Shown: piece by piece, positions 1 to 34,210 of the stretch | Numbering within the stretch: the stretch's first letter is position 1 | Layout of the letters: each line of letters opens with the position of its first letter | Source of the DNA: a bacterium | GTDB taxonomy: Bacteria; Actinomycetota; UBA4738; HRBIN12 | Assembly: GCA_023251895.1 (NCBI GenBank) | Contig: JAHEXX010000006.1 | Coordinates: 5,429-39,638, forward strand | Length of the DNA stretch: 34,210 nucleotides | Reading direction: 5' to 3' | Translations under genes and position numbers: made by a program | Notes under the pieces: model-generated | The model's database searches: none | Told to the model about the DNA's origin: nothing | The model's input: the letters and a program-made list of their open reading frames with translations, nothing else

Positions 1-765
1 CAGTGCATGCTGGGCGTCGCCGTGGGATTGCAGGCCGTTGGGAAGCGGCCGTTCGCGGCCACCTTCGCGGCCTTCCTGACCCGCGCGTACGACTTCATAC
101 GGATGGCCGCGGTCAGCCGGGCCGACCTGCGGCTGTGCGGCTCCCATGCCGGCGTGTCGATCGGCGAGGACGGGCCGTCGCAGATGGGGCTGGAGGATCT
201 GGCCATGATGCGGGCCGTCCACGGCTCGACGGTGCTGTACCCGGCGGACGGCAACGCCACCATGAAGCTCGTCGAGGGGATGGCCGAGCTGAAGGGCATC
301 TCGTACTTGCGGACCACTCGCGAGGCGACGCCCAAGCTGTACGGCCCGAGCGAGGGATTCCCGATCGGGGGCAGCAGGGTGCACCACGCCTCGCCGGACG
401 ATCGGGCCACCGTCGTGGGTGCGGGAGTCACGGTGTTCGAGGCCCTCGGCGCCGCCGAGACCCTCCGGGCAGAGGGCATCCCGGTCCGGGTCGTCGACGC
501 GTACTCGATCAAGCCGATCGACGCGGCGACGCTCCGCCGTTGCCTGGCCGAGACCAGACTCTTGGTCACCGTCGAGGACCACTGGGCCGAGGGCGGCCTC
601 GGCGACGCGGTCTTGGAGGGCCTGGCCGGGACCGGCCCGCTCTCGGGGAAGGTCGTGAAGCTCGCGGTACGGGAGATGCCCGGCTCCGGCACGCCCGACG
701 AGCTCCGGGACTGGGCCGGGATCTCGGCGGCGAAGATCGCAGAGACCGTCCGGGCCAATCTCTAG
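1..765 (+). CDS. tkt: Transketolase, C-terminal part (5' truncated)
   Basis: The reading frame is open from base 1 to a TAG stop at 763-765, so the start lies outside the window and about 254 C-terminal residues are visible. Transketolase moves two-carbon units between sugar phosphates using thiamine diphosphate, in the pentose phosphate and Calvin cycles. Visible are the end of the pyrimidine-binding domain (TFAAFLTRAYDFIRMAA, CGSHAGVSIGEDGPSQ, LEDLAMMRAVHGSTV, YPADGNAT) and the C-terminal transketolase domain (VVGAGVTVFEALGAA, VRVVDAYSIKPID, VTVEDHWAEGGLGDAV). From memory these motifs look closer to the animal/archaeal-type enzyme than to E. coli TktA. Two hairpins follow the stop, then a phosphoribulokinase-like gene. 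The family call is secure. Whether the gene is full length upstream or split into two subunits cannot be seen. Confidence 0.93.
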   Translation, partial: QCMLGVAVGLQAVGKRPFAATFAAFLTRAYDFIRMAAVSRADLRLCGSHAGVSIGEDGPSQMGLEDLAMMRAVHGSTVLYPADGNATMKLVEGMAELKGISYLRTTREATPKLYGPSEGFPIGGSRVHHASPDDRATVVGAGVTVFEALGAAETLRAEGIPVRVVDAYSIKPIDAATLRRCLAETRLLVTVEDHWAEGGLGDAVLEGLAGTGPLSGKVVKLAVREMPGSGTPDELRDWAGISAAKIAETVRANL

Positions 766-779
766 TCTCATCCCTGCGG

Positions 780-817
780 GGGAGGAGGGAATCCTCCCGG
801 GACCACCCTAAAGGGTG
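780..817 (+). terminator. Two tandem hairpins after the transketolase gene
   Basis: GGGAGGA (780-786) and TCCTCCC (792-798) form a perfect 7-bp stem with loop GGGAA. A second stem, CACCC (804-808) and GGGTG (813-817), has loop TAAA. Both lie between the transketolase stop and the next promoter box at 841. There is no T-tract, so this is a terminator-like structure of moderate support only. Confidence 0.4.
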
Positions 818-840
818 TACCGGGGAGCGTCGCGCGTCCG

Positions 841-852
841 TAACATCGTGCG
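841..852 (+). promoter_or_regulatory. -10 box of a probable leaderless transcript for the phosphoribulokinase-like gene
   Basis: TAACAT at 841-846 is followed by exactly six bases and then the ATG at 853. With the last T of a -10 box at -7, transcription would start on the A of the start codon. No Shine-Dalgarno sequence precedes the ATG and no -35 match is obvious. Confidence 0.55.
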
Positions 853-1830
853 ATGGCAGCACCGACATCCGTCCCTCTGCGGGCCGGCGCCAGCCTTGGT
901 GCGGGCCGGCGACCGGTTCTGCTCGGGTTGGCCGGTGACAGCGCATCGGGCAAGAGCACGCTGACGCGCGGCATCGAGTGGATCCTCGGCCCGGACCGGG
1001 TCACCGGGATCTGTGCGGACGACTACCATCGCTACGACCGCAAGCAGCGGATGGAACTGGGTCTGACGCCGCTCGACCCGTCCGCCAACGATATCGGCCT
1101 CCTGGAGCGGCACGTCCGGCGTCTGGCGACGGGCCTGACCGTCGTCAAGCCCGTGTACGACCACTCCACGGGGGGGTTCGGGGAGCCCGAGCGGGTCGAG
1201 CCGCGGGAGATCGTCATCTTGGAGGGGCTGCTGCCCTTCCACACCGCGGCCCTGCGCGATCACCTGGATGTGAAGGTCTACTTGGACCCGGAAGAGGAAC
1301 TTCGGCACCGCTGGAAGATCGAGCGGGACTGCGCGGAGCGGGGCTACCTCATGGAGGAGGTCGTGTCGGATCTTCGCCGCCGGGAGGCGGACGCCGCCAC
1401 GCACGTGCGTCCCCAGCGTGACTTCGCCGACCTGGTCGTGCGGTTCCACCGGCAGGAGGCTGACGATCCATGGACGGGCCTCGGCTCCCGCATCGCGTTC
1501 CGGCCGACCCTGCCGTATCCCGAACTCCGGGACCTGGTGGCGTCCCTCCCCAGGAACGGCGATCGTCCGGTCCGCTTCCTCCTCGGGCGCGACGCCGGTT
1601 GGCCGGACCCGGTCGTAGAGATCGACGGCGACTGCCCGCCAGCCCTCGGCGCCCGTATTGAGGAGGCGGTGTGGCGCAGTCTGGTGCCCGGCCACGGTCT
1701 GGACCGGGACCAGATCGGCCGCTACCGACTGCCCACCGGCGAGGAGCGCCGGGGCGAGGCGCTCGCCCTTGCCCAGCTGCTGATCGTGTTTCACCTGGCA
1801 GGGGCGCTGCGGGGCGCCCTCGAGCTCTAA
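853..1830 (+). CDS. prk: Phosphoribulokinase/uridine kinase family protein, phosphoribulokinase-like
   Basis: A 325-residue P-loop kinase. The Walker A loop GDSASGKST lies at residues 28-36 and the catalytic-acid region ICADDYHRYDR at 53-63. Further on come LTPLDPSAND, VVKPVYDHSTGGF, IVILEGLLPFH, VKVYLDPEEELRHRWKIERD, a second acidic/arginine block (SDLRRREADAATHV) and DFADLVVRF. The order and spacing match the plant/cyanobacterial class of phosphoribulokinase, which makes ribulose 1,5-bisphosphate from ribulose 5-phosphate and ATP. The upstream transketolase would supply the pentose phosphate. No RuBisCO gene is in the window, so a Calvin cycle role is an inference and another sugar-phosphate or nucleoside substrate is possible. 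The ATG was chosen because a TAACAT box lies six bases before it. A strong hairpin follows the stop. Confidence 0.82.
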   Translation: MAAPTSVPLRAGASLGAGRRPVLLGLAGDSASGKSTLTRGIEWILGPDRVTGICADDYHRYDRKQRMELGLTPLDPSANDIGLLERHVRRLATGLTVVKPVYDHSTGGFGEPERVEPREIVILEGLLPFHTAALRDHLDVKVYLDPEEELRHRWKIERDCAERGYLMEEVVSDLRRREADAATHVRPQRDFADLVVRFHRQEADDPWTGLGSRIAFRPTLPYPELRDLVASLPRNGDRPVRFLLGRDAGWPDPVVEIDGDCPPALGARIEEAVWRSLVPGHGLDRDQIGRYRLPTGEERRGEALALAQLLIVFHLAGALRGALEL

Positions 1831-1840
1831 GGGACGACCG

Positions 1841-1860
1841 GACCCCCGGCAGGGGGTCTT
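1841..1860 (+). terminator. Terminator-like hairpin after the phosphoribulokinase-like gene
   Basis: GACCCCC (1841-1847) and GGGGGTC (1852-1858) form a perfect 7-bp stem with a GGCA loop, followed by TT and a pyrimidine-rich run (CCCTCCCT). It starts ten bases after the stop codon. The T-run is short, but position and stem suggest transcription termination or attenuation before the next gene. Confidence 0.5.
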
Positions 1861-1891
1861 CCCTCCCTACGGGCGCCGCTCCCCGGGCTCC

Positions 1892-1902
1892 TAGCGTGGA
1901 GG
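1892..1902 (+). promoter_or_regulatory. -10-like box and Shine-Dalgarno before the first AlaDH/PNT-like gene
   Basis: TAGCGT (1892-1897) is followed directly by GGAGG (1898-1902), four bases before the ATG at 1907. The box is nine bases from the start. Either a very short leader or ordinary translation from an upstream transcript is possible. Confidence 0.35.
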
Positions 1903-1906
1903 CGCG

Positions 1907-3028
1907 ATGGGCGTGTCATTCGGGTTGCCGCGCATGCACAAGGAGGCCGGGGAGCGGCGCGACTTCCTGCCCGGCCTCGTCACGTTCCTCGATCGCTCTG
2001 GGGCGGACGGGATCGTCCTCGAGGAGGGGTACGGTGCCGGGATCGGGGTCGAGCCTGCCGAGTACCTCTCGGCGTCGGATCGGGTCAGGTTCGGCTCCCG
2101 CGAGGAGTGCCTGGCCCAGGACGTGGTCGTCGTGATCCGGTGCCCGGATCACGACATCTTGCCGAAACTTCGGGCCGGTGCTGCGCTGGTGTCGATGCTG
2201 CACTTCCCCACCCGGCCGGAGCGGGTGGCCCTGCTCTCCGACCTGGGCCTGCGGGCCGTGAGCCTGGACTCGATCGTCGACGAGGGCGGGCGGCGGCTGG
2301 TGGAGAACCTGGCGCTCACCGCATGGAACGGCGTACATGCCGCGTTCCGGGAGATCCAGCAGATCCACCCGCTCTTCGACCACCCAAGCCGCCGGCCCCT
2401 CCGGGTGACCTGCCTGGGCTCGGGCGCGGTCGGGGGGTTCGCGATCCACGCGGCGACCCGGTACGGGGATCCCCTCCTCCGGGAGGAGCTCGTGGCGAGG
2501 AACGTGCCGGGCGTCGAGGTCACGGTCGTGGACTTCGACCTCACCTGGCACCAGGACTACATGCTGGCTCGACTGGAGCGGACCGACCTGCTGATCGATG
2601 CGACCCAGCGCCGGGACCCCAGCCAGCCCGTGGTGCCGAACCCGTGGATCGCAGCCCTGCCCGAGGACGGGGGGATCCTGGACCTCGCCGTGGACCCCTA
2701 CGACCTGGATGCCGTGCCCCCCAAGACGAAAGGCGTTGAGGGCATCCCGGGCGGGGATCTGGACCGGTACGTCTTCGCGCCGGACGACGCCGCGTACGAC
2801 CTGCTCGACCGCCGGATCGACACGCGGCAAAGGCGCCTGGCGCTGTCCTGCTACTCGTGGCCGGGCCTGCGTCCCCGGCGGTCGATGGAGGTCTACGGGG
2901 GGCAGATCGAGTCGGTCCTGCGATTGTTGCTTGGAAAGCCCCTCGATGCATGGGACCCGGAGTCCCCGTCCCACGAGGAGCGGGCCGTGGCGAGAGGGGA
3001 GTTGGAGCGATGGAAGGCCACACACTGA
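1907..3028 (+). CDS. AlaDH/PNT-fold NAD(P)-binding protein, first of a tandem pair, function unknown
   Basis: A 373-residue protein built like alanine dehydrogenase, transhydrogenase alpha and saccharopine dehydrogenase. The N-terminal domain has FGLPRMHKEAGERRDFLP (5-22), a GYGAGIG stretch, DVVVVIRCP (72-80) and LVSMLHFPTRPERV (94-107). A Rossmann domain follows with VTCLGSGAVGG (167-177). By eye, the conserved Arg near the N-terminus and the His of MLHF match catalytic positions of alanine dehydrogenase, but the usual KVKEP lysine motif is replaced by VIRCP. The C-terminus has EGIPGGDLDRYVF and SCYSWPGLRPRRSMEVYG, which I do not recognise from named enzymes. It overlaps its paralogue by 19 bases. 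Substrate is unknown; an NAD(P)-linked amino- or imino-acid dehydrogenase is the likeliest type. Confidence 0.6.
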   Translation: MGVSFGLPRMHKEAGERRDFLPGLVTFLDRSGADGIVLEEGYGAGIGVEPAEYLSASDRVRFGSREECLAQDVVVVIRCPDHDILPKLRAGAALVSMLHFPTRPERVALLSDLGLRAVSLDSIVDEGGRRLVENLALTAWNGVHAAFREIQQIHPLFDHPSRRPLRVTCLGSGAVGGFAIHAATRYGDPLLREELVARNVPGVEVTVVDFDLTWHQDYMLARLERTDLLIDATQRRDPSQPVVPNPWIAALPEDGGILDLAVDPYDLDAVPPKTKGVEGIPGGDLDRYVFAPDDAAYDLLDRRIDTRQRRLALSCYSWPGLRPRRSMEVYGGQIESVLRLLLGKPLDAWDPESPSHEERAVARGELERWKATH

Positions 3029-4131
3029 CGTTCGGCCTTCCCCGGATGCACGAGGAGGCGGGGGAACGGCGCGACTTCCTGCCGGACCTGGTGCGCACGG
3101 TGACCGACCTCGGCGTGCGCACGTTCGTCGAGTCAGGTATCGGCTCGGGCATGGGGTATTCGGATCTGGACTACCTCGCGGTGTCCCCACTGGTCGAAGC
3201 GGTCGACGAGGGCGCGCCGTACGCTCAGGACGTGGTGCTGGTGCTGCGCTCGCCGGACGAGAGATTCGGGCTCCTGCGGCGGGGCGCCACCCTGATCTCG
3301 ATGTTGCACTTCCCCACCCGCCCGGAGCGGGTGCACCTCCTGCGCTCGCTCGGCCTGGAGGCTGTGAGCTTGGACTCGATCGAAGACGATCGGGGGCAGC
3401 GGTTGGTCGAGGATGCCGCAGCCGTCGCTTGGAACGGTGTGGAGGCGGCTTTCGACGCTCTGGAGGATACGTACCCGAGGTTCTGGGATCCGGATCGGCC
3501 TCCCATCCACGTCGTGGTCATGGGCTGCGGGAATGTGGGGCGCCATGCCGTGGAGGCGGCGACGAAGTACGGGAGCCTGGACCGGCAGCGGCTGCTCTTC
3601 GAGAAGGGCGGGGACGGGGTGGAGGTCACGGCCATCGGTCGCAACCTGACCGGCCGGGAAGGCCGCATGCGGCAGCTGCTGGCACGGGCCGACATCGTGG
3701 TGGACGCCTCGGCCCGCGATGACACGTCGCGGCCGCTCATCCCGAACGGGTGGCTGGCGGAGCTGCCGGACCACGCCGTGATCTGCGACCTCGTCGTGGA
3801 TCCCTACCTGCTGCGCGACGACCCAGCCACGGTCCGCAGCATCGAGGGGATCCCCCGGGGGAACCTCGACCGATATGTCCTGGGCAGCGACGACCCGGCG
3901 TGGGAGACGACGATCCCGCCGGAGATCCCGCACGACGTCCGGCGGGTGGTCGTGTCGTGCTACTCGTGGCCTGGCGTGTACCCGAAGCCTTGCATGGAGC
4001 TGTACGGGACACAGCTCGACCCATTGCTCCGGGCGCTGATCCGGGCCGGCGGGGTGGCCGGGCTCCGGCCCGACGGCGAGTTCCACGAGCGAGCGCTGTA
4101 CCGGGCCACCCTCTGGGGCTGGCACGGCTGA
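3010..4131 (+). CDS. AlaDH/PNT-fold NAD(P)-binding protein, second of a tandem pair, function unknown
   Basis: A 373-residue paralogue of the preceding gene along its whole length. It has FGLPRMHEEAGERRDFLP (8-25), ESGIGSGMGYSDLDYL (41-56), DVVLVLRSP, LISMLHFPTRPERVHLL and a Rossmann glycine motif MGCGNVGRHA (171-180). The C-terminal block is EGIPRGNLDRYV then SCYSWPGVYPKPCMELYG. The ATG at 3010 aligns with the paralogue's start and has GGGGAG upstream; an in-frame ATG at 2857 would add 51 unrelated residues inside the previous gene. The 19-base overlap implies translational coupling and perhaps a hetero-oligomer. The glycine motif, GCGNVG against GSGAVG, shows the two copies have diverged. 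Reaction unknown. Confidence 0.6.
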   Translation: MEGHTLTFGLPRMHEEAGERRDFLPDLVRTVTDLGVRTFVESGIGSGMGYSDLDYLAVSPLVEAVDEGAPYAQDVVLVLRSPDERFGLLRRGATLISMLHFPTRPERVHLLRSLGLEAVSLDSIEDDRGQRLVEDAAAVAWNGVEAAFDALEDTYPRFWDPDRPPIHVVVMGCGNVGRHAVEAATKYGSLDRQRLLFEKGGDGVEVTAIGRNLTGREGRMRQLLARADIVVDASARDDTSRPLIPNGWLAELPDHAVICDLVVDPYLLRDDPATVRSIEGIPRGNLDRYVLGSDDPAWETTIPPEIPHDVRRVVVSCYSWPGVYPKPCMELYGTQLDPLLRALIRAGGVAGLRPDGEFHERALYRATLWGWHG

Positions 4132-4143
4132 GAGGAGGACGTC

Positions 4144-4518
4144 ATGGGGCTGACGCAGTTGATCAACGAAGCGCGCCAGGCAATCTCGGTGGAGCGCGTC
4201 TATGGGCCCGCGATGGAGCGCGCCGGGATCACCGTGATCCCGGCGGCGGCCGTCCACGGCGGCGCGGGCGGCGGCGAGAACGAGGGCCCGGAGCGCAAGT
4301 GGGAGTCACTGGGTGGGGGCTTCGGCCTGGCCGGGCGTCCCGTCGGTGCCTACGTGATCAAGGACGGTGACGTCCGCTGGCGGCCGGCGATCGACGTGAA
4401 CCGCCTGATGTTGGTCGTGGGGGTCGTGGCCCTCGGCGCGATCCTGACGGGGCGCCGGATCGCGTTGGCCTGCCTGAAGACGCATCGGGCCCGGTCGCGA
4501 GAGGGGATTGGGCGCTAG
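4144..4518 (+). CDS. GerW/YtfJ-family protein with C-terminal membrane segment
   Basis: A 124-residue protein. Residues 27-82 read AGITVIPAAAVHGG, a glycine-rich stretch AGGGEN, SLGGGFGLAGRPVGAYVI and DGDVRWRPAID, the pattern of the GerW/YtfJ family first known from Bacillus spores, where YtfJ (GerW) is needed for germination. A hydrophobic segment at about 86-104 (LMLVVGVVALGAILTG) is followed by a basic tail, suggesting membrane attachment. AGGAGG lies five bases before the ATG, and the gene starts 12 bases after the dehydrogenase-like pair, so it is probably in the same operon. No sporulation genes are visible, and the role outside spore formers is unknown. Its TAG stop is also the first half of the next gene's TAGCAT box. 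Confidence 0.72.
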   Translation: MGLTQLINEARQAISVERVYGPAMERAGITVIPAAAVHGGAGGGENEGPERKWESLGGGFGLAGRPVGAYVIKDGDVRWRPAIDVNRLMLVVGVVALGAILTGRRIALACLKTHRARSREGIGR

Positions 4519-4529
4519 CATCGCGGTCG
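4516..4529 (+). promoter_or_regulatory. -10 box overlapping the gerW-like stop codon, before the adenosine deaminase gene
   Basis: TAGCAT at 4516-4521 begins with the TAG stop of the upstream gene and lies eight bases before the ATG at 4530. No Shine-Dalgarno sequence is present. This fits a leaderless or near-leaderless transcript. Confidence 0.5.
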
Positions 4530-5552
4530 ATGAAGGACGTCTACGACGCGATCCCCAAGGTCGAGCTTCACTGCCACGTGGAGGGGACCATCCGCCCCTC
4601 CACCGTCGCCGAGCTCGCGAAGAAGAACGGCCGAGCGCTGCCGGTCGGAAACGTCGAGGACCTGTACCGGTACGACTCCCTGAACGGGTTCCTCGAGATC
4701 TTCTGGTTCGTCCAGGAGATGTTGGCCGATCAGGGTGACTGGGAGCGGATCGCGTACGAGTCGATCGTCGACGCCGTGCCGCACGGCTTGCGGTACCGGG
4801 AGACCTTCTTCACGCCGGCTCGCCACCTGCGGGCGGGACAGGATCTCGGCGGTATCGTCGACGGCCTGACGAGGGGGTTGGAGGCCGCGGAGGCCGAGAC
4901 CGGGGTTGGGAGCATGCTGATCTGCGACATGGACCGGGCCTACGGAGGCGCGGCCGGCCTCGAACTGGTCGACCGCCTCGTGGAACTCCGGAAGGCCGGC
5001 CGCGCCGCCCGCGTGATCGGGGTCGGCATGGACTCCACGGAGCTCGGCGTGGACCTGCACGACTACGTCCCCGCCTATGAGTTGGCCCGATCGGCCCGCC
5101 TGCGGTGCACGGCCCATGCCGGCGAGGACACCGGGCCCCTCAACATCTGGACCGCCGTCGAGGTCCTGAAGGTGGAGCGCATCGACCACGGACTGTCGAT
5201 TCTTGAGGACGCAGAGCTCACGAAGCGGGCTTCCGCCGAACGCATCGCACTCACCGTGTGCCCGAACAGCAACGTGGTGATCGCGAACAAGGTCGAGACG
5301 CTGTCCGCCCACCCATTCCGGCGGATGCGAGAGGCCGGGCTGCTCGCCACGCTCAATACCGACGACCCGGCTATGACCGACCTCGACCTCGGCAAGGAAT
5401 ACCGGACCGTGGCTGAGGCCCTCGATCTGTCGCTCCAGGATATGGCCGCGGTCGCGCTGGACGGGGTCGAGGCCACGTGGCTCGAGGACGCGGGCAAGCG
5501 TGACCTGCGCGCGCGGTTCCTGGCCGAGCTCGAGCCGGTCCTGTCCGCCTAA
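4530..5552 (+). CDS. add: Adenosine deaminase family protein
   Basis: A 340-residue amidohydrolase that would deaminate adenosine, or a related 6-aminopurine compound, using one zinc ion. The metal and catalytic residues are all present: VELHCHVEGT (His14, His16), TAHAGED (His196, Glu199), ERIDHGLS (His220), TVCPNSN and NTDDP (Asp278, Asp279). Length fits bacterial Add. Some family members act on adenine or aminodeoxyfutalosine, so the substrate is not certain. There is no signal peptide, so it should be cytosolic and serve purine salvage. The start is set by the TAGCAT box just upstream and by the N-terminus agreeing with the family. Confidence 0.86.
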   Translation: MKDVYDAIPKVELHCHVEGTIRPSTVAELAKKNGRALPVGNVEDLYRYDSLNGFLEIFWFVQEMLADQGDWERIAYESIVDAVPHGLRYRETFFTPARHLRAGQDLGGIVDGLTRGLEAAEAETGVGSMLICDMDRAYGGAAGLELVDRLVELRKAGRAARVIGVGMDSTELGVDLHDYVPAYELARSARLRCTAHAGEDTGPLNIWTAVEVLKVERIDHGLSILEDAELTKRASAERIALTVCPNSNVVIANKVETLSAHPFRRMREAGLLATLNTDDPAMTDLDLGKEYRTVAEALDLSLQDMAAVALDGVEATWLEDAGKRDLRARFLAELEPVLSA

Positions 5553-5575
5553 CGGGGCAGGCGGTTCGCGCCAGG

Positions 5576-5588
5576 TAGCATGGACGTC
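5576..5588 (+). promoter_or_regulatory. -10 box overlapping the annotated ATG of the hemolysin III gene
   Basis: TAGCAT at 5576-5581 overlaps the ATG at 5580 and lies seven bases before an in-frame GTG at 5589. By the geometry seen at other genes here, the GTG may be the true leaderless start. Confidence 0.45.
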
Positions 5589-6242
5589 GTGGAACCGGCC
5601 GACTCCATCGCGAAACCGCGCCTCCGGGGCTGGCTCCACGAGATCGCGTTCTTCGCCTCGGTGCCGGCCGGGGTCGTGCTCGTCTCCCTGGCCCACGGCG
5701 TACAGGCCCGGACCGCCGGTGTGATCTACGCGGTCAGTCTGGCCGGGTTGTTCGGATCGAGTGCCGCCTACCACCGCATCGAGTGGTCGCCGCCGACGCG
5801 CCGGTGGCTGAAGCGGTTGGACCACTCCATGATCTTCCTGCTGATCGCGGGGACGTACACACCCTTTAGCCTCCTCGTGCTGCACGGGGCGTGGTCCGTG
5901 GCCATCCTGGCGATCGTGTGGACCGGCGCGGCGGCAGGGATCGCACTCAAGATGGCGAAGATCGACGGCCTCCACGTGGTGTCCGGCATCCTGTACGTCG
6001 GCCTGGGGTGGCTGGCCGTCATCACGTTCCCACAGATGTTCCGGGAGCTCTCCGGACCGGCGGTCGCTCTCCTTCTGATCGGCGGCGTCCTGTACACACT
6101 GGGCGCCATCGTGCTGGCGGGCAGGCGTCCGGATCCGAACCCGGCGACCTTCGGCTACCACGAGCTGTGGCACGCGATGGTCGTGGCTGCGAGCGCATGC
6201 CACTACGCGGTCATCCTGCTCGTGTTCCGCACTGTGGCGTAA
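5580..6242 (+). CDS. Hemolysin III (YqfA/PAQR-like) family membrane protein
   Basis: A 220-residue integral membrane protein with about seven hydrophobic segments. The family motifs are present: SSAAYHR (60-66), RLDHSMIFLLIAGTYTPF (79-96) and FGYHELWHAMVVAASACHY (191-209). His65, Asp82-region Asp81, His194 and His198 are the expected metal-binding and acidic positions of the PAQR-like fold. Family members include Bacillus cereus hemolysin III and E. coli YqfA; animal relatives are adiponectin and progestin receptors. Most bacterial members have no proven cytolytic activity, and a metal-dependent lipid hydrolase role has been suggested. The ATG at 5580 gives the longest form, but an in-frame GTG at 5589 fits a leaderless start better. 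The gene stands alone between the deaminase and helicase genes. Confidence 0.9.
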   Translation: MDVVEPADSIAKPRLRGWLHEIAFFASVPAGVVLVSLAHGVQARTAGVIYAVSLAGLFGSSAAYHRIEWSPPTRRWLKRLDHSMIFLLIAGTYTPFSLLVLHGAWSVAILAIVWTGAAAGIALKMAKIDGLHVVSGILYVGLGWLAVITFPQMFRELSGPAVALLLIGGVLYTLGAIVLAGRRPDPNPATFGYHELWHAMVVAASACHYAVILLVFRTVA

Positions 6243-6252
6243 GCCGACTGGT

Positions 6253-6394
6253 ACAGTTGTCGCACGGGCCCGCCTCCGGCAGGCCCCGTGGAGTTCGCTT
6301 CCTCTGGTTCCTCCCTCGGGTGGCTTCGGGCGAGACGAACTTCGACCCGATGACACCGGCGGCCCGACCTGGGCCGCAGAAGGAGTGCAACCAC
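6253..6394 (+). promoter_or_regulatory. Predicted promoter and about 130-base structured leader of the DEAD-box helicase gene
   Basis: A TACAGT -10 box lies at 6253-6258, predicting a start near 6265. The RNA would begin with an imperfect hairpin, CACGGGCC (6264-6271) against GGCCCCGTG (6283-6291) with one bulged C. The Shine-Dalgarno AAGGAG (6380-6385) ends nine bases before the ATG. Long leaders on RNA helicase genes often serve cold-shock or autoregulatory control, which is only inferred here. Confidence 0.35.
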
Positions 6395-7594
6395 ATGCCT
6401 CAAGGACCCTCGTTCCTCGACCTCGGCGTGTCGCCGAAGGTCGTCGACACGCTCGCCAAGCGCGGCGTCACCACTCCGTTCCCGATCCAGTCCTTGGTAC
6501 TGAGGGACGCGTTGGCTGGCCACGACGTGCTGGCCAGGTCCCAGACCGGCTCGGGCAAGACGCTGGCCTTCGCCGTCCCCATCGTGGAGCGGCTGGATCC
6601 GGACGCCCCGACGCCGGCCGCGCTGGTGCTGGTCCCCACCCGGGAGCTCGCCGTGCAGGTGGCCGACGAGTTCGCCGACGTCGTCCGGGCTCGGGGACTC
6701 CGGGTCGCCGTGGCCTACGGCGGCGTGAGCATCCGCGAGCAGGGGAAGGGCGTGGGGAGAGCCCAGGTCCTGATCGCCACGCCGGGTCGGCTGGAGGATC
6801 TCGCGGAGCGGCGGCTGGTGAAGTTGGACGGCGTCCGCATCCTGATCCTCGACGAGGCCGACCGGATGCTGGACATGGGGTTCCAGCCGCAGGTCGACCG
6901 GATCGTCCGGCGGCTCCCGAAGGAGCGGCAGACCATGTTCTTCTCGGCCACCCTCGACGGCGACGTGGGTCGCATAGCGGCCGTCTACACGCGCCAGCCA
7001 CGCTTCTACGAGGTGGCGACCGACGGGAAGACCGTGGAGGAGGTCGCGCATCGGTTCATCCCCGTGCAGGCTCACGGCAAGGTCGAAGCACTCGTCGAGC
7101 TGCTCACGAAGGATCGAGAGCTCGCCCTCGTCTTCGTTCGTACGAAGCGCGGAGCCGATCGGCTGGTCAACAAGCTGAAGGCCAAGGGCGTCCGGGCCGA
7201 AGCCATGCATGGGGACATGACCCAGCCGGCTCGGGAGCGAGCGCTGAAGCGGTTCGAGTCGCACCGGGTCGACGTGTTGATCGCGACCGACGTGGCGGCC
7301 CGGGGTCTGGACCTGGAGAAGATCAGCCACGTGATCAACTTCGATCCACCGGAGGACGACAAGGGCTACGTTCACCGCGTGGGCCGCACCGCCCGGGCCG
7401 GCCGGAGCGGCGTCGGCGTCACGCTGGTCACGGCGGAGCAGCAGGGCGACGTGAGCCGGATCGCCGCGCGCCTGGACCTTCACCAGGAGTTCCAGGAGGA
7501 GGGGATGAAGCTCGCGCCGCCACGGGTCGTCTATTCGGGCTCGGCCCGCGGCCGCCGTTCGGGCCTGCGAAAACCGGCCCGGCGCAAGTTCTGA
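6395..7594 (+). CDS. DEAD-box ATP-dependent RNA helicase
   Basis: A 399-residue helicase that would unwind RNA duplexes with ATP in ribosome assembly, mRNA decay or cold adaptation. Motifs in order: Q motif region TPFPIQSLVL (27-36), Walker A SQTGSGKT (49-56), PTREL (81-85), TPGR (129-132), DEAD as LDEAD (152-156), SAT (184-186), LVFVRTKRGAD, ATDVAARGLD (297-306) and HRVGRTARAG (327-336). The C-terminus is only a short basic tail rich in Arg and Lys, with no DbpA or CsdA RNA-binding domain, so it is a minimal RhlE-like form. The ATG at 6395 is chosen because AAGGAG stands nine bases before it; the open frame continues upstream but shadows the hemolysin III gene. The stop lies one base from the convergent response regulator stop. 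Confidence 0.93.
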   Translation: MPQGPSFLDLGVSPKVVDTLAKRGVTTPFPIQSLVLRDALAGHDVLARSQTGSGKTLAFAVPIVERLDPDAPTPAALVLVPTRELAVQVADEFADVVRARGLRVAVAYGGVSIREQGKGVGRAQVLIATPGRLEDLAERRLVKLDGVRILILDEADRMLDMGFQPQVDRIVRRLPKERQTMFFSATLDGDVGRIAAVYTRQPRFYEVATDGKTVEEVAHRFIPVQAHGKVEALVELLTKDRELALVFVRTKRGADRLVNKLKAKGVRAEAMHGDMTQPARERALKRFESHRVDVLIATDVAARGLDLEKISHVINFDPPEDDKGYVHRVGRTARAGRSGVGVTLVTAEQQGDVSRIAARLDLHQEFQEEGMKLAPPRVVYSGSARGRRSGLRKPARRKF

Positions 7595-7595
7595 G

Positions 7596-8246
7596 CTAGC
7601 CGACCAGGCCGTTGCGGAGCGCGAACGACACGGCCTGCGCACGATCCTTCACTCCGAGCTTCCGGAGCACCCCGCGTACATGAGTCTTGACGGTGTCCTC
7701 GCTGATGAACAGGGCCCGGCCGATGTCCTTGTTCGCCAAGCCCTTCACCAGCTGGGTCAGCACCTCGCCCTCGCGTTTGGTCAGGCCGAGGTGCGCCCCG
7801 GGCCAGAAGTCGCCGGTCCGCGTGGACGCCGCCCGGAGCGCGATCTGCCCTCCGAGCGAGGGGTCCACCACCACCTCGCCGGCCATCACCGACTGAAGGA
7901 TCCGAACGATGTCCTCGGGCGAGGCCTTCTTGAGCAAGTAGCCGCGCGCCCCGGCGCGGAGCGCCTCGAACACGTACTGCTCGTCCTCGTACACGGTCAG
8001 GAACACGACGCATACGTCGGGGTATTCGTCGACGAGCTTCCTGCACACGTCGAGGCCGCTCGCGCCTTGGAGCCGAAGGTCCAGCAGGACGACATCGGGG
8101 GCGACCTCCTCGACCGCGGCTAGTGCGTCGGCCAGGCCCTCTGCCTCGCCGACGATCGCGACCTCCTCGATGCCGTCGAGCATGGCCCGCAAGCCCTCGC
8201 GGACGACTCGGTGATCATCGACGATCACGGTGCGGATCGGAGCCAT
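7596..8246 (-). CDS. NarL/LuxR-type response regulator
   Basis: A 216-residue transcription factor controlled by phosphorylation. The receiver domain starts TVIVDDHRVVREGLRAML, with phosphoryl-acceptor Asp56 in VVLLDLRL, Thr84 in FLTVYED and Lys106 in GYLLKKAS. The C-terminal DNA-binding domain is GerE/LuxR type: LTKREGEVLTQLVKGLANKD, SEDTVKTHVRGVLRKLGVKDR. Its ATG overlaps the stop of the histidine kinase by one base (TGATG), so the two are translated as a pair and are almost certainly cognate partners. The target genes cannot be told; the closest candidates are the divergent DUF1326/DUF2182 cluster beyond the kinase and the pair itself. Confidence 0.93.
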   Translation of the reverse strand: MAPIRTVIVDDHRVVREGLRAMLDGIEEVAIVGEAEGLADALAAVEEVAPDVVLLDLRLQGASGLDVCRKLVDEYPDVCVVFLTVYEDEQYVFEALRAGARGYLLKKASPEDIVRILQSVMAGEVVVDPSLGGQIALRAASTRTGDFWPGAHLGLTKREGEVLTQLVKGLANKDIGRALFISEDTVKTHVRGVLRKLGVKDRAQAVSFALRNGLVG

Positions 8247-9448
8247 CAGGCGGCCTCCTCGGGGCTGCGGGGGGCGGCGGGGACGCGAACCTCGAGGAGG
8301 GTGCCGTGGCCCGGCGCGCTGCGAACGGTGATCTTGCCGCCCAGCAGCGACGCCCGCTCGGAGATACCGAGCAGCCCGAACGTCGTCTCCCCGCGCGGAG
8401 CGTCGGGCTCGAAGCCGTGGCCATCGTCGGAGACCCGCATCAGCACCTCACCGTCGTCGCGCTGCAGTGCCACCTCGACGCTCGCCGCGCCAGCGTGCTT
8501 GCGCACGTTGTTCAGAGCTTCCTGCGCGATGCGGTAGAGGGCCACCTCGTGGTGCGGCGGCAGCGTGATCGAGTCGTCCACCGCGAGGGCCACGGTGACG
8601 CCCTCGCCGAGGGCTCGAGGAGCCAGGGCTCGGATCGACGGACCGAGCCCCAGGTCGTCGAGCATCGTGGGCCGCAGATCGTGGATGGCCACCCGGGCCT
8701 CGGCCAGGGCAGCGTCGACCATCTGCTCAGCCGCCACGAGCTCGCGCATCGCGCGCTGTGGATCCGAGGGGAGGTTGCGTCGGCTGGCCTGGAGCCGATA
8801 CCAGGCCGAGATCAGCTGCTGGGTCACTCCGTCGTGGATCTCGGTGGCCAGTCGGCGGCGTTCGTCCTCCTGGGCTTCGATGATCCGGCGGACCAGGTCC
8901 TCCAGCGCGAGTTCCTTCTCCTCGAGGGCCCGGTACAGGTTGGCGTGCTCGATGGCCGCGGCCACCAACGAGGACGTGCTCCGCAGGAACTCCACGTCCC
9001 GGTCGGAGAAGTCCCGCCGCTCTCGGACGTGCACGTTGAACACGCCGACCAGCGAACCGGAGCGGGAGATCAGCGGCACGGACAGCAGCGAGGTGAACTC
9101 CTCACCTCGGAGCTCGGGGATGTACTTGTACCGGGGGTCCTGCATCTTTCCCTCGGGGATGATCACGACCTCCCCGCGCTCGGCCACCCATCCGGCCACC
9201 CCTTCGCCCGGGCGGAGCTCCACGGTGCCCACCACGTCCTCGAAGCCCGCGGAGGCCGCCCTGAGCGCGAGGAGCTCGCGCTCCCGGTCCCACAGGTGGA
9301 GGAAGCAGGCGTCGCCCCGGGTGGCCTCGATGATCAGGCGGATGGTCTCGGACAGCACGACGTCCAGATCCAGACTGGACGAGAGGGTCTCGATGACCCG
9401 ATGGAGGAGCCGGTTCTCGGCCGTCGCGTCGTGCGGGGCGAATACCAT
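8246..9448 (-). CDS. GAF-domain sensor histidine kinase (HisKA_3 type)
   Basis: A 400-residue cytosolic kinase without membrane segments. A GAF domain covers about residues 15-170 (SLDLDVVLSETIRLII, RPGEGVAGWVAERGE, LLSVPLISRSGSLVGVFNVH). A short coiled stretch follows, then the HisKA_3 dimerisation helix EDERRRLATEIHDGVTQQ with phospho-acceptor His205. The HATPase domain shows an N box at YRIAQEALNNVRKHAG (305-320), VSDDGHGFEP (339-348) and FGLLGISERASLLGGKI. The GAF domain has one cysteine (Cys48) and no evident heme-binding or iron-sulfur cluster motif, so the signal is unknown. The ATG at 9448 is preferred over an earlier in-frame ATG at 9535 because TACAAT lies five bases before it and homology begins soon after. 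It pairs with the adjacent NarL-type regulator. Confidence 0.92.
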   Translation of the reverse strand: MVFAPHDATAENRLLHRVIETLSSSLDLDVVLSETIRLIIEATRGDACFLHLWDRERELLALRAASAGFEDVVGTVELRPGEGVAGWVAERGEVVIIPEGKMQDPRYKYIPELRGEEFTSLLSVPLISRSGSLVGVFNVHVRERRDFSDRDVEFLRSTSSLVAAAIEHANLYRALEEKELALEDLVRRIIEAQEDERRRLATEIHDGVTQQLISAWYRLQASRRNLPSDPQRAMRELVAAEQMVDAALAEARVAIHDLRPTMLDDLGLGPSIRALAPRALGEGVTVALAVDDSITLPPHHEVALYRIAQEALNNVRKHAGAASVEVALQRDDGEVLMRVSDDGHGFEPDAPRGETTFGLLGISERASLLGGKITVRSAPGHGTLLEVRVPAAPRSPEEAA

Positions 9449-9459
9449 GCCCGATTGTA
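9449..9459 (-). promoter_or_regulatory. -10 box of a probable leaderless transcript for the histidine kinase operon
   Basis: On the minus strand TACAAT occupies 9459-9454 and is separated by five bases (CGGGC) from the ATG at 9448. There is no Shine-Dalgarno sequence. It is the best TATAAT match among the leaderless-type starts in the window. Confidence 0.55.
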
Positions 9460-9490
9460 GCCAGCCCGACGTCACGACCCCCCCGCCGGT

Positions 9491-9520
9491 TTGACCGTTG
9501 ATCGCGAGCTGCCTGAGAAT
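9491..9520 (+). promoter_or_regulatory. Sigma70-type promoter candidate for the DUF1326/DUF2182 operon
   Basis: TTGACC (9491-9496) and GAGAAT (9515-9520) are separated by 18 bases, giving a predicted start near 9527 and a leader of about 70 bases with GAAGGAGGG before the ATG at 9600. It diverges from the histidine kinase promoter about 40 bases away. Confidence 0.45.
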
Positions 9521-9599
9521 GGAGCGCGATCGCAACCGGTCGTGCCCGCGCAGGATGGCGTTCGGCGACTAGCGCCGCCGCTGGAAGAAGGAGGGAACG

Positions 9600-10202
9600 A
9601 TGGCTTGGAAGCTCAAGGGCCGATACGTGACCGCGTGCTCGTGCACGAACGTCTGCCCGTGCTCGACGGCGAGCGCACCGCCCGACAATCCCGACGGCAC
9701 GACGAACTGTTGGGGCGCGGGTGTGTTCGACGTGCGCGAAGGGAACCTCGACGGCATGGACCTCTCCGGTGCCCGGGTAGGCCTCAAGGTCCACTTCCCC
9801 GAAGTCGTCTCGAACGGGAAATGGCAGATCGCCCTCGTGCTCGACGAGTCGGCGCCCGACGACCATGCGAAGGCGTTCGAGCAGATCTTCTCCGGGCAGC
9901 TCGGGGGACCGTTCGGCGACATGGCAGCGCTCGTGTCGGAATTCACCGTCGAGCGTGCCGCGCTCTCCTACGCGGACTCTGGGGTCGCCCTGGGGGACGG
10001 GTCGTTCGCGTACGAGCCGCTCCGGGGGCAGGACGGGAGCCCGACCACGATGAGCAATGCGGTCTTCGGGTTCGCGCCGGTGTTCGAGATCGGGACGGCG
10101 GCCGGCAAGCTCGAGGTGTTCGGTCACTCGTGGGACGCCTCCTATGGCGAGGCTGCCGATTTCGAGTATTCGAGCGAGATCCACGAGTCCATCCGGGCGT
10201 AG
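9600..10202 (+). CDS. DUF1326 family protein with a CxCx3CxC motif
   Basis: A 200-residue soluble protein of the DUF1326 family, with no known reaction. The N-terminus has LKGRYVTACSCTNVCPC, four cysteines at 13, 15, 19 and 21 in the pattern CxCx3CxC, a plausible metal site. The remainder matches the family in length and pattern (LSGARVGLKVHFPE, GKWQIALVLDESAP, AFEQIFSGQLGGPFGDMAAL, GHSWDASYGEAADFEYSS). A very strong Shine-Dalgarno, GAAGGAGGG, precedes the ATG. A second DUF1326 gene lies two genes downstream, with a DUF2182 membrane protein between. The grouping suggests one pathway, possibly handling a metal such as copper, but that is inference. Confidence 0.82.
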   Translation: MAWKLKGRYVTACSCTNVCPCSTASAPPDNPDGTTNCWGAGVFDVREGNLDGMDLSGARVGLKVHFPEVVSNGKWQIALVLDESAPDDHAKAFEQIFSGQLGGPFGDMAALVSEFTVERAALSYADSGVALGDGSFAYEPLRGQDGSPTTMSNAVFGFAPVFEIGTAAGKLEVFGHSWDASYGEAADFEYSSEIHESIRA

Positions 10203-10225
10203 CCCGGCCGACCCGAACGGGATGT

Positions 10226-11056
10226 ATGGCTGAAACGAGGTCTGACTCGTCGCGCCCCGCCCCGACCCTGCCGGCCCGGCAGATGGTCCCCGCGTGGGCC
10301 GCTCTCGTGCTGCTGGCCGTCTTGGCCTGGGTCGTCACCGTCGCCCAGGCGCGGGGGATGGGCGTCGGGCCGGGGACGATGGGCCTCAGCCTGCCCCTGT
10401 TCCTGGCCATGTGGGTCGTGATGATGGCCGCGATGATGTTCCCGTCGGTCGCCCCGATCGCGATCCTCTGGTCCAAGGTCATCCGCGGGAAGAGCAACGG
10501 GTTGGAGCGAACGTTCCGGATGGCCTCGTTCGTTGCCGGTTACCTCATCGCGTGGGCTGGGTACGGACTGCTGGCCTTCGCCGCGCTGCTCGGAACCGAA
10601 CAGTTGGTGGACGCGTCCCCGGAGGCCGCGAAGTGGCTGGGCGTCGGGATCTTCGGAGTGGGCGGCCTGTATCAGCTCACGCCGATGAAGGACGTCTGCC
10701 TTCGCCACTGTCGTTCGCCGATGATGGCGCTCATGCATTACGGCAACTTCAAGGGACGGTTCCGAGACCTTCGGGTTGGGACCCACCACGGGCTGTACTG
10801 CGTTGGGTGCTGCTGGGGGCTCATGCTGGTGTTGGTGGCCGTGGGCGTGATGAACGTCGCGGCCATGGCGATCCTGGCGGCCGTGATCTTGCTAGAGAAG
10901 CTGTGGCGCCGGGGACCGTTGCTGGCTCGGGTCGTCGGTGTGGCGTTCTTGACGATCGCGGTGATCGCTGTGTTCTTCCCGTCGATCCTGCCGGGGCTTC
11001 ATGCAGCGGGGGGCATGGCGGCCGGGGGCGGCATGGCCGGCTCGAGCGGGATGTGA
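10226..11056 (+). CDS. DUF2182 family integral membrane protein, putative metal-binding
   Basis: A 276-residue membrane protein with about six to seven transmembrane segments. Family signatures are MWVVMMAAMMFPSVAPIAI (62-80), YQLTPMKDVCLRHCRSP (149-165) and GTHHGLYCVGCCWGLM (185-200), followed by GVMNVAAMAILAAVILLEK. Cys158, His161, Cys162, His187, His188, Cys192, Cys195 and Cys196 cluster as a likely metal site. The C-terminal tail is glycine- and methionine-rich (GGMAAGGGMAGSSGM), as seen in copper-handling proteins, though this is only suggestive. The ATG at 10226 gives an N-terminal cytosolic stretch before the first segment. Its stop shares one base with the next DUF1326 start (TGATG), so translation is coupled. 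The biochemical function is not known. Confidence 0.82.
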   Translation: MAETRSDSSRPAPTLPARQMVPAWAALVLLAVLAWVVTVAQARGMGVGPGTMGLSLPLFLAMWVVMMAAMMFPSVAPIAILWSKVIRGKSNGLERTFRMASFVAGYLIAWAGYGLLAFAALLGTEQLVDASPEAAKWLGVGIFGVGGLYQLTPMKDVCLRHCRSPMMALMHYGNFKGRFRDLRVGTHHGLYCVGCCWGLMLVLVAVGVMNVAAMAILAAVILLEKLWRRGPLLARVVGVAFLTIAVIAVFFPSILPGLHAAGGMAAGGGMAGSSGM

Positions 11057-11688
11057 TGGCGACGACGCGCGTCGTCCCACCGTGGCAGATGAAGGGCGTC
11101 ATGGTCGGCGCCTGCAACTGCGATTGGGGCTGCCCATGCAACTTCCAGGCGCCTCCGACGTACGGCTACTGCGACGGTTTCTACTGCGTGTACGTGGAGG
11201 ACGGGGGCTACGGAGACATCTCCCTCGACGGGGTGAAGTTCCTGTGGGGTGGCCACGCTCCCGGCGCGATCCACGAGGGCGGGGGGACGTCGATCTTGGT
11301 CATGGACGAGGGCACGACCCCCCAGCAGCTCGAGGCGATCGACACCCTTCGCCGGGGGGACGGAGTCGGCTCACCGTTCGACGAGTTCGCCTCGGTGAAC
11401 GAGGTCTGGTACGAGCCGTTCCTCGCCCCCATAGAGATGGAGCTGAATGGCATCAGGTCCAAGGTGCGGGTGGGCGGCGGGTCGATCTACGAGCTCGAGA
11501 TCGATCGGGTGAAGAACCCCGTCACCGGGGAGGACGAGATTACGATCCTCGATCATCCCACCGGGTTCACGTCGACGAGGGCCGAGCTTGGGATGTCCAC
11601 CGTGGCTCGCTTCGCCGGCGAGCACGCGACGTACGACCACACCGGTAAGTACGCTGAGTACGCCGAGTTCTCCTACGCGGGGCCCTGA
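11056..11688 (+). CDS. DUF1326 family protein, second copy, CxCx3CxC motif
   Basis: A 210-residue DUF1326 protein. The N-terminus is MKGVMVGACNCDWGCPCNF, with Cys20, Cys22, Cys26 and Cys28 in the same CxCx3CxC pattern as the first copy, plus Cys39 and Cys44 in the next 20 residues. Later parts (GGTSILVMDEGTTPQQLEAI, GSPFDEFASVNEVWYEPFLA, YAEYAEFSY) follow the family. The ATG overlaps the stop of the DUF2182 gene by one base. The two DUF1326 copies differ strongly outside the cysteine motif, so this is not a recent duplication. They may form a heteromer around the membrane protein. Function unknown. Confidence 0.82.
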   Translation: MATTRVVPPWQMKGVMVGACNCDWGCPCNFQAPPTYGYCDGFYCVYVEDGGYGDISLDGVKFLWGGHAPGAIHEGGGTSILVMDEGTTPQQLEAIDTLRRGDGVGSPFDEFASVNEVWYEPFLAPIEMELNGIRSKVRVGGGSIYELEIDRVKNPVTGEDEITILDHPTGFTSTRAELGMSTVARFAGEHATYDHTGKYAEYAEFSYAGP

Positions 11689-11691
11689 ACG

Positions 11692-11940
11692 ATGGTGGAA
11701 TCGGTCGCATGGAGCACGCCGGGGGAAGCCGCCCGGCTGTGGTTCGCGCGCAGTACCTTGCGGAAGACCCTGAAGATCGCGGCCGTGGTCGGGACGCTGC
11801 TATCGATCATCAACCAGGGATCGGTGATCTTGGGGGGGGACGCGACCACGGCGACGTGGGTGCGGGTGGGGCTCAACTACGTCGTTCCCTTCTGCGTCTC
11901 CAGCCTGGGCTTCCTGTCGGCCACCCGCCGCCGAACATGA
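11692..11940 (+). CDS. nrtS: NrtS-type small membrane protein (nitrate/nitrite transporter family)
   Basis: An 82-residue protein with two hydrophobic segments around TLKIAAVVGTLLSIINQGS and VGLNYVVPFCVSSLGFLSA. The arrangement, with INQG between the segments and NYxVPFCVS in the second, is that of the NrtS family, small proteins linked to nitrate and nitrite transport in bacteria, first characterised in cyanobacteria. It starts three bases after the DUF1326 stop with no clear Shine-Dalgarno, so coupling to the upstream gene is likely. No nitrate reductase or regulator is in the window, so whether nitrate is the substrate here is unproven; linkage with cysteine-rich DUF1326/DUF2182 genes may point to another anion or metal compound. 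Confidence 0.72.
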   Translation: MVESVAWSTPGEAARLWFARSTLRKTLKIAAVVGTLLSIINQGSVILGGDATTATWVRVGLNYVVPFCVSSLGFLSATRRRT

Positions 11941-11957
11941 CCGTCTCCGGAAACGGG

Positions 11958-11969
11958 TACAGTGGTCCT
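11958..11969 (+). promoter_or_regulatory. -10 box of a probable leaderless transcript for the small gene at 11970
   Basis: TACAGT at 11958-11963 is followed by exactly six bases and then GTG at 11970. No Shine-Dalgarno sequence is present. Confidence 0.5.
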
Positions 11970-12164
11970 GTGACACGGTCCAATGTCTACCGAACCGCCG
12001 GAGGCACGATCCTGCGGATCAGCGAGTCCGAGGACGGCGCCCTCAAGGTGGAGCGCCTGCAGGGGGAAGAGTGGATCGCCGGCCGGGTCGGGATGGCGGG
12101 GTTGCGCCGCGCTTCGACAACCACCCGGCTCAGTGCCTCCGAGGTGCGGTCGCTCCCGGCCTGA
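11970..12164 (+). CDS. Small hypothetical protein, leaderless GTG start
   Basis: A predicted 64-residue soluble protein with no family I recognise. It opens with TRSNVYRTAGGTILRISESE and contains KVERLQGEEWIAG, patterns of short beta strands, then an Arg/Ser/Thr-rich tail. The open frame extends back to 11709 inside nrtS in another phase, so only the part after the nrtS stop is taken. The GTG at 11970 is chosen because TACAGT lies exactly six bases upstream, the leaderless geometry seen elsewhere here. It may be a real small gene, but there is no homology evidence. Confidence 0.45.
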   Translation: MTRSNVYRTAGGTILRISESEDGALKVERLQGEEWIAGRVGMAGLRRASTTTRLSASEVRSLPA

Positions 12165-12190
12165 GGCAGCCACACCGCGGCCGGGGCAGC

Positions 12191-12207
12191 ATCACCCCGG
12201 GGGTGAT
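12191..12207. other. 17-base perfect palindrome between convergent genes
   Basis: ATCACCCC (12191-12198), a central G (12199) and GGGGTGAT (12200-12207) form a perfect palindrome. It sits between the stops of the plus-strand small gene and the minus-strand lipoprotein gene. It could act as a bidirectional terminator stem or bind a dimeric protein. No T-tract follows on either side. Confidence 0.4.
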
Positions 12208-12254
12208 TCGCTTTCCTCGCGGGATGAGCGATGAACCGGCGGAGCCCAGCCCGT

Positions 12255-13100
12255 TCAGCAACCGTGCTCGTCGGGCAGGAGCGGGCGGAACAGGAGCCCG
12301 TAGGAGCGGCCTTCGCTGGTCCACGGCGTCAACTCATTCGCCGACCGGACGTCGGGGAGTAGGGTGGCCAGTTCGTCTCCCCCCACGACGCCGCATCGGG
12401 TGTCGGGAAGGTTCGCGACGGCTTGTCCGAAGTCGGCCAGCGGCGTCGTGAGGGGCCAGGCCACCTCGCGCTCCGAGAGGGTCGGGTCGCCCGTGTAGGG
12501 GCGGACGTACACGCGTAACTCGGTGAACGCGTACTGGCCGTCCTGGCCGACCGAGCCTTCCGGCAGCCAACTCCGCAAGTCGCCCAGCTTTGCCTGGAAC
12601 CGGGCAAGCTTCGCGCGGGCCCCGGTGTCGACGCCGGGGCAGTCGCTCTGGCCCTCGGACAGGGCATAGGCGGAGACGACATGGTGCTCGGCCTCAGCGT
12701 TCAGCGTGAACGTCGTGGTGCCTACGTCCGCGATGCACGGGAAGTCGTAGTGGCGGTTCGGACCGAACAGCCCGGCGCCGCGGGTCGCTTCGAGGATGGC
12801 CTGGACGCCCTCCTCCGAGATGGGTGTTGCGATCAGGGCGGGTAGCGCGGGCCCTGGGTAGATCTCCATCTGGGGTCCCTGCGTGATCAGCGTCCCGTCG
12901 CCGAACAGCGAGAACCTCGGTATCTGCCGCAGCGAGTAGTCCGGCGCGATGAAGCCGCCTCCCACATCGACCCGCAGCACGAGTTGGTGCGCACCTGTTG
13001 GGTGATCGATCCCGCCATTCCCAGGCCCCGTCGTCCTGCCGCACGCGCCGGCGAGCAGCGCGATGGCGGCGAGCAGTGGCGTCCACGTGCGTGCCTTCAT
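12255..13100 (-). CDS. Predicted lipoprotein of unknown function
   Basis: A 281-residue exported protein. The N-terminus MKARTWTPLLAAIALLAGAC is a lipoprotein signal peptide with lipobox LAGAC, so the mature protein should be lipid-anchored at Cys20. The mature part has VLRVDVGGGFIAPDYSLRQI, PRFSLFGDGTLITQGPQ, ISEEGVQAILEATRGAGLFG and TTTFTLNAEAEHHVVSAYAL. This resembles uncharacterised actinobacterial secreted proteins with a beta-rich fold, but I do not know a named family. The ATG at 13100 is chosen over an upstream in-frame ATG because AGGAGG lies nine bases before it and the signal peptide starts there. It is a single-gene unit, convergent with the small gene at 11970. Confidence 0.72.
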   Translation of the reverse strand: MKARTWTPLLAAIALLAGACGRTTGPGNGGIDHPTGAHQLVLRVDVGGGFIAPDYSLRQIPRFSLFGDGTLITQGPQMEIYPGPALPALIATPISEEGVQAILEATRGAGLFGPNRHYDFPCIADVGTTTFTLNAEAEHHVVSAYALSEGQSDCPGVDTGARAKLARFQAKLGDLRSWLPEGSVGQDGQYAFTELRVYVRPYTGDPTLSEREVAWPLTTPLADFGQAVANLPDTRCGVVGGDELATLLPDVRSANELTPWTSEGRSYGLLFRPLLPDEHGC

Positions 13101-13209
13101 CGGCCCGACCTCCTGGTCATCAGGGTAGTGTTGAGCCGGCGGTTGGACGCCCTCGATGGCCGCCGGGGTTCCAGGGAACGGCAAGCGACCCGCCCCCGCC
13201 GCCCTGCAG

Positions 13210-13222
13210 TACGCTCCGATCC
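13210..13222 (+). promoter_or_regulatory. -10 box of a probable leaderless transcript for tdh-kbl
   Basis: TACGCT at 13210-13215 is followed by seven bases and then GTG at 13223. No Shine-Dalgarno sequence is visible before either this GTG or the in-frame ATG at 13235. Confidence 0.45.
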
Positions 13223-14284
13223 GTGACCGCGACGATGCGCGCGCTCCGCAAGGCGAGCGCCGGCCCCGGGGCCGACCTGCTCGAGATCCCCGTGCCCGAG
13301 CCCGGCGAGGGCGAGGTGCTCGTCCGGGTTCACGCCGCTTCCGTCTGCGGCACCGATCTGCACATCTACGACTGGAACGAGTGGGCGGCCGCCCGGATCC
13401 CCCTTCTGCCCATGACCTTCGGCCACGAGGTGGCCGGGTACGTGGAGGCCGTGGGTCCGGAGGTGCACCATCTCCAGCCCGGCGCGTTCGTCGCGGCGGA
13501 GACCCACATCGCCTGCGGGCACTGCTCGACGTGTCGGACCGGCCGAGCCCACATCTGCGAGAACCTGCGGATACTCGGGGTCGATACCGAAGGCGCGTTC
13601 GCCGAGTACGTCGTGATCCCAGCCCAGAACGCCTGGGTGGTCGGGGAGGGCATCGAGCCCGACGTGGCGTCGATCATGGAGCCCTTCGGCAACGGCGTAC
13701 ATGCGACGTTCGGCACGGAGGGCGGCGAAGACCTGGCCACGAACCCGGTCGCCGTGATCGGGTGCGGCCCCATCGGGCTGTTCGCGGTCAGCATCGCCCG
13801 TGCGGCCGGCGCTTGGAAGGTCGTCGCCATCGAACCCAACGACTATCGGCGGGAGCTGGCCGCGAAGATGGGCGCCGACATGCTGGTGGACCCCAAGGAA
13901 CAGGACCCCGTGGCTGCCGTGCTGGAAGCGACTCACGGGACGGGGGCCGAGGTCGTGTTGGAGATGTCGGGAAACGCGCAGGCCATCGACCAGGGCACGC
14001 GCATGCTGGCGCGAGGCGGGCGGATGTCCCTGTTGGGCCTGCCCGACCGCCCGGTCACGCTCGACCTGAACGATCAGGTCATCTTCAAGGAGGCGCGGAT
14101 CCAGGGCATCACCGGCCGGGAGATGTTCCGAACGTGGCAGCAGACCACTACCCTGCTGTCGACCGGACGCGTTGACGTCTCGCCGGTGATCACCCATCGG
14201 TTCCCGCTGGAGGGGTTCGCGGAGGCCTTCGAGGTCACGGCGTCAGGCCGCTCGGGCAAGGTGATCATGTTCCCGGGAGGCTGA
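13223..14284 (+). CDS. tdh: L-threonine 3-dehydrogenase
   Basis: A 353-residue zinc alcohol dehydrogenase-type enzyme that oxidises L-threonine to 2-amino-3-oxobutanoate with NAD+. It shows SVCGTDLHIYDWNEWA (catalytic zinc Cys42), FGHEVAGYVE (His68, Glu69), a four-cysteine structural zinc lobe ACGHCSTCRTGRAHIC (Cys98, 101, 104, 112) and the NAD-binding motif VIGCGPIGLFAV (178-189). The phrase HIYDWNEW is typical of threonine dehydrogenase within this broad family. The next gene, one base away, is its pathway partner kbl, which makes the assignment firm. GTG at 13223 is preferred because of the TACGCT box; ATG at 13235 (MRALRKAS) is the alternative and matches the usual family N-terminus. Confidence 0.93.
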   Translation: MTATMRALRKASAGPGADLLEIPVPEPGEGEVLVRVHAASVCGTDLHIYDWNEWAAARIPLLPMTFGHEVAGYVEAVGPEVHHLQPGAFVAAETHIACGHCSTCRTGRAHICENLRILGVDTEGAFAEYVVIPAQNAWVVGEGIEPDVASIMEPFGNGVHATFGTEGGEDLATNPVAVIGCGPIGLFAVSIARAAGAWKVVAIEPNDYRRELAAKMGADMLVDPKEQDPVAAVLEATHGTGAEVVLEMSGNAQAIDQGTRMLARGGRMSLLGLPDRPVTLDLNDQVIFKEARIQGITGREMFRTWQQTTTLLSTGRVDVSPVITHRFPLEGFAEAFEVTASGRSGKVIMFPGG

Positions 14285-14285
14285 C

Positions 14286-15467
14286 GTGTCCGGAGCCCTG
14301 GACTACCTGAAGGAACGGCTGCACGAGCTCGACGAGCAGGGGTTGCTGCTGCACCCCCGGACGCTGGACGGGCCGACGGGGGCTCGGGCTCGGTTCGACG
14401 GGCGGGAGGTCATCAACCTCGCCTCGAACAACTACCTGGGCCTGGCGAGTCATCCCCGGATGAACGAAGCCGCCTCGCGCGCCGCGGCCGAGTTGGGCGC
14501 GGGGACCGGTGCGGTCCGGACCATCGCCGGCTCCATGGCGATCCACCGCGAGCTCGAGCGAAGGTTCGCCGACTTCAAGCGTGCCGAGGATGCTCTGATG
14601 TTCCAGTCCGGGTTCACTGCGAACGCCGGGACGGTGGCGGCCATCTTGGACCGGGAGGACGTGATCGTCTCGGACCAGTTCAACCACGCCTCGATCATCG
14701 ACGGCGCGCGCCTGTCCCGGGCCGAGATCAAGGTCTTCCCCCACAAGGATGCGGATGCGGCCGACCGGCTGATGGGGGAGACCAAGGCGCCGGGGCGTCG
14801 GCAGCTGCTGATCACCGACGGCGTGTTCTCGATGGACGGCGACATCGCGCCCCTGCCGGCCCTGGTGGAGGTGGCCGAGAAACACGAGGCAATCATGATG
14901 CTCGATGATGCCCACGCCTCCGGCGTGCTGGGGAAGGGGGGCGCCGGGACCGTCGATCACTTCGGGCTGCACGGGCGGGTCGATATCCAGGTCGGCACGT
15001 TGTCCAAGGCCATCGGCGTGCTGGGCGGGTTCATCGCGGGTCCCCATCACCTGATCGAGTGGCTGCAGAACCGGGGGCGCCCCTACCTGTTCTCGACGTC
15101 CGCGCCGCCTGCGGTCGTGGCCGCGTGCATCGCCGCGCTGGACATCATCCGCGACGAGCCCGAGCGGCTGGATCGCCTGTGGAGCAACACGCGGTTCTTC
15201 AAAGAGGGGCTTCACGCCCTGGGGTTCGACACCGGGGAGAGCGAGACCCCCATCACCCCGGTCATCACCGGGGACGAGGAGAAGACCCAGGAGTTCGCCC
15301 GCCGCCTGTTCGAGGAAGGAGTCTTCACGCCAGCGATCGTCTATCCGACGGTGGCGAAAGGGCGGGCCAGGGTCCGGACGATCGTCATCGCCGATCACAC
15401 CGACGAGGACCTGAACGAAGCCCTCGACATCTTCGAGCGGGTGGGCGAGGAGCTCGGGCTTCTCTAG
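14286..15467 (+). CDS. kbl: Glycine C-acetyltransferase (2-amino-3-ketobutyrate CoA ligase)
   Basis: A 393-residue PLP enzyme of the alpha-oxoamine synthase family that cleaves 2-amino-3-ketobutyrate with CoA to glycine and acetyl-CoA. Evidence: NLASNNYLGLASHPR, GTGAVRTIAGSMAIHRELE, LMFQSGFTANAG, FNHASIIDGARLS, ITDGVFSMDGDIAPL, LDDAHASGVLG (PLP-binding Asp and His) and TLSKAIGVLGG with the Schiff-base Lys241. Length equals that of known Kbl. Other family members (BioF, HemA) are excluded by the tdh neighbour. The GTG start is one base after the tdh stop, with GGGAGG upstream, so both enzymes come from one transcript and channel threonine to glycine and acetyl-CoA. Confidence 0.94.
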   Translation: MSGALDYLKERLHELDEQGLLLHPRTLDGPTGARARFDGREVINLASNNYLGLASHPRMNEAASRAAAELGAGTGAVRTIAGSMAIHRELERRFADFKRAEDALMFQSGFTANAGTVAAILDREDVIVSDQFNHASIIDGARLSRAEIKVFPHKDADAADRLMGETKAPGRRQLLITDGVFSMDGDIAPLPALVEVAEKHEAIMMLDDAHASGVLGKGGAGTVDHFGLHGRVDIQVGTLSKAIGVLGGFIAGPHHLIEWLQNRGRPYLFSTSAPPAVVAACIAALDIIRDEPERLDRLWSNTRFFKEGLHALGFDTGESETPITPVITGDEEKTQEFARRLFEEGVFTPAIVYPTVAKGRARVRTIVIADHTDEDLNEALDIFERVGEELGLL

Positions 15468-15544
15468 CCGGTCCGGGAGAGGATCGAGCTTCCCCGAGGT
15501 GGCTCCGAAACACGGTCGTAGAACCGGTCGTGGCCGAGGAACGA

Positions 15545-15556
15545 TAGCCTGGGCGG
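15545..15556 (+). promoter_or_regulatory. -10 box of a probable leaderless transcript for the F420-type oxidoreductase gene
   Basis: TAGCCT at 15545-15550 is followed by exactly six bases and then GTG at 15557, predicting transcription from the first base of the start codon. Confidence 0.55.
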
Positions 15557-16468
15557 GTGACGGATCCGAGGACCGAGCTGCGCGCGGGGCTGGGCCGTGT
15601 GGGGGTCTGGTCGTTCGCGTTGGAAGCCCAATCCGCGGCGGTCGAGCGCGAGCTGGTTGTGGGTATCGAGGAGCTCGGGTACCGGGCCCTGTGGGTTCCG
15701 GAGAGCGTGGGCAGCAAGGAGATCTTCAGCCACGCCGGCCTGCTGCTGTCCTCGGGGACCGAGCTCTTGGTCGGTTCGGGGATCGCCAACATCTGGGCCC
15801 GAGATCCCGTGGCCATGGCGAACGGCTGGCGGGCCACGTCGGACGCCTACCCCGGACGGTTCGTGCTGGGCCTCGGGGTCAGCCACGCCCCCTCGGTGGC
15901 CCGGCGCGGCGGGACGTACGCGAAGCCGTACGAGCACATGATCGAGTACCTGGATGCGATGGACGGAGCGCGGTACGACGGCCCCGAGCCGGAACGCCCG
16001 ACCCGCAGGCTGCTTGCGGCCCTTGGACCGAAGATGCTCGAGCTTGCCGCCGCGCGGGTGGAGGGCGCGCATACCTACTTCGTTCCGCCGGAGCACACGG
16101 CCTTCGCGCGTGGCGTCCTCGGTCCCGAGCCGGTCCTAGCGGTCGAGCTGACCACCGTCCTCGAGACCGACCCGGCCGAGGCCCGCCGGATCTGCCGGGG
16201 GTGGGCGGTCCACTACCTAGAGCTGCCGAACTACCACAACAGCCTGCGCCGCATGGGCTTCAGCGAGAGCGATCTCGACGCCGGGGGTGGCGATCGGATG
16301 GTCGACGCGGTCTTCGCGTGGGGCGGCGTGGATCGGGTTCGCGAGAAGGTCCTCACGCACCTGAAGGCCGGCGCCGACCACGTGTGCGTCCAGGTCATCT
16401 CGGCCGCCGGCGGCGACCCGTGCCTCCCGCAGCTCCGAGAGCTCGCCCCCGTCCTGCTGTCGCTGTAG
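15557..16468 (+). CDS. LLM-class F420-dependent oxidoreductase (MSMEG_4141-like)
   Basis: A 303-residue member of the luciferase-like TIM-barrel family. It opens with LGRVGVWSFALEAQS, then ELGYRALWVPESVGSKEIFS, GSGIANIWARDPVAMANGW, YPGRFVLGLGVSHAPSV, TYAKPYEHMIEYLDAMD and LLAALGPKMLELAAARVEG. This pattern is that of the subfamily annotated as probable F420-dependent oxidoreductase of the MSMEG_4141 type, common in Actinomycetota. It would use deazaflavin F420 to reduce or oxidise an unknown organic substrate; F420 dependence is inferred from the family. The GTG start follows a TAGCCT box by six bases. The 3' end overlaps the convergent DNA alkylation repair frame by 74 bases. Confidence 0.86.
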   Translation: MTDPRTELRAGLGRVGVWSFALEAQSAAVERELVVGIEELGYRALWVPESVGSKEIFSHAGLLLSSGTELLVGSGIANIWARDPVAMANGWRATSDAYPGRFVLGLGVSHAPSVARRGGTYAKPYEHMIEYLDAMDGARYDGPEPERPTRRLLAALGPKMLELAAARVEGAHTYFVPPEHTAFARGVLGPEPVLAVELTTVLETDPAEARRICRGWAVHYLELPNYHNSLRRMGFSESDLDAGGGDRMVDAVFAWGGVDRVREKVLTHLKAGADHVCVQVISAAGGDPCLPQLRELAPVLLSL

Positions 16469-17165
16469 CTCTTCTCCTGCGGGCCTGCACGGCGTCGCTG
16501 GTCAGCTCGCGGAGCGCGTCGCGGGCGATCCATCTGGCCGAGCGCGACTCCGATCCGAGCAGCCGCTCCGCCTCCGCGATAGCCTTGGCGTTGAGCTGGG
16601 CGTTCCGCTTGCCGATCTGCCGCAGCGCCCAGCTGACAGCCTTCCTCACCGCGTTGCGGTCGTCCTCTGCGCCCCGGCGGATGATCGGGAGGAACCGTTC
16701 GAAGTCCCGGTCGGGCGCGGCTTTGTCGTGAACGGCGGCCTCGGCGACCAACGAGAAGGCGGCGCGCTTCACGAACTCCTCCGGCCGCCGGCTCCACTCA
16801 CGGGCCTTGGCCCGCGCGAAAGGGGTCCGGTCGAACAGGTTGCCGCATACCTGATCGCACAGGTCCCAGGAGTCCAGGTCGGCCGCCCAGGCGTCCATCT
16901 GCTCCTCGGTCACGAGGGCGGGGTCGTCGACCATGGAGGCCAGGATTCGTGCCTCGTGGACCTCCGAGGCCCACATGCCCAGGGCCAGGGCGTGATCGGG
17001 GCCGAGCCGTTTGGCCAGCCGACGGAGGGTGGGGATCGACACCCCCAGGGCCCGCCGCGTGTTGATGCCGACCGAGGCCATCCCCGGCAGCCGCGTGGCG
17101 TCGGCGACCGCGCGCAGCACCCGCAGGACACGCCGAACGGTTGGATCGGCGGCCCCGGGCCTCAC
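16395..17165 (-). CDS. DNA alkylation repair protein, AlkD-like
   Basis: A 256-residue all-helical HEAT-like repeat protein of the DNA alkylation repair family, whose characterised members remove N3- or N7-alkylated bases. Visible are INTRRALGVSIPTLRRLAKR (35-54), HALALGMWASEVHEARILAS, DSWDLCDQVCGNLF (98-111), FVKRAAFSLVAEAAVHDK and AVRKAVSWALRQIGKRN. Start GTG 17165 overlaps the stop of the upstream deacetylase gene by four bases (GTGA), giving translational coupling. The last 35 or so residues are a low-complexity Arg/Ala/Gly tail that runs 74 bases into the end of the convergent oxidoreductase gene; no earlier in-frame stop exists, so the tail may be a recent read-through extension. A sequencing error cannot be excluded. 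Confidence 0.84.
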   Translation of the reverse strand: MRPGAADPTVRRVLRVLRAVADATRLPGMASVGINTRRALGVSIPTLRRLAKRLGPDHALALGMWASEVHEARILASMVDDPALVTEEQMDAWAADLDSWDLCDQVCGNLFDRTPFARAKAREWSRRPEEFVKRAAFSLVAEAAVHDKAAPDRDFERFLPIIRRGAEDDRNAVRKAVSWALRQIGKRNAQLNAKAIAEAERLLGSESRSARWIARDALRELTSDAVQARRRRATATAGRGRALGAAGGTGRRRRPR

Positions 17166-18247
17166 GCCAGCACCGCCACCAGGCGGAGGCCCATCCTGCG
17201 GATGCCCCGGATGATGAACGGCAAGGCCCGCACGGTGGCGGACTGGTCGCCGCCCCCGTCGTGCAGCAGGACGATCGAGCCGGGGCGGACGTTGGCCAGC
17301 ACGTTGTGCAGGATCGATCTGCGGGTGGCCGACGCCGACCAGTCGTGGGGGTCGATGTTCCAGTTCACGAGGCGCAGGCCCAGGCGCTGGGCCGTTCCCA
17401 CGACCCGGCCGTTCCAGCTGCCCCCGGGGGGCCGCATCAGCTTGGGGTCCCCGCCGAGCTTCTCGAGGACGTGGTTGGTCCAGGCCATCTCCTGATGGAG
17501 GCGCCGAGGTCCCAGCCTGGCGAACTCCGGCTTGAGGGGATGTCCCCAGGAGTGGTTGCCGACCGTCATCCCGGCCTCGATCTCGCGCCGTACCATCCAC
17601 CGGTATCGATTGGCCTGCCGCCCGATCACGAAGAACGTTGCTGGCGCGCGGAATCGCTTGAGGATGTGGAGGATCCGCATCGTGCTCCATGGCCATGGTC
17701 CGTCGTCGAACGTGAGGGCTACCGTCGGACGGTGCCGCGGCTTGCCGATCGGCCTGTAGACGACGGTTACCGCCTTCCCCGAGACCACTCCCTCGTTCGC
17801 GACCTGGATCATCCTGGAGGTGCCAAGGAAGTACTGAGGGTCACCGGGCTGCCGGCCCTTCAGCCGCGTCGTGACGCGCCGAGTAGCTTCGGGGCGGCCG
17901 ACGCCGTCGACGACGGTGACCTCGTCCCCGGTCGACAGGGCGGTCGTCCGGGGGACGGCGTATCCGTTCACCAGGACCTCTCCGGGGTCGGCCCGGCGAT
18001 CGATCGCCCTGCCGTCCACGTCGAACAGCGTCCCCGGCTTGGGGTGCTGTCCGAAGGCCCGCATGACCTGCCTGAGAGTCGTTCCCTCTTCCACGTAGCG
18101 GTACTCGCCGGCGACGCGGATGGAGACGATGGGGGGCGGGTTCCCAAGTCCGGTCACAGTGAGCGGCACCGCGACTGCCGCCGCCAGGGCGACGGCGGTC
18201 GCGCGGAACAATGCCCACGAACTCGGCCACGGGTTCATCCGATTCAT
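17162..18247 (-). CDS. Polysaccharide deacetylase (NodB domain) with N-terminal membrane segment
   Basis: A 361-residue protein. Residues 12-35 form a signal anchor (LFRATAVALAAAVAVPLTVTG). Residues about 41-165 look like a small beta-grasp or G5/YabE-like region (VSIRVAGEYRYVEEGTTLRQV, DEVTVVDGVG). The NodB domain follows: TFDDGPWPWST (Asp181, Asp182), NHSWGHP (His232, His236), MRPPGGSW (271-278), NIDPHDW (297-303) and IVLLHDGGG (His329). All five catalytic motifs are intact, so it should deacetylate N-acetylated cell-wall glycans outside the membrane with a divalent metal. The start is uncertain: ATG at 18247 is the longest, while ATG at 18238 has CACAAT seven bases upstream. It is coupled to the DNA repair gene by a GTGA overlap. 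Confidence 0.9.
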   Translation of the reverse strand: MNRMNPWPSSWALFRATAVALAAAVAVPLTVTGLGNPPPIVSIRVAGEYRYVEEGTTLRQVMRAFGQHPKPGTLFDVDGRAIDRRADPGEVLVNGYAVPRTTALSTGDEVTVVDGVGRPEATRRVTTRLKGRQPGDPQYFLGTSRMIQVANEGVVSGKAVTVVYRPIGKPRHRPTVALTFDDGPWPWSTMRILHILKRFRAPATFFVIGRQANRYRWMVRREIEAGMTVGNHSWGHPLKPEFARLGPRRLHQEMAWTNHVLEKLGGDPKLMRPPGGSWNGRVVGTAQRLGLRLVNWNIDPHDWSASATRRSILHNVLANVRPGSIVLLHDGGGDQSATVRALPFIIRGIRRMGLRLVAVLA

Positions 18248-18308
18248 TGTGCAACCGAAGTCAAGGTCGGCTCGGAGTTCCCGGGGCCGCTCGGGCCGCG
18301 TGCCTCAG

Positions 18309-18605
18309 CTACAGCTCGGCGCCGTCGCCCAGCGCGGGAGGCTCCCCGGGAGGTTCTCCGTCGGCCTCGTTCGGGACGTGCCGGATGTCGTAGGCCTCAC
18401 CGTGCCTCCGGCGCCGTTCCACCTCGCGTTCCATGTCGCGCTGCCACCCCCGCACGCGCCGGCGGAGGTAGTAGTAGCCCCCCGCGACCAGTACGGCGAC
18501 GGCCAGCACCACGGCGAGCACGATGGCCGCCGCAACCTTCAGAACCGCGGCGAGTACCCCGAAGATCGAAGCCAGCAGCAGCAGGAACAGGATGAAGATG
18601 AGCAC
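18309..18605 (-). CDS. Small membrane protein with basic coiled tail, unknown function
   Basis: A 98-residue protein. Residues 1-48 are almost wholly hydrophobic and form one long or two adjacent membrane segments (LIFILFLLLLASIFGVLAAV, then AIVLAVVLAVAVLVAGGYYY). A charged helix follows (RRRVRGWQRDMEREVERRRR), likely a short coiled coil, then an acidic Pro/Gly-rich end. I do not recognise a family. The GTG start is supported by a TAGGAT box six bases upstream on the minus strand, which overlaps the stop region of the alpha/beta hydrolase gene, and the reading frame has the codon bias of its neighbours. Confidence 0.68.
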   Translation of the reverse strand: MLIFILFLLLLASIFGVLAAVLKVAAAIVLAVVLAVAVLVAGGYYYLRRRVRGWQRDMEREVERRRRHGEAYDIRHVPNEADGEPPGEPPALGDGAEL

Positions 18606-18617
18606 GTCGTCATCCTA
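18606..18617 (-). promoter_or_regulatory. -10 box of a probable leaderless transcript for the small membrane protein gene
   Basis: On the minus strand TAGGAT (18617-18612) is followed by exactly six bases (GACGAC) and then GTG at 18605. The TGA stop of the upstream hydrolase lies inside this promoter stretch. Confidence 0.55.
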
Positions 18618-19470
18618 CGGCTCGCCGCGCGAAACGGAGGAGCCGCCGGGCGACCACGTCCGGTCGCTGGAGCGGGATGTCGTGGATGCCGTCGATCCAC
18701 TCGAAGCGGACGGGGTCGCCGATGGCCCGCACCGCCCCGGCCGCGAGCTCCTTCTCGTGCATGAACCCGGCGGAGTCGGGCGCCTCGCCCCGGGAGCGCG
18801 CGGCCAGGACCAGCGTGGGGGCCCGCGCGCGGCGCAGGAGGCCGATCGCGTCTTGCTCCCAGAGCGCCCGGAGGATCCGTAGGTGGTTCGCGTGCGAGAG
18901 CCTGGGGTGGATGTTCCCGTGACCGTCGACGCGCATCAGGGACAGGAAGACAGCCTCGACCTCCGGCGTGATCTCGAGCGCCCCGCCCAGGTGGTACCGG
19001 AGCATCTCCAAGAACTCCTGAACCGGTGTGCCGCTCAGGTCCGGCGGGGCCAGGCGAGTGCGAGCCGTCATCCAGTCCATCCGGTCGCGCAGGTTGAGGA
19101 ACCCGCCATCCACGAGAACAGTCCCCGAGAGCAACCCGGCGTGGCGGACGGCCAGCTCGAGCGCGACGTTCGCGCCCCAGGAGTGGCCGACCGCGATGGG
19201 GCGGCGGAGCCGCAGCGCCCTGACAACGGCCACCGCGTCGGCAGCGACCTGCTCGAAGCCGTAGCCGCTGGTCGGCTTGCCGCTGCGACCGTGGCCCCGT
19301 TGGTCGTACGCCACGACCCTGTGTCCGGCCCAGGCCAGGCGGAGCGCCACCTGGTCCCACATGCGGGACGAGGAGGCCAGGCCGTGGAGCAGCAGGAACG
19401 GAGCACCCGCTCCCGTCCACTCGCGAACCGAAAGCCGCATGCCGTCGCGGGCGACGGTGGTCTCGTTCAC
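18610..19470 (-). CDS. Alpha/beta hydrolase
   Basis: A 286-residue alpha/beta-fold hydrolase. Motifs: LLLHGLASSSRMWDQVA (oxyanion HG), VVAYDQRGHGRSGKP, nucleophile elbow VGHSWGANVAL, the strand VLVDGGFLNLRDR, LVLAARSRGEAP and the late His in IDGIHDIPLQRP. The catalytic Ser, acid and His are therefore in order. There is no signal peptide, so it should be cytosolic. The substrate is unknown; such enzymes include esterases, epoxide hydrolases and haloalkane dehalogenases. GTG at 19470 is chosen because TAGGCT lies eight bases upstream and the longer frame (ATG 19572) overlaps the divergent gene at 19541. It transcribes away from that gene. Confidence 0.86.
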   Translation of the reverse strand: MNETTVARDGMRLSVREWTGAGAPFLLLHGLASSSRMWDQVALRLAWAGHRVVAYDQRGHGRSGKPTSGYGFEQVAADAVAVVRALRLRRPIAVGHSWGANVALELAVRHAGLLSGTVLVDGGFLNLRDRMDWMTARTRLAPPDLSGTPVQEFLEMLRYHLGGALEITPEVEAVFLSLMRVDGHGNIHPRLSHANHLRILRALWEQDAIGLLRRARAPTLVLAARSRGEAPDSAGFMHEKELAAGAVRAIGDPVRFEWIDGIHDIPLQRPDVVARRLLRFARRAVG

Positions 19471-19484
19471 GGCCGGGCAGCCTA
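19471..19484 (-). promoter_or_regulatory. -10-like box before the alpha/beta hydrolase gene
   Basis: On the minus strand TAGGCT (19484-19479) lies eight bases before GTG at 19470, with no Shine-Dalgarno sequence between. The arrangement fits a leaderless or near-leaderless start. Confidence 0.4.
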
Positions 19485-19506
19485 CCTCACGGACCGTCTC
19501 CCGGCG

Positions 19507-19534
19507 TATGCTCCCGCGGACGAGGAAAAGGAGG
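19507..19534 (+). promoter_or_regulatory. -10 box and strong Shine-Dalgarno before the ABM-like gene
   Basis: TATGCT (19507-19512) is a -10 candidate. A purine-rich AAAAGGAGGCGG stretch from about 19526 provides a strong ribosome site seven to eight bases before the ATG at 19541. No convincing -35 is seen. Confidence 0.4.
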
Positions 19535-19540
19535 CGGAGC

Positions 19541-19828
19541 ATGTACGGGACCGTCGCGCGGATGAAGATCAAGCGTGAGAACCTCGACGCCCTGCGGGCG
19601 GAGTTCGATCGGGAGGACTATCCGGCGACCCCCGGGTTCCGCTCGAGCAGCGTGCTCGTGCCGGACAAGTTCAACGACGAGGTCATCGTGGCGGTGTTCT
19701 TCGAAGACAGGGCCTCATATGTCAAGAACGCGAGTGACCCCGCTATGCACGAGCGGTACCTCGCCTACCGGAAGTACCTGGAAGCCGACCCAGAGTGGAC
19801 CGACGGGGAGTGGATCACCACGCAGTAG
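19541..19828 (+). CDS. Small dimeric alpha/beta-barrel (ABM-like) protein
   Basis: A 95-residue protein with the size and strand-helix-strand pattern of the antibiotic biosynthesis monooxygenase-like dimeric ferredoxin fold: MYGTVARMKIKRENLDAL, TPGFRSSSVLVPDKFNDEVI, VAVFFEDRASYVKNASDPAM and HERYLAYRKYLEADPEWTDG. Members act as small cofactor-free monooxygenases, heme-degrading enzymes or simply unknown stress proteins, so no reaction is assigned. It has a strong Shine-Dalgarno and diverges from the alpha/beta hydrolase gene. It is followed after about 45 bases by a perfect inverted repeat and then the potA gene. Confidence 0.66.
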   Translation: MYGTVARMKIKRENLDALRAEFDREDYPATPGFRSSSVLVPDKFNDEVIVAVFFEDRASYVKNASDPAMHERYLAYRKYLEADPEWTDGEWITTQ

Positions 19829-19874
19829 TGCGCGGCCGGATCTTCCACGTGAGCCCGTACTAGGCTGCCCTGAG

Positions 19875-19898
19875 CCGCGGTGCAAGCCCGCACCGCGG
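19875..19898 (+). promoter_or_regulatory. Perfect 9-bp inverted repeat at the potA promoter
   Basis: CCGCGGTGC (19875-19883), loop AAGCCC (19884-19889) and GCACCGCGG (19890-19898) form a perfect repeat. It ends five bases before a TAAGCT -10 candidate (19904-19909), so it would cover the -35 and spacer. It may be a repressor operator, or a terminator stem for the preceding small gene; no T-tract follows. Confidence 0.45.
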
Positions 19899-19903
19899 TC
19901 GTG

Positions 19904-19909
19904 TAAGCT
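19904..19909 (+). promoter_or_regulatory. -10 box candidate for potA
   Basis: TAAGCT lies ten bases before the ATG at 19920, giving a leader of only about four bases. No Shine-Dalgarno sequence is clear in the gap. Confidence 0.4.
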
Positions 19910-19919
19910 CCGCCTGCAG

Positions 19920-21050
19920 ATGGCAGGCGGAGAGGTCCAGCTCGTCGATCTGGTCAAGCGGTTTGGAGACGTGACCGCGGTGGCCGGGATCAACCTCGAC
20001 ATGCCGTCGGGCGAATTCTTCTCCCTGCTCGGCCCGTCCGGCTGCGGCAAGACCACCTCCCTTCGCATGATCGCCGGATTCGAGCGGCCCGACGAGGGCC
20101 AGATCCTGCTCGACGGGGTGGACATGGCCCAGACCCCGCCCCACAAACGCAACGTGAACACCGTGTTCCAGAACTACGCCCTGTTCCCGCACCTGTCGGT
20201 CGAGGACAACGTGGGGTTCGGCCTTCGGTACAAGGACGTCAGCAAGCAGGAGGCCAAGCAGAAGATCGGCGAGGCTTTGGCCCTGGTCCGCCTGGAGGGG
20301 TTCGAGAAGCGCCGTCCCTCCCAACTGTCCGGCGGCCAGCAGCAGCGGGTCGCGCTGGCCCGGGCCCTTATCTTGAACCCGGCGGTGCTCCTTCTCGACG
20401 AGCCCCTGGGTGCCCTCGACGCCAAGCTCCGCAAGGCCCTGCAGATCGAGCTGAAGGCCCTCCAGGAGGAGGTCGGCATCACGTTCATCTACGTGACGCA
20501 CGATCAGGAGGAAGCTCTCACGATGTCCGACCGCATCGCGGTGATGTCCAACGGACGCGTCGAGCAGATCGGGCCGCCCAGCGAGGTGTACGAGGACCCG
20601 GCCACCGCGTACGTCGCGGACTTCTTGGGCGTGTCCAACCTGATGGACGCCAGGGCGGAGGGATCAGCCGGCGACCAGCGTTGCAGGGTCCGGCTCGGCG
20701 ACTTCGTGCTGCTGGCGGGGCAGGGAGACACCGACGCGAGGGGCGACGCCAAGATCGTGATCCGCCCAGAGCGGATCCTGCTCGAGGAACACGGGATCAC
20801 GGGGGAGAACCAGCTCCCCGGGATGGTGGAGCGCGTGGTCTACGTGGGTTCCATCATGCAGGTGATCGTGCACCTCGCCTCGGGCCAGACCCTCCAGGCG
20901 TGGGTTCAGAACCGGGGGCAGGCGATGCCCTACGGGCAGGGGACGCCGGTCAGCGTGCACTTCCCGCCGGAGGCCCTCCGCGTGCTGCTCGACACCAGCA
21001 GCATGGAGGAGATACACCGCATGGAGGGAACCGAGGCCGCCGCCGGGTAG
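19920..21050 (+). CDS. potA: ABC importer ATPase, spermidine/putrescine (PotA) type
   Basis: A 376-residue ATPase that would power import of polyamines or a similar small solute. Walker [10 protein letters not shown] (38-46), Q-loop [10 protein letters not shown] (82-91), signature [15 protein letters not shown] (136-150), Walker [14 protein letters not shown] (155-167) and H-loop [10 protein letters not shown] (191-200) are intact. A TOBE domain follows from about residue 240 ([40 protein letters not shown]). The ATG at 19920 is chosen because PotA homology starts there; the open frame extends upstream across the inverted repeat. It faces its presumed partners potC-potB-potD, with the two stop codons touching (TAGCTA), so ATPase and permeases are on separate transcripts. 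Confidence 0.91.
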
Positions 21051-21947
21051 CTACACCTGGAACCCGACGAACTCCTGGGTCGCCTTCGCGCGCTGACCCC
21101 GGGAGACGCGCCAGAAGAAGAGCAGGCCGATGCCGACTGCCACGATCGTGGCTGCGAGCATGAAGGTGGCTGCCGCATTCACCGCGGGCGTTGGAGCCGC
21201 CCGGGCGGCATCGTAGATCTTGACCGAGAGCGGTTCGGTTCCACTCCCCCCTGACAGGTAATTCACCGTCACGAAGTCGTCGACCGTGTCGGCGAAGACC
21301 AGCACCGCGCTCGCGAAGATGGCCGGGTACAGGAGGGGCAGCAAGACGCGCTGGACGGCCTGTGTCGGCGACCCACCGAGGTCCATCGCCGCCTCTTCGT
21401 ATTGACGCCCGATCGAGAGGATCCGAGCTCGCACGATGATGACCGGGTAGGAGATCTGGAACGTGATCAGCCCGAGCAGTTCGGTCGCGGTCCCGAGATG
21501 CACGAGGTCCTTGAGGAAGAAGAGGAAGAACAGGAACAGCGAGACGCCGACGATGATCTCGGGGATGACGAAGGAGAGAAGCATCGTGAAATTCGCGAGG
21601 CCCGGCCCTCTGCCCCGCCAGCGGTCCAGCCCGATCGCGAAGGCCGTCCCGAGGCCGACCGAGACGGCCATCGTCACAATGCCCAGACGGAGCGTCTGGA
21701 AGATTGCCGTCCGAAGGTCCGGGTCGTACAGGAGGGATTCCCTGAGCGATGGGTTCCCCGTCCACCACCGCAAGGAGAAACCCTGCCACGTGGTGCGGGA
21801 ACGGCCGGCGTTGAAGGAGAACGCGATGGCGATCAGGACCGGAACGATCGACCAGGCGAGGTACCCCCACGTCACCGCTGCCAGGAACCGCGGCCTGCGC
21901 CAAGGGTTCCTCCACCAACGCCCGACGCGAGTCGCACCCGGGTTCAC
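21051..21947 (-). CDS. potC: ABC importer permease, PotC type
   Basis: A 298-residue inner-membrane permease with six predicted membrane segments. The EAA loop coupling to the ATPase reads EEAAMDLGGSPTQAVQRVLLP, and the family region FADTVDDFVTVNYLSG is typical of PotC. It would form the channel with PotB. The GTG start overlaps the potB stop by four bases (GTGA), so the two are co-translated. Its stop lies against the potA stop on the opposite strand with no gap. It has an unusually polar N-terminus rich in Trp and Arg (GRWWRNPWRRPR). Substrate specificity within the polyamine/opine group is not visible in the sequence. Confidence 0.9.
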   Translation of the reverse strand: MNPGATRVGRWWRNPWRRPRFLAAVTWGYLAWSIVPVLIAIAFSFNAGRSRTTWQGFSLRWWTGNPSLRESLLYDPDLRTAIFQTLRLGIVTMAVSVGLGTAFAIGLDRWRGRGPGLANFTMLLSFVIPEIIVGVSLFLFFLFFLKDLVHLGTATELLGLITFQISYPVIIVRARILSIGRQYEEAAMDLGGSPTQAVQRVLLPLLYPAIFASAVLVFADTVDDFVTVNYLSGGSGTEPLSVKIYDAARAAPTPAVNAAATFMLAATIVAVGIGLLFFWRVSRGQRAKATQEFVGFQV

Positions 21948-22912
21948 AGTCCGGCCTCCGTGGCGCGTTTCGTGCTCCGCAGGTAGTACGCGAGTGGGAT
22001 CAGAAGCAGCACGACCAGGATCAGGACGAGGGACCCGGCCTGGGGCCCTCCCCCGGGGCTTGCGACCGCATTGTCGATCAGGTTGCCGTACATCGATGTC
22101 TTGACGCCGCCGATCAGGTTGTTCGTGAAGTAGTCGCCGAACATCGGCAGCGATACGATCACCAGACCCGCCAGGATCGCCTGTCTCGACAGCGGCAAAG
22201 TGACCCGCAGGAAGGTTCGTGCGGGGCTGGCCCCCAGATCACGTCCCGACTCCAGGAGGCTCTGGTCGATGCGGTCGAGCTGGCCATACAGGGGCAAGAT
22301 CATGTACGGGATGTAGCCGTAGACGAGACCCAGGACCACCGTGACCGGTCGGCCGGACAGCCAGTTGACGGGCGCGGAGGTCAGGTGCAGTTTGATCAGG
22401 AACCGGTTGATGACCCCGTCCGTCAGCAGAAGGCTCTGCCACGCGTAGATCCGCATCAGGTAGCTGATGAAGAACGGGGAGATCAGCAGCACGAGGTAGA
22501 GGCCCTTCAGCCGGCCTCCGTGCCGAGCCACGAAATACGCGACCACGTAGCCGAGCACCAGGCACGACAGGCTGGCCGCCGGCACGTAGACGAGGGTTCG
22601 GATCAGGGCTGGCTTGTAGAAGGGGTTGGTTCCGACGAACCTCGTGAGGGTCTGGTTGAAGGTCGCGAAGCTCCAGTACCAGGGCTGGTAGACGGGCAAG
22701 GGGTTCTGGAAGATGTCGACCGTGCCGAAGGCGATCGCGAGCACGACGTAGAAAGGCAGGACGAAGAGCAGCGCCAGCCACAAGATCGCCGGCGTCGCGA
22801 ACGACGGCCAGTACCACCTTGGATACCAAGCCCCGGACTCCCGGTTCCCTCGGGCCCGCCTCTCGGCGGTGGGCTCGGGCGCAGCCTCCGGAGCGGCGAC
22901 CTCGCTACGCAC
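21944..22912 (-). CDS. potB: ABC importer permease, PotB type
   Basis: A 322-residue inner-membrane permease. A 35-residue polar N-terminus leads into about six membrane segments (SFATPAILWLALLFVLPFYV, ALIRTLVYVPAASLSCLVLG, YLVLLISPFFISYLMRIYAW). The EAA loop is LLESGRDLGASPARTFLRVTLP, and SLPMFGDYFTNNLIGG matches PotB. The large periplasmic loop between segments 1 and 2 is usual for PotB. GTG start 22912 overlaps the potD stop by eight bases, and its own stop overlaps the potC start, so potD-potB-potC form one operon. It pairs with PotC as the heterodimeric pore. Confidence 0.9.
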   Translation of the reverse strand: MRSEVAAPEAAPEPTAERRARGNRESGAWYPRWYWPSFATPAILWLALLFVLPFYVVLAIAFGTVDIFQNPLPVYQPWYWSFATFNQTLTRFVGTNPFYKPALIRTLVYVPAASLSCLVLGYVVAYFVARHGGRLKGLYLVLLISPFFISYLMRIYAWQSLLLTDGVINRFLIKLHLTSAPVNWLSGRPVTVVLGLVYGYIPYMILPLYGQLDRIDQSLLESGRDLGASPARTFLRVTLPLSRQAILAGLVIVSLPMFGDYFTNNLIGGVKTSMYGNLIDNAVASPGGGPQAGSLVLILVVLLLIPLAYYLRSTKRATEAGL

Positions 22913-24233
22913 CTGCGCTGATCTCGTCCCAGGCGTCGGTCCACAGCTGGTTCGCGGCGGGGGTCATCTCCAGGAGCGTGTAGCCCTTGTCGAACTGTTC
23001 CGGCACCACGACGGCCTGGGAGAGACCGGTTGGGTAGAGCAGGTTCCCCGCCGCGTCGTAGGCGACGTCGATCTTGGTGGGGAGCTTCGCCGGAACCAAT
23101 GCGTCGGGGTTGATCGAGGTCATGGGGGATTGGTAGCCGTTGTAGTCCGCGAAGTTCAGGTACGAATTCTTCTGATCCAGCATGAAATTCAGGAACTCGT
23201 GCGCCAGCCGGGGGTTCTGTCCGCCCTTGGGGATGACCATCAGGTCGTTTCCGATCATGCCGCCGTTCTGCGGGTACCAGTAGCCCCACACGTCGTTCGG
23301 CGTGCCGGGGGGTGCGTTGTACACATACGCGTTGACGATGTCACCGGACCACGACTGCCCAACCCACATATCGTCGTGTGCCATCCGGACGTAGATGCCG
23401 TTGATCTTCTTATAGGGATCCGTCGCGTCGATCATCCCAAGGAGGTCCTCCTTGGCGGTGTTGATGGCGTCGGGGTTGCCCGTGTTGACGTCGGTGATCC
23501 CGTTCTTGAGCAGGGCCATACCGATGGTCTCACGGTAGTCGTCGTAGATCGAGACCCGGCCCTTCCACGTCGGGTCCCAGAGGACCTCGTACGGATTGTC
23601 GCGCCCTCCCACCTCGTCGTCGTTCAGGTGGTCCCTGCGATAGGCGATGCCGGTCGTGTAGATCGCGTACGGCACCGAGTAGCGCCACTTCTGGTCGTAG
23701 AAGGGGTTCTGGAACTCCGGCCAGTAGTTGGCGGCGAGGTTCGGGATCAGCTCTTGCTGGAGAGGTCTCAGCTGTTTCGCGATGACGAGCCGGGTGAGCT
23801 CCGACGGATCGGGGAAGAACACATCGGCCTGCACCTGGCCGCTCTGGAGCTTCGCGATCGCGGGGTTGATGTCGTAGAACCACGTGATCTCGACCTTCAC
23901 GTTGTAGTCGGCGAACTTCTTCTCGAACGCGTCGCGGGCGAGCTTGGGCCAGATGTAGTAGTCCCAGTTGTAGATCTTCAGGGTCGCGTCCCGTTCGATC
24001 GGTGTGTCGGGGGCGATCGGCTGCTCGAAGAGCGGCAGGGTCACGGGGTTGTCGCGGCGAGCCGGATGCGCGAGCAGGTTCTCGATGCTGGTGCCCGAGG
24101 CGACGGGCTGCTGGCTCCCGGGCTTGGCGCATGCCTCGAGGAGGGCGCCCAGGCTCGGAAGAGCGAGCGCGGTGCCTCCAGCACCTCGCAGGAAGTCTCG
24201 CCGAGAGATCAGACGCCGTCTGGCTGGATGCAT
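22905..24233 (-). CDS. potD: Polyamine-type ABC substrate-binding lipoprotein exported by Tat
   Basis: A 442-residue binding protein. The N-terminus carries a twin-arginine motif SRRDFLRG (10-17), a hydrophobic stretch and a lipobox ending at Cys35 (LLEAC), so it should be exported folded and lipid-anchored outside the membrane. The mature part follows the PotD/PotF pattern: LKIYNWDYYIWPKLARDAFEKK, VKVEITWFYDINPAIAKL, QADVFFPDPSELTRLV, VPYAIYTTGIAYRRDHL and NDLMVIPKGGQNPRLAHEFL. Polyamine specificity is not proven; the family also binds other cationic or opine-like solutes. ATG 24233 is chosen because AAGGAGG lies six bases before it; an upstream ATG at 24347 would put 38 residues before the Tat signal. 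It is the first gene of the potDBC operon. Confidence 0.9.
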   Translation of the reverse strand: MHPARRRLISRRDFLRGAGGTALALPSLGALLEACAKPGSQQPVASGTSIENLLAHPARRDNPVTLPLFEQPIAPDTPIERDATLKIYNWDYYIWPKLARDAFEKKFADYNVKVEITWFYDINPAIAKLQSGQVQADVFFPDPSELTRLVIAKQLRPLQQELIPNLAANYWPEFQNPFYDQKWRYSVPYAIYTTGIAYRRDHLNDDEVGGRDNPYEVLWDPTWKGRVSIYDDYRETIGMALLKNGITDVNTGNPDAINTAKEDLLGMIDATDPYKKINGIYVRMAHDDMWVGQSWSGDIVNAYVYNAPPGTPNDVWGYWYPQNGGMIGNDLMVIPKGGQNPRLAHEFLNFMLDQKNSYLNFADYNGYQSPMTSINPDALVPAKLPTKIDVAYDAAGNLLYPTGLSQAVVVPEQFDKGYTLLEMTPAANQLWTDAWDEISAGA

Positions 24234-24556
24234 CGCCGCCTCCTTCGCCCGTGGTGGGCCCCCTAGAGATACTGACCCACCGTTCAAATCCCCGTCCGTG
24301 CTGGGTAGCACAAGTGAGGCCCCCGCGCAAGACCTAGTCACGACCAACTAGTCCGTCGGCGAGGACGTCTAGCCGTTGATACGTCGACGAACCATGCATC
24401 TGCCTTGCCTCCGGATCGATCGTCGGGGCACGAGGCCGCGGGCGCCTTCACGACGCCCAGCGGTAGGCTACGCACGGACGGGGAGACTCCCTCATCCCGG
24501 CTCTGCGCCAGCGGAGGATTCGTCCAACCAGAGACGTCTTGAGCTAAGGAGAAGCG
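24234..24556. other. Divergent intergenic region between potD and the gene at 24557
   Basis: This 323-base stretch holds the potD ribosome site (24234-24246) and the Shine-Dalgarno AAGGAG (24546-24551) of the plus-strand gene. CTAGTC occurs twice 14 bases apart (24334-24339 and 24348-24353), and CTAGCC follows at 24369-24374. TAGGCT at 24464-24469 is a weak -10 candidate for the plus-strand gene. No RNA gene or further ORF with support was found. Confidence 0.5.
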
Positions 24557-25078
24557 ATGAGGCGGCGATGGGTCATCGTGACCGGCGCCGCCGTCGTAAT
24601 TGCTGCGGCGAGCGTCCTGTGGGTTTCCCTCGGCGGCGGTGCACCCTCGTTCGATTACCTCCGCCTGGCCCGGCCGCAGGAGATCCCGGGCTCGCTCGGC
24701 TTTGTGCTCGAGCCCCCGCCCGACGGATTCGAGCCAGCCGTCTCCCCCGACCGTGCAAAGCAGATCGCCGCCGCGAGCGCCGGGTCGGTTCCGAAGGTCA
24801 CCGAGGCCTTAGCGTCCGTCCCAGCGGCGCTGCTGGGCACAGGGGGCGAGCGCGAGGTCGCGGTCTGGGTGCTCGTCGCGAGGAGGATCTGCTACTTCGA
24901 CAACAAGGGCGATCTCGTGTCGTCCGCCAGATCGGCTTCGGCCCAACAAGAGCTTCCCACGTGCTCGCGGAAGAACCTGTCCGTGGTGCTGGTCGATGCT
25001 CGGGCGGGAAAGACGGTCGGCGCTGTTCGAGGCTACGATCTCTCGGGCGCGTGGAAGCTCGCCGTCGCCGGATCCTGA
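24557..25078 (+). CDS. Hypothetical protein with N-terminal membrane anchor
   Basis: A 173-residue protein. Residues 5-26 (WVIVTGAAVVIAAASVLWVS) form a single signal anchor, with the rest predicted outside the membrane. The body contains VLEPPPDGFEPAVSPDRAKQ, VAVWVLVARRICYFDNKGDL and SVVLVDARAGKTVGAVRGYD, which looks like a small beta-rich domain. Two cysteines (in RICYF and PTCSRK) could form a disulfide. I recognise no family. AAGGAG stands five bases before the ATG, and the gene is not closely coupled to either neighbour. Confidence 0.68.
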   Translation: MRRRWVIVTGAAVVIAAASVLWVSLGGGAPSFDYLRLARPQEIPGSLGFVLEPPPDGFEPAVSPDRAKQIAAASAGSVPKVTEALASVPAALLGTGGEREVAVWVLVARRICYFDNKGDLVSSARSASAQQELPTCSRKNLSVVLVDARAGKTVGAVRGYDLSGAWKLAVAGS

Positions 25079-25154
25079 TGCCGAGGCCGTGCGGGATCGA
25101 TCTTTCGCCGGCCTCCGCCGGGTGAGACCTGCTTCGCCGACATCGATGGACGGA

Positions 25155-25194
25155 TATCATCCTCGGGCCGTAGCCGCCGAGCACGAGATGAGGG
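25155..25194 (+). promoter_or_regulatory. Promoter candidate and ribosome site for the enoyl-CoA hydratase operon
   Basis: TATCAT (25155-25160) is a good -10 box without a clear -35. The predicted leader of about 28 bases ends in a purine-rich GAGATGAGGG before the ATG at 25195. Confidence 0.4.
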
Positions 25195-26037
25195 ATGGCC
25201 GTGGATGACGTTCCTGCCGCCGAGCCGGTCCTGCTGCACGAGGACATCGGACCTGTGCGCCGCCTGACGATGAACCGACCACAGGCCCTGAACGCGCTTT
25301 CAGGCGAGCTGATCGACGCGCTGTCCGAGGCGTTCCGGGCGGGAGCCGAGGACGGCGAAGTGCGCGTGATGATCCTGCGGGGCGCCGGCCGGGCGTTCTG
25401 CTCCGGCTACGACCTGACCGAGGACGCCGATGCCGGAGCGAAGGACTCGGTGGGCTGGTACCGGGAGCTCAAGGCATCGGCCGACCGGATGATGGAGATC
25501 TTCGACAACCCCAAGCCGGTCATCGCGCAGGTCCACAGCTACTGCCTGGCCGGCGGGTGTGACCTTATGATGATGTGCGACCTGTGCGTCTGCGCCGACG
25601 ATGCTTTCTTCGGAGAGCCCGAGATTCGGTTCGGCTCCGGCGTGGTGACGATGGTGATGCCCTGGATCCTGGGGGCCCGTAAGGCCAAGGAGCTCCTATA
25701 CACGGGGCAGGACCGCGTGACGGCGGAAGAAGCGCTCCGCATCGGACTCGTGAACAGGGTCGTGCCGCGCGACGAGCTGGACGGGGCGACGCTGGCCCTA
25801 GCCCAGGAGATCGCGAAGAACGACCCGTTCGCCGTCTCGATGACGAAGATGGCCATCAACCGGGCCTGGGAGGTTGGAGGTTTCCGGGAAGCCATCGACG
25901 CCAACACCGAGATCGACGTGCTGATCGAAACCGCCGATCTGCCCGAGCGCGCCGAGTTCCGCAGGATCACGCTGGAGCGGGGGCTGAAGGCCGCCATCGC
26001 GTGGCGCGACGCGCGGTTCCGGGGGGACGAGGCGTGA
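25195..26037 (+). CDS. Enoyl-CoA hydratase/isomerase family protein (crotonase fold)
   Basis: A 280-residue crotonase-fold protein that would hydrate or isomerise an acyl-CoA. The oxyanion-hole segments are GAGRAFCSGYDLTED (64-78) and SYCLAGGCDLMMMCDL (115-130). The acid-residue region reads FFGEPEIRFGSGVV (138-151), with Glu141 or Glu143 as catalytic candidates; the second classical Glu is not obvious. Also seen are the family's NRPQALNALSGELIDAL and ARKAKELLYTGQDRVTAEEA. The family has many reactions, so the substrate is not assigned. It overlaps the NDP-forming acyl-CoA synthetase gene by four bases (GTGA), so both probably act on the same CoA thioester. Confidence 0.86.
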   Translation: MAVDDVPAAEPVLLHEDIGPVRRLTMNRPQALNALSGELIDALSEAFRAGAEDGEVRVMILRGAGRAFCSGYDLTEDADAGAKDSVGWYRELKASADRMMEIFDNPKPVIAQVHSYCLAGGCDLMMMCDLCVCADDAFFGEPEIRFGSGVVTMVMPWILGARKAKELLYTGQDRVTAEEALRIGLVNRVVPRDELDGATLALAQEIAKNDPFAVSMTKMAINRAWEVGGFREAIDANTEIDVLIETADLPERAEFRRITLERGLKAAIAWRDARFRGDEA

Positions 26038-28136
26038 ACCCCAAGGCCATCCAGCCGGTCATCGCGCCGACGTCGATCGCGATCGTCGGGGCGTCGGAGT
26101 CGCCCGACTCGTGGGCCCCGGAGATCTACCGGAGTTTGAACCACATCGGGTACCGGGGGGCGCTCTATCCCATCAACCCGAAGTACGAGGAGGTCTGGGG
26201 CCGGCCATGCCTCAAGTCGGTGCTGGAGCTTCCCCGCGGCGTGGACCTCGCCGTGATCGTGGTGCCTGCCCGGGTGGCCGTTCGCATGGTCGACGACTGC
26301 GGGAAGGCAGGCGTACGCGGAGTGATGGTCGTCTCGTCCGGCTTCGCCGAGGCCGGCGAGGAGGGTCGCGACCTCCAGGCCGAGCTGGCCACCGTGGCCG
26401 CCCGGCACAATCTGCCTGTGCTCGGGCCCAACGTCGAGGGGTTCGTGAACTACGTCGAGCGCGTCGCGCCGTACGGTACGACCCCGCCCCCCGACCCGGT
26501 CCCCGGTGGGATCAGCGTGATATCCCAGAGCGGCACGGTGGCCTGGACCATGAACCAGATGGCGTCGGACCGGGGCGTCGGGCTCCGCATCATCCTCGGG
26601 GTCGGCAACGAGGCCGTCATCGGCCTCGGCGACATGTTCGAGTGGGCCGCGGCCGATCCCCACACCGAGCTCGTGACGAGCTACCTGGAGACGATGCGGA
26701 ACGTGGAGGGGATCGGCCGCGGCCTCGACGCGCTCCGCAAGGCCGGCAAGCCCGTCCTGATCTGCGCCCCTGCCGGCCGCAGCGAGGCCGCCCGCCGTTC
26801 CATCGTGGCACACACCGGGGCCCTCGCCGGGAACACCGGTCTCCGTGACGCGTGGCTCCGAGGGAAGGGCGTGATCCTGGTGGCCGACCCCGTCGAGATG
26901 TTCGAGGCAGCCGTGCTGCTGACCTACCACCGGAAGCTCCGGACCAACGGGGTCGCGGCGGCCCTGCAGTCCGGCGGCGCGTGCACGCTCTTCGCCGAGG
27001 CGTCGGGGGCCTCGGGGCTCACCCTTCCCGAGTTCGCCGAGGCGACCAGGCGCAACCTCCGCAAGGCCCTACCCCACTTCGCGAGCAAGAACAACCCGCT
27101 GGACGTGACGGGCCAAGCCGCGGTGGAGACGGACATGTTCGTGGGGGCACTGGAGGCGCTGGCCGACGACCCCGAGGTCGGGTTCGTGGCGTTCGACGCC
27201 TTTCCCCCGCGCCTGGAGGACGAGGAAGTATGGGCGGAACCGGTCCTGAAGCGGGTTCGGGAGCTGCAGAAGGAGACCGGCGTGGCGTTCGCCTCGGTCG
27301 CCATGAGCCCGCTCTCGTTCTCGAAGCGGGCCAAGGCGTTCGTCGAGGACGCGGGGATCCCCTTCGTCCAGGGTCACCGGGCCGCGACCGGCGCGATCCG
27401 GGCACTCGTGGATCTCCAGGAAGCGCGCGCGCGGGCCGTCTCGGCAATGGTCCCGCATCCGAACCGGGCCAGGGCCCTGCGGATCCTCCGTGGGCAGTCC
27501 GGTCCTCTCGACGAGGCGCGGGGTGCGAAGCTGCTCGAGCTGTACGGCCTGAAGCGGCCCAAGGAGCTGACCGTGGACACGCCGGAGCAGGCCGCCGCCG
27601 CAGCACGATCCATCGGGTTCCCGGTGGCGGTGAAGGCCCTTGCCCCGGAGATCCCGCACAAGGCCCGTCTGGGCGGGGTGCGACTGGGGCTCGCCACGCC
27701 GGTCGACGCCGAGGTGGCGGCCGCCGAGGTGCTGCAGGCGGTAGCGCGTGCAGGGGCGAAGAAGCCACAAGTCCTCGTGCAACATATGGTGGCGGGCAGC
27801 GAGATCCTGGTCGGCGCCGTCGTCGACGAACGGTTCGGCGCCGCAGTGACGATCCGGCCGGGCGGGGCGCTGGCGGAGGCCGGCGAGGCCGTGTTCGTCG
27901 CCGCACCTCTCACGCCGAAGCAGGCGCGGGCCTACGTGCTGGACCAGCGGAGGCGCTGCCACCTGGATCCCGGGGCCCACGACCTGGGGGCCCTGGCCCA
28001 GGCGGTCGCCGGCGTCGCTCGCGCTGCGCACGACCTGCGTGGACGGCTCGCGTCGCTGGAGGCGAACCCGCTCGTCTTGATGCGGCGGGGAGCGGTCGCC
28101 GTCGACGCCCTCGCGGAGGCTCGGCCCCCCGGGTGA
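26034..28136 (+). CDS. NDP-forming acyl-CoA synthetase (acetate-CoA ligase family)
   Basis: A 700-residue fusion of the alpha and beta parts of ADP-forming acyl-CoA synthetase. The CoA-binding Rossmann domain covers about 10-140 (SIAIVGASESPDSWAPEIYR, LYPINPKYEEVWG, VPARVAVRMVDDCG). The succinyl-CoA-ligase-like domain holds SVISQSGTVAW and the phospho-His loop IVAHTGALAGN with His260. An ATP-grasp domain occupies roughly 490-700 (LELYGLKRPKELTVDTPEQA, PVAVKALAPEIPHKARLGGV, VLVQHMVAGSEILVGAV). It would make acyl-CoA from a carboxylate, CoA and NTP, or the reverse with ATP gain. The usual GPNCxG motif reads GPNVEG here, so that Cys is absent. The GTG start overlaps the hydratase stop. It is not AMP-forming, as the ANL motifs are missing. 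Confidence 0.9.
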   Translation: MNPKAIQPVIAPTSIAIVGASESPDSWAPEIYRSLNHIGYRGALYPINPKYEEVWGRPCLKSVLELPRGVDLAVIVVPARVAVRMVDDCGKAGVRGVMVVSSGFAEAGEEGRDLQAELATVAARHNLPVLGPNVEGFVNYVERVAPYGTTPPPDPVPGGISVISQSGTVAWTMNQMASDRGVGLRIILGVGNEAVIGLGDMFEWAAADPHTELVTSYLETMRNVEGIGRGLDALRKAGKPVLICAPAGRSEAARRSIVAHTGALAGNTGLRDAWLRGKGVILVADPVEMFEAAVLLTYHRKLRTNGVAAALQSGGACTLFAEASGASGLTLPEFAEATRRNLRKALPHFASKNNPLDVTGQAAVETDMFVGALEALADDPEVGFVAFDAFPPRLEDEEVWAEPVLKRVRELQKETGVAFASVAMSPLSFSKRAKAFVEDAGIPFVQGHRAATGAIRALVDLQEARARAVSAMVPHPNRARALRILRGQSGPLDEARGAKLLELYGLKRPKELTVDTPEQAAAAARSIGFPVAVKALAPEIPHKARLGGVRLGLATPVDAEVAAAEVLQAVARAGAKKPQVLVQHMVAGSEILVGAVVDERFGAAVTIRPGGALAEAGEAVFVAAPLTPKQARAYVLDQRRRCHLDPGAHDLGALAQAVAGVARAAHDLRGRLASLEANPLVLMRRGAVAVDALAEARPPG

Positions 28137-28996
28137 TCTACGGCCTCGGCGCCGCGCTCGGCTGGGGGCTCGGGGACCTGTGGGCCGCGATGTCGGGCCG
28201 ACGGATCGGCGCCCTCGCGACCGTGGTGGTCGCCCAGCTGGTGAGCGCGATCCTCACCACTCTCATCGTCCTCGCTTCGGGAACCTCGCTCGCGCCGATG
28301 GGTCGGGTTGCCTGGTGGCTGATCCCGAACGCCGTCCTGATGTCGGGCGGCTACTTCACGCTCTACCGGGGACTGGAGCTGGGGCCCGTGGCGGTGGTCT
28401 CGCCGGTGCTCGCCAGCTACGCGGTGTTCCCGGTACTGCTCAGCGTGATGCTCCTCGGCGAGTCGCTCTCGCTGCTGATCGGCGCTGGGATCGTCGTCAC
28501 CATCGTTGGGACGGCGCTGGCCTCGACCGATCTCAGGGCGCTCGCGCGCGGAACCCACAGCATGCCGGAGGGACTCCCGTGGGCGGCAGCCTCGGTGATC
28601 CTGTTCGGCGTGGGGACATACGTGTTCGGGTGGGCGGCGCAGCGTGCCGGGTGGCTCCCGACCCTCTGGCTCACTCGCATCTCGACGACGATGGTCTTCC
28701 TGCTCGTCGGCGCCGCCGCCTGGGGGCTCGGACGCACTGAGGGTGGGCGAGCCAGGCACGAGAGGCGGGCGCTCGCGTTCGCCGCCCTGATCGGTTTCGT
28801 GGACCTGTTCGGCGCCGTGATGTACGCGTACGGCGCGGACGTCGGATACATCTCGATCGTGACCGCGGCCTCCGCGACGTACCCGATCATCCCCGTGCTC
28901 GGCAGCATGCTGTTCCTCCGCGAGCGGCCCGCGCCGAACCAATACCTCGGCGTCGTTCTCTTGGTGGGGGGGCTGCTGGCGGTCAGCCTGGGGTGA
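28133..28996 (+). CDS. EamA/DMT-family transporter
   Basis: A 287-residue membrane protein with about ten hydrophobic segments in two EamA repeats. Repeat one includes LGAALGWGLGDLWAAMSGRR, YFTLYRGLELGPVAVVSPVL and FPVLLSVMLLGESLSLLIGA. Repeat two includes WAAASVILFGVGTYVFGWAA, TAASATYPIIPVLGSMLFLR and YLGVVLLVGGLLAVSLG. The internal duplication and the ExL/GE loop residues are typical of drug/metabolite exporters. The GTG start overlaps the acyl-CoA synthetase stop by four bases (GTGA), so transport is probably linked to a product or substrate of that acyl-CoA pathway. Direction and substrate are unknown. Confidence 0.86.
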   Translation: MIYGLGAALGWGLGDLWAAMSGRRIGALATVVVAQLVSAILTTLIVLASGTSLAPMGRVAWWLIPNAVLMSGGYFTLYRGLELGPVAVVSPVLASYAVFPVLLSVMLLGESLSLLIGAGIVVTIVGTALASTDLRALARGTHSMPEGLPWAAASVILFGVGTYVFGWAAQRAGWLPTLWLTRISTTMVFLLVGAAAWGLGRTEGGRARHERRALAFAALIGFVDLFGAVMYAYGADVGYISIVTAASATYPIIPVLGSMLFLRERPAPNQYLGVVLLVGGLLAVSLG

Positions 28997-29011
28997 GCGC
29001 GCCGCGGGTGG

Positions 29012-30670
29012 CTAACCGCGACGGTGCCGGTAGAAGTCGACCTTCGCCGGCGGGAGTGGGGTTGCGCCGAGGATCAGGTCGGCGGCCTTCTCCGCCACCA
29101 TCATCACCGGCGCGTAGATGTTGCCGTTGGTGACGTAGGGCATCACGGACGCGTCGACCACCCGCAGCCCCTCGAGGCCGTGGACCTTCATGTTGATCGG
29201 GTCCACGACCGACTTCTCGTCTGTGCCCATCTTGCACGTGCACGACGGGTGGAGGGCGGTCTCCCCGTCGCCGGCGACCCATTCCAGGATCTGCTCGTCC
29301 GTTTCGACTGCACCTCCGGGCGAAAGCTCGCCGCCGTTGAACGGATCGAAGGCGGGCTGGCTGAGGATCTTGCGGGCGACGTGGATCGCCTCGACCCATT
29401 CTCGCCGGTCCTGCTCGGTGGACAGGTAGTTGAACCGGAGGGCGGGATGCACTCGAGGGTCGAGCGACGTGATCTTCACCGATCCTCGGGCGTCGGAGTA
29501 CATCGGCCCGATGTGCACCTGGTAGCCGTGGTCGCCCGCCGGCTTCGAGCCGTCGTAGCGAACCGCGATCGGCAGGAAGTGGAACATCAGGTTGGGGTAG
29601 TCGACATCCTCGTTGCTCCGGACGAAGCCGCCGGCCTCGAAGTGGTTCGTCGCCCCCGGGCCCGTGCGGAAGAACAGCCACAGGAACCCGACCCACGGCC
29701 GGTACCTGTACTGCAGGTAAGGGGCCACCGAGACCGGCTGCTTGCACGCGTGCTGGACGTAGACCTCCAGATGGTCTTGGAGGTTCTCGCCGACCCCCGG
29801 TAGGTCGAGGACGACGTCGACGCCGAGGGCCTTCAGCTCGTCGGCGTTGCCGATCCCAGAGACCTGCAGGGTCTGGGGGGAGTTGATGGCGCCGCCGCTC
29901 AGGACGACCTCCCCCGCGCGGACCTGCTGCAACGACCCCTTCCCGTGCGCGTACTCGACGCCCACGACTCGGGTGCCCTCGAACAGGAGCCGCGTCACGA
30001 AGGCCCGGGTCTTGACATCGAGGTTCGGGCGACCTCGCACGGGGTGCAGGTAGGCGCGGGACGCGGAGAGCCGCCTGCCCCGGTGGACGTTGCGGTCGAA
30101 GGGGGCGAAGCCCTCCTGCCGGTAGCCGTTCACGTCGTCGGTGAGCGGGTATCCGGCCTGCCGCACCGCCTCGAAGAACGCTCCGAACAACGGGTTGGTG
30201 GCGGGGCCGCGCTCGAGGACGAGGGGGCCCGCGTGGCCCCGGAACTCGTCCTTGATGTCGGCGGCGAGGCAGGTCTCCATGCGCTTGAAGTACGGGAGGC
30301 AGTGGGCGTAGTCCCACGTCTCCATGCCGGGGTCGGCGCCCCAGCGCTCGTAGTCCATCGGGTTGCCCCGCTGGAAGATCATCCCGTTGATGCTGCTCGA
30401 ACCGCCCAGCACCTTCCCCCGGGCGTGATAGATCCGCCGCCCGCGCATGAAGGGCTCGGGTTCCGACTCGTACTTCCAGTCGTAGAACCGGCTCCCGATC
30501 GGGAACGTGAGCGCCGCCGGCATGTGGATGAAGACGTCCCAGATGTAGTCGGGTCGCCCGGCCTCGAGGACCAGCACGCGGTTGGAGGGATCGGCGCTCA
30601 GGCGGTTCGCCAGGCAGCTGCCGGCCGAGCCGCCGCCGACGATGATGAAGTCGTAGTGCCTGGACGCCAT
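29012..30670 (-). CDS. betA: Choline dehydrogenase (GMC oxidoreductase family)
   Basis: A 552-residue FAD enzyme that oxidises choline to betaine aldehyde, the first step to glycine betaine. The dinucleotide-binding motif is [19 protein letters not shown] (7-25), and GMC signatures are [20 protein letters not shown] (83-102) and [15 protein letters not shown] (260-274). The catalytic region has [11 protein letters not shown] (474-484) and [21 protein letters not shown] (511-531), both diagnostic of BetA. Length equals that of known choline dehydrogenases. It is divergent from a glycine-betaine importer, so the locus both makes and imports the osmoprotectant. No betaine aldehyde dehydrogenase gene is in the window. 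ATG 30670 is supported by the family N-terminus. Confidence 0.91.
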
Positions 30671-30802
30671 CGTGTGATTCTGCCTGAGCCGGCGCCCGCG
30701 CGCACGCGACGCGTTGCTCGTGCCGCAACCCCGGCTTGCGCCTGGGGCGCGGGCGGTCGAATATCAGCGGATACGACCGGCGCCGAGGGGGTCTCGCAAC
30801 CC
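30671..30802. promoter_or_regulatory. Divergent promoter region between betA and the ABC importer
   Basis: On the minus strand CAGAAT (30682-30677) lies exactly six bases before the betA ATG, a weaker leaderless-type -10. On the plus strand TTGCGC (30736-30741) and GAATAT (30759-30764), 17 bases apart, are a promoter candidate for the importer, whose GTG at 30803 follows a GAGGGG-like ribosome site. No operator palindrome was identified with confidence. Confidence 0.35.
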
Positions 30803-31831
30803 GTGTCCGAGTTCATCGTTTCCTGTCAGGGAGTCTGGAAGGTCTACGGTCCTAAGCCCGAGCGGATCATCGGTTCGCCCGACGCCAAACTCCCGCGGGC
30901 TGAGCTTCTCGAGAAGACCGGATGCGTCGCCGCCGTGCGTGACATCACCTTCGACGTGGCGCCGGGTGAGGTGTTCGTGGTCATGGGGCTCTCCGGGAGC
31001 GGCAAGTCGACGCTCGTGCGTTGCATCACGCGTCTGATCGAGCCCACCGCCGGGAAGGTCCTGATCGACGGGGAAGACGTTGTGACTCTCGGCGAAGAGC
31101 GCTTGCGCGACATCCGCCGTCACAAGGTGAGCATGGTGTTCCAGCACTTCGGGCTTCTGCCGCACCGACGCATCGTCGACAACGTGGCCTTCGGGTTGGA
31201 GGTGCAGGGCCTGGACAAGGAGGAGCGGATCGCTCGCGCCGCAGGGGTGCTGCAGACAGTGGGCCTCGGGAGCTGGGGTGACGCCTACCCGGACGAGCTC
31301 TCGGGCGGCATGCAGCAACGTGTCGGCCTGGCGCGCGCGCTCGCGATGGAGCCCGAGATCATGCTGTTCGACGAGCCGTTCAGCGCGCTCGACCCACTGA
31401 TCCGCCGTGATATGCAGGACGAGGTGATCCGCCTCCAGAAGGAAGTGGAGAAGACGATGATCTTCATCACCAACGACCTGCTGGAAGCGCTGAAGCTCGG
31501 TGACCGCATCGCGATCATGAAGGACGGCGCGTTCGTCCAGATCGGAACGCCGGAGGAGGTCGTTGCGCATCCGGCCGACGAATACGTTGCCGACTTCATC
31601 CGCGACGTGCCGCGTGCGCACGTACTCACTGCGCGCGCGATCATGGAGCCCGCGTCGGCCGGCGACGGGCGCACGTACGAGAGGGACATCCCACATGACA
31701 CCGTGGTTCAGGATCTGTTGCCCTTGGTCGTGAACTCCGATCTTCCGCTGCGCGTGATGGACGGGGACCGCATGGTCGGGATCGTGGATCGCACCGCGGT
31801 CATGGAAGCGTTGATCGAGGATCGCGCCTGA
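30803..31831 (+). CDS. proV: Glycine betaine/proline betaine ABC importer ATPase (ProV/OpuAA type)
   Basis: A 342-residue ATPase. The long N-terminal stretch before the Walker A ([20 protein letters not shown]) is typical of ProV. Walker A is GLSGSGKST (62-70), Q-loop [11 protein letters not shown] (111-121), signature [15 protein letters not shown] (166-180) and Walker [15 protein letters not shown] (185-198). The H-loop reads [17 protein letters not shown] (219-235), with Asn224 (AAC, 31472-31474) where ProV has His, a single-base difference from CAC. One partial CBS-like region ends the protein ([20 protein letters not shown]). The GTG start at 30803 is the first that fits the family. The stop shares one base with the permease start. 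It drives osmoprotectant uptake with the next two genes. Confidence 0.9.
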
Positions 31832-33912
31832 TGGCGACGCTCCACGCGCCGCCAGAAACCGAGCTCGCGAACGAGGCTATCGAGTCACCGCCCCTCCCGA
31901 TCCATCGTGTCCCCGCATCCCCATGGCGTCGCCGGATGGTCTGGCTCGGGGTGATCGCCCTAGCGATCGCGATCGGGCTCCGGCTCACGCCCGGCTTCCC
32001 CGAGCGCCTGGTCGTGGACGTGGGCAAGGTGTTCGACGGGTTCCAGAGCTGGGTGATCGATCACAACAAGACGAGTCCACTGTTCGTCTACTTCTTCACC
32101 CCCATCAAGCAGGCATCCAAGGTGCTGTTGGACGCCACAACGAACGTCGTGCAACGCATGACCTTCCTGGGGGTAATCGTGGGTGCGGCCGCGCTTGCGG
32201 GCGTGGGGGCCGGTTGGCGGATGGCGATCCTCGCCGCCGTCGGGTTCGCGGTGATGGGGATACTCGGCCTGTGGGAGTCCAGCATGGAGACGCTGGCCCT
32301 CGTGATCGTGTCGGTTGGGTTCGGGCTGCTGATCGGCATCCCGCTCGGGATCTGGGCCGGTCGCAGCGACCGGGCCGAGAAGTTCCTACGCCCCCTGCTG
32401 GATGCGATGCAGACGGTCCCGGCGTTCTCGTATCTCCTCCCGCTCGTGCTGTTGTTCGGGATCGGCGCGGCGACCGCACTGATCTCCACACTGATCTTCG
32501 CGCTTCCTCCAGCCGTGCGGCTCACGAGCCTGGGGATCCGCGGCGTGCCCCCTACCGCGCTCGAGGTCGCCGGCTCGTTCGGATCGACGCGGCGGCAGAC
32601 CCTCACCAAGGTGCAGCTGCCGATGGCCAAACCCTCGATCATGCTCGGGGTGAACCAGACGATCATGATGGCGTTGGGCATGGTCGTGATCGCCTCGATC
32701 GTGAGCGCTCCCGGGCTCGGGCGCGACGTGCTCGACGGACTCAAGTTGCTGAATGTCGGCGAGGCGCTGAACGGCGGCATAGCGATCGTGGCGATGGCGA
32801 TCGTCCTCGACCGCGTGAGCTTCGCCTGGAGCCTCCGCGACCGGCGGCGGAAACCCACGATCGACGTTCTCGGGCGTTCGTTCACGTACCGTCAAGCAGC
32901 CGCGGTCGCGGTCGTGGTAACCGTGGCCGCGGTCGTGGTGGGCCGCGAGGTGCTCCGCCAACAGGTCTGGCCCGAGAACCTGACGGTCTCGGTGGCGGAC
33001 CCCGCGAACGCCGCCCTGCACTGGATCGAGCACACGTTCTCCGCTGTCACCAACTCGATCAGCAACGGGCTGATCCGCTTCGCGCTCAACCCACTGAAGA
33101 ACCTGCTCCTCGGGCTGCCGTGGTGGATGATCGCGGGCGGCGCCGGTCTGTTCGCCTGGAAGGTCTCGCGGCGCGTAAGCCTCGCCGTCTTCTGTACGGC
33201 CTGCACCGCGGCGATCGGGGTCCTGGGGATGTGGGACCTCGCGATGGACACGCTCAGCCAGGTGCTGGTAGCCGTTGTCATCTCGATCGCGATCGCGATT
33301 CCGCTCGGCGTTGCCTCGGCGCGGAGCGACCGTTTCCAGCGGACGCTCAAGCCGGCGCTCGACGCGATGCAGACGATGCCGGCCTTCGTGTACTTGGTGC
33401 CGGTCATCTTCCTGTTCCAGCTTGGGCGGGTCCCCGGCGTGATCGCGTCGGTGGTGTACGCGCTGCCGCCCGCGATCCGTCTCACGGACCTCGGGATCCG
33501 GCAGGTCCCGAAAGAGACCGTGGAGGCGGCGTTGTCGTACGGTGCCACGCCGCGACAGCTGTTGTTCAAGGTGCAGTTGCCGCTCGCGCGACCCTCGATC
33601 CTGCTCGGCGTGAACCAGACGATCATGATGGCGCTGTCGGTCGTGATCATCGCCGGCCTAATCGGTGCCGGCGCGCTGGGGTTCGAGGTCGTCTACGACC
33701 TCACCCACTCGCTGATCGGCCGGGGCCTCGTGGCGGGGATCACGATCACGCTGCTCGCCATCGTGATCGATCGCATCACCCAGGCGATGGGGATGGAGCG
33801 CCGCGTCCTGCTAGGGCCCGTGGGGACCGGCGGGGTCGGCTGGTGGACGCGTTTCAAGGCGATCCCGGTACGCCGAGCCTCGGGGCCCCGGGATGACGTA
33901 TTGGATGGATGA
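31831..33912 (+). CDS. proW: Glycine betaine ABC permease with two fused permease domains (ProW type)
   Basis: A 693-residue membrane protein with two complete ProW-like permease domains in one chain. The first covers about residues 140-335 (WAGRSDRAEKFLRPLLDAMQ, EVAGSFGSTRRQTLTKVQLP) and the second about 460-655 (ASARSDRFQRTLKPALDAMQ, EAALSYGATPRQLLFKVQLP). Both carry the EAA-type loop followed by GVNQTIMMAL. The two copies are encoded 960 bases apart with a 24-base identical stretch (32650-32673 and 33610-33633). A normal importer uses two separate or identical permease chains, so this fusion supplies both halves of the pore. The ATG overlaps the proV stop by one base. A lipoprotein binding protein gene follows. 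Confidence 0.9.
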   Translation: MATLHAPPETELANEAIESPPLPIHRVPASPWRRRMVWLGVIALAIAIGLRLTPGFPERLVVDVGKVFDGFQSWVIDHNKTSPLFVYFFTPIKQASKVLLDATTNVVQRMTFLGVIVGAAALAGVGAGWRMAILAAVGFAVMGILGLWESSMETLALVIVSVGFGLLIGIPLGIWAGRSDRAEKFLRPLLDAMQTVPAFSYLLPLVLLFGIGAATALISTLIFALPPAVRLTSLGIRGVPPTALEVAGSFGSTRRQTLTKVQLPMAKPSIMLGVNQTIMMALGMVVIASIVSAPGLGRDVLDGLKLLNVGEALNGGIAIVAMAIVLDRVSFAWSLRDRRRKPTIDVLGRSFTYRQAAAVAVVVTVAAVVVGREVLRQQVWPENLTVSVADPANAALHWIEHTFSAVTNSISNGLIRFALNPLKNLLLGLPWWMIAGGAGLFAWKVSRRVSLAVFCTACTAAIGVLGMWDLAMDTLSQVLVAVVISIAIAIPLGVASARSDRFQRTLKPALDAMQTMPAFVYLVPVIFLFQLGRVPGVIASVVYALPPAIRLTDLGIRQVPKETVEAALSYGATPRQLLFKVQLPLARPSILLGVNQTIMMALSVVIIAGLIGAGALGFEVVYDLTHSLIGRGLVAGITITLLAIVIDRITQAMGMERRVLLGPVGTGGVGWWTRFKAIPVRRASGPRDDVLDG

Positions 33913-33932
33913 GTACCCGGGAGGGGGGAGCC

Positions 33933-34210
33933 ATGAGGAGATCGCCCAGGTTCGTATTCGTCGCGGTGGTCGCGATGCTCGCCGCGGCGTGCAGCAACGT
34001 CAACAAGAACACCGGCGGGGGCCAGTCGTCCGGCGGGGTCCCCGACAACAAGGCCATCACGATCAAGCTCGCGGTGAACGCGTGGGTCGGGGCGGAGGCC
34101 AACGCCAGCGTGGCGAAGGTGCTGCTTGAGAACAAGCTCGGCTACACGGTCCAGCTGGTCAAGATCGACGAGTTCGAGCAGTTCCCCGCTCTGGCGTCGG
34201 GCGACCTCGC
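33933..34210 (+). CDS. Glycine betaine-binding lipoprotein (OpuAC/ProX type), 3' truncated
   Basis: The first 92 residues of a secreted lipoprotein that runs off the window. The signal peptide MRRSPRFVFVAVVAMLAAAC has a lipobox LAAAC and the lipid-modified Cys20. A glycine/serine/asparagine linker (NKNTGGGQSSGGVPDN) follows, then ITIKLAVNAWVGAEANASVA and LGYTVQLVKIDEFEQFPALA, the start of an OpuAC-type substrate-binding domain. GAGGGGGGAG precedes the ATG by three bases. It lies 20 bases after the permease stop and completes the osmoprotectant importer. The ligand cannot be read from this part. Confidence 0.84.
   Translation, partial: MRRSPRFVFVAVVAMLAAACSNVNKNTGGGQSSGGVPDNKAITIKLAVNAWVGAEANASVAKVLLENKLGYTVQLVKIDEFEQFPALASGDL

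Follow-up and report, generated by a model that had tools for sequence, protein, structure and literature searches.

Known proteins of the AlaDH/PNT fold are either enzymes encoded by a single gene or one domain of the membrane transhydrogenase. In alanine dehydrogenase (AlaDH), Arg15 and Lys75 hold pyruvate while His96 and Asp270 are catalytic (PMC10401832), and in the M. tuberculosis enzyme Asp198 contacts NAD (PMC4691113). At the same place in the same fold, the NAD enzyme yeast LYS1 has an Asp and the NADPH enzyme human LOR has Ser-Arg (PMC9490328).

Here we describe two adjacent genes, alpha and beta, in a stretch of actinobacterial DNA of 34,210 nucleotides (referred to below as the window). 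The pair belongs to a branch of the AlaDH/PNT fold family that is uncharacterised and probably not that of alanine dehydrogenase, and a search of the literature for a description of such a two-gene pair found none. From the fold, the pairing, the gene order, the residue split and the conserved pockets we infer the cofactor use, a common substrate, a hetero-oligomer and the direction of reaction, and propose that the two genes make up an NAD(H)/NADP(H) dehydrogenase system, possibly heteromeric, that would act on an amino-acid- or opine-like carboxylate. We put the probability of this reading at slightly below one half (about 0.48).

An overlapping gene pair with the AlaDH/PNT fold

The alpha gene (1907..3028, + strand) and the beta gene (3010..4131, + strand, with its ATG at 3010) each encode an AlaDH/PNT-fold dehydrogenase of 373 aa; both open reading frames are intact and have the 19 bases 3010..3028 (+ strand) in common, as the initial annotation had stated. 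The junctions in relatives also commonly overlap, by 4 to 31 bases, or closely abut, and translational coupling at the 19-base overlap may be possible. The two chains are 46% identical across 371 residues and are the only two members of their family in the window's genome. A third AlaDh_PNT_N gene on another contig of the same genome scores far higher (163 bits versus 41-57 for the pair), so that the pair comes on top of a more typical AlaDH/PNT protein.

Both chains belong to the AlaDH/PNT fold. They pass the gathering score of Pfam AlaDh_PNT_N (PF05222, 30.4 bits) with 38.7 bits for alpha and 54.4 bits for beta. The C-terminal part is without Pfam recognition (for the C-terminal NAD domain PF01262 there is no match in alpha, and 15.2 of the 23 bits needed in beta), yet its fold is matched by Foldseek. 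The AlphaFold single-chain models (mean pLDDT 90.4 for alpha and 92.2 for beta) can both be superposed along their full length on AlaDH and on PntA domain I, with TM of about 0.6-0.7 and 14-21% identity, and a profile built from 28 homologues retrieves structures of AlaDH and PntA with E values of 1e-23 to 1e-11. Models, Foldseek and profiles thus agree with the earlier description of the pair as AlaDH/PNT-like oxidoreductases with the substrate left unassigned. Against the models of the named enzymes, the chains score 25.7 and 31.3 bits for the NCBIfam alaDH equivalog TIGR00518 (cut-off 391.85) and 17.7-45 bits for the NCBIfam pntA models (cut-offs 383-444), which would place them outside both alanine dehydrogenase and PntA as enzyme families.

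A putative active site common to both chains

The motifs GLPRMH..GERRDFLP, MLHFPTRPERV, GxGxxG and SCYSWPG..P...ME.YG that had been read from the sequence are all found in both chains. Seven residues of the last of these, the C-terminal signature (C315, W318, P319, G320, P323, M327 and Y330), are invariant in 28 homologues, so the signature is a family-wide feature and not due to chance. The full set of invariant residues comprises R18, R78, H99, R130, D263, R309, R310, C315, W318, P319, G320, P323, M327 and Y330. The lysine of the AlaDH motif KVKEP is indeed absent, with VIRCP and VLRSP in its stead, and every homologue has Arg at that position: the equivalent of AlaDH Lys75 is Arg78, invariant in all sequences of both the alpha and the beta clade. 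The equivalents of AlaDH His96 and Asp270 are H99 and D263, likewise invariant in both clades. AlaDH R15 aligns by sequence with the variable R17, whose neighbour R18 is invariant, and the carboxylate clamp may therefore be offset or rebuilt relative to AlaDH R15. Judged by these residues both chains look active, probably on the same strongly anionic substrate. We also considered one active chain with one degenerate regulatory chain; we rejected this because all putative catalytic residues are invariant in both clades.

Conservation of the pair in three phyla

Two copies of the family are found in 24 genomes, from Actinomycetota, Myxococcota and Chloroflexota. An alpha and a beta gene are present in 23 of these, adjacent in 21 and then always in the order alpha, beta; two genomes, G574 and G606, keep both types with the genes far apart. 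Among the Actinomycetota, 8 of 397 genomes (even draw) have the family, all eight with exactly two adjacent copies, and within the order to which the window's genome belongs it is found in 6 of 27 genomes, always as two copies. In the Chloroflexota 5 of 301 genomes have it, each with exactly two copies; a second draw added two two-copy genomes (G1189 and G1237) and two single-copy ones, one of which is a fragment at a contig edge. In the Myxococcota the family is present in 10 of 195 genomes and eight of the ten carry two adjacent copies, the exceptions being G866 with one copy and G807 with a disrupted pair. G399 is a further two-copy genome. Most genomes that have the family thus have two copies in fixed order, which gives the pair its obligate look and disposes of the possibility, raised with the initial annotation, that homologues would always occur singly.

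The disrupted copy of G807 (L079/L083) has an N-terminal half resembling alpha and a C-terminal half resembling beta, which lie in different frames with internal stops; it may have arisen by decay of a fused pair or by faulty assembly.

In a tree of the family all first genes group together, apart from the second genes (25 rows in the clade of first genes, support 95/94), from which it follows that one old duplication predates the spread over three phyla. Distances among the alpha sequences closely track those among the beta sequences (correlation of the two matrices r = 0.86, equalled in 0 of 2000 permutations), so that the pairs were inherited or transferred together.

A residue split at the cofactor site

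When columns that separate the clades were sought, at a threshold of at least 80% uniformity within each clade, three were found, two of them conservative Arg/Lys swaps and the third position 209. This position is Asp in 24 of 24 alpha sequences and Gly-Arg in 23 of 23 beta sequences, counts in which the pairs are non-independent observations and the split perhaps has two independent origins. The codons concerned are those of alpha D209-F210 (2531..2536, + strand) and, at the same structural place, of beta G210-R211 (3637..3642, + strand). In the AlphaFold models the position comes directly after the Rossmann strand behind the GxGxxG helix (residues 203-208 in alpha, 204-209 in beta), that is, at the end of strand beta-2, and profile-profile alignment sets the family's VTVVD on the VTILD of AlaDH (VTILDV), strand beta-2 Asp on Asp, the latter being Asp198 in the M. 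tuberculosis enzyme. As far as two residues can indicate preference, alpha is apparently NAD-type and beta apparently NADP-type. The rule at position 209 splits a family that is otherwise unannotated.

One two-copy genome, G401, has no alpha gene and instead carries two copies of the beta clade, in which the site reads GRN and EQN, respectively; the EQN copy appears to have regained the acid, which would be a second independent origin of the acidic type. As G401 has a Glu copy and an Arg copy, an acidic chain is accompanied by an Arg-type chain in every one of the 24 genomes with two copies.

Sites of NAD and NADP type in alpha and beta are also what a soluble NAD(P) transhydrogenase assembled from two domain-I-like chains would have, and the closest structures include PntA domain I. 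However, H99 and D263 are kept in both chains although domain I does not need them, the outgroup PntA sequences are without the His, and the vicinity of the pair contains neither a membrane part nor a domain III; we consider such an enzyme very unlikely.

Single-copy homologues

Single-copy homologues are found of the acidic type, in G1013 (where the contig spans the whole genome; selector residue E) and G1227 (D), and of the Arg type, in Acetoanaerobium (PR) and G405 (SR). Their existence implies that one chain can work alone and that a common oligomer is not required. Single genes of either flavour would be expected if alpha and beta were two independent homomeric isoenzymes made from one operon with no complex between them, the NAD form serving breakdown and the NADP form synthesis, and the unlinked genes of G574 and G606 and the location of acidic-type single genes in uptake or catabolic operons also fit. 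We think this somewhat unlikely, as the 21 adjacent pairs, from three phyla, have a fixed order and junctions that overlap or abut, which, like the mirrored trees, is rather what one would expect of subunits. The ancient duplication, co-retention, fixed order, overlapping genes and mirrored trees make a hetero-oligomer plausible, notwithstanding the single-copy homologues.

An oligopeptide-type ABC transporter lies beside the acidic-type single copies of both G1227 and G1013; no other set of neighbours on the same strand is found again in another phylum and would suit an enzyme operon. It suggests, as a weak but independent hint, that an imported amino-acid derivative is the substrate of the NAD form. 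The arrangement in G1227 (L112:4298-12818) is operon-like, with the transporter genes and the alpha-type dehydrogenase followed by a Fer2_4/Pyr_redox/DAO trio, for which the flavin opine dehydrogenase OdhABC serves as a comparison (PMC4575208). In G1013 (L107:2814-17616) the Glu-type copy is part of a long cluster of genes on one strand, which also encodes ABC transporter components, an AbrB-like membrane protein, a beta-keto acid cleavage enzyme (BKACE) and an SDR; by eye, aconitase-like, isocitrate-lyase-like and TctA-like genes are present too, and the cluster looks like an organic-acid catabolic operon.

The setting in G1227, a single-copy alpha homologue with an oligopeptide-type ABC transporter and an OdhABC-like trio (PMC4575208), bears on a further explanation, in which the pair is a saccharopine- or opine-type couple: beta would use NADPH to form an N-substituted amino acid, which alpha would then split with NAD, for a net transamination like that of LOR plus LYS1. 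The same switch from Asp to (Ser/Gly)-Arg distinguishes yeast LYS1 from human LOR (PMC9490328), and the motif D..DxGRRL together with the many invariant arginines would suit a tricarboxylate. Yet this opine context was met once, the catalytic Lys of LYS1 is an Arg in this family, and the profile match to LYS1, whose sequence was checked against PDB 2q99, is poor (E = 2.1 for 2q99; hhalign probability 2-43% versus 98-99% for AlaDH and PntA), so that we regard such a couple as quite unlikely. On the same tests we rejected membership of saccharopine dehydrogenase, striking as the motif resemblance is; the switch common to this family and LYS1/LOR speaks for similar working, not for membership.

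A lysine-fermentation dehydrogenase, prompted by the Acetoanaerobium homologue and by the BKACE neighbour in G1013, was also rejected, as no supporting cluster surrounds the Acetoanaerobium gene. The Acetoanaerobium noterae record itself (L106, NZ_CP154629.1) is 2.63 Mb long and is listed as a plasmid in PLSDB; it has uvrA- and uvrB-like genes and is presumably the chromosome.

Genomic surroundings

Upstream of the pair, and outside the proposed system, lies a phosphoribulokinase-family gene (853..1830, + strand), identified by blast and by NCBIfam PRK07429 (319 bits, cut-off 236). The C-terminal part of a transketolase is also in the window, its complete open reading frame being on the contig (608 aa as called), while the 124-aa protein downstream of the pair reaches 24.3 bits for Spore_YtfJ against a cut-off of 25. 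Two of the three neighbours named in the initial annotation, transketolase and phosphoribulokinase, are therefore as described, whereas the GerW label is weak.

The annotation had also raised a new pathway with phosphoribulokinase or GerW, which a survey of 32 loci does not bear out. The order phosphoribulokinase-alpha-beta is found again only in G050, a genome from the same family, and a GerW-like gene beside the pair in no other locus surveyed; the outcome that had been foreseen as counting against the idea, no link to these neighbours, is largely what the survey returned. A search for a shared partner among the 171 neighbour genes of these loci, by clustering and Pfam scans, found none. Neighbours vary by lineage and include AsnA with an NfnAB-like protein, DAHP synthase, MurT ligase, a major-facilitator transporter and a sodium/proton exchanger, among others. 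No RuBisCO large chain was found in the window's genome, which is 94% complete, and a Calvin-cycle link was dropped for this reason.

That the pair are ordinary alanine dehydrogenases, or belong to a phosphoribulokinase-linked sugar-phosphate pathway, is hardly credible. The AlaDh_PNT_N match and the adjoining phosphoribulokinase here and in G050 would agree with one or the other, but the alaDH equivalog score is 26-31 bits where 392 are required, the genome has its separate and much stronger 163-bit gene, phosphoribulokinase does not occur at the other loci and no RuBisCO was found in the genome. Taken together, sequences and neighbourhoods indicate that the pair is not a sugar-phosphate partner but a dehydrogenase system complete in its two genes, with one chain of NAD type and one of NADP type.

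Three observations on the surroundings stand apart from these questions. The window's genome has a phosphoribulokinase-family gene although no RuBisCO large chain was found in it; this gene adjoins transketolase, as does its counterpart in G050. In one actinobacterial genome an 801-aa fusion (L003:10409-12811) of a DHODB/ferredoxin-NADP-reductase-like part with a glutamate-synthase-small-chain-like part, NfnAB-like and another NAD/NADP coupling enzyme, lies directly downstream of the pair; this was seen once. At 9601-11688 of the window two cysteine-rich proteins (CSCTNVCPC... and CNCDWGCPC...) flank a membrane protein, in what looks like a small metal-related operon.

Proposed working of the pair

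In the two-gene dehydrogenase system that we favour, alpha and beta would be sister dehydrogenases from one old duplication, retained as a pair and probably present in one shared oligomer. The alpha site would take NAD(H) and the beta site NADP(H), with one and the same putative substrate site in both, made of an arginine-rich carboxylate clamp (R18, R78, R130, R309, R310) and the general acid/base pair H99/D263. Both chains would act on the same or a directly related small carboxylate, which may be an amino acid, an oxo acid or an N-substituted amino acid such as an opine; oxidation with one cofactor and reduction with the other would then link the NAD and NADP pools. A more specific and, we think, unlikely version is that the alpha-beta complex of Actinomycetota, Myxococcota and Chloroflexota is a soluble substrate-mediated transhydrogenase built of AlaDH-like chains only, in which a bound or channelled carboxylate would be oxidised at the NAD site and reduced at the NADP site.

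If true, a pair whose chains differ in the cofactor selector and agree in the putative active site would connect the NAD and NADP pools by way of a single substrate, in a manner that is new. The likely annotation of such genes as alanine dehydrogenase or transhydrogenase alpha is corrected.

Comparison with known systems

The OdhABC-type operons (flavin opine or D-hydroxyproline dehydrogenase) have the same domain make-up as the trio which, with the oligopeptide-type ABC transporter, lies beside the single copy of G1227, but theirs is a different, flavin enzyme; it is only a neighbour in G1227 and was not found next to two-gene pairs. Yeast LYS1 and the LOR domain of human AASS, both of the AlaDH fold, resemble the pair in their short Rossmann region, in the Asp versus Ser-Arg switch and in the motif D..DxGRR, and differ in that profile similarity is not significant, the catalytic Lys is replaced in the pair and there is no bifunctional fusion. 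PntA, domain I of NAD(P) transhydrogenase (PDB 1X13), shares the fold, and its profile similarity to the family is at least that of AlaDH. The family keeps the catalytic His and Asp, however, which PntA does not, no domain II or III partner genes adjoin the pair, and there are two domain-I-like chains with different cofactor signatures. Alanine dehydrogenase (EC 1.4.1.1; PDB 2VHX, 1PJB, 2EEZ) is alike in its full-length fold, the His96 and Asp270 equivalents, the GxGxxG motif, the Asp198 equivalent in alpha and the return of the chain to the C-terminal lobe. In contrast to it, the family is 17-20% identical, has Arg for Lys75 and a variable residue at the R15 position with an invariant Arg one residue on, and possesses a helix insert before strand beta-2, the SCYSWPG signature and a two-gene pair of NAD and NADP type.
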